From: Bacteroidales bacterium
GTDB lineage: Bacteria > Bacteroidota > Bacteroidia > Bacteroidales > UBA932
DNA: 37,237 bases
Assembly (NCBI GenBank): GCA_024402135.1
Contig: JAKSJN010000019.1
Location: 1-37,237 of the forward strand
Direction of reading: 5' to 3'
How positions within the stretch are numbered: the first letter of the stretch is position 1; every line of letters begins with the position of its first letter. The notes under the pieces were generated by a model that worked only from the letters and a program-made list of their open reading frames with translations, was not told the origin of the DNA and did not search any database. The translations under genes were made by a program, and so were the position numbers. Below are positions 1-37,237 of the stretch, piece by piece.

Positions 1-11
1 CGTTCTTCGAG

Positions 12-44
12 TCCCTGATCATCTAACGATGGTCAGGGATTTTT
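12..44 (+). terminator. Rho-independent terminator of an upstream gene
   Basis: A 12-bp stem (arms 12-23 and 28-39, one G-T wobble) with a 4-nt loop is followed directly by five T residues and then TTTTG-rich sequence. The T-run lies only on the right, so it acts on plus-strand transcripts. It probably ends a gene lying to the left of the window and isolates the ATP synthase operon. Confidence 0.85.
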
Positions 45-107
45 GTTTTATGCCGATTCTGACGCATTTTATTCATTTTTTTGATTCACTTTCTTGATGA
101 ATTTTAT

Positions 108-115
108 TAGATTTG
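108..115 (+). promoter_or_regulatory. Candidate -7 promoter element for the ATP synthase operon
   Basis: TAGATTTG matches the Bacteroidota -7 consensus TAnnTTTG. A TTTG at 80-83 could serve as the -33 element, but the 24-nt spacer is longer than the usual 19-21. The surrounding 45-134 is AT-rich and otherwise contains nothing I recognise. The implied leader is about 15-20 nt. Confidence 0.45.
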
Positions 116-125
116 AATTCCTTAA

Positions 126-1661
<1,536 letters not shown>

Positions 1662-1663
1662 TC

Positions 1664-1903
1664 ATGAAACTCATAGTCCTTTCTCCTGAAAAGACGCTTC
1701 TCAACGAAGAAGTCAATGCTGTGGAGCTCCCTGGTGCAAAGGGACGTTTCATGGTGCTCAAGGATCATGCTCCTGTACTCACCCCACTTGTTGCGGGTGT
1801 GGTAAGGTATGATGTGGCCTACACTGAAAACCGTCAGGAGATGGAGATTGGCGGTGGATTCGCAGAAATCAGCAATGACGAGATTTGTGTATGCGTAGGC
1901 TAA
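1664..1903 (+). CDS. atpC: F1Fo ATP synthase subunit epsilon, short form
   Basis: This encodes the epsilon subunit of the F1 central stalk, which helps couple rotation of the c-ring to catalysis. The 79 residues cover only the N-terminal beta-sandwich, recognisable from LSPEKTLLNEEVNAVELPG and KDHAPVLTPLVAGVV. The C-terminal two-helix inhibitory domain of longer homologues (about 135 residues in E. coli) is absent. From memory, short AtpC proteins are usual in Bacteroidales, so this looks like a lineage trait rather than a truncation. It starts 2 nt after atpD, and its last 13 nt overlap the start of atpB, which suggests translational coupling. Confidence 0.95.
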   Translation: MKLIVLSPEKTLLNEEVNAVELPGAKGRFMVLKDHAPVLTPLVAGVVRYDVAYTENRQEMEIGGGFAEISNDEICVCVG

Positions 1904-2973
1904 AGGGATTCATTCTGGTTGTTTTCATGGCAATCGCCATGGTGGCTGCGGCTCCTGCCGTTGCCATGCCTGCATCGTCCCATGATGCGACCGAGGAATC
2001 TGGAGAGCTCGATATGAACGAGTATCTGTTCGGTCATATCGGAGATTCATACGGTTGGCACGTTACCACCATAAACGGCCATCATGTCACCATCCCGCTC
2101 CCTGTCATCGTGCATGGAAAGAGCGGCTGGCATGTATTCAGCTCATCAAAACTGGCGCATGGCGAGTCCTATAAGGGATTCCATGTCGCTGAAAAAGGCG
2201 AAAAATATGAAGGAAAGGTAGTCGAGCAGGTCGACTCGGACGTCGTGAAGCCTTTCGACATTTCCATTACCAAAAACGTATTCGGTCTTATGATCAACAG
2301 CCTTGTGCTGGTGATTCTGGTCCTTTTGGGTGCACGCTGGTACAAGAAGCATGATGCACGGGAAGAGGCTCCAAAGGGATTTGCCGGAATCGTGGAAATG
2401 ATGGTCATGATGGTCGAGGAAGATATAATCAAGGAGTGCATAGGCAAAGACTACAAGAGGTATTCCCCATATCTGCTCACGGCGTTCTTCTTCATTTTCG
2501 TGAACAACCTGATGGGTATCGTGCCTTTCTTCCCGGGTGGTGCCAACATTACCGGAAACATTGCCATAACCTTCTTCCTGGCAATGTGCACCTTCCTCGC
2601 GGTCAATCTTTTTGGAAACAAACATTACTATAAGGAGATATTCTGGCCTGATGTCCCAATGTTCCTGAAGGTGATTCCGCTGATGCCTCTGATTGAGATC
2701 ATCGGCATGTTCACAAAGCCTTTCAGCCTCATGATACGACTCTTCGCGAACATTCTCGCCGGACATGTCATGATACTTGGTGTCGTAGCGGTAGTGTTCC
2801 TTACGGCTAAACTTGGTGTCGGCATGAATGCGGGACTTAGCCTTATATCGGTCCTTTTCGGTGTGTTCATGGATGTTCTCGAGTTCCTGGTGGCATTCCT
2901 CCAGGCGTATGTATTCACAATGCTTTCGAGTGTGTTCATCGGACTCAGCCGTCAGGAACCTGAAGAAGAATAA
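1891..2973 (+). CDS. atpB: F1Fo ATP synthase subunit a
   Basis: Subunit a forms the two proton half-channels beside the c-ring in the inner membrane. The chosen ATG at 1891 gives a clear signal peptide (residues 1 to about 26, ending APAVAMP) and then a hydrophilic N-terminal domain of about 100 residues before the first membrane helix. That exported extension is typical of Bacteroidota AtpB. The essential arginine is visible in MIRLFANILAGHVM (about R283). Five or six hydrophobic segments follow from about residue 130. The start overlaps the end of atpC by 13 nt. No separate atpI/atpZ-like gene or other small gene lies between atpC and atpB. Length is 360 residues. Confidence 0.96.
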   Translation: MRRLKGFILVVFMAIAMVAAAPAVAMPASSHDATEESGELDMNEYLFGHIGDSYGWHVTTINGHHVTIPLPVIVHGKSGWHVFSSSKLAHGESYKGFHVAEKGEKYEGKVVEQVDSDVVKPFDISITKNVFGLMINSLVLVILVLLGARWYKKHDAREEAPKGFAGIVEMMVMMVEEDIIKECIGKDYKRYSPYLLTAFFFIFVNNLMGIVPFFPGGANITGNIAITFFLAMCTFLAVNLFGNKHYYKEIFWPDVPMFLKVIPLMPLIEIIGMFTKPFSLMIRLFANILAGHVMILGVVAVVFLTAKLGVGMNAGLSLISVLFGVFMDVLEFLVAFLQAYVFTMLSSVFIGLSRQEPEEE

Positions 2974-2998
2974 ATAAACATTTAAAAATATTAAGATT

Positions 2999-3253
2999 AT
3001 GTTACTTTCAATGGTTCTTCAGGCAGCCGCTGGTGCTGCTCTTGGTAAGGCAGGCGCTGCCATCGGTGCAGGAATCGCAGCTATCGCAGCCGCTATCGGT
3101 ATCGGTAAGATCGGTCAGTCAGCTCTTGAGGCTGGTGCCCGTCAGCCAGAGCAGGCAGGTCATTACCGTATGACCGCCATCATCATCGGCGCACTTGTCG
3201 AGGGTGCATGTCTGTTCGCAATCCTTGTTTGTCTCCTCGGAATCAACAGCTAG
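2999..3253 (+). CDS. atpE: F1Fo ATP synthase subunit c
   Basis: This is the 84-residue proteolipid of the rotating membrane ring. Two membrane helices flank the polar loop ARQPEQ (about residues 47-52). The ion-carrying carboxylate is E68 in GALVEGACLF. Helix 1 has the small-residue packing pattern AIGAGIAAIAAAIGIG. The Na+ signature of Ilyobacter-type rings (a glutamine in helix 1 and Glu-Ser/Thr in helix 2) is not seen: E68 is followed by Gly and the aligned helix-1 position is not Gln. This suggests proton coupling. A 25-nt gap separates it from atpB, and atpF begins 3 nt downstream. Confidence 0.97.
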   Translation: MLLSMVLQAAAGAALGKAGAAIGAGIAAIAAAIGIGKIGQSALEAGARQPEQAGHYRMTAIIIGALVEGACLFAILVCLLGINS

Positions 3254-3256
3254 CAT

Positions 3257-3763
3257 ATGTCTCTGATTACGCCCGATTTCGGTCTTCTGTTCTGGATGAC
3301 GCTGATCTTCGCCATCGTGTTCTTTGTGCTGGCGAAGTTCGGTTTTCCCATCATTACCGGAATGGTCGATGAACGAAACGTCAGGATCAGCGAAAGTCTC
3401 CGCAAGGCTCGTGAGGCTGAAGCTGCTCTGAACGAACTGTCGGTGCGTCAGAAAGAGATGATCGAGCAGGCCCGCCAGGAACAGGCTGCAATCCTCAAGG
3501 ACGCCGCCCAGGTCCGTGATGCAATGATTGCCCAGGCCAAGACTCAGGCATCCGACGAGGCTGCCAAGATAGTGGCTCAGGCACGCACACAGATCGCGGC
3601 TGAGAAGGAGAGTGCCATGGCTGAGGTCCGCAGCCAGCTCGCCGAGCTTTCGGTCGCTGTTGCCGAAAAGGTTATGCGTACCCAGCTTGAGAGCGACAAG
3701 GCACAGGTCGAGCTCGTGAACAGAATGGTAGAGGAACTGTCCCGCAACCAGAAGATGAACTAG
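3257..3763 (+). CDS. atpF: F1Fo ATP synthase subunit b
   Basis: Subunit b is the peripheral stalk that holds F1 against Fo. The 168-residue protein has one N-terminal membrane helix (about residues 8-30, LLFWMTLIFAIVFFVLAKF). A long charged helix rich in Ala, Glu, Gln and Lys then runs to the C-terminus and would form the dimeric coiled coil. Length and architecture are normal for the family. It lies between atpE (3 nt upstream) and atpH (1 nt downstream), in the expected operon position. Confidence 0.95.
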   Translation: MSLITPDFGLLFWMTLIFAIVFFVLAKFGFPIITGMVDERNVRISESLRKAREAEAALNELSVRQKEMIEQARQEQAAILKDAAQVRDAMIAQAKTQASDEAAKIVAQARTQIAAEKESAMAEVRSQLAELSVAVAEKVMRTQLESDKAQVELVNRMVEELSRNQKMN

Positions 3764-3764
3764 A

Positions 3765-4250
3765 ATGAACTCCGGAGTCATTTCTTCCAGATACGCCAAG
3801 ACGCTCCTGCAGCTGGTCGTCGAGACCGGTCGCGGGGAACAGGTGTACTCCCAGGTCAACAGAATTCTTCGTGATCCATCCATTCTCGAGAATGGCTCGA
3901 TCCAGCTGGAGCCTGATCTGGAGAGGTTCATTGCCTTTGTCGTTTCAAAGGGCAGGACAGAGTACATGAAGTACATCCTTCATTCATTCTGCTCCCAGTA
4001 CAATGCCTATATGGGCAGGAAGCTGGTGCGGCTTACCACCGTGGTCCCTATACCCGGCCTGGAGGAAAAGCTGCGTCCGGTTCTTGCCAAGGCCCTGGAC
4101 TCCGAGATTCTCTTCGAGACTGCCATCGATGCAGGACTTATTGGAGGCTTCCGTGTGGAAGTCGAGGATCTGTTGCTTGACGCCAGTGTGCGCAGGCAGA
4201 TAGATGACATCAAACGTCAATTCGTTGACAATAACCGTAGAATAGTGTAA
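3765..4250 (+). CDS. atpH: F1Fo ATP synthase subunit delta
   Basis: The delta subunit links the top of F1 to the peripheral stalk. The 161-residue protein begins with the characteristic N-terminal segment [22 protein letters not shown]. It ends with the C-terminal motif of the OSCP/delta family, seen in [20 protein letters not shown] followed by a basic tail. This family is variable, and the operon position between atpF and atpA gives strong support. It starts one nucleotide after the atpF stop. Confidence 0.94.
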
Positions 4251-4255
4251 TTGCT

Positions 4256-5845
4256 ATGGCGAACAATATCAAACCAAGTGAAATTTCTGAAATACTTCTC
4301 AGCCAGCTGAAGGGAGTTGACAATTCCCTGCATTTCGAAGAAGTAGGCAAGGTGCTCCAGGTCAGTGATGGTGTGGCTCGTATCTTTGGCCTCTCGAATG
4401 CCGAAGCCGGTGAGCTGCTCGAGTTCGAATGCGGCGTGATGGGAGTGGTGATGAACCTCGAGGAGGACAATGTCGGCGCTGTCCTTATGGGACCTACCGA
4501 CAGGGTCAAGGAGGAAATGACTGTCCGCAGGACCGGCCGCATCGCGTCCATTCCTGTCGGCGAGTCCATGCTCGGCCGAGTAGTCGACCCTCTTGGAAAT
4601 CCGCTGGACGGACTTGGAAAGATTGAGGGTGAGATGGTAGATATGCCGCTTGAGCGCAAGGCTCCAGGCGTTATCTATCGTCAGCCTGTAAAGCAGCCTC
4701 TCCAGACAGGTATCAAGTCTGTGGACGCCATGATTCCAATCGGTCGTGGACAGCGTGAGCTTATCATCGGCGACCGCCAGACCGGAAAGACAGCCATTGC
4801 AATCGACACCATCATCAACCAGCGCGATGCATATCTGCGTGGTGAGCCGCTCTACTGTATCTATGTAGCCATCGGTCAGAAGGGATCGACCGTAGCGAAC
4901 ATTGTAGAGGCTCTGCGCGCACGCGGTGCAATGGACTATACCATCGTGGTTGCTGCAACCGCTGCCGATCCTGCAGCTCTGCAGTACTATGCTCCATTCG
5001 CAGGTGCTGCCATCGGCGAGTACTTCCGCGACACCGGCCGTCACGCGCTTGTAATCTATGACGACCTGTCAAAGCAGGCTGTCGCTTATCGAGAGGTTTC
5101 CCTGATCCTCCGCCGTCCATCCGGCCGTGAGGCTTATCCTGGAGACGTATTCTACCTGCATTCAAGACTTCTCGAGCGTGCTGCGAAGATCATCGAGCAG
5201 CAGGAAGTCGCTGAGCAGATGAATGACCTTCCTGATTCGCTCAAGGGCAAGGTGAAGGCAGGTGGCTCGCTTACTGCGCTGCCAATCATCGAGACTCAGG
5301 CGGGCGACGTTTCCGCATACATCCCTACCAACGTGATCTCCATCACTGACGGACAGATCTACCTTGAGTCAGCACTCTTCAACCAGGGATTCCGCCCTGC
5401 CATCAACGTGGGTATCTCCGTGTCACGTGTCGGCGGCAGCGCCCAGGTCAAGAGCATGAAGAAGGTTGCCGGTACCCTTAAGATGGACCAGGCTCAGTAC
5501 AACGAGCTCGAGGCATTCTCCAAGTTCAGCAGCGATGTCGACAAGGTCACTGCGATGACACTCGACAAGGGCCGCAAGAACAACCAGCTGCTCATCCAGC
5601 CACAGTATTCGCCTGTTCCGGTAGGAGAGCAGATCGCTATTCTCTATTGCGGTACCAAGGGACTTATGAGAGACATTAATGTTGGCGACGTGAAAGAGTT
5701 CGAGAAGAGCTTCCTGGAGCGTATGCGCGCATCTCACCAGGATGTCATCGACACTCTCGCTTCCGGAAAGATTGATGACAGCCTTACTGCAGTGATCGAG
5801 AAGGTTGCAGCTGAAGTGTCTGCATCCATGACCTGTAACGCTTAA
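4256..5845 (+). CDS. atpA: F1Fo ATP synthase subunit alpha
   Basis: This is the non-catalytic nucleotide-binding alpha subunit of F1, 529 residues long. Visible motifs are the N-terminal helix that meets delta ([15 protein letters not shown]), the P-loop GDRQTGKTA near residue 172, [12 protein letters not shown], and the family signature segment around [14 protein letters not shown]. Length is normal. The ATG at 4256 follows the atpH stop by 5 nt, and atpG starts 6 nt after the atpA stop. Identification is secure. Confidence 0.98.
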
Positions 5846-5851
5846 TCCATC

Positions 5852-6739
5852 ATGGCAACCCTTAAGGAAACAAAAGACCGCATCAATTCGGTGAAGACCA
5901 CGCTGAAGACCACTTCCGCGATGAAGATGGTCGCTTCGGCGCGTCTCCATAAGGGTCAGTCCTTGATCGAGAACATGCGTCCGTACGAGCAGCGCCTTTC
6001 AAGGATGCTCCAGGCTGCTTTGGCGTCAGTTCCAGACAGTCCGGAGCTCAGTGCCCTCTGCCGTCAGCATTCGGAAGAGGACACAAAGATGGGCCCGAAA
6101 AAGGTCGCACTTGTTGCGATCAGTTCCAATTCATCGCTTTGCGGTGCGTTCAATGCAAATGTCATCAAGGAAGTCACCAACAGGGTTGATGAACTTAAGA
6201 GAGAAGGCACTGAGATAACAGTATTCTCCATCGGACGAAAGATGGCCGAGGCCATGAAGAAGATCGGTCAGCCGACCCCGGAGGACCTTAATGCACTCAT
6301 TGCGCATCCGGAATATGAACCGGTAGCTGACCTCGCCCAGAAGCTTACCGATGCCTTTCTTGCCGGAACATATGACCGCGTGGAGATAATCCATAACCAT
6401 TTCATCAATACAGCCAGCCAGAAAGTCATCACGCGCTGCTATCTCCCTATGGAACGTCCACAGTCCGGAGGAACCGAGGCTGTGAATGACGACTATATCA
6501 TGGAACCGACGGCCGCCGAGCTTATCTCCGCACTTCTTCCAAGAGTACTCAGGCTCGGTGTTTATACTGCTGTTCTTGACTCGAATGCAGCCGAGCATGC
6601 AGCCCGTACCGTTGCAATGCAGACAGCGACTGACAATGGTGAAGAACTTCTCCATGAGCTCACCCTTGAATACAACAAGGGTCGTCAGCAGAAGATTACT
6701 GCCGAGATTCTCGACATTGTCGGCGGCTCGCTGAGTTAG
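5852..6739 (+). CDS. atpG: F1Fo ATP synthase subunit gamma
   Basis: Gamma is the rotating central shaft of F1. The 295-residue protein starts with the conserved N-terminal coiled-coil helix (TKDRINSVKTTLKTTSAMKMVASARL) and ends with the partner helix (ARTVAMQTATDNGEELL, then KGRQQKITAEILDIVGG). The middle Rossmann-like domain contains SSNSSLCGAFNANV. It is the last gene of the operon, and a strong terminator begins 21 nt after its stop codon. Confidence 0.97.
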   Translation: MATLKETKDRINSVKTTLKTTSAMKMVASARLHKGQSLIENMRPYEQRLSRMLQAALASVPDSPELSALCRQHSEEDTKMGPKKVALVAISSNSSLCGAFNANVIKEVTNRVDELKREGTEITVFSIGRKMAEAMKKIGQPTPEDLNALIAHPEYEPVADLAQKLTDAFLAGTYDRVEIIHNHFINTASQKVITRCYLPMERPQSGGTEAVNDDYIMEPTAAELISALLPRVLRLGVYTAVLDSNAAEHAARTVAMQTATDNGEELLHELTLEYNKGRQQKITAEILDIVGGSLS

Positions 6740-6760
6740 CAAGCGAGTCGAAAGAAATAT

Positions 6761-6797
6761 GAAGAGGTGGCCTTCTGGTCACCTCTTCTTCATTTTT
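6761..6797 (+). terminator. Terminator of the ATP synthase operon
   Basis: A 12-bp stem (6761-6772 and 6777-6788, one G-T wobble) with the loop TTCT is followed by TTCATTTTTATG and further T-rich sequence. It lies just after atpG, so the eight atp genes form a closed unit. The stretch 6798-6882 is AT-rich and holds the probable promoter of the next gene. Confidence 0.9.
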
Positions 6798-6869
6798 ATG
6801 ATTTTTTCAGTTTTTTTGTCTGTCCCGTGCAATATTTCAAGATTTTTTCCGTTTATTGTGTGTATACTA

Positions 6870-6877
6870 TTGATTTG
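6870..6877 (+). promoter_or_regulatory. Possible -7 element of the radical SAM gene
   Basis: TTGATTTG is a one-mismatch version of TAnnTTTG. It lies in an AT-rich spacer downstream of the atp terminator, and the ATG at 6883 follows the final G by only 6 nt, as at two better promoters in this window. No clear -33 TTTG is visible. Support is weak and mostly positional. Confidence 0.3.
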
Positions 6878-6882
6878 CAGCT

Positions 6883-7953
6883 ATGTCAGCACTCTCACTC
6901 CGTCAGCAGATAGGCCTGTTCGCCTTCAACAAGGTAGTTGAAGAACAGACACGCCAGCATCCCATGAGGCAGCTCTTCTGGGAATGCACGCTGCGCTGCA
7001 ATATGAAGTGCCAGCACTGCGGCAGCGACTGCAAGGTATCTGCGATACATCCCGACATGCCTTTCGAAGACTTCGAAAAAGTTTTGATGCGTATCAAGGA
7101 GTCATACGATTCGCATCACATAAGCGTTGTCGTGACCGGTGGCGAGCCTCTTATGAGGCAGGATATCGTAAAGTGCGGCAGGAGGATGTACGATCTTGAG
7201 TTTCCTTGGGGTGTGGTGTCCAACGGTCTATTGATGTCCGACAGAAAGATCAACGAGCTGCTTGGTGCCGGAATGCGTTCTGCAACAATCAGTCTGGACG
7301 GCCTTGAAGAGGAGCACAACTGGATGAGAGGAGTGCCCGGAGCGTTCAGGAATGCCTCTCACGCAATCGAGATACTGGCAAAGGAACCTTCAATCGGCTT
7401 TGATGTGGTGACCTGCGTCAATCAGCGCAATTTCGGCCAGCTTGGTCAGCTCAAGGAATATCTGATCAGCCTGGGATTGAAGAGATGGAGGATATTCACA
7501 GTCTTTCCTGTCGGTCGTGCCGCCAGCAACCCGGAACTTCAGATAAGCGGTGAGCAGTATCGTCAGCTGATGGACTTCATCATTGCGACACGCAAGGAGG
7601 GACGTATTATCGTCAGTCACGCCTGCGAAGGTTTCCTGGGCCCTTACGAAGGAAAGGTGAGGGATCATCTGTTCAGCTGTCAGGCTGGTATCAGCGTCGC
7701 CGGCGTGAGGATTGACGGCTCGATCTCAGCCTGCACCAGCATACGCGCAAACTACGATCAGGGAAACATCTATACCGATGATATCGTGGATGTTTGGGAG
7801 AACCGCTTCGGGAACATGCGCGACAGGACGTGGATGCGCAACGGCGAATGTGCCGATTGCCAGTACTGGAAGTACTGCCATGGCAATGGTCTTCATCTAA
7901 GGGATGATGATGGAAATCTTATTCAATGCAACCTTAAAAAACTATCGATATGA
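6883..7953 (+). CDS. Radical SAM/SPASM enzyme of a lipoprotein-associated system
   Basis: This is a radical S-adenosylmethionine enzyme of 356 residues. The CxxxCxxC cluster motif is C39, C43 and C46, and GGEP at 86-89 is the SAM-contacting motif. The C-terminal region carries C266, C284, C323, C326, C332 and C349, a spacing that resembles a SPASM domain holding auxiliary Fe-S clusters. Such enzymes usually modify a ribosomally made peptide or protein. The stop codon overlaps the start of a 59-residue lipoprotein gene (ATGA), so that protein is the likely substrate or partner. From memory this matches the 'rSAM/lipoprotein system' of Bacteroidota (TIGR04133/TIGR04134); the accession should be confirmed. 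The chemistry performed is unknown to me. Confidence 0.85.
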   Translation: MSALSLRQQIGLFAFNKVVEEQTRQHPMRQLFWECTLRCNMKCQHCGSDCKVSAIHPDMPFEDFEKVLMRIKESYDSHHISVVVTGGEPLMRQDIVKCGRRMYDLEFPWGVVSNGLLMSDRKINELLGAGMRSATISLDGLEEEHNWMRGVPGAFRNASHAIEILAKEPSIGFDVVTCVNQRNFGQLGQLKEYLISLGLKRWRIFTVFPVGRAASNPELQISGEQYRQLMDFIIATRKEGRIIVSHACEGFLGPYEGKVRDHLFSCQAGISVAGVRIDGSISACTSIRANYDQGNIYTDDIVDVWENRFGNMRDRTWMRNGECADCQYWKYCHGNGLHLRDDDGNLIQCNLKKLSI

Positions 7954-8129
7954 AAAAGAAATTTCTCAAGCTCATGCTGCTGATCTGTGGACTCAATGTC
8001 TTCACTGCATGCTATGGCATGGCTCCGGGCGACTGGATGGATGAACTCCCTGAGCAGGAACAGGAGGATACCAAGGCTCCTGCAGACACCCTGGAAGAAG
8101 AAGAGGTTGACAGTTCTGAGGTTCAGTAA
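7950..8129 (+). CDS. Small lipoprotein, putative radical SAM partner
   Basis: This 59-residue protein begins with a basic, hydrophobic signal sequence (MKKKFLKLMLLICGLNVF) and a lipobox ending T-A-C, so it would be lipidated on C21. The mature part is only 39 residues. It starts C-Y-G-M-A-P and continues as a very acidic tail rich in Glu and Asp (14 Glu/Asp in the last 28 residues). Its ATG overlaps the stop codon of the radical SAM gene by the ATGA arrangement, so translation is probably coupled. It fits the small lipoprotein that accompanies the radical SAM family in Bacteroidota. The C-Y-G start of the mature protein is, from memory, the most conserved part and is a reasonable place to expect a modification. 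Its function is unknown. Confidence 0.8.
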   Translation: MKKKFLKLMLLICGLNVFTACYGMAPGDWMDELPEQEQEDTKAPADTLEEEEVDSSEVQ

Positions 8130-8140
8130 TGAATGAAAAA

Positions 8141-8175
8141 TGGCGCGAGAGGTTGATACCCCTCGCGCCATTTTT
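8141..8175. terminator. Bidirectional terminator between convergent genes
   Basis: A GC-rich hairpin (TGGCGCGAG at 8141-8149 pairing with CTCGCGCCA at 8162-8170, with two further pairs inside after a mismatch) is followed by TTTTTATTTG on the right and preceded by GAATGAAAAA on the left. The left A-run reads as a T-run on the minus strand. It therefore can end both the radical SAM/lipoprotein transcript and the convergent peptidase transcript whose stop codon is at 8191. Confidence 0.88.
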
Positions 8176-8190
8176 ATTTGAGGTCTCTGC

Positions 8191-10287
8191 CTACTCGATG
8201 ATGCCGAGCTTGCGGAGGAGAGCCTCTGGCTCAGGGTCGTGGCCGCGGAAGTTGCGGTAGAGGACTGCCTCGTCCTGGCTGCTGCCCTTTGAGAGGATGT
8301 TTTCGCGGAATGAGTTTGCGACCTCCTTGCTGAAGATGCCCTTCTCGGTGAAGAGAGAGTAGGCGTCAGCCTCGAGCACCTCTGACCACTTGTATGAGTA
8401 GTATCCGGCGCTGTAGCCGCCGCTGAAGATGTGGCTGAATGCGGTGGAGATGCATGCTCCTGGGTCTGAAGCGATGACATTGGATGCCTTGAGGGCAGCC
8501 TTCTCATATGAGAGACAGTCCATGTCAGGCATCTGGCTGATGTTGTGCCATGCCATGTCGAGGATTCCGAACTGGAGCTGGCGTACCTGGAGGTAGCCTG
8601 AGAGATAGTTCTTGGTCTCGACGATCTTGTCGATGTACTCGGCAGGGAGAGCCTCGCCGGTCTGGTAGTGCTTTGCGAAACCATTGAGGTACTCAGGCTC
8701 GTATGCCCAGTTCTCCATGATCTGTGAAGGGAGCTCCACGAAGTCGCGGCTCACGCTGGTACCGGTCATTGATGCGTACTTGCCTTCCGCGAGCATGCCG
8801 TGGAGTGAGTGGCCGAACTCGTGGAGGAATGTGGTCAGCTCGTCATGGGTAAGGAGTGAAGGCTCCGAACCGGTAGGCTTGGTGAAGTTGGTGACGATGC
8901 TGATGAAAGGACGCTTCTCGACATCGTCGGCGCCGATGCTCTGCTCGCGGAATGAGGTCATCCACGCACCGCCGCGCTTGCTTGCACGAGGGAAGAAGTC
9001 AGCATAGAAGAGGGCCATGTGGCGACCTGATGCATCCTTTACATCATATACCTTCACGTCCTTGTGGTATCCAGGGATGTCCTTGCGCTCCTCGAACTGG
9101 AGTCCGTAGAGCTTGGTTGCGAGACCGAACACTGCGTCGATGCAGTCCTCAAGACGGAAGTAAGGCTTGAGAAGCTCGTCGTTGAACGAGTAGTTGGCAT
9201 CCTTGTACTTCTCGCTCCAGTAGCTCCAGTCCCATGCCTTGAGCTCGCTGTCCTCGAAACCGTTCTCCTTTGCATAGGCATAGATCTCGGCAACCTCCTT
9301 CCTTGCTACAGGGAGGGTAGGCTGGAGAAGCTTGTCAAGGAACTCTACGACATTGGCGCTGGTCTTTGACATCTTGTTCTCTACGCTGTAGTCAGCGTGG
9401 GTGGCATATCCGAGGATGTTCGCGATCTTGATTCGGAGATCGGCAATCTTGGTACATACACCGGTGTTGTCGAACTCTCCGCCGAGAGCCTTGCTGTTGT
9501 ATGCCTTCCAGATCTGCTCGCGGAGGTCGCGGCGTGAGCTGTACTTGAGGAAAGGAGAATAGCTTGGAGCGGACAGGTCGTATGCCCATCCCTCGAGGCC
9601 TCTTTCCTCCGCTGTGGCCTTGCCCATCGACTTTACGAACTCAGGGAGGCCTGCGAGATCTGCCTCGTCAGTCAGGTTGAGCACGTATGCGTTGGTTGCG
9701 GCGAGGACGTTCTTGGAGTACTCGAGCTGGAGGAGAGAGAGTTCCTCAACCCATGCGCTGTACTGCTTCTTTGCCTCGTCGTCGAGGTTTGCACCGCTGC
9801 GGACGAATGACTTGTAGCTGTCCTCAAGAAGCTTCATCTCTACAGGGTCGAGTCCGAGATTGTCCTTGTCTGCATATACGGCCTTGATGCGCTCGAAGAG
9901 AGGAGCGTTGAGGGACACGTACATCGAATACTCGGTCATGACAGGGGAGAGCTCCTCGGCGAGGGCCTGCATCTCGTCGTTGGAATCAGCCTCCATCAGG
10001 TTGTAGAAGATGGACGAAATGTCATTGAGCTTGCCACCGGCGCGCTCAAGTGCCTCGATGGTGTTTGCGAAGGTTGGAGCCTCGCTGTTTGAGGTGATGG
10101 CATCGATCTCTGCCTTTGCCTCCTCGATTGCTGCGAGGAATGCAGGTTTGTAATGCTCAGTCTTGATCTTGTCGAACTGTGGTGCACCGTAAGGGAGCGG
10201 TGACTCTACGAGAAGTGGATTCTCATTCATTGGAGTGCAAGAAAGCGCCACCGCACAAAGGGTGGCGCCGATAAGTGTTTTCTTCAT
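8191..10287 (-). CDS. dcp: M3-family peptidyl-dipeptidase, lipoprotein
   Basis: This is a zinc metallopeptidase of the M3 family (oligopeptidase A/Dcp type), which cleaves short peptides. The zinc motif HEFGH lies at about residues 489-493 (FLHEFGHSLHGML), followed by ELPSQIMENW, where the family places its third zinc ligand. The chosen start at 10287 gives a lipoprotein signal, MKKTLIGATLCAVALSC, with the cysteine at residue 17. An upstream in-frame extension would run into the neighbouring gene and has no signal peptide. The mature protein is therefore probably membrane-anchored outside the cytoplasm. Length is 698 residues, normal for the family. It is the last gene of a minus-strand operon, 8 nt after the aldo/keto reductase. 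Dcp is the best symbol, but substrate specificity is not shown. Confidence 0.9.
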   Translation of the reverse strand: MKKTLIGATLCAVALSCTPMNENPLLVESPLPYGAPQFDKIKTEHYKPAFLAAIEEAKAEIDAITSNSEAPTFANTIEALERAGGKLNDISSIFYNLMEADSNDEMQALAEELSPVMTEYSMYVSLNAPLFERIKAVYADKDNLGLDPVEMKLLEDSYKSFVRSGANLDDEAKKQYSAWVEELSLLQLEYSKNVLAATNAYVLNLTDEADLAGLPEFVKSMGKATAEERGLEGWAYDLSAPSYSPFLKYSSRRDLREQIWKAYNSKALGGEFDNTGVCTKIADLRIKIANILGYATHADYSVENKMSKTSANVVEFLDKLLQPTLPVARKEVAEIYAYAKENGFEDSELKAWDWSYWSEKYKDANYSFNDELLKPYFRLEDCIDAVFGLATKLYGLQFEERKDIPGYHKDVKVYDVKDASGRHMALFYADFFPRASKRGGAWMTSFREQSIGADDVEKRPFISIVTNFTKPTGSEPSLLTHDELTTFLHEFGHSLHGMLAEGKYASMTGTSVSRDFVELPSQIMENWAYEPEYLNGFAKHYQTGEALPAEYIDKIVETKNYLSGYLQVRQLQFGILDMAWHNISQMPDMDCLSYEKAALKASNVIASDPGACISTAFSHIFSGGYSAGYYSYKWSEVLEADAYSLFTEKGIFSKEVANSFRENILSKGSSQDEAVLYRNFRGHDPEPEALLRKLGIIE

Positions 10288-10295
10288 ATATAAGA

Positions 10296-11651
10296 TTAGA
10301 GTTTGTCCTGCTTGAGCTTCTCGACATATCTGTCGATCCTCTGGAGCTGCTGCGGTATCCTGATGTGCTGTGGGCAATGGGACATGCACTGGCCGCAGTT
10401 GATGCAGTGGTCTGCCTGGCGGACTGTGTCGATAGCCTTGCTGTAGCTTGTCAGGTACTTCTTCTTCAGTTCCTTGTAGTTTGCCTGCTCTGTGCTCTCG
10501 GCAATCTCTCCAGTGTTGATCGCGTTGTTGTAGTGGCGGAAGATGCCAGGGATGTCGATGCCGTAAGGGCAAGGCATGCAGTACTGGCAGCCGGTACATG
10601 GAACAAGCGGATAGTTGCGGATGAGGGAAGCCATGTCATCGAGAAGGGCGAACTCCTCGTCGTTGAGCGGCTTGAAGTGAAGATATGAACTGAGGTTGTC
10701 CTGGAGATGCTCCATATAGGTCATGCCGCTGAGGACAACGAATACTCCCGGATGTGAGCCTACGAAACGGAACGCCCATGAAGCGATGCTCTTTGATGGC
10801 TCGTGAGCCTTGAGAGCGTCAGCAATAGCGTTTGGAACGTTGCTGAGCTGGCCTCCGAGGAGCGGTTCCATGATGACAACAGGGATGTTGCGGCTTGTGA
10901 GCTCGTTGTACATGTGCTCGGCGTCGCACTCTCCTGCAGGATGATGCCAGTCAACGTAGTTCATCTGGATCTGTACGAAATCCCAGTGATACTGCTCGTG
11001 GGTTGCCATCATGCTGTCGAAACCTTCCTTGCTTCCGTGGAAAGAGAATCCAAGGTTGCGGATGCGGCCGGCCTCTCTCTCCTTGAGAAGGAAGTCGATC
11101 AGTCCGTTGTCGACGAATCTCTTCTTGAATCCGTCATAGTCAGGGAGGGAGTGGAGAAGATAGTAGTCAAGATGGTCAGTCTCGTAGTTGGCGAGAGAGG
11201 TCTTGTACATGTTGTAACCTGTCTCGAAGGAGGTGTCTCCGAAGTTCGAGAGCTTGGTTGCGATGTAGTAGCTGTCGCGCGGGTAGCGGAGGAGCGCCTT
11301 TGCGGTTGCACGCTCGCTCTGGCCCTGGAGATACACAGGAGCCGAGTCGAAATAGTTTACTCCGTGATTGTATGCGTAGTCGACAAGTTCATTGACACTG
11401 TTCTGGTCGATGATGTCCTTGCCGTTCTCGTCTTTGGTCATCTGCCAGCGCATGCAGCCGTAACCGAGGAGGCTGCACTTGTCGCCGGTGTTGGGATTGG
11501 TTCTGAGAGGCATCTCCTCTGGTCCGAGTTCCTCTGCGAGACCTGTGGTCTGTGCTCCCTTGGGACCGCATGCAACGGCTGCTCCGATAGCGACTGTGCC
11601 GGCTCCGGCGGTCTTGAGGAAGTCTCTTCTTGTGATATTCTTGCTTTCCAT
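10296..11651 (-). CDS. Tat-exported aldo/keto reductase with two ferredoxin-type motifs
   Basis: This 451-residue protein joins an aldo/keto reductase barrel to a C-terminal Fe-S region. The N-terminus carries a twin-arginine signal (TRRDFLK) followed by a hydrophobic stretch ending AAVAC, so it may be a Tat lipoprotein with lipidation at C28. The catalytic tetrad of the family is visible as D102, Y107, K133 and H167. The C-terminus has CTGCQYCMPCP (C352, C355, C358, C361) and CINCGQCMSHCP (C416, C419, C422, C426), consistent with two [4Fe-4S] clusters. Fe-S aldo/keto reductases of this kind are common in anaerobes; export is the less usual feature. It lies 4 nt after the polyferredoxin gene and 8 nt before dcp. 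The substrate is unknown. Confidence 0.88.
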   Translation of the reverse strand: MESKNITRRDFLKTAGAGTVAIGAAVACGPKGAQTTGLAEELGPEEMPLRTNPNTGDKCSLLGYGCMRWQMTKDENGKDIIDQNSVNELVDYAYNHGVNYFDSAPVYLQGQSERATAKALLRYPRDSYYIATKLSNFGDTSFETGYNMYKTSLANYETDHLDYYLLHSLPDYDGFKKRFVDNGLIDFLLKEREAGRIRNLGFSFHGSKEGFDSMMATHEQYHWDFVQIQMNYVDWHHPAGECDAEHMYNELTSRNIPVVIMEPLLGGQLSNVPNAIADALKAHEPSKSIASWAFRFVGSHPGVFVVLSGMTYMEHLQDNLSSYLHFKPLNDEEFALLDDMASLIRNYPLVPCTGCQYCMPCPYGIDIPGIFRHYNNAINTGEIAESTEQANYKELKKKYLTSYSKAIDTVRQADHCINCGQCMSHCPQHIRIPQQLQRIDRYVEKLKQDKL

Positions 11652-11655
11652 GATA

Positions 11656-13047
11656 CTAGTCGTTGATGTGGGTTGAAAGTCCGTCTACGTGAATTGCACT
11701 GAGTGGGCGTGCAGGGCAAAGGAACTCGCACTCGCCGCAGCCGATGCAGCGGTCCTCGATGACGGTAGGGATCTTTGGAGATCTAGGGTCATTCGCGTCC
11801 TTCGGAACCATGCGGATGGCGCCGGCAGGACAGTGGCGTGAACAGTTGCCGCAGCTTACTCCGTCAGTGTTGACTACACAGAGGTCGTAATTTACTGTAG
11901 CACGGCCGATATGGATAGCAGTCTTCTCTTCAGGGGTGATGGAAACGATCGCACCAGCAGGGCATACCTGTGAGCACTCTGAGCACTCAGGGCGGCAGAA
12001 ACCGTTCTCGTAACCCATCTGAGGCTGCATGAGGTGGCTGAGGTCGGTCGATGGACGGAGAACGCCGTTAGGACATGCGCTGACGCAGAGCTGGCATGCG
12101 GTACAGTGATCATAGAAGCTCTTCACGCTCTTTGATCCCGGAGGTACGAGTCTCTCGCTGCGCTCAGGGTTCTTCTTAGGAAGGACGTCCGCGAAACCAC
12201 CGTCAACCTTGGTCTGTGCCTTTGCCTCGATTGCTGAAGCGCCCGCGATGATGGCTCCGGCCATGAATGCCCTCTTGCCCTTGTCGACGTTCTCGGCAGG
12301 CTTCTCGGAAGCCTTTGCGTATGCGTTGCCGTACTTGATAGCGCCGAACTTGCAGTTCTCGAGACAGTCGCCGCAGGTTACACAGCGGCTGTAGTCGATC
12401 TTCCTGTTGTCAGAATCGATACATGATGCCTTGCACATCTTTTCGCAGCCGTGACAGCCCTTGCACTTGCTCTCGTCGATCATCGGACGGAAAATGCTGA
12501 AGCGCGCGATCCAGCTGAGGGTTGTGCCGACAGGGCAGATGGTGTTGCAGTATGTACGTCCGCCGAGCCATGCGAGCACGGTCACCACGAGACAGGTAAC
12601 ACCTGCGATCACTGGAACGATTACACCGTGAGGATGGAATATGCTGCCGACGATGCGTCCCCATGCGCTGTATGGTGCGAGGAGGGCGATGACTGCCTGG
12701 ATGCCGGCAATGAGGCAGATGATGTATGCTGCCAGGATGCCGTTGCGGAGCCACTTCTTCTCAGGAGAGAAGCTGAAGCGGCGCTTCTTGCCTTTGCGGA
12801 GAGAACTGATCTTGTTCACGATGTCCTGCCAGATACCCATAGGGCAGATGACTGAACAGTAGATACGGCCGAACACCAGGGTAAGGACGCAGAGCGCTGC
12901 GACTACCGCTACGTTCATGGCCAGAAGTGATGGAAGGAACTGGATCTTGGCCATCCATCCCCACCATTCGTGCCCAATGCCGACGAAGAGAAGGGTCACG
13001 CCGATGAACATGATGGCGGCCAGGATGATTCTGATTTTCTTTAACAT
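11656..13047 (-). CDS. NapH/NapG-like membrane polyferredoxin fusion
   Basis: This 463-residue protein looks like a quinol-oxidising NapH-type membrane protein joined to a NapG-like ferredoxin. Residues 1-185 hold four or five membrane helices and two CxxxCP motifs (C64/C68 and C167/C171), a NapH/NosR-type feature. Two ferredoxin motifs follow (C195-C205 and C222-C232). Residues 257-278 (KGKRAFMAGAIIAGASAIEA) are another hydrophobic segment that resembles a degenerate Tat signal. Four more cluster motifs come after it (from C315, C351, C390 and C434), giving six in total. The ATG at 13047 is chosen because it starts MLKKIRIILA directly before the first helix; only a TTG lies upstream. It heads the operon with the Fe-S reductase, to which it may pass electrons. 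Confidence 0.85.
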   Translation of the reverse strand: MLKKIRIILAAIMFIGVTLLFVGIGHEWWGWMAKIQFLPSLLAMNVAVVAALCVLTLVFGRIYCSVICPMGIWQDIVNKISSLRKGKKRRFSFSPEKKWLRNGILAAYIICLIAGIQAVIALLAPYSAWGRIVGSIFHPHGVIVPVIAGVTCLVVTVLAWLGGRTYCNTICPVGTTLSWIARFSIFRPMIDESKCKGCHGCEKMCKASCIDSDNRKIDYSRCVTCGDCLENCKFGAIKYGNAYAKASEKPAENVDKGKRAFMAGAIIAGASAIEAKAQTKVDGGFADVLPKKNPERSERLVPPGSKSVKSFYDHCTACQLCVSACPNGVLRPSTDLSHLMQPQMGYENGFCRPECSECSQVCPAGAIVSITPEEKTAIHIGRATVNYDLCVVNTDGVSCGNCSRHCPAGAIRMVPKDANDPRSPKIPTVIEDRCIGCGECEFLCPARPLSAIHVDGLSTHIND

Positions 13048-13074
13048 GACTCGGTTGTGTTTTTTATCAAACTG

Positions 13075-13082
13075 CAAATATA
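13075..13082 (-). promoter_or_regulatory. Candidate -7 promoter element of the minus-strand redox operon
   Basis: On the minus strand this reads TATATTTG, a full match to TAnnTTTG, about 28 nt before the ATG at 13047. No clear -33 TTTG is seen at the standard distance. The intergenic region 13083-13188 is AT-rich and separates two divergent transcription units. Confidence 0.45.
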
Positions 13083-13187
13083 GAAAGTGTTTCGCAATTA
13101 TCGCCTTATACCGTAGGTATATTGTCCTTATTTATGGCGTTGTATGAATTAGTCAGGCATTTCAAGGGGACTTCTCAATAAAATATA

Positions 13188-13204
13188 TTAACTTTGTAAG
13201 TTAA
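13188..13204 (+). promoter_or_regulatory. Candidate alaS promoter within a small inverted repeat
   Basis: TAACTTTG at 13189-13196 matches the TAnnTTTG -7 consensus. It is embedded in a 7-bp-arm inverted repeat, TTAACTT-TGT-AAGTTAA (13188-13204). A protein bound to the repeat would cover the promoter, but a dyad this short in AT-rich DNA can arise by chance. The predicted leader to the alaS ATG at 13235 is about 35 nt. No good -33 is visible. Confidence 0.45.
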
Positions 13205-13234
13205 AACGAATAAGAATAACAAAAACACAACATA

Positions 13235-15853
13235 ATGACTTCAAAGGAAATCCGCCAGAAGTTTCTGGACTTTTTTGCATCGAAGGGACATACCGTTGTA
13301 CCTTCGGCACCGATGGTCGTAAAGGGCGACCCGACACTTATGTTCACCAATGCCGGAATGAACCAGTTCAAGGACATATTCCTCGGCAACACTGCCAAGA
13401 AATACGACAGGGCAGCAGATTCGCAGAAGTGTCTCCGTGTCAGCGGCAAGCACAACGACCTCGAGGAAGTAGGACACGATACCTACCACCACACAATGTT
13501 CGAAATGCTCGGAAACTGGAGCTTCGGTGACTATTTCAAGACCGAGGCCATCGACTGGGCATGGGAACTTCTCACCGAGGTGTACGGCATCGACAAGAAC
13601 ATCCTCTACGCAACAGTATTCGAGGGTTCAGCCGAGGACGGAACTTCTCTTGACGAGGAGGCAAAGCAGGCATGGCTCAAGTACCTTCCAGAGGACCGCA
13701 TCCTCCTCGGAAACAAGCATGACAATTTCTGGGAGATGGGTGACACAGGTCCTTGCGGCCCTTGTTCGGAGATCCACGTGGACATCCGTACTCCGGAGGA
13801 GAAGGCAAGCGGAATCCCTGGCCGCGATCTCGTGAACAAGTCGGATCCGCATGTCATCGAAATCTGGAACATCGTGTTCATGCAGTACATGCGTATGGCT
13901 GACGGCCATCTCGAGAGTCTTCCTGCAAAGAACATCGACACCGGTATGGGCTTCGAGCGCCTCTGTGCCGTGCTCCAGGGCAAGAACTCAAACTACGACA
14001 CTGACGTGTTCTCAGGAATGCTCGGCAAGATCGGCGAGCTTTCAGGACACAAGTACGGTGAGGACCAGAAGACAGATGTTGCAATGCGTGTAATCGCAGA
14101 CCACATCCGTACAATCAGCTTTGCAATCGCTGACGGACAGCTTCCTTCAAATGCAAAGGCAGGTTATGTCATCCGCCGAATCCTCCGCCGCGCCGTACGT
14201 TACGGATACACCTTCCTCGGCTTCAACGAGCCTTTCCTTTGCAGACTCCTTCCTCAGCTCATCGCTGACATGGGAGAGGCATACCCTGAGCTTCCTGCAC
14301 AGCAGAGGCTCATCGAGAATGTCATCCGCGAGGAGGAAATGGCATTCCTCAAGACACTTGACCGCGGTATCTCTCTCATGGACGAGTATATGGCAAAGTC
14401 AAAGGAGACCAAGGTCATCGCAGGAGAAGACGCATTCAAGCTCTACGATACCTTCGGCTTCCCTATCGACCTCACAGAGCTCATCGCTACCGAGAACGGC
14501 TACACCGTCGACCTCGAAGGCTTCAAGGTTGAGCTCCAGAAGCAGAAGGACCGCGCTCGCAATGCAACTGCGAACGAATTCGGTGACTGGGTTGAATACC
14601 ATGCAGGCGAGAGCGAGTTCGTGGGATATGACAACACTACCGTCGAGGGTGCACAGCTTCTCAGACAGCGTCAGGTGAAGCAGAAGAACAAGGAGATGCT
14701 TCAGCTCGTATTCGACCAGACTCCATTCTATGGAGAGATGGGTGGTGAGGTCGGTGACACCGGCTACATCGTTTCCGAGAGCGGTGAGAAGATCGCCATC
14801 ACCAACACCGTGAAGGAGAACGGTCTTACAGTCCACATCGCAGAAAAGCTTCCTTCAGACCCTACCGAGGCATTCACCCTCGTCGTAGACGCTGAAAGAA
14901 GACAGAAGATTGCAAACAACCATACCTGTACCCACCTTCTTGACGAGGTGCTCCGCGAAGTCCTCGGAACACATGTAGAGCAGAAGGGTTCATTTGTATG
15001 CGACGGATATCTCCGTTTCGACTTCAGCCATTTCGAGAAACTCACCGAGGCTCAGGTCCGCGAGGTCGAGCATAAGGTGAACGCGCTTATCCGCGCCAAC
15101 TATCCGCTCGTGGAGAAGAGAGACGCTACCATGGACGAGGCAAAGGCAATGGGTGCAATCGCTCTCTTCGGCGAGAAGTACGGTGACCGCGTACGCGTAG
15201 TGAACTTCGGCCCTAGCACCGAGCTCTGCGGTGGATGTCATACTTCGGCAACCGGTAACATCGGCTACTTCCAGATCACCGGCGAGTCTGCAATCGCTGC
15301 AGGTATCCGCCGTATAGAGGCTGTTACAGGCGAGGCTGCTGAAAGCCATTCAGAGGCTGCTCAGGATGCACTCCGCGCAGCAAAGGCGTTCTTCAACAAC
15401 GTCCCTGACCTTACCGGCGCCATCCAGAAGCTCATCAACGAGAACGCAGAGTACAAGAAGATGGCTGATGAACTTGCCAAGCAGAAGGCTGCAGGCTTCG
15501 CACAGGAGCTCAAGAACATGGCCAAGGAGATCAATGGCATCAATGTCATCAGCTTCTGTCAGGCAGGTGCGAATTCCGCAATGCTCCGCGATGCGGCAAT
15601 GATGCTCCAGAAGGAACTCACCAACACCGCAGTCGTTGCTGCAATCGAGGCTGACGGCAAGCCGCAGCTTCTCGTGATGTACACAGCCGATCTCGTCGCT
15701 GCAGGAAAGAACGCTGGCAAGGATATCCGCGAGGGTGCCAAGTTCATCCAGGGCGGTGGCGGCGGCCAGCCTGGATTCGCAACTGCAGGCGGACGCAACG
15801 CCGAGGGTCTCAAGGAGGCTCTCGAGGCACTGACCGCTGCTGCTGCAAAATAA
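13235..15853 (+). CDS. alaS: Alanyl-tRNA synthetase
   Basis: This enzyme charges tRNA-Ala with alanine and edits mischarged Ser and Gly. The N-terminal class II catalytic domain begins [20 protein letters not shown] and includes [16 protein letters not shown]. The editing domain has the zinc site HTCTH (H563, H567) and CGGCH (C665, C668, H669). The C-terminal DHHA1 region contains [16 protein letters not shown]. The 872 residues match the family. It is the first gene of a long plus-strand run, and the next start codon lies 24 nt downstream. Confidence 0.98.
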
Positions 15854-15877
15854 ATCCATTCATAGGACTGCATCAAC

Positions 15878-18331
15878 GTGAAGAGACTTGACCGCTTCAT
15901 ACTGAAGAACTTCCTGGTGGCGTTTTTCGCCATCCTCTTCGTCGTGGTCTTCATCATGATGATGCAGTTCCTGTGGGTCTATATCGACGAGCTGGTCGGC
16001 AAGGGGCTTGGACTGAAGGTGATCCTTGAGTTCATGGGATGGGGAGCATGCACGATGCTCCCTGTCGAGATTCCGCTTGCGACCCTGCTCGCTTCCATGA
16101 TGGTCATCGGTCAGATGGCCGAGAACGTGGAACTTACGGCCATAAAGGCATCAGGAGTCTCACTTCTGAGAGTCATGGCACCCGTGTTTGCCGCTTCTGT
16201 CGTCATCTGTGTCGGATCCTATTTTGTCTCAAACAACCTTGTTCCGGTGGCGTACAACAAGATCTATACGCTTCGAGACGATTTCGGAAGGACCAAGGAT
16301 GAGATCAAGATTCCGGCAGGTATCTTCTACGACGGCATAGACGGTTACGTGCTCAGAGTCGACAGCAGGGATGACAGCAAGGGCATGATGTATGGCGTGA
16401 TGGTATATGACCATAGCGCACACAAAGGCAACGTCAGCCTGACCATGGCCGACTCTGCAAGCCTGAAGATGTCGAAGGCAAAGGACTATCTTACCTTCAC
16501 CCTTTATTCAGGCACCAATTATCAGGAAGATAATATCCTGGAGCGCAGGGATACGTCCCTGGAGCTCAACAGGACCAGCTTTGACAGACAGGAACTTCTG
16601 ATCACCCTCGAGAACTATGCATTCGAGAAGTCGGATTCCAGCCGTTTCGGCGACCAGGTCAAGTCCAAGCGCAACGGCCTTCTCATTCATGAGAGGGATT
16701 CGATCAACCTTTTGGCAGAAGAGGCCCGTGCGAAGCATTACCGTCTCATGATGACAGTTGACGGCATCATACGACCACAGCAGCTTGATACAACCTGGGA
16801 AAAGAAAGGCCTGAGCAACTTCCAGGAAGATAATTTCATGGTCTGGGACAAGGCCGACCACGAACTGAGCTCACTTCAGCTTGCTGTAGGCAGAGCCGAG
16901 GCTCTCTCCACACGTCTGGAGGAATTCGGCAGGGAAGTGTATGACTATCTGTTCTTCCTTCCGAAGATGAGGCTCGATATCATGCGAAAGTTCGCTGCTG
17001 CATTCGCCTGCCTTATCCTGTTCCTTATCGGAGCTCCGCTCGGCTCCTTCGTGCGCCGTGGAAACCTGGGCGTTTTCGCGATCATCTCCGTACTGTTCTT
17101 CGTGCTCTATTGGGTGATCGACATCTCTGGCCAGAAGATTGCACGTGATGGCGGTATGAATGCAGCTCTGGGAGCCTTCATGGCGTCGCTGGTGCTGATG
17201 CCCATTGCGGCCTTCCTTGTATGGAAAGCCGTCCATGATTCCTCTATGTTCAACTTCGATCAGTTCAAGATGACGTGGAGAAAAACCAAAACAAAGATCA
17301 TGTCAGTGTTCAAGAAACCGAGAATCGTATACATGGGTACGCCGGACTTCGCCGTCGCACCTCTTGATGCCCTCATCCAGAAGGGCTATGACATCGTGGG
17401 TATAGTGACCGTTGCGGACAAGCCTAGCGGACGCGGACTCAAGATGAACGAAAGTGCAGTGAAGAAATATGCAGTGGAGCACAATATCCCTGTTCTTCAG
17501 CCTGTGAAGCTCAAGGATCCCGAGTTCCTTGAAGCTCTTGCCGCGTGGAAGGCGGATCTTTTCGTCGTCGTTGCATTCCGTATGCTTCCGGAGGAAGTAT
17601 GGCGCATGCCTCGCCTGGGAACCTTCAACCTTCATGCTGCACTTCTGCCACAATACCGTGGTGCGGCTCCTATCAACTGGGCTGTCATCAACGGCGAGCG
17701 CATAACCGGTGCGACGACATTCATGATAGACAAGAATATCGACACCGGTGGAATCATTTTCCGCCAGGACTACAGGATAAAGGACAGCGACAATGCCGGC
17801 GACGTCCATGATGCTCTCATGGAGATTGGCCAGAGGCTCGTATGCGATACCGTCGAGGGTCTTATCGAAGGCAATGTCGAGACCCGTGTTCAGCGCAGCT
17901 TCATCCAGGGATCGGAGGAACTCCGTCCGGCACCTAAGCTTACCCGCGAGCTCTGCAACCTGGACTGGAACGATTCATCAGTCAACGTCCGTAACCTTGT
18001 ACGTGGTCTGTCTCCATATCCAACGGCATACACAGAAATCGAGAATGCGGCAGGAGAGCGTCTCAGCATGAAGATTTTCCGCGCCGAGTTCGCCGAGGAT
18101 GGACAGTATGATTCCGCCGCCGCACCGGGAACCATCATGACCGATGGCAAGACCTGGCTTACAGTCCGAACAGCCGATGGCGCGCTTCGTCTCGAGGATA
18201 TTCAGCTCACCGGCAAGAAGCGCATGGAGATCGGCGCATTCCTTCTTGGTTTCCGTGAACCTCAGTCATGGAAGGCTGTCTGCGGCACTTCGCGGGCAGT
18301 CAAGGAGGCCATAGGCACCAGCAACGCGTAG
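15878..18331 (+). CDS. Fusion of LptG-type permease and methionyl-tRNA formyltransferase
   Basis: One uninterrupted 817-codon frame encodes two unrelated proteins. Residues 1 to about 465 are an LptF/LptG-family permease of the lipopolysaccharide export ABC complex: membrane helices at about 12-35, 55-80 and 98-118, a periplasmic domain at about 120-350, and helices at about 370-450. Residues 475-817 are methionyl-tRNA formyltransferase, which formylates initiator Met-tRNA. It shows RIVYMGTPDFA, LLPQYRGAAPI and catalytic residues N584, H586 and D622. Start is GTG at 15878; no ATG lies suitably nearby. An internal ATG at 17300 (MSVFKKPRIVYMG) could give free Fmt. A GGAG lies 19 nt before it, too far for a normal ribosome site. 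Either a true two-domain protein or internal initiation is possible. The stop is 15 nt before the next gene. Confidence 0.9.
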   Translation: MKRLDRFILKNFLVAFFAILFVVVFIMMMQFLWVYIDELVGKGLGLKVILEFMGWGACTMLPVEIPLATLLASMMVIGQMAENVELTAIKASGVSLLRVMAPVFAASVVICVGSYFVSNNLVPVAYNKIYTLRDDFGRTKDEIKIPAGIFYDGIDGYVLRVDSRDDSKGMMYGVMVYDHSAHKGNVSLTMADSASLKMSKAKDYLTFTLYSGTNYQEDNILERRDTSLELNRTSFDRQELLITLENYAFEKSDSSRFGDQVKSKRNGLLIHERDSINLLAEEARAKHYRLMMTVDGIIRPQQLDTTWEKKGLSNFQEDNFMVWDKADHELSSLQLAVGRAEALSTRLEEFGREVYDYLFFLPKMRLDIMRKFAAAFACLILFLIGAPLGSFVRRGNLGVFAIISVLFFVLYWVIDISGQKIARDGGMNAALGAFMASLVLMPIAAFLVWKAVHDSSMFNFDQFKMTWRKTKTKIMSVFKKPRIVYMGTPDFAVAPLDALIQKGYDIVGIVTVADKPSGRGLKMNESAVKKYAVEHNIPVLQPVKLKDPEFLEALAAWKADLFVVVAFRMLPEEVWRMPRLGTFNLHAALLPQYRGAAPINWAVINGERITGATTFMIDKNIDTGGIIFRQDYRIKDSDNAGDVHDALMEIGQRLVCDTVEGLIEGNVETRVQRSFIQGSEELRPAPKLTRELCNLDWNDSSVNVRNLVRGLSPYPTAYTEIENAAGERLSMKIFRAEFAEDGQYDSAAAPGTIMTDGKTWLTVRTADGALRLEDIQLTGKKRMEIGAFLLGFREPQSWKAVCGTSRAVKEAIGTSNA

Positions 18332-18346
18332 ATTTGACAGACAGTT

Positions 18347-19363
18347 ATGTCCGAACACGAGAAACTGCATCTTGACAAGTACATCCTCAATCCGGAGACT
18401 CTCATGTATGAGCCTCTGGAGAGGTCGCTGAAGACACGTTTCCTGAGGACCGTCATGGTCATCCTTGCGAGCGTGGCTATCGCGTGGCTGTACTTCTGGA
18501 TATATGTTTCCGTGCTCGGCAACGATTCTCCGAAGCTGTCGATGCTGAAGAAGAACAACGCCCGCTGGGAATCGAGGCTGGAACTGATAAATCACAGGAT
18601 GGACCGCTGCGAAGACATTCTTGGCGGTCTCGAACTGCGAGACGAGGATGTGTACCGTTCCATCTTCGGACTTGGAGAGATTTCTTCCGACCTTCGTCAC
18701 GGTGGACTGGACGGCGAGGCCAGTTTCGCTGCGCTGGACCGCAATGTGGCGGGAAGCAAGCTCATAGCTACATCGGACCGTCTGGACAATCTTCTGAAAG
18801 CCGTCTCTGTCCAGAGCAAGTCGCTGGATGAAATATCCATGCTCTCGAAGAGGGCAGGGGACATGGCATCCTGCATACCGGCAATCCCTCCTATGGATCC
18901 TGATCCAAGGAACTACAGGTTTACCAGCCATTTCGGATATCGTTCAGACCCTCTCGGAGGCCATACTGCGTTCCATTCGGGAGTCGATTTTTCGATGAAA
19001 AAGGGTAATCCTGTATATGCTACCGGAGATGGCGTAGTGGAACTTGTAGACTTCAAGTTCACAGGCTACGGCAACGAGGTGATCATCGATCATGGCTTCG
19101 GTTACAAGACCAGGTATGCACATCTCAGCGTCATCAATGTCGCAGAGGGCATGAAACTGAAGAGAGGAGACTGCATAGGCGAGTCCGGCAATTCCGGCAA
19201 GACCTCCGGCCCGCATCTTCATTATGAAGTGCATTACAGGGGTGCACCAATCAATCCAGAGCCATTCTTTGACCTGGATATGTCGTCCGAAGAATACAAG
19301 ACGATGGTCCGCATGAGGGACGAATCGTCTGTGGCTGTTCTGCATAAATCAAAAAGACGTTGA
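18347..19363 (+). CDS. M23 metallopeptidase, membrane-anchored, copy 1
   Basis: This is a LytM/M23-type cell-wall endopeptidase of 338 residues. A basic N-terminal segment precedes one membrane helix (about residues 34-57). A helical stalk (about 62-175) follows, and then the peptidase domain. Zinc ligands are present as H210 and D214 (HSGVD) and H292 (HLHYE), with H259 in YAHL, so the enzyme looks active rather than an EnvC-like pseudo-peptidase. It would sit in the inner membrane with the catalytic domain in the periplasm. A homologous gene begins 3 nt downstream, and the LptG-Fmt gene ends 15 nt upstream. The exact peptidoglycan bond cut is unknown. Confidence 0.92.
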   Translation: MSEHEKLHLDKYILNPETLMYEPLERSLKTRFLRTVMVILASVAIAWLYFWIYVSVLGNDSPKLSMLKKNNARWESRLELINHRMDRCEDILGGLELRDEDVYRSIFGLGEISSDLRHGGLDGEASFAALDRNVAGSKLIATSDRLDNLLKAVSVQSKSLDEISMLSKRAGDMASCIPAIPPMDPDPRNYRFTSHFGYRSDPLGGHTAFHSGVDFSMKKGNPVYATGDGVVELVDFKFTGYGNEVIIDHGFGYKTRYAHLSVINVAEGMKLKRGDCIGESGNSGKTSGPHLHYEVHYRGAPINPEPFFDLDMSSEEYKTMVRMRDESSVAVLHKSKRR

Positions 19364-19366
19364 GGT

Positions 19367-20257
19367 ATGTGGAAGGTCATCAAGAAAATACTCGGATACA
19401 TTGCTGTATCGATATCGCTTGCCATTTTCTACTACGTGGTATTTGCATATTTTGTAAGTACTGACACGGAGAAGCGTCTCATAGCCGAGAACCGCATGTA
19501 CGCGGAAGCTTACTCGAGACTGATCGAGGAGGCAGGCCTAATCGAAGATGCTGTCGAAGAACTTACCTTGCGTGATGACAGGATCTACATGGATGTATTC
19601 AACGCCAATGCTCCGATTCCGGATCCTGCGAATCCGGGCGAATACGTGAATGTCGCAGACAGCGTTGCCGAGCACAGGATTGCCCGTTACGTTGAGCAGA
19701 AGCTCGACAGGATATATGAGAATGCCTCTGATGTGGAGGCCAATTTCAGAAAGATAATGGACAGGCTCCAGAACGGGGCGGATTCACTTCCTCCCCTGTG
19801 TCTGCCGCTGGATGGCATCTCGTATGCCCAGGTCGGAGCCTCCCTCGGGTCCAAGGTCAACCCGTTCTACAAGGTTGAGGTACAGCATGACGGCCTGGAT
19901 CTGCTCGCACAGCAGGGAGCCTCCGTCTATGCTTCCGCTGATGGCGTCGTGACCGAGGTGATACGTTCCGGAAAAGGTCGTGGCAACCAGGTGGAGATAA
20001 CTCATGAGGGCGGTTATGTGACCTTGTACGCCCATCTTGGAAACATCAAGGTGTCCAAGGGCCAGAAGGTCAGCCGCGGCAAGGTGATAGCTACAGTCGG
20101 AATCAGCGGCAGCTCATTTGCCCCGCACCTTCATTATGAAGTACACCGTCACGGAGTGGCGATAGATCCGGTGAACTGCCTGTTTGCATCTCTGGACGCC
20201 GCCGAGTACGCCAATTTCATGTATATGGCATCCAAGACAGGACAATCCCTGGATTAA
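19367..20257 (+). CDS. M23 metallopeptidase, membrane-anchored, copy 2
   Basis: This is a second M23 peptidase of 296 residues with the same layout as its upstream neighbour: one membrane helix (about residues 8-30), a helical stalk (about 33-135) and a LytM domain. Zinc ligands are H174 and D178 (HDGLD) and H256 (HLHYE), with H223 in YAHL, so it also looks active. The two proteins share the stalk phrase LRD(E/D)D(V/R)IY/VY and the YTRYAHL/VTLYAHL region but are otherwise clearly diverged. This suggests an old tandem duplication. It starts 3 nt after copy 1 and is followed after 9 nt by the MerR-like gene. Confidence 0.92.
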   Translation: MWKVIKKILGYIAVSISLAIFYYVVFAYFVSTDTEKRLIAENRMYAEAYSRLIEEAGLIEDAVEELTLRDDRIYMDVFNANAPIPDPANPGEYVNVADSVAEHRIARYVEQKLDRIYENASDVEANFRKIMDRLQNGADSLPPLCLPLDGISYAQVGASLGSKVNPFYKVEVQHDGLDLLAQQGASVYASADGVVTEVIRSGKGRGNQVEITHEGGYVTLYAHLGNIKVSKGQKVSRGKVIATVGISGSSFAPHLHYEVHRHGVAIDPVNCLFASLDAAEYANFMYMASKTGQSLD

Positions 20258-20266
20258 GATATAGTT

Positions 20267-20584
20267 ATGGCAAAGACATTCTACACTATTGGAGAGACAG
20301 CAGAACTCCTGGGACTGAACGTATCGATGGTACGATACTGGTCCAATGAATTCCCGAGGTTTGTGAAGCCAGAGCGCAATGCAAAGGGGAACAGGCTTTA
20401 CAGGGAATCGGACATCGAGGCGCTGAAGCGTATCGATTATCTGGTGAACGTCCGTAAGATGACTCTCGAGGGAGCCCGCAAGGCCCTTGGTGCAGAGCGT
20501 ACTTCCGTGGACCGCGAGGGACGTGTCCTCGAAACGCTCAAGGATATACGCGAACAGCTTCTGGAAGTCCGTAAATCGCTCTAG
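20267..20584 (+). CDS. MerR-family transcriptional regulator, short
   Basis: This 105-residue protein is a MerR-type winged helix-turn-helix regulator. The recognition region FYTIGETAELLGLNVSMVRY and RLYRESDIEALKRI are typical. The C-terminal part is a short helix suited to dimerisation, and there is no ligand- or metal-binding domain and no cysteine. It lies inside the long gene run, 9 nt after the second M23 gene and 2 nt before the Nif3-like gene. Its position gives no clear target. Similar short MerR proteins sit next to M23 genes in Bacteroidota by my recollection, but their role is not known to me. Confidence 0.88.
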   Translation: MAKTFYTIGETAELLGLNVSMVRYWSNEFPRFVKPERNAKGNRLYRESDIEALKRIDYLVNVRKMTLEGARKALGAERTSVDREGRVLETLKDIREQLLEVRKSL

Positions 20585-20586
20585 CC

Positions 20587-21366
20587 ATGAAAGTAAGTGA
20601 TATTGCATCTGTAGTGGAGTCTTTCGCTCCGCTCGGTCTGCAGGAAAAGTGGGACAACAGCGGCCTGGCCATAGGCTCGCCTGATTCCGAGGTTCATGGA
20701 GTGCTTGTCGGCTTCGATTGCACGCCAGAACTTATTTCCGAGGCAATCCGTGTCGGAGCAGATATGGTCATCACGCATCATCCTCTGATCTTCGGTGGAC
20801 TTAAGAAAATATGTCCCGAGGATCCTGTCGGCAAGGCTGTCATGATGGCAGTCTCCAACGGTATCGCTGTATATGCCGCCCACACCAATGCGGACAAGGT
20901 GATCGAAGGTGTCAGCGGCGCAATGGCACGACGTCTCGGACTGAAGGACATACAGGTCCTGGACGACGATGGCGACGGACACGGACTTGGAGCTGTCGGT
21001 ATTCTTCAGTCTCCTCTTGCCGTTCCCGAGGCTTTGGAACTGGTCCGCTCGGCATTCGGACTGTCTGTCGTGCGCTGTTCCCGCCCGGTTGGCTGCAAGA
21101 TCTCCAAGGTGGCCATGTGCGGAGGTTCAGGCTCATCTCTCATCTCTGCCGCCCAGGCTTCCGGAGCCCAGCTGTATCTGTGTGGCGATGTGTCTTATCA
21201 TCATTTCTTTACGTCTGGAGACTTCATGATTATGGACATCGGGCATTTTGAGAGTGAAGTCGAGATAGCCGAGATTTTATTTTCTCTGATAAGGAAAAAT
21301 TTTCCTAACTTTGCCGTTCATATGAGTTCCGACATTCGGAACGCTAATCCGATATATTATTTGTAG
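20587..21366 (+). CDS. Nif3-like dinuclear metal center protein
   Basis: This is a member of the Nif3/DUF34 family, sometimes annotated as GTP cyclohydrolase I type 2, although its physiological reaction is unsettled. Metal ligands are in THHPLIFG (about residues 59-66), AHTNAD (about 98-103) and GHFESE near the C-terminus, with GDVSYHH before the last. Length is 259 residues, so it is the short form without the PII-like inserted domain seen in some homologues. It lies directly before a zinc-ribbon coiled-coil gene, a pairing commonly seen in this phylum. The last 70 nt are AT-rich and seem to carry a promoter for the next gene. Confidence 0.92.
   Translation: MKVSDIASVVESFAPLGLQEKWDNSGLAIGSPDSEVHGVLVGFDCTPELISEAIRVGADMVITHHPLIFGGLKKICPEDPVGKAVMMAVSNGIAVYAAHTNADKVIEGVSGAMARRLGLKDIQVLDDDGDGHGLGAVGILQSPLAVPEALELVRSAFGLSVVRCSRPVGCKISKVAMCGGSGSSLISAAQASGAQLYLCGDVSYHHFFTSGDFMIMDIGHFESEVEIAEILFSLIRKNFPNFAVHMSSDIRNANPIYYL
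21292..21313 (+). promoter_or_regulatory. Internal promoter candidate with adjoining palindrome
   Basis: Within the 3' end of the Nif3-like gene, TAACTTTG (21306-21313) matches TAnnTTTG. It is preceded by a perfect palindrome, AGGAAAA-A-TTTTCCT (21292-21306), which shares its last base with the promoter element. TTTC at 21281-21284 could be a -33 element with a 21-nt spacer. The next gene begins at 21373, giving a leader of about 55 nt. The AT-rich block stands out from the coding sequence around it. Confidence 0.45.
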
Positions 21367-21372
21367 AAAAAT

Positions 21373-22185
21373 ATGGCAACCAAAAAAATCACTAAAGTCG
21401 AGACTCCGATCGACCAGAGAGAAACCTTCGTTTCCCTCCAGAAGACCTTTGCTGACTCAGATCTGAGCGTAGAGGAGAAACTCAAGACTCTCTACGAGCT
21501 CCAGAAGGCCGATACCGAGATCGACAAGATTCTCCAGCTCCGTGGTGAACTTCCAGGTGAGGTAGCTGCTCTCGAGAAGGAAATCGCCGACATGAAGGAC
21601 CAGATTGAGAAGGAGTCCGCTATGGTAGAGGGCTTCAACGCCAATATCGCTGCAGCCAAGGAAGAGATCGTAGAGCTCGATGCCCAGATCGTAAGCTACC
21701 GCGGTCAGCTCGAGAACATCTCGAACAGCCGTGAGTACGATTCGATCAGCAAGGAGGTCGAGAACCTTGACCTTCTCCGCCAGATTGCCGAGAAGAAGAT
21801 CAATGAGTCCAAGAACGCCATCCTTGACAGAAAGGCAAGGATCGAGGACATCAAGGACAGGATCTCTATGCGCGAGGAGGATCTCGAGGCAAAGCAGAAG
21901 GAGCTTGAGGTGATCGTTGAGTCTACTTCCAAGGAAGAGGCTGTCCTCCAGGCTCGCCGCAAGGCATGTGCAGAGAAGATCGACGCACGTACCATCAGCG
22001 CATACGACCGTATCCGCGCCAGCGTACATAACAGGCTTGCAGTCGTTTCTCTCTACAACGGAGACAGCTGCGGAGGCTGCTTCAGCACAGTTACCCCACA
22101 GCGCCGCGTAGAGATTGCATCCAACAAGAAGCTCATCATCTGTGAGCATTGTGGAAGAATCATCGTAAATCCGGACTTTGAATAG
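21373..22185 (+). CDS. Coiled-coil protein with C4 zinc ribbon
   Basis: This 270-residue protein is mostly a long coiled coil (about residues 35-205, rich in Glu, Lys and Leu heptads). It ends in a C4 zinc ribbon built from CGGC and CEHCGRI, with FSTVTPQRRVEI between them. It belongs to the family annotated as 'C4-type zinc ribbon domain-containing protein' (CdsZ-like). The family is widespread and its molecular function is not established to my knowledge. It follows the Nif3-like gene by 6 nt and precedes dnaB by 11 nt. An internal promoter candidate lies about 60 nt upstream, so it may be expressed apart from the genes before it. Confidence 0.88.
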   Translation: MATKKITKVETPIDQRETFVSLQKTFADSDLSVEEKLKTLYELQKADTEIDKILQLRGELPGEVAALEKEIADMKDQIEKESAMVEGFNANIAAAKEEIVELDAQIVSYRGQLENISNSREYDSISKEVENLDLLRQIAEKKINESKNAILDRKARIEDIKDRISMREEDLEAKQKELEVIVESTSKEEAVLQARRKACAEKIDARTISAYDRIRASVHNRLAVVSLYNGDSCGGCFSTVTPQRRVEIASNKKLIICEHCGRIIVNPDFE

Positions 22186-22196
22186 CAGACCGGTTT

Positions 22197-23741
22197 ATGC
22201 CTGAAGACAAGAAACGGAATACCCGTAAGAAAGATCAGGCTGTCAATTTCGATCAAATAGGGCTTGAGGTGGGAAACAAACCGCCCCAGGCTCTTGACGT
22301 CGAAGAGGCAGTCCTCGGTGCCATGCTTGTAGAGCCAGCCTGTATAGACGAGGCGATGGAACAGCTTGACGCCGGCTGCTTCTATGAGCAGCGTAACGGA
22401 ATGATCTTCGAGGCCATGAGCCGCCTCGTCCTGGAGCATACCCCTATCGATTCCCTGACCGTCAGCACAAAACTGATCGAGCAGGGCAATCTCGAGGCAG
22501 TCGGTGGACGAGTGCGTCTTGCCGAGCTGAGTGCAAAGATCGGTTCCGCCGCCCATATCGAGTACTATCTCAGGATTCTCAAGCAGAAGAAAATCCAGAG
22601 AGAACTCATCACTGCGTCATACAGCATCCTCAAGGACTCCTACGACGACTCGGTCAAGGTTGACGATCTCGTGGACAACGCCCAGAGCCGTATCTACGAT
22701 GCCATCCAGAGCAATGTCAAGAAGGATGTCCAGGATATAGGCTCGCTTATCAACGATGCTCTGGCCGACATCGAAAAGCAGCAGAACAACAAAGGCTACA
22801 GCGGAGTCCCTTCGGGCTACAACTGTATCGACCAGGTCACCCAGGGCTGGCAGCCTTCCGATCTGATCATTCTTGCTGCCCGTCCATCTGTCGGAAAGAC
22901 TGCGTTCGCGCTGAACATCGCAAGAAACGCCGCAGTGGACCACCATATGGGAGTCGCCGTGTTCTCGCTTGAAATGTCTGCCATACAGCTTACCAAACGA
23001 CTCATCACTTCCGAGTCCGAGCTCGAGGCTGACAAGATAAAGGGAGGAAAGAAACTTGAACCTGAGGACTGGCAGCGTCTTGAGGACAAGCTCAAGGCTC
23101 TGTCCAAGGCGCCTATCTATATCGACGATACGCCAGGCCTTCCTATCACCGAGTTCCGAACCAAGCTCAAGACACTTGTGAAGAACAAGAACGTCAGACT
23201 TGTTGTCGTCGACTACCTTCAGCTCATGCAGGGTCCTGCGGACCTGAGAGGTATGCGTGAACAGGAGGTGGCAGCGGTTTCCCGTACTCTCAAGGCTACG
23301 GCAAAGGAGCTTAACGTTCCGATCATCGCCCTGTCTCAGCTCTCGCGAAACTCCGTGCAGCGTCAGGCTGCCAGCGGCAAGCCTATGCTGAGTGACCTTC
23401 GTGAGTCCGGATCAATCGAGCAGGATGCCGACATGGTCATCTTTATCCATCGTCCGGACTATATCGGAATGTCGGAGAACCTGGAGGACCGCGAGAAGAC
23501 CCAGATCATCATCGCAAAGCACAGAAACGGTGAGACCAAGGATATCGACATGGTGTTCAAAAGCCATCTCATCCGTTTCATGGAGCCGGATGATCAGCTG
23601 TACACCCAGGCTGGCAAGCCTATCATGTCACGCATGAATCAGGATATGCCTCCTATGGGTCAGCCCGAATACAATCCTTTCGAAGGCGAAGGCGCACCAT
23701 TCTCGGGAGGTGGCTCGATGATGCCTAACAACGAATTCTAA
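22197..23741 (+). CDS. dnaB: Replicative DNA helicase DnaB
   Basis: DnaB is the hexameric 5'-3' helicase that opens the replication fork. The N-terminal domain (about residues 28-130) starts PQALDVEEAVLGAML. The RecA-like domain has the P-loop ARPSVGKTAF (K234, T235), the Walker B strand VVVDYLQLM (about 338-347), and SQLSRNSVQRQ. The length of 514 residues is ordinary, with a short low-complexity tail rich in Gly, Pro and Met. No intein interrupts the P-loop or the other motifs. It lies between the zinc-ribbon gene and the rseC-like gene that opens the rnf cluster, with gaps of 11 and 3 nt. Confidence 0.97.
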   Translation: MPEDKKRNTRKKDQAVNFDQIGLEVGNKPPQALDVEEAVLGAMLVEPACIDEAMEQLDAGCFYEQRNGMIFEAMSRLVLEHTPIDSLTVSTKLIEQGNLEAVGGRVRLAELSAKIGSAAHIEYYLRILKQKKIQRELITASYSILKDSYDDSVKVDDLVDNAQSRIYDAIQSNVKKDVQDIGSLINDALADIEKQQNNKGYSGVPSGYNCIDQVTQGWQPSDLIILAARPSVGKTAFALNIARNAAVDHHMGVAVFSLEMSAIQLTKRLITSESELEADKIKGGKKLEPEDWQRLEDKLKALSKAPIYIDDTPGLPITEFRTKLKTLVKNKNVRLVVVDYLQLMQGPADLRGMREQEVAAVSRTLKATAKELNVPIIALSQLSRNSVQRQAASGKPMLSDLRESGSIEQDADMVIFIHRPDYIGMSENLEDREKTQIIIAKHRNGETKDIDMVFKSHLIRFMEPDDQLYTQAGKPIMSRMNQDMPPMGQPEYNPFEGEGAPFSGGGSMMPNNEF

Positions 23742-23744
23742 GCC

Positions 23745-24164
23745 ATGGCAAAAGGAACAGTGACACATAAGGGCCGCGTCAAGGCCATAGATCCGGAAAA
23801 GACCACGGTCGAGATCATATCCGAGTCTGCCTGCGCTTCATGTCATGCAGCATCTCTGTGCGGCATGTCTGAAGCCAAGACCAAGATCATCGAGGTCCGG
23901 ACCAGCCCGTATGTCATGTACTCGGTCGGTGAGGAGGTCAATGTCAGTCTCAAGGCTACCATGGGCCACAAGGCTGTGTGGATGGGCTACGGCGTTCCTC
24001 TGGTCGTGCTGATCGCAGGCATACTGGTACCGACTGCGTTCGGTGTATCAGAACTGGCATCCGGTCTTGTCGGCCTGGGTGCCGTTGCCGTGTATTATGC
24101 CGTCCTGCGCATGCTGCGCGACGTGCTGAACAATGACTATGAATTCAATATCAGCAAAATATAA
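23745..24164 (+). CDS. RseC/MucC-like membrane protein preceding rnf
   Basis: This 139-residue protein belongs to the RseC/MucC family (SoxR-reducing system protein). The cysteine cluster C30-x2-C33-x5-C39 (CASCHAASLC) and two membrane helices (about residues 75-95 and 100-122) are typical. In gamma-proteobacteria RseC acts with RseA/RseB or with the Rsx complex that reduces SoxR. Here it sits 15 nt upstream of rnfB, a common arrangement in Bacteroidota, so a role in assembling or serving the RNF complex is the reasonable guess. No rseA, rseB or sigma factor gene is nearby. Confidence 0.88.
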   Translation: MAKGTVTHKGRVKAIDPEKTTVEIISESACASCHAASLCGMSEAKTKIIEVRTSPYVMYSVGEEVNVSLKATMGHKAVWMGYGVPLVVLIAGILVPTAFGVSELASGLVGLGAVAVYYAVLRMLRDVLNNDYEFNISKI

Positions 24165-24179
24165 TTAACCACTAATAAA

Positions 24180-25136
24180 ATGACAACAACAATTATCTGG
24201 ACCATCGTGATCCTTGCCGCCCTCGGACTGGTGCTGTCGATCATCCTCTTCTTCGTTGCGAAGAAGTTCAAGGTTGAGGAAGATCCACGCATCGACGAGG
24301 TCGAGAAAGTGATGCCGGGCGCAAATTGTGGAGGTTGTGGTTTTGCCGGCTGCCGTGCATTCGCCGATGCAGCTGTCAAGGCTCCGAATCTTGACAATAA
24401 CTTCTGTCCGGTAGGAGGAAACGACGTGATGAAGAAAGTTGCAGCCATTCTCGGCTACGAGATGAAGGAGAAAGCTCCTATGGTTGCAGTTGTGCGTTGC
24501 AACGGAACCTGTGAGAACCGTCCTCGTACCAACATCTATGATGGTGTTAAGTCCTGCAAGGTCAAGGCTGCTCTCTACAGCGGCGACACAGGCTGTGCAT
24601 ACGGCTGTGTGGGCTGCGGAGACTGCGTGGCTGCCTGCCAGTTCGGCGCCATCTCAATGGATCCTGCAACAGGACTTCCTGTTGTGGATGAGAACAAGTG
24701 TACTGCGTGCGGAGCCTGCTCGAAGGCATGTCCAAAGCATGTGATCGAGATCCGCAACAAGGGCCCACGCAGCATGCGCATGTATGTCAGCTGCATCAAC
24801 AAGGACAAGGGACCTGTTGCAAAGAAGGCGTGTGCCGCTGCATGTATCGGCTGCGGTATCTGCGCAAAGACCTGTACACATGATGCAATCACCATCCAGG
24901 ACAATGTCGCATACATCGACTTCGGCAAGTGCAAGCTCTGCCGCGAGTGTGAGGCGATGTGTCCTACCGGAGCAATCCACGGAATCAACTTCCCTAAGCC
25001 TCTGGACAAGGATGCAGTGAAGGCCAGAATAGCCGAGCGCAAGCGCAAGGCAAAGGAGGCAGAGGAAGCTGCCAAGGCTGCTGCTGCGGCTGCTCCTGCA
25101 CCTGTAGCTGAAACCAAAACAAAGGAGGAAGCGTAA
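24180..25136 (+). CDS. rnfB: RNF complex subunit B, polyferredoxin
   Basis: RnfB carries electrons between soluble ferredoxin and the membrane part of the RNF complex. An N-terminal membrane helix (about residues 6-27) is followed by a cluster motif C50-x2-C53-x4-C58 with C76. Four ferredoxin motifs then appear: C143-C153, C174-C184, C222-C232 and C251-C261. That is two more than in the short E. coli RsxB. Extra cysteines at 107, 111, 126 and 139 lie between the N-terminal cluster and the first ferredoxin motif. The tail after residue 285 is a charged, Ala-rich low-complexity stretch. Length is 318 residues. The stop codon shares its last base with the rnfC start. Confidence 0.95.
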   Translation: MTTTIIWTIVILAALGLVLSIILFFVAKKFKVEEDPRIDEVEKVMPGANCGGCGFAGCRAFADAAVKAPNLDNNFCPVGGNDVMKKVAAILGYEMKEKAPMVAVVRCNGTCENRPRTNIYDGVKSCKVKAALYSGDTGCAYGCVGCGDCVAACQFGAISMDPATGLPVVDENKCTACGACSKACPKHVIEIRNKGPRSMRMYVSCINKDKGPVAKKACAAACIGCGICAKTCTHDAITIQDNVAYIDFGKCKLCRECEAMCPTGAIHGINFPKPLDKDAVKARIAERKRKAKEAEEAAKAAAAAAPAPVAETKTKEEA

Positions 25137-26524
25137 TGAGCAAGAGAACATTTTCAATCGGCGGTATCCATCCGCACGACAACAAGATAGCTCGCGGCTG
25201 TGCAATCGAGGTCCTTCCTCTTCCACAGACCGTCTATATTTCGATGGCTCAGCACCTCGGAGCTCCTGCAAAGCCTGTCGTGGCTGTAGGTGACCAGGTC
25301 AAGGCTGGCCAGGTGATCGCCGAACCAGGTGGATTCATCTCGGCTTTCGTACATTCATCAGTAAGCGGTACCGTCAAGTCTATCGCACCTCGTCAGGACA
25401 TCGCAGGAAACTGGATGACCCATGTCGAGATTGCTGTCGAAGGTGACGAGTGGGTAGAGGGCGTTGACCTCAGCGATACTCTCGTGACCGAGATTCCAGA
25501 GGACCGCAACGCAATCCTTGAAAAGATCAAGGCATGTGGTATCGTAGGTCTCGGTGGCGCAACCTTCCCTGCACATGTGAAGCTCAATCCTGCTCCTGGC
25601 AGCAAGGCTGAGTGCCTCATCCTCAATGGTGCAGAGTGTGAGCCTTTCCTTACCAGCGACTACCGCATCATGCTCGAGAAGACAAAGGAAATCATCATCG
25701 GAGCGGCAATCATGCAGAAGGTCCTCGGCGGATGCCACACCGTGATCGGTATCGAGGAGAACAAGCCTGAGGCTATCGAGGCAATGCAGAAGGCCCTCGC
25801 AGAGCTCAAGTATCCGAACATTGAGGTCATGTCTCTCATGAAGAGATATCCTCAGGGAGGTGAGAAGCAACTCATCGACGCCGTTATGCACCGTCAGGTG
25901 AAGTCAGGCGGCCTTCCTATCAGTGTGGGCGCAGTTGTCCAGAATGTGGCAACCTCACTCGCAGTGTACGAGGCTGTCCAGAAGAACAAGCCTCTGGTGA
26001 CCAACACCATGACCATCACCGGTGACTGCCTCCCTGTCGAGAAGCAGCACAATTACCTGTTCCGCATCGGTATGCCTCTGTCGTATATCGCCGAGTATGC
26101 CGGTGGTGTCCCTGAGAAGGCTGCAAAGCTTATCAGCGGCGGTCCTATGATGGGTAAGGCTATCGCAAATCTTGATGCGTGCACCGTAAAGGGATCTTCA
26201 TCAATCCTCTATCTTTCAGAGGAGACTACCAAGCGTAAGGAAGAAACCAGCTGTATCCGCTGCGGCCGCTGTGCAGATGCCTGCCCGATGGGTCTGGAGC
26301 CACATCTTCTCCGCAGACTTGTGAATGCAGGCGACGTCGAGGGTCTTGAGGCAAACTCAGTCCAGGACTGCATCGAGTGCGGCTGCTGTCTGTACAGCTG
26401 TCCTGCATACATTCCGCTGCTTGACATCATCCGCCCTGCAAAGGGTCAGGTAATGGGTATCATCCGCAACCGCGCCGCTGCTGCAAAAGCTGCTGCCGAG
26501 GCTGCAAAGGCACCACAGAAATAA
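25136..26524 (+). CDS. rnfC: RNF complex subunit C, NADH/FMN-binding
   Basis: RnfC is the peripheral subunit that binds NAD(H) and FMN and carries two [4Fe-4S] clusters. The 462-residue protein starts with the RnfC barrel-sandwich region (GGIHPHDNK, with biotin-carrier-like GDQVKAGQVIAEP), then the nucleotide-binding segment GLGGATFPAHVKL and LILNGAECEPFLTSDY. The C-terminus carries CIRCGRCADACP and CIECGCCLYSCP. Its ATG overlaps the rnfB stop by one base, and a full AGGAGG Shine-Dalgarno sequence (25122-25127) sits 8 nt before it, unusual for Bacteroidota. Confidence 0.97.
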   Translation: MSKRTFSIGGIHPHDNKIARGCAIEVLPLPQTVYISMAQHLGAPAKPVVAVGDQVKAGQVIAEPGGFISAFVHSSVSGTVKSIAPRQDIAGNWMTHVEIAVEGDEWVEGVDLSDTLVTEIPEDRNAILEKIKACGIVGLGGATFPAHVKLNPAPGSKAECLILNGAECEPFLTSDYRIMLEKTKEIIIGAAIMQKVLGGCHTVIGIEENKPEAIEAMQKALAELKYPNIEVMSLMKRYPQGGEKQLIDAVMHRQVKSGGLPISVGAVVQNVATSLAVYEAVQKNKPLVTNTMTITGDCLPVEKQHNYLFRIGMPLSYIAEYAGGVPEKAAKLISGGPMMGKAIANLDACTVKGSSSILYLSEETTKRKEETSCIRCGRCADACPMGLEPHLLRRLVNAGDVEGLEANSVQDCIECGCCLYSCPAYIPLLDIIRPAKGQVMGIIRNRAAAAKAAAEAAKAPQK

Positions 26525-26542
26525 TTGAAAAACAACTGAATC

Positions 26543-27526
26543 ATGGGAAAATATCTGGTATCCCCAAATCCACATATCCACGCCAAGGAGTCGACATCGA
26601 CCCTCATGCGTGACGTGGTGATCGCGCTGCTGCCGGCTGTGCTCGTCTCTGTGGTCTTCTATGGCCTCGGAGAGATCGTGGTACTCGGTGTCAGCGTCGC
26701 TTCATGCGTGCTGCTGGAGTATCTTATCACCCGATACATGCTGAAGAAGCCTTCGACCATCTGCGACTGGTCTGCAGCCGTGACAGGTCTCCTGCTCGCC
26801 ATGAACCTTCCTGCAAGCACCCCTTGGTGGGTTGTTGTCATGGGCGCTGTGTTCGCTATCGGCGTTGCAAAGCTTACCTTCGGCGGTCTCGGCCAGAACG
26901 TGTTCAACCCTGCAATCGCAGGCCGTGTGTTCCTTCTGGTCTCTTACCCTACCTACATGACTTCATGGGCCATGCCTCAGGGTCTCTTCGGCGCTGATGC
27001 TGTCAGCGGTGCAACTCCTCTCGGAGTCATCAAGGAGGGCCTCATGCAGGGCGCAAGCGTTCCTCAGCTCATGGCTGAGAACGGCTGGTCATACGGAAGC
27101 ATGCTCTTCGCAAACATCGGTGGTTCGGCCGGTGAGATCTCTGCCATCGCTCTTCTCGCAGGATTCGTATACCTGCTCGTTCGTGGCGTCATCAAGCCTT
27201 ACATCACCCTCAGTATCTGGGCGACCGTATTCGTATTCTCAGGCCTTATGTGGCTCATCAATCCTGCACAGTTCACCGATCCTATCTTCAATCTCCTCAC
27301 CGGTGGTATGATTCTCGGTTCATGCTTCATGGCAACCGACTATGTAACCTCACCTATGAGCAACAAGGGCGGTATCCTGTTCGGTTTCGGAATCGGTCTC
27401 ATCGCAATGCTGATCCGTTACTTCGGATCATATCCGGAGGGCGTTTCCTTCGCTATCCTCATCATGAACATGTGCGTTCCGCTCATCAACAGAGCGTTCC
27501 ACCAGAAAAAGTACGGGAGGGCATAA
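26543..27526 (+). CDS. rnfD: RNF complex subunit D, flavinylated membrane subunit
   Basis: RnfD is an integral membrane subunit that holds covalently bound FMN. The 327-residue protein starts SPNPHIHAKEST, a typical RnfD opening, and has about eight or nine membrane helices. The flavinylation motif SGATPL is present, with T158 as the expected FMN attachment site (DAVSGATPLG). The conserved segment FNPAIAGRVF is also seen. It begins 18 nt after rnfC and ends 3 nt before rnfG. Confidence 0.96.
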   Translation: MGKYLVSPNPHIHAKESTSTLMRDVVIALLPAVLVSVVFYGLGEIVVLGVSVASCVLLEYLITRYMLKKPSTICDWSAAVTGLLLAMNLPASTPWWVVVMGAVFAIGVAKLTFGGLGQNVFNPAIAGRVFLLVSYPTYMTSWAMPQGLFGADAVSGATPLGVIKEGLMQGASVPQLMAENGWSYGSMLFANIGGSAGEISAIALLAGFVYLLVRGVIKPYITLSIWATVFVFSGLMWLINPAQFTDPIFNLLTGGMILGSCFMATDYVTSPMSNKGGILFGFGIGLIAMLIRYFGSYPEGVSFAILIMNMCVPLINRAFHQKKYGRA

Positions 27527-27529
27527 GAC

Positions 27530-28087
27530 ATGGCAGCAAAATCATCTCTCAAGAACATGGCTCTCTGCCTTACCGCAGTATGCCTTATCTGTTCATCAGT
27601 GCTCGCCGGTGTGTATGCACTGACTTTCGAGCCTATCAAGGCTGCAAGCCAGAAGGCTCTTGAACAGTCAATCTCCGCAGTTCTTCCCGAGGGCCTCGAA
27701 CTCTCTTCTGCCGCCGTTGCAAACCAGGGCGGCCAGACCTATGAGTACTACACCGCAAGCCAGTCAGGCGAGACAGCTGCATATGCAGTCAAGTCAACCG
27801 TCATCGGCTTCGGCGGTCCTCTTACCCTCATGGTAGGTGTGCTTGCCGATGGCAGCGTATACAACACTTCAGTCCTTTCACACAGCGAGACTCCCGGCCT
27901 CGGTGCAAAGTGTACTTCAGACGTGAAGTTCATGGAGCAGTGGAAGGGTTTCCCTGCCAATGCAAACTTCGCAGTAAAGAAGGACGGAGGAGACGTTGAT
28001 GCAATCACCGCATCGACTATCACCTCGCGCGCCTATACCCTCGCGGTGAAGAATGCAGTAGATGTCGTAAAATCACTTAGCAAGTAA
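27530..28087 (+). CDS. rnfG: RNF complex subunit G, flavinylated
   Basis: RnfG is anchored by one N-terminal helix (about residues 8-30) with its FMN-binding domain outside the cytoplasm. The FMN-binding domain includes GGPLTLMVGV and SETPGLGAK. The flavin attachment region reads D-A-I-T-A-S-T-I-T-S, where canonical proteins have S/T-G-A-T; the acceptor threonine would be T163, with Gly and Ala replaced by Ala and Ser. Length is 185 residues, normal for a Bacteroidota RnfG. It lies between rnfD and rnfE with gaps of 3 and 12 nt. No gene for the ApbE flavin transferase is in this window. Confidence 0.94.
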   Translation: MAAKSSLKNMALCLTAVCLICSSVLAGVYALTFEPIKAASQKALEQSISAVLPEGLELSSAAVANQGGQTYEYYTASQSGETAAYAVKSTVIGFGGPLTLMVGVLADGSVYNTSVLSHSETPGLGAKCTSDVKFMEQWKGFPANANFAVKKDGGDVDAITASTITSRAYTLAVKNAVDVVKSLSK

Positions 28088-28099
28088 GGAGGACATACA

Positions 28100-28684
28100 A
28101 TGAGCAAACTTTCAATAATCACCAAAGGTTTCATCAAGGACAATCCGACATTCGTGCTTGTCCTCGGTATGTGTCCTACCTTGGCAACCACCACATCTGC
28201 AATGAACGGTCTGGAGATGGGTCTCGCAACCCTCTTCGTGCTCGTCCTTTCAAACATGGTGATCTCTGCCATCGCTCCGCTGGTACCGGACAAGGTTCAC
28301 ATCCCTGTATACATCGTAGTCATTGCTACCTTCGTAACCGTTCTTCAGTTCATCATGCAGGCTTATACACCTGGTGCATACCAGACACTCGGTCTGTTCA
28401 TTCCGCTCATCGTTGTGAACTGTATCGTCCTCGGACGTGCAGAAGCATTTGCGAACAAGAACGGCATCGTTGACTCGGCTCTCGACGGTATCGGCATCGG
28501 CCTCGGCTTCACCGCATCCCTTACCGTGATCGGTATTGTACGCGAAATCCTCGGAAGCGGCTCCATCTTCGGATGGAAGTTCATCTCCGGAGACGGTATC
28601 CTCGCCTTCGTGATGGCTCCAGGTGCGTTCCTCGCACTCGGCTATCTCATGGTATTGTTCAACAAATTCGTTAAAAAGAACTAG
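28100..28684 (+). CDS. rnfE: RNF complex subunit E
   Basis: RnfE is one of the two related six-helix membrane subunits (with RnfA) that form the ion-translocating core. The 194-residue protein opens KGFIKDNPTFVLVLGMCPTLATT, the usual start, and contains GLFIPLIVVNCIVLGRAEAFA. The conserved membrane cysteines (in GMCPTLA and VVNCIVLG) that ligand the intramembrane Fe-S centre with RnfA are present. A strong AAGGAGG Shine-Dalgarno sequence at 28086-28092 precedes the ATG by 7 nt. Confidence 0.96.
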   Translation: MSKLSIITKGFIKDNPTFVLVLGMCPTLATTTSAMNGLEMGLATLFVLVLSNMVISAIAPLVPDKVHIPVYIVVIATFVTVLQFIMQAYTPGAYQTLGLFIPLIVVNCIVLGRAEAFANKNGIVDSALDGIGIGLGFTASLTVIGIVREILGSGSIFGWKFISGDGILAFVMAPGAFLALGYLMVLFNKFVKKN

Positions 28685-28687
28685 GCT

Positions 28688-29287
28688 ATGGAGTATTTGA
28701 TAATCATCATTTCGGCGATTTTCGTCAACAATATCCTGCTGGCCCAGTTCCTGGGCATCTGTCCGTTCCTTGGTGTATCCAACAAGCTCTCTACCGCAAC
28801 CGGCATGTCCGGTGCAGTATGCTTCGTGATCACCCTTGCCACGGTAGTTACCTTCCTGCTGAACAAGTACCTTCTGGTTCCATTCGGACTTGAGTTCCTC
28901 CAGACCATTTCCTTCATCCTCGTTATCGCCGCTCTGGTGCAGATGGTGGAGATCGTTCTCAAGAAGATCAGTCCTTCAATGTACCAGGCTCTCGGTATCT
29001 TCCTTCCGCTCATCACCACCAACTGTGCGGTTCTCGGTGTAGCCATCACCGTTGTTACCAAGGAGTTCACCTTTGGTGCCGAATCACACATGCTCAACCT
29101 TGCACAGGCTGTCGTTTACGCGCTCGCTACTTCTGTAGGCTACGCTATCGCTATGATCCTGTTTGCAGGTCTTCGTGAGCATCTTGCAGGCAATGATGTC
29201 CCTAAGTCCTTCAAGGGCCTTCCTATCGCGCTGATCACCGTCAGCATCATGGCAATGGCCTTCCTCGGATTCTCCGGCATGGTTTAA
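28688..29287 (+). CDS. rnfA: RNF complex subunit A
   Basis: RnfA pairs with RnfE in the membrane core of the RNF pump. The 199-residue protein starts MEYLIIIISAIFVNNILLAQ and shows GICPFLGVSNK and LGIFLPLITTNCAVLG, each with the conserved cysteine expected to bind the membrane Fe-S centre. Six membrane helices are evident. It starts 3 nt after rnfE and is the last gene of the long plus-strand run; a terminator begins 21 nt after its stop. Confidence 0.97.
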   Translation: MEYLIIIISAIFVNNILLAQFLGICPFLGVSNKLSTATGMSGAVCFVITLATVVTFLLNKYLLVPFGLEFLQTISFILVIAALVQMVEIVLKKISPSMYQALGIFLPLITTNCAVLGVAITVVTKEFTFGAESHMLNLAQAVVYALATSVGYAIAMILFAGLREHLAGNDVPKSFKGLPIALITVSIMAMAFLGFSGMV

Positions 29288-29308
29288 TCCGGCCTTATGA
29301 TATCTTTG

Positions 29309-29339
29309 AAGCCGACTGGTGTTTCCGGTCGGCTTTTTT
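29309..29339 (+). terminator. Terminator after rnfA
   Basis: An 11-bp stem (29309-29319 with 29325-29335, one G-T wobble) with a 5-nt loop is followed by a run of six T residues (29334-29339). It ends the rnf transcript and probably the whole gene run that starts at alaS. Confidence 0.9.
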
Positions 29340-29395
29340 CTTTTTCAGGGCATGAAATACTTTCAGTTTGGAAGTCACTTTCGTCAAATATTAGG

Positions 29396-29403
29396 TATAT
29401 TTG
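29396..29403 (+). promoter_or_regulatory. Candidate -7 promoter element of the sugar-nucleotide operon
   Basis: TATATTTG is a full match to TAnnTTTG. A TTTG at 29367-29370 is present, but 25 nt away, longer than the usual spacer. The ATG of the guanylyltransferase gene starts 7 nt after the last G, so the transcript would have almost no leader. Confidence 0.5.
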
Positions 29404-29409
29404 TATCCT

Positions 29410-30456
29410 ATGGAGAATCATGTCGTCATAATGGCAGGAGGTATCGGCAGCAGGTTCTGGCCGATGAGCACTCCCGAATATCCAAAGCAGTTCATCGATG
29501 TGCTTGGATGTGGCCGCTCGCTTATACAGATGACCGCCGAGAGGTTCAGACCTGTCTGTCCGGTCGAGAACATCTGGGTCGTGACATCGGCTCAGTATGT
29601 CGATATCGTCAAGACACAGCTGCCGGACATCCCCGATAGCAATATCCTTGCAGAGCCGGCTGCGCGTAACACCGCTCCATGTATCGCATATGCCACATGG
29701 AAGATACAGAGCCGTTGCAAGGACGCCAACATCGTAGTGACTCCATCCGATGCCCTTGTAATGGATGTGGATGAGTACCGTCGCGTCATCACCAAGGCTC
29801 TTGAGTTTACATCAGCAAGCGATTCCATCGTCACCATCGGCATCCGTCCGTCCCGCCCTGAAACGGGCTATGGATATATCTGCTGTTCATCTGAGTGTGC
29901 AGGCGATCCCGAGATCGTCAAGGTCGACACATTCCGTGAGAAGCCTGACGTAGAGACGGCAAAGAACTACCTGGCAGCCGGCAACTATCTCTGGAATGCA
30001 GGAGTGTTTGTCTGGAACGCACGTACCATCGAGGCTGAGCTGCGAGAGCATGTACCGGCAATCGCATCGGTCATGGACGAGATTGCTACGGCATTCGGCG
30101 GCCCTATGGAAAAGGCAGCCCTCCAGAGACTCTTCCCTATGTGTGAGAAGATCAGCATCGACTATGCTGTCATGGAACATGCCAAGAGCGTATATACCAT
30201 ACCATCCGAGTTTGGATGGAGCGACCTGGGAAGCTGGGGTTCGCTGCGTCAGAATGCAGAAAAGGACGAGGCTGGCAATGCCTCGGTCGGTGCGGACATC
30301 CGCATGTATGACTGCCGTGGCTGTGTAGTGCATACATCCAGTCTGCGCAAGGTTGTCCTTGAAGGACTCAGCGACTATATCATAGCAGAAAAGAACGGTG
30401 CCCTGCTTATCTGCAGGCTCGAGGATGAACAAAGAATAAAAGATTTCAATAAATAA
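29410..30456 (+). CDS. manC: Mannose-1-phosphate guanylyltransferase
   Basis: This enzyme makes GDP-mannose from mannose-1-phosphate and GTP, supplying sugar for surface glycans. The 348-residue protein opens with the nucleotidyltransferase signature VVIMAGGIGSRFWPMS followed by PKQF. Further matches are EPAARNTAPCIAYA, TPSDALV, TGYGYI, FREKPDVETAKNYLAAGNYLWNAGVF (shown in parts at residues 175-203) and DLGSWGSL. It is the short form without the C-terminal phosphomannose isomerase domain. ATG at 29410 is preferred to an upstream TTG because it begins the conserved domain. It heads a four-gene cluster with gaps of 8, 8 and 2 nt. The symbol manC (also rfbM) is by family. Confidence 0.93.
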   Translation: MENHVVIMAGGIGSRFWPMSTPEYPKQFIDVLGCGRSLIQMTAERFRPVCPVENIWVVTSAQYVDIVKTQLPDIPDSNILAEPAARNTAPCIAYATWKIQSRCKDANIVVTPSDALVMDVDEYRRVITKALEFTSASDSIVTIGIRPSRPETGYGYICCSSECAGDPEIVKVDTFREKPDVETAKNYLAAGNYLWNAGVFVWNARTIEAELREHVPAIASVMDEIATAFGGPMEKAALQRLFPMCEKISIDYAVMEHAKSVYTIPSEFGWSDLGSWGSLRQNAEKDEAGNASVGADIRMYDCRGCVVHTSSLRKVVLEGLSDYIIAEKNGALLICRLEDEQRIKDFNK

Positions 30457-30464
30457 GACATATT

Positions 30465-31730
30465 ATGATCATCAAGTCCCTGATATTGGACAGGAATGCT
30501 GCTGCAATCCTTCCAGAACTCAAGAAGAGAAGTGAAGGCAACTGTGCTGTCATCGTTACTCCTGGTGAAGAGGCCCGCACCATATTCTCTGCAATGATCG
30601 ACAAGCAGCTTGTAAAGAAGCAGGATGCAACTGCCGAGATGAATGAGGCAATCGCCTGGTTCAATTCACTCGGTGCCGGCGAAAATGCAGAAATCAACGA
30701 GGGCATCGACCGTCTTCGCCACTATCTCGTCGAGAGCATGCCTTTCCGTTTCAGCGGGAACTCGCTCCAGGACTATATCTTTGCTGAGCTCTCGGTGCTT
30801 TGTGCCAAGTTTGTCGCAGCTGTTATGGGTGCCGATTCCTGCCAGGATGGCCGCAACCTGATGATCTGTGATGACAGTGCTTCGGTTGTCGATGCAAAGG
30901 CTGCCGCTGCTGCGATCCAGGCCAGCCGGTTCGAAGGTCTTACCGTCCTTTCCGGTGGCTATGGCCGTACACTCTCGGGATATTCAGTAAGCCTTGGCAG
31001 AGGTGGCGCAGAGCTTACCGCTACCACTCTCGCTTCAGTTCTTCATCCTGAATGCATCGAATTCCTTACCGAACAGAATGGTATCCAGGGCATCCCTGAA
31101 CTCGAGTACAATGAGGCTGCCACACTCCTTTCAGGTGAGGACAGTCCTATCTTCCCTCTTGCACTCCTTCCTGCTACCCGCGAGGATATTCCTATCCGTG
31201 TATGCAATATCAATGACCTCGATGCTCCCGGTACCATGGTTACCCGCAAGGGCGGTGACGGCGCTCCTGGCATCACCGGTCTGACCAGTGACACCAAGCT
31301 TGAGCTTATTACTGTATACGGTGCAGGCCTTCTCGGAAGCGTAGGTCTCTCGTCAACCCTCTTCAATGCTCTTGCAAACGCAGGCGTGAATGTACGTTTC
31401 ATCTCTCAGGCTACCGCCGAGTTCAGCATCAGCTTTGCTGTCAACAGCTCGGATTCAGCAAAGGCCATCGAGGCTATTTCTGGAATGGTCAAGGGAAAGA
31501 CTGACGCAGATGTGCTTTATGCATCAAAGGCAGTCGCAGCCGTATCGGTTTGCGGAAACCGCATGCGCAGTGTCCCTGGAATCTCAGGAAAGGTCTTCAC
31601 TGCGCTTGGAAATGCAGGAGTCAGCATCGTTGCTGCATCACAGGGAGGAGAGGAACTTACAATCTCCGTAATCGTTGATGCCAAGGATGCAGAGGCAGCA
31701 GTAGCCGCAATACGTCCGCTTGTAGGATAA
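30465..31730 (+). CDS. Divergent aspartokinase-like protein with two ACT domains
   Basis: This 421-residue protein has the layout of a monofunctional aspartokinase, but its catalytic signature is eroded. Recognisable parts are LGRGGAELTAT (about 177-187, normally GRGGSD), SGGYGRTLSGY, IPIRVCNINDLDAPGTMV (about 242-259), and two ACT regulatory domains (about 275-340 and 355-421). The N-terminal KFGGTSV phosphate-binding motif is absent: the protein begins MIIKSLILDRNAAAIL. The segment normally FGE reads FAE, and the usual TDVDG reads TEQNG. It may therefore be a non-catalytic, amino-acid-sensing relative rather than a working lysine/threonine-pathway kinase. It lies 8 nt after manC and 8 nt before a COG0523 gene. 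No other lysine or threonine gene is nearby. Confidence 0.75.
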   Translation: MIIKSLILDRNAAAILPELKKRSEGNCAVIVTPGEEARTIFSAMIDKQLVKKQDATAEMNEAIAWFNSLGAGENAEINEGIDRLRHYLVESMPFRFSGNSLQDYIFAELSVLCAKFVAAVMGADSCQDGRNLMICDDSASVVDAKAAAAAIQASRFEGLTVLSGGYGRTLSGYSVSLGRGGAELTATTLASVLHPECIEFLTEQNGIQGIPELEYNEAATLLSGEDSPIFPLALLPATREDIPIRVCNINDLDAPGTMVTRKGGDGAPGITGLTSDTKLELITVYGAGLLGSVGLSSTLFNALANAGVNVRFISQATAEFSISFAVNSSDSAKAIEAISGMVKGKTDADVLYASKAVAAVSVCGNRMRSVPGISGKVFTALGNAGVSIVAASQGGEELTISVIVDAKDAEAAVAAIRPLVG

Positions 31731-31738
31731 AAAAGCAA

Positions 31739-33079
31739 ATGCACATGACCGACAGAACCCCGATATTGCTGCTGACCGGCTATCTTGGCAGCGGCAAGAC
31801 AACATTGCTCAACAGAATCCTCTCGAACCGCAAAGGAATCAGGTTTGCGGTCATCGTGAACGATATCGGAGAAGTAAACATCGACGCAGACCTCATCCAG
31901 AAGGGAGGCATCGTGGATCAGAAGGATGACAGTCTTGTCGCCCTCCAGAACGGCTGTATCTGCTGTACATTGAAGATGGACCTCATCAAGCAGCTCGAGG
32001 ACCTGGTAGGCATGAAGGCTTTCGACTACATCGTAATCGAGGCCAGCGGTATCTGCGAGCCTACTCCTATTGCGCAGACTATCTGCAGCATCCCTCAGCT
32101 CGGCGAAGACTGGAGCCATGAGGGAATTGCATATCTCGACTGTGTCGCAAGCGTTGTCGATGCACTCCGACTCCAGAGCGAATTCTGCTGCGGAGATGAC
32201 CTGAAGAAGGATAATCTCGATGAGGAAGATATCGAAAACCTCATCATCCAGCAGATCGAGTTCTGCGACATCATCCTGCTCAACAAGGCCTCGGAGGTCA
32301 GCCCGGAGGAACTTGGCCGTATCAAGGCCGTGATCCGTGCGATCCAGCCTATGGCCGAGATCATCGAGTGCGACTATTGTGACGTCGACCTGGACAAGCT
32401 CGTCAATACCCACCGCTTCAACTTCGAAAAGGCCGTTACATCAGCTACATGGGTACGCGAGGTCGAGGCTCCTGCCACCGAGGAAATGGAGATGGAAGCT
32501 CATGGAATCCATTGCCACCATGGCGAAGAAGAGGAGGAGCATCATCACCATCATCATGATGATGACGAGCATGAATGCCATTGCCATGAGGAAGGTCATG
32601 AGTGCCACTGTCACGACCATGATGACGACGATGATCATGACCACGAGGAACATGAACATCACGGACATCATCACCACCATCACCATCATCATCACGATGA
32701 GGGTGAGGCTGAGGAATACGGAATCGGTACATTCGTGTACTACCGCCGCCGTCCGTTCGACATAAACAAGTTCGACTGGTTCATCAGCAAGCGCTGGCCG
32801 AAGAATGTGATCCGTGCAAAAGGTATCTGTTGGTTTGACGACCAGCCGGACATGTCGTACATTTTTGAACAGGCAGGTGTCCAGAAGCAGCTGACCGAGA
32901 TCGGCCAGTGGTTCGCTTCGGCTCCGGAAGATGAACTGCTCGAGATTGTAAAGCAGAATCCTGACGCCCTTCGCGACTGGGATCCAGAGTATGGTGACAG
33001 GATGCAGAAGCTTGTATTCATCGGCAGAAACCTTGATAAGGAACAGCTCGCTGCCGATCTTGACCTTTGTCTCGTTTAG
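31739..33079 (+). CDS. COG0523 (CobW-like) GTPase with a histidine-rich metal-binding tract
   Basis: This 446-residue protein is a G3E-family GTPase of the CobW/COG0523 group, usually a metallochaperone, often for zinc. The P-loop GYLGSGKTT is at 14-22, the group's CxCC motif at C73-I-C75-C76, and the guanine-specificity motif NKAS at 182-185. Residues 254-319 are an extreme metal-binding tract with about 32 His, many Asp and Glu, several His-Cys-His steps, and a run of ten His (310-319). The C-terminal CobW domain follows (YYRRRPFDINKFDWF, about 334-348). Metal identity and client protein cannot be told from sequence. It lies 8 nt after the aspartokinase-like gene and 2 nt before thiL. I see no Zur-type operator. 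Confidence 0.9.
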   Translation: MHMTDRTPILLLTGYLGSGKTTLLNRILSNRKGIRFAVIVNDIGEVNIDADLIQKGGIVDQKDDSLVALQNGCICCTLKMDLIKQLEDLVGMKAFDYIVIEASGICEPTPIAQTICSIPQLGEDWSHEGIAYLDCVASVVDALRLQSEFCCGDDLKKDNLDEEDIENLIIQQIEFCDIILLNKASEVSPEELGRIKAVIRAIQPMAEIIECDYCDVDLDKLVNTHRFNFEKAVTSATWVREVEAPATEEMEMEAHGIHCHHGEEEEEHHHHHHDDDEHECHCHEEGHECHCHDHDDDDDHDHEEHEHHGHHHHHHHHHHDEGEAEEYGIGTFVYYRRRPFDINKFDWFISKRWPKNVIRAKGICWFDDQPDMSYIFEQAGVQKQLTEIGQWFASAPEDELLEIVKQNPDALRDWDPEYGDRMQKLVFIGRNLDKEQLAADLDLCLV

Positions 33080-33081
33080 TA

Positions 33082-34110
33082 ATGGCAGATTCAGTAGCAT
33101 CACTTGGAGGTGAGTTCGGATTCATTAACCTGATACGTTCGCGTATCACGGATCCGGCCGGTATCCGCGGAATCGGTGACGACTGTGCGGTTCTTCCGAT
33201 GAACTCCACGACTGATCTGGTGGTCACCACAGACCTCCTCATAGAGGATGTCCATTTCATCCTGAGCGACATTACTGCTGCTCAGCTCGCGTACAAGAGC
33301 GCTGCGGTGAACCTCAGTGACATAGCTGCAATGGGAGCCAGGCCGATAGGATGCTTCCTGAGCATTGCTTTGCCAAAGAACGTTACTGCCAAGTGGGCAG
33401 ACCAGTTCATCGAGTCCTTCATAGCGATATGCGACCGTTTCGGAGCGACCCTCCTCGGAGGAGATACGACATCATCCAAAGGCCCTATCGCAATCAATGT
33501 CGCCGTCCTCGGAAAGGTTCCTTGTGGACGCTCAAAGCTTCGCAGCAGCGCACGTCCCGGAGACCTGATCTGTTGTACAGGAACCTTGGGAGACTCCGGT
33601 GCCGGACTGGATGTCGTTCTGTCCAGGGTCGCATCAGCGGAGAATGCAAAGCTTGACGCCGATGCTGAATGGCTTGTACGCAGACATTATGAGCCGACCC
33701 CACGTATCCAGGAAGGTCTGCTTCTGGGCGAGCTGGAGGGTGTGCATGCCATGATGGATATCTCCGACGGCATAGCCTCTGACTTGAACCATATACTGAA
33801 GGCATCATCTACAGGCAGCGTCCAGCTGGGTGCCGACGTCCATGTCGAGCAGCTGCCGCTTTCTTCGAAACTGCGCCGCTGGAGTGCTGCAAACGGCAAG
33901 AATGCCATTGAACTCGCATTGACGGCAGGTGAGGATTTCGAGCTTCTTATGACCATCTCGCCCAATGATCTGGATCGCGCACGCGGCTGTCTGGCTTCCC
34001 TCTGTCCATTGACGGTGATAGGCGAGATAACGGCCAGTCACAAGGGGATCCGCTACATGGATGGCGACCAGGAATTGACTCAGCAGTTTGCCGGTTACAC
34101 CCACTTCTGA
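33082..34110 (+). CDS. thiL: Thiamine-monophosphate kinase
   Basis: ThiL phosphorylates thiamine monophosphate to the active cofactor thiamine diphosphate. The 342-residue protein shows the PurM-like ATP-binding features GIGDDCAVL, TDLLIEDVHF, KSAAVNLSDIAAMGA and GGDTTSSKGP, and later MMDISDGIASDL and GEDFELL. ATG at 33082 is chosen, 2 nt after the preceding stop codon; an earlier in-frame TTG would overlap that gene. Other thiamine genes are not in the window. It ends the four-gene cluster, and the umuD promoter region begins just after it. Confidence 0.95.
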   Translation: MADSVASLGGEFGFINLIRSRITDPAGIRGIGDDCAVLPMNSTTDLVVTTDLLIEDVHFILSDITAAQLAYKSAAVNLSDIAAMGARPIGCFLSIALPKNVTAKWADQFIESFIAICDRFGATLLGGDTTSSKGPIAINVAVLGKVPCGRSKLRSSARPGDLICCTGTLGDSGAGLDVVLSRVASAENAKLDADAEWLVRRHYEPTPRIQEGLLLGELEGVHAMMDISDGIASDLNHILKASSTGSVQLGADVHVEQLPLSSKLRRWSAANGKNAIELALTAGEDFELLMTISPNDLDRARGCLASLCPLTVIGEITASHKGIRYMDGDQELTQQFAGYTHF

Positions 34111-34132
34111 TACTTTCTGAAATAGAATAATG

Positions 34133-34175
34133 ACATCATTGTTTGAATTTGTATTGCAAAATCAAACAATGATGT
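34133..34175. promoter_or_regulatory. 43-bp dyad, probable operator of the umuDC operon
   Basis: A perfect 14-bp inverted repeat, ACATCATTGTTTGA (34133-34146) and TCAAACAATGATGT (34162-34175), flanks 15 nt whose core again pairs TTTG with CAAA. The dyad covers the probable -33 region and most of the promoter spacer upstream of the UmuD-like gene. It ends 2 nt before the -7 element, so a bound repressor would block RNA polymerase. There is no T-run after it, so it is unlikely to be a terminator. Confidence 0.75.
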
Positions 34176-34184
34176 TTACTTTTG
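34153..34184 (+). promoter_or_regulatory. Promoter of the umuDC-type operon
   Basis: TACTTTTG (34177-34184) matches the TAnnTTTG -7 consensus. ATTG at 34153-34156 can serve as the -33 element with a 20-nt spacer, the usual distance. The -33 lies in the centre of the large inverted repeat. The preferred umuD ATG at 34190 is only 6 nt after the element, so the message would be leaderless or nearly so. Confidence 0.6.
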
Positions 34185-34189
34185 TGCCC

Positions 34190-34810
34190 ATGGCAAAGGA
34201 AATGGCAGAGAAATCGAACCGCGGAGGACGCAGGGAAGGTGCAGGACGCAAGCGCAGCGCCGGCCGCAGCGTGACTTTCAGGGTCGCACTGGACGTGGAG
34301 AATCATCTTGAAGATAATCTTCCGGCATCGGATTTTCTCAATTCCCTGATAAGGGAACACAAGCATCTTTCTTCCATGAAGTTGCCGTTCGATGTCTATT
34401 CCTTTACCGGTTCGGATCCTGTGATGATTCCATACAGTCTTCATGGACTGGTGGCGGGTTTCCCTATACCTCTTGACAATGATGAAAAGTCCCAGAGTCT
34501 GGATCTGATACGTCTTCTTGGGCTCAATAAGGAGTCAGTATTCATCGTACGTGTCAAAGGTGACTCGATGGTCGGTTCCGGTGTCGATGACGGCGACATG
34601 GTCATCGTGGACCGCAGCATCACGGACTTTGACGGTCATACGCTTTGCGTATGCTCGCTCAACGGTGAATTCACACTGAAATACCTTCGCCGTCATGAAG
34701 GCCGCTATGTGCTGGTTCCGGCCAATCCGGATTATCCGGAGATCCCTGTCGAGGACAGCGACAGGCTTGACATCTGGGGAGTCGTCACCCTGATAATGAA
34801 GAAGCCGTAG
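34190..34810 (+). CDS. umuD: UmuD-like self-cleaving protein with a putative DNA-binding N-terminus
   Basis: This is a LexA/UmuD-type S24 serine peptidase of 206 residues, longer than E. coli UmuD (139). Residues 85-206 are the peptidase domain: cleavage site A89-G90 (GLVAGFPIP), nucleophile S126 (GDSMVGSG) and base K164 (FTLKYL). Residues 1-88 are unlike UmuD. A basic GGRREGAGRKRSAGR stretch is followed by SVTFRV, then two predicted helices (ALDVENHLEDN and SDFLNSLIREHKHL), the outline of a ribbon-helix-helix DNA-binding domain. Together with the inverted repeat over its own promoter this suggests an autorepressor inactivated by self-cleavage after DNA damage. ATG 34190 is chosen because the upstream in-frame ATG at 34130 precedes the promoter; 34202 is also possible. 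umuC follows after 33 nt. Confidence 0.88.
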   Translation: MAKEMAEKSNRGGRREGAGRKRSAGRSVTFRVALDVENHLEDNLPASDFLNSLIREHKHLSSMKLPFDVYSFTGSDPVMIPYSLHGLVAGFPIPLDNDEKSQSLDLIRLLGLNKESVFIVRVKGDSMVGSGVDDGDMVIVDRSITDFDGHTLCVCSLNGEFTLKYLRRHEGRYVLVPANPDYPEIPVEDSDRLDIWGVVTLIMKKP

Positions 34811-34843
34811 GCTTTTCATTCCCCGAAATAAACATCCAAAGAA

Positions 34844-36115
34844 ATGTACGCTCTTGTCGACTGCAACAGTTTCTTCTGTTCAGTTGAAATATCTTTCCGT
34901 CCCTGGCTGCGCGGCAAACCTGTGTGTGTGCTGAGCAACAATGATGGATGCATCGTCGCCCTCACGAAGGAGGCGAAGGCCGTCGGCTTGCACAGGGGCG
35001 ATCCTGTCCACCAGGTTCGTGACATAATAGAGCGCAACGATGTCACCTTGTTCTCCGGAAACATGATGCTGTATTCGGCAATGTCAAAGAGGGTGATGAG
35101 CATACTGGCCAGGGCTGCGACCCGTATAGATGTCTATTCGATAGACGAGGCCTTCCTGGACCTGTCTGATTCCGGCAGATATCGCGACATTGCGGCAGAT
35201 ATGCGGGCTCTGGCAGCTCAGGTGCTTCAATGGACCGGAATCCCGGTCAGCATAGGTGTGGCGCCGACACGCACATTGGCAAAGATGGGCAGCAGGTTCG
35301 CCAAGGAGTACCCCGGATATCATTCGGTCTGTATGATAGACAGTGAGTCCAGACGGCTCAAGGCCCTTGAGCTCTTCGACCTGGCGGATGTATGGGGCAT
35401 CGGCCGCAGAACTGTCCCCAAGCTTGCGGCTCTGGGAGTGAAGACTCCTCTTGACCTGGCCCGCAAGCCGGAGGAATGGGTAAAACGTCATTTCAACGTC
35501 AATATGTACAGAACCTGGCTTGAACTCAACGGTCAGTCAGCGATAGACACGATGGAAAAGGCCGAGAAGCAGACCATTTCCACAAGCCGGTCATTCAGCC
35601 ATCTGACGGACGATCTTGAGGTCATCGAGACTGGTACGGCCAATTTCGCCGCGTCCTGCGCCAACAAGCTGCGCGCCCAGAACTCCCTTGCCGGGCGTAT
35701 CGGCGTGTGCATCATGACCAGCACGTTCCGCGAAGATCTGCCGCAGCACATCGAAATGCTTGACATGCCTCTCTGCATTCCAACAGCTGACACAACGGAA
35801 CTCGTGCATGCCGCTCTCCAGCTGGTCCGCAGGCTCTATCGTCCCGGCTACAAATACAAGAAGACCTGTGTCATGTTGAGCGACATCATTCCCGCCGCCG
35901 GCTTCCAGCAGGACCTGTTCGATCCCGTCAGCAACCGCCCTGAACGCGCTGCACTCATGCATGTCCTGGACGATGTCAATACCAGATATGGACTGCATTC
36001 GCTACAGTTCGCAGTCCAGACAGGCCACGAGGCTGAATGGCGCTCCAAGCACCTTCACAACAGCCCAGACTATCTTACCAACATAAACGAAATCCCGGTC
36101 GCCAACGCTCGTTGA
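34844..36115 (+). CDS. umuC: Y-family DNA polymerase V catalytic subunit, UmuC-like
   Basis: This is a translesion DNA polymerase of 423 residues. The opening MYALVDCNSFFCSVEISFRP carries the first catalytic aspartate (D6) and the steric residues of the family. The second acidic cluster is in YSIDEAFLDL (D103, E104). A helix-hairpin-helix region is seen in VWGIGRRTVPKLAALGV (about 185-201), and the C-terminal little-finger region ends with a short tail (LFDPVSNRPERAALM). Length matches UmuC rather than DinB. It is downstream of the UmuD-like gene by 33 nt with no terminator or promoter between, so the two are a mutagenesis operon under the dyad-controlled promoter. Confidence 0.95.
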   Translation: MYALVDCNSFFCSVEISFRPWLRGKPVCVLSNNDGCIVALTKEAKAVGLHRGDPVHQVRDIIERNDVTLFSGNMMLYSAMSKRVMSILARAATRIDVYSIDEAFLDLSDSGRYRDIAADMRALAAQVLQWTGIPVSIGVAPTRTLAKMGSRFAKEYPGYHSVCMIDSESRRLKALELFDLADVWGIGRRTVPKLAALGVKTPLDLARKPEEWVKRHFNVNMYRTWLELNGQSAIDTMEKAEKQTISTSRSFSHLTDDLEVIETGTANFAASCANKLRAQNSLAGRIGVCIMTSTFREDLPQHIEMLDMPLCIPTADTTELVHAALQLVRRLYRPGYKYKKTCVMLSDIIPAAGFQQDLFDPVSNRPERAALMHVLDDVNTRYGLHSLQFAVQTGHEAEWRSKHLHNSPDYLTNINEIPVANAR

Positions 36116-36206
36116 GCCCATTTTCCACGCCTATAGAGGCCGGATTAGATTTTTGCAAAAAGTGGAATTGATTATCAGCACTTTATAATCAGGAGAAAGA
36201 AACTTT

Positions 36207-36214
36207 TATTTTTG
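36207..36214 (+). promoter_or_regulatory. Candidate -7 element of the terminal lipoprotein gene
   Basis: TATTTTTG matches TAnnTTTG; TTTA at 36182-36185 could act as the -33 with a 21-nt spacer. The leader to the ATG at 36265 would be about 46 nt. The spacer 36116-36264 also holds a weak 4-bp stem before a T-run (36129-36154), a 12-bp palindrome TTTTTGCAAAAA (36150-36161) and a 7-bp inverted repeat (36169-36175/36185-36191). Confidence 0.5.
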
Positions 36215-36264
36215 AACGTTAGAGAATAGTTGGTAACTTGTGTGGTATTATCAACCCGAATCAC

Positions 36265-37237
36265 ATGAGAAAAGTCCATCTATTAATACTTACTCTTGGC
36301 CTTCTAGCTGTATCGTGTCAGAGGTCATCCTCCGGCGTAGACGAGGCTCTCTCCGAGGCAGCGGCTCTTATGGAGGGCAACCACGAACAGGCCTACACCA
36401 TACTCGAATCGCTGGACACCGTTGCCCTGAACCGCAGGGACGCGGCACGCTACAGCCTTCTCAAGTCGATGGCACTGGACAAGAAATACATCGACCTTAC
36501 CACCGACTCCCTCATTGCCCCGGCTGTGAAATACTATGCCCATCATGGCAGCGCCGACGACAAGCTCAAGACGGCATACTATCATGCCCGGATCCTCGAG
36601 AACACCGGAGAGTCGGACTCGGCGCTGGATATGATAATCAGGGGCGAGCAATTCACGAAGAAGGCCGAAGACCACCTATTTGCAGGAAGATACTATATCA
36701 AGAAAAGCCAGCTTTACTCCGACAAGTTTGAATGGGATAAAGCGCTCAATGCCTCGCTTGCCGCAGAACAGCACAGCAGGATGGTCGATGATTACCGTGG
36801 ACTTGCCACGGCTCTGTTGTCATGCAGTTCAAATTCCAAGATTTTACACAAAGATGACAGCGCATATTATTATCTGTCTCAAATCAAACCTATCTGGAAT
36901 AAGATTAATGATTACCGTAAAGGACAATACTACAGGCTGTTATTGACCTATTCTATGTTGGACGGAAAACCAGATGTTGACAGCATCTACTCCGAATGTC
37001 TTTCTTCCGGAATCAGTCCTGCCAATCAACCATACATAGCATATACAGACTACCATATCAGCAAGGGGGACCCGGAAACTGCATCTGAAGCCTTGACCAC
37101 TTCCGTCAGATATGGACAAGAAGTGCTTGGATCGAAGGAGTATGAACTTCGTAAATTCAAGATCGAAGCCTTGTCTGGCGATTATCAAGCCGCATACGAA
37201 ACGATGTCCAGATACTATGAGCGGATTGAAGAATATG
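36265..37237 (+). CDS. TPR-like lipoprotein, incomplete at the window edge
   Basis: An open frame runs from ATG 36265 to the end of the window, 324 codons with no stop. The N-terminus is a lipoprotein signal, MRKVHLLILTLGLLAVSC, with lipidation expected at C18. The rest is helical with repeated patterns such as EALSEAAALMEGNHEQAYTI, KTAYYHARILENTGESDSAL and GRYYIKKSQLYSDKFEWDKA, consistent with tetratricopeptide repeats. From memory, Bacteroidales have many such lipoproteins whose C-terminus carries a membrane helix and sometimes a DNA-binding or signalling domain; that part is outside this window. The second half (after about 36830) is visibly richer in A and T than the first. It starts after its own candidate promoter, and nothing links it to umuDC. 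Function is unknown. Confidence 0.75.
   Translation, partial: MRKVHLLILTLGLLAVSCQRSSSGVDEALSEAAALMEGNHEQAYTILESLDTVALNRRDAARYSLLKSMALDKKYIDLTTDSLIAPAVKYYAHHGSADDKLKTAYYHARILENTGESDSALDMIIRGEQFTKKAEDHLFAGRYYIKKSQLYSDKFEWDKALNASLAAEQHSRMVDDYRGLATALLSCSSNSKILHKDDSAYYYLSQIKPIWNKINDYRKGQYYRLLLTYSMLDGKPDVDSIYSECLSSGISPANQPYIAYTDYHISKGDPETASEALTTSVRYGQEVLGSKEYELRKFKIEALSGDYQAAYETMSRYYERIEEY

Follow-up and report, generated by a model that had tools for sequence, protein, structure and literature searches.

The window, the whole stretch of DNA analysed here, is one complete contig of 37,237 bases from a 2.6 Mb genome in 34 contigs that is 98.1% complete. It carries a umuDC-type operon (Table 1) whose first gene encodes an S24 autopeptidase preceded by an N-terminal segment, called the head below, which is predicted to bind DNA. 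The genes upstream of umuD encode NQR subunits, a nucleotidyl transferase, an amino-acid kinase, a CobW protein and a protein with AIRS domains, the last of which (33067–34110) adjoins umuD and is read in the same direction. The CobW-type GTPase gene (31739–33079) encodes a long histidine-rich stretch ahead of its CobW_C domain. A phage or plasmid origin of the window umuD was considered and rejected: matches occur in 12 phage and 928 plasmid records, and in none of them does the match extend over 80% of the protein. Among the matches listed (12 of 12 phage and 15 of 928 plasmid records), all begin at residue 45 at least.

Table 1. Features of the umuDC locus in the window. Positions are those of the window and residue numbers count from 34190.
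Feature	Position	Strand	Basis and remarks
Palindrome around the operator	34133..34175	.	19-nt arms, 5 nt between them
Putative operator, TTTGA-attt-GTATTGC-aaaa-TCAAA	34142..34166	+	Window copy of the family box, 16/17 positions
Bacteroidota −7 element, TACTTTTG (TAnnTTTG)	34177..34184	+	Sequence; centre of the operator core 23 nt further upstream, on the −33 element
RHH-UmuD, S24 autopeptidase carrying a predicted N-terminal DNA-binding head	34190..34810	+	Likely start 34202
Basic arm RGGRREGAGRK, residues 11–21	34220..34252	+	R15, G17 and G19 invariant; similar motif in UmuDAb
Ribbon strand RSVTFRV, residues 26–32 (predicted)	34265..34285	+	Residues 27, 29 and 31 probably outward; T29 co-occurs with the GTATTGC core
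Helix A (34–42) and helix B (46–62) of the RHH-like head	34289..34375	+	AlphaFold
S24 peptidase domain	34454..34786	+	A89–G90 at 34454–34459, S126 at 34565–34567, K164 at 34679–34681; Pfam and conservation
umuC, Y-family polymerase, second gene of the operon	34844..36115	+	IMS 1.7e-35, IMS_C 1.4e-17, DUF4113 1.6e-13

The open reading frame at 34190–34810 reads as a first, sequence-only reading had described it, and the frame stands, but translation is likely to start at the ATG at 34202 rather than at 34190. Only 5 nt separate 34190 from the end of the −7 element, whereas the 17 nt to the ATG agree with the relatives, where this distance is 17–34 nt in 53 of the 61 promoters measured, and the N-terminus read from 34202 resembles theirs. 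That the gene is an ordinary umuD with a misread start is ruled out, the head being kept in some 70 proteins. In the C-terminal half, Pfam places Peptidase_S24 at residues 89–199 (E = 2.6e-24), and the cleavage site and Ser/Lys pair, which had been recognised as those of LexA and UmuD, are kept almost throughout the 70 aligned family members (A89 in 69, G90 in 69, S126 in 70 and K164 in 69). The top NCBIfam model for the protein is that of the Pol V autoproteolytic subunit (NF007621), at 105.8 bits against a cut-off of 110. The LexA equivalog TIGR00498 reaches 52.2 bits (cut-off 110.95), and Pfam matches S24 alone, with no LexA winged helix or other HTH head. The product of the second gene scores 345 bits against the UmuC subfamily model of NCBIfam (cut-off 431).

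The sequence-only reading had also left to be checked whether the genome holds a separate LexA. An S24 search of the source genome returned three places, namely the window gene and two proteins that read as signal-peptidase types. Within this 98.1% complete genome the search found no second LexA-like S24 repressor and no other UmuD; RecA is present.

The N-terminal residues had been described as a basic stretch followed by a strand and two helices, and proposed to form an RHH-like DNA-binding domain. The first part of this description is borne out by the family alignment and by structure prediction. Three residues of the arm (R15, G17 and G19) are invariant in 70 family members, hydrophobic residues alternate at 28, 30 and 32 of the head strand, an alternation from which residues 27, 29 and 31 would face outward, and the second helix opens with a conserved N-K/R-T/S. 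AlphaFold predicts an extended stretch and then the two helices listed in Table 1, with pLDDT values of 76–88 for the blocks of residues 31–60 and of 56–61 for the block 61–70. DSSP leaves the strand unmarked in this monomer model, in which the partner strand is missing. RHH domains consist of a strand with alternating buried and exposed residues followed by two helices, and this is the layout of the window head in the alignment and the AlphaFold model. As to the second part of the description, every score in the profile and fold tests of the head was sub-significant, and we therefore regard the RHH fold suggested by this layout as likely but unproven.

The promoter dyad pointed out in the sequence-only reading is real. 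Its arms (34133–34151 and 34157–34175) are 19 nt long and 95% complementary, their 13-base pattern occurs once in the window and never in 100 shuffles, and their nine-base pattern occurs at one place in the 2.6 Mb genome. The putative operator sits within this 43-nt palindrome. Bacteroidota promoters have as their consensus a TAnnTTTG −7 element plus a −33 element. On reading 34110–34190, neither of the motifs of the non-canonical Bacteroidetes LexA proteins (GGA-N5-TCC and CTAA-N5-TTAG) is found.

Relatives of the window protein were collected at several levels. Of 200 genomes from the genus and the order, counting the source genome, 93 have an S24 match and 9 have the head covered (G022 and G137 only partly or in pieces). 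In G137 the reading frame continues from the head and the beginning of S24 into the middle part of a UmuC, as a deletion would leave it, behind a box that scores 16/17 (L234, 1429–2289). Scanning named genomes with eight family members gave 131 relatives, from which 80 loci were kept. The arm motif, written as a GG-arm regular expression, is present in 70 of these, and one further locus (L102) combines a weaker arm with the strand and helices, which brings the head-bearing loci to 71; L113 was not judged, L096 starts at a contig edge, and L061 and L088 are short of upstream DNA. By title the head-bearing loci are nearly all Bacteroidales, plus one Oscillospiraceae and one uncultured bacterium, and they include Phocaeicola vulgatus, P. 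massiliensis, Prevotella, Segatella and Hoylesella. The family is patchy, since the head occurs in only 10 of 393 genomes sampled evenly across the order. It is fused to S24 in five of them, and the other five head-profile matches are open frames of 60–93 aa without S24 (L239–L243). In one of these (L239, 674–871, turned) the arm and the pattern are visible by letters, whereas L240–L243 match by profile only; some neighbours of these small frames read like phage genes, and it is possible that such frames were the source of the UmuD head. A spread of the family beyond the order was considered and rejected: among the matches listed in 394 genomes of the phylum, those outside the order begin at model position 39 at least, with three exceptions, which are frames of 299–367 aa.

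Upstream of the family genes lies a shared box, TTTGA-N4/5-GTAWTAC-N4/5-TCAAA. With 14 matching positions out of 17 as the minimum, the box stands upstream of 62 of 70 head-bearing umuD genes (the window included) but of none of 24 short umuD genes and none of five relatives from the same S24 clade that lack the head, and it turns up in 2 of 350 mononucleotide shuffles; the scored consensus was built from the same head-bearing promoters, with the short and head-less sets outside it. TAnnTTTG follows 61 of the 62 boxes. In 59 the distance from the core centre to this element is 21–24 nt, which places the box over the −33 element. A strict form of the box gives 34 sites in 32 of 48 genomes, a fraction that is no measure of prevalence, these genomes having been taken from 49 of the 71 head-bearing loci with knowledge of the boxes and weighted towards GTAWTAC. 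Thirty-two of the 34 sites are at RHH-umuD promoters; of the other two, one is found immediately ahead of a distant umuC and one inside a gene resembling those for MerR-type regulators. The strict pattern reversed has 7 matches in the same 48 genomes, so that single strict sites elsewhere may be due to chance. With strict boxes almost solely at RHH-umuD promoters, the 48 genomes give no sign of a wide SOS regulon. In the source genome the recA promoter has no box (best score 11/17), and a loose pattern is found at two places, the gene's own promoter and a tRNA-Leu promoter. The latter site (tRNA-Leu (taa); L197, 1501–1527; G000:C2:34293–34319) has 6-base spacers and is either chance or a real target. 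In Phocaeicola vulgatus (L047, around 3885–3923) two GTTATAC/GTATAAC cores seem to lie about 32 bases apart, possibly as a double operator. In strain ATCC 8482 of this species the umuD homologue occupies NC_009614.1 4265569–4266246.

We compared the distribution of head and box with the phylogeny of the peptidase. In a tree of S24 domains (L061, L088, L113 and L114 left out), 67 head-bearing and 6 head-less rows fall on one side of a branch with support 100/99, and the short UmuDs fall opposite. The head-less rows are scattered within the head-bearing side, and the row of the window has a long branch and an unsure place. In two related head-bearing loci (L104 and L107) the S24 domain falls among the short UmuDs, yet head and box are both present. 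Counted over rows, with the same four loci, L096 and four viral rows left out, head and box occur together in 62, neither occurs in 29, the head occurs alone in 7 and the box alone in none. Supported branches yield three independent pairs, of which a mean of 2.8 agree and none oppose (p = 0.25). Head and operator seem to have been lost together, as five members of the same S24 clade without the head (L067, L084, L087, L098 and L106) are also without the box.

Within the head, the identity of residue 29, the middle one of the outward strand residues, is associated with the sequence of the box core. Where this residue is Ser, Thr or Asn, 43 of 45 cores have A third and T fifth (GTAnTAC), and where it is Ala, 17 of 18 are without a GTAnTAC core, so that the rule holds in 60 of 63 cases (naive Fisher p = 3e-12). 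Since the relatives are not independent, all 206 columns of the alignment, S24 domain included, were compared in the same way. Column 29 came top, with a mutual information of 0.64 (next 0.59) and a single-residue balanced accuracy of 0.94 (next 0.77); control by tree pairs left one supported pair. Seven rows without clear arms and outer core were left out of the count; among them, L058 would break the rule, whereas L083 and L102 would follow it. The core of L078, placed as CTTTTAC or read as GTATAAC, agrees either way.

A UmuC match lies downstream in 59 of the 71 head-bearing loci; in the other 12 there is none within the flanking DNA, which in one case amounts to only 127 bases. We searched for umuC elsewhere in 11 genomes whose head-bearing gene lacks umuC behind it (the twelfth such locus, L102, lies outside this set). 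In eight of them a box stands just before a distant umuC, with scores of 14 to 17 out of 17; of the remaining three, one has umuC behind a short umuD without a box, one has no umuC match and one has only a weak match. The boxes at the distant umuC genes follow the residue-29 rule in all eight cases, with Ser and GTAWTAC in five and Ala and GTTATAC or GTCATAC in three. Two loci with Ala29 (L055 and L058) break the rule at their own, weaker boxes and fit it at their umuC boxes (GTCATAC). In G229, umuC shares the operon and comes after a helicase gene; no second box precedes it (10/17), as expected for a umuC in the operon of the proposed repressor. A 727-aa helicase gene directly follows RHH-umuD in three loci (L053 4612–6795, L094 4387–6570 and L076 4634–6817). 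It is of the UvrD/PcrA type by Pfam and NCBIfam in L053 and by Pfam in L076, and that of L094 reads alike. In L076 umuC comes third, and in the genomes of L053 and L094 it lies elsewhere with its own box. Elsewhere in the source genome (G000:C5:62312–62434, L192), a 48-aa frame has 41 residues that are 85% identical to the end of the window UmuC and looks like a umuC relic.

Taken as a whole, we propose, with a probability of roughly 0.84, that the window protein represses its own umuDC operon until it cleaves itself, and then becomes a UmuD′-like partner of UmuC. A dimer would hold the dyad at 34142–34166 through its N-terminal heads. The head strand would read the GTATTGC in the middle, and the arm, with its basic GGRREGAGRK, would probably lie along the A/T-rich flanks. 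Bound in this way it would cover the −33 element and block transcription. Upon DNA damage, RecA filaments would induce self-cleavage of the S24 domain at A89–G90, after which the head would leave, the promoter would open and the C-terminal piece could serve UmuC as a UmuD′-like partner. Sequence comparison supports the architecture, the operator and its position within the promoter, the association of the head with the operator and, in relatives, the control in trans of unlinked umuC genes. The central idea of the sequence-only reading, autorepression through a DNA-binding head, is strongly supported by an operator that is found at the family promoters, is absent from the head-less relatives examined, recurs at unlinked umuC genes and tracks residue 29. 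Binding as a dimer, repression itself, cleavage driven by RecA, contacts made by the arm and a part in Pol V once cleaved are inferred.

The alternative that survives best shares the repressor half with this proposal, and the odds of the two overlap. Here, the fused protein would be a repressor only, having given up the UmuD′ role in Pol V, and cleavage by RecA would merely end repression. The 12 loci without a UmuC match behind the gene and the three in which a PcrA/UvrD-type helicase gene comes next indicate that the gene can live apart from umuC, as does the gene in L246 for what we take to be UmuDAb (203 residues, A83–G84 site, on a contig deposited under a phage name), which is likewise without umuC behind it. 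The downstream UmuC match in the great majority of loci, a C-terminal part that is closest to Pol V UmuD models and the finding of no other UmuD in the genome of the window argue the other way, and make the loss of the Pol V role rather unlikely. According to a second alternative, the box belongs to another, unlinked repressor and the head binds DNA or a partner otherwise, for example to bring UmuD to damaged DNA. Binding of the head to the operator is predicted from sequence comparison, the RHH assignment is sub-significant by profile, and a third protein could read the box because small free head-like proteins exist in the order (at least one with the same arm and strand–helix pattern, and four more frames that match the head profile). 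This we hold to be quite improbable, given that no row has the box without the head and that a residue of the head itself tracks the core, at distant umuC genes too. Lastly, it is barely credible that the conserved dyad is merely a strong core promoter element (a −33 box). Its position at −33 in almost every promoter would fit, but the dyad is 25 nt long, missing from all 24 short umuD promoters and rare elsewhere, both among the strict sites of the 48 genomes and among the loose sites of the source genome.

If the family of the window protein acts in this way, it would be a candidate regulator for part of the gap in what is described of SOS control in Bacteroidales, gut bacteria that include Phocaeicola vulgatus. 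In the available part of a 2021 survey of SOS control in Bacteroidetes, the repressors and motifs it describes are absent from Bacteroidales, and no DNA-binding domain was detected in the UmuD homologs it identified (PMC8565304). It would also be the second case, after Acinetobacter, of a design in which a polymerase subunit acts as the repressor, and the box and the residue-29 rule make the proposal directly testable. At odds slightly better than even, we would extend it to the order: Bacteroidales, in which LexA and the substitute specific to the phylum are reported to be missing, would have their own damage-response repressor in the RHH UmuD, with a new box whose core is chosen by one strand residue, acting both in cis and in trans on Pol V and, in some species, also on a PcrA/UvrD-type helicase, and with UmuDAb in the same class by arm and operator. 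Among the matches listed in the open literature, a scope that leaves most subscription papers and all preprints outside, we found no report of an RHH-type UmuD.

Several known systems share parts of this arrangement. Like LexA, the window protein would be a self-cleaving S24 repressor of translesion polymerase genes, but the winged helix of LexA was not found in it. It has the S24 domain and cleavage site of an E. coli-type UmuD of Pol V, with umuC next in the operon; E. coli-type UmuD has no N-terminal head. In the trifunctional PutA, an enzyme is likewise joined to a DNA-binding domain, and PutA has a redox switch. As far as the available text of PMC5293562 goes, its RHH head makes it a repressor of its own genes, and it differs in acting in proline metabolism and in having no peptidase. 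Within the same phylum, the non-canonical LexA of Bacteroidetes, also an S24 autopeptidase, represses SOS-type genes; it differs by its CI-like HTH head, its GGA-N5-TCC or CTAA-N5-TTAG motif and its broad regulon, as the portion of the survey at hand describes it (PMC8565304). Francisella FddR, according to the accessible part of PMC13148647, is an S24-family autoregulator that stands in for part of the LexA response, but is a co-opted phage repressor with a GTG-N11-CAC motif and not a UmuD.

In the available parts of PMC4807011 and PMC11332147, UmuDAb of Acinetobacter, a genus without LexA, is a self-cleaving repressor of its own and other umuDC/umuC genes, with a head described as unusual and an operator with TTGA/TCAA arms and a GTWAC core. 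The merger of repressor and UmuD in one molecule is therefore not new. UmuDAb and the window protein both have a UmuD-type S24 domain, with the A–G site and the Ser/Lys pair, behind an N-terminal DNA-binding extension, which in the window protein is predicted. Their arms are alike, HGGARENAGRK followed by a strand in UmuDAb (L246) and RGGRREGAGRK in the window, both of the GGARxxAGRK type. With the Bacteroidales head model UmuDAb (L246) scores 10.2 bits, where 200 shuffles reach 2.8 at most; the arm accounts for nearly all of this score, and no significant match between the two heads was found beyond the arm. The operators differ in the core, TTGA-N4-GTWAC-N4-TCAA in UmuDAb and TTGA-N4-GTATTGC-N4-TCAA in the window, where the family core has 7 bases (GTAWTAC); umuD genes on viral contigs are also preceded by sites of the UmuDAb form. 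UmuDAb has the gene of the corepressor DdrR next to it in divergent orientation, and no small divergent gene of this kind was seen at the window promoter. The window family is set apart from UmuDAb by two predicted helices after the strand and by its occurrence in Bacteroidales. These comparisons suggest that the window protein is likely to work as UmuDAb does, as a Bacteroidales counterpart with its own operator and likely a different head. What seems to be new is the family in Bacteroidales, with its operator and probable fold, and the likeness offers a lead on how the poorly understood head of UmuDAb binds DNA.
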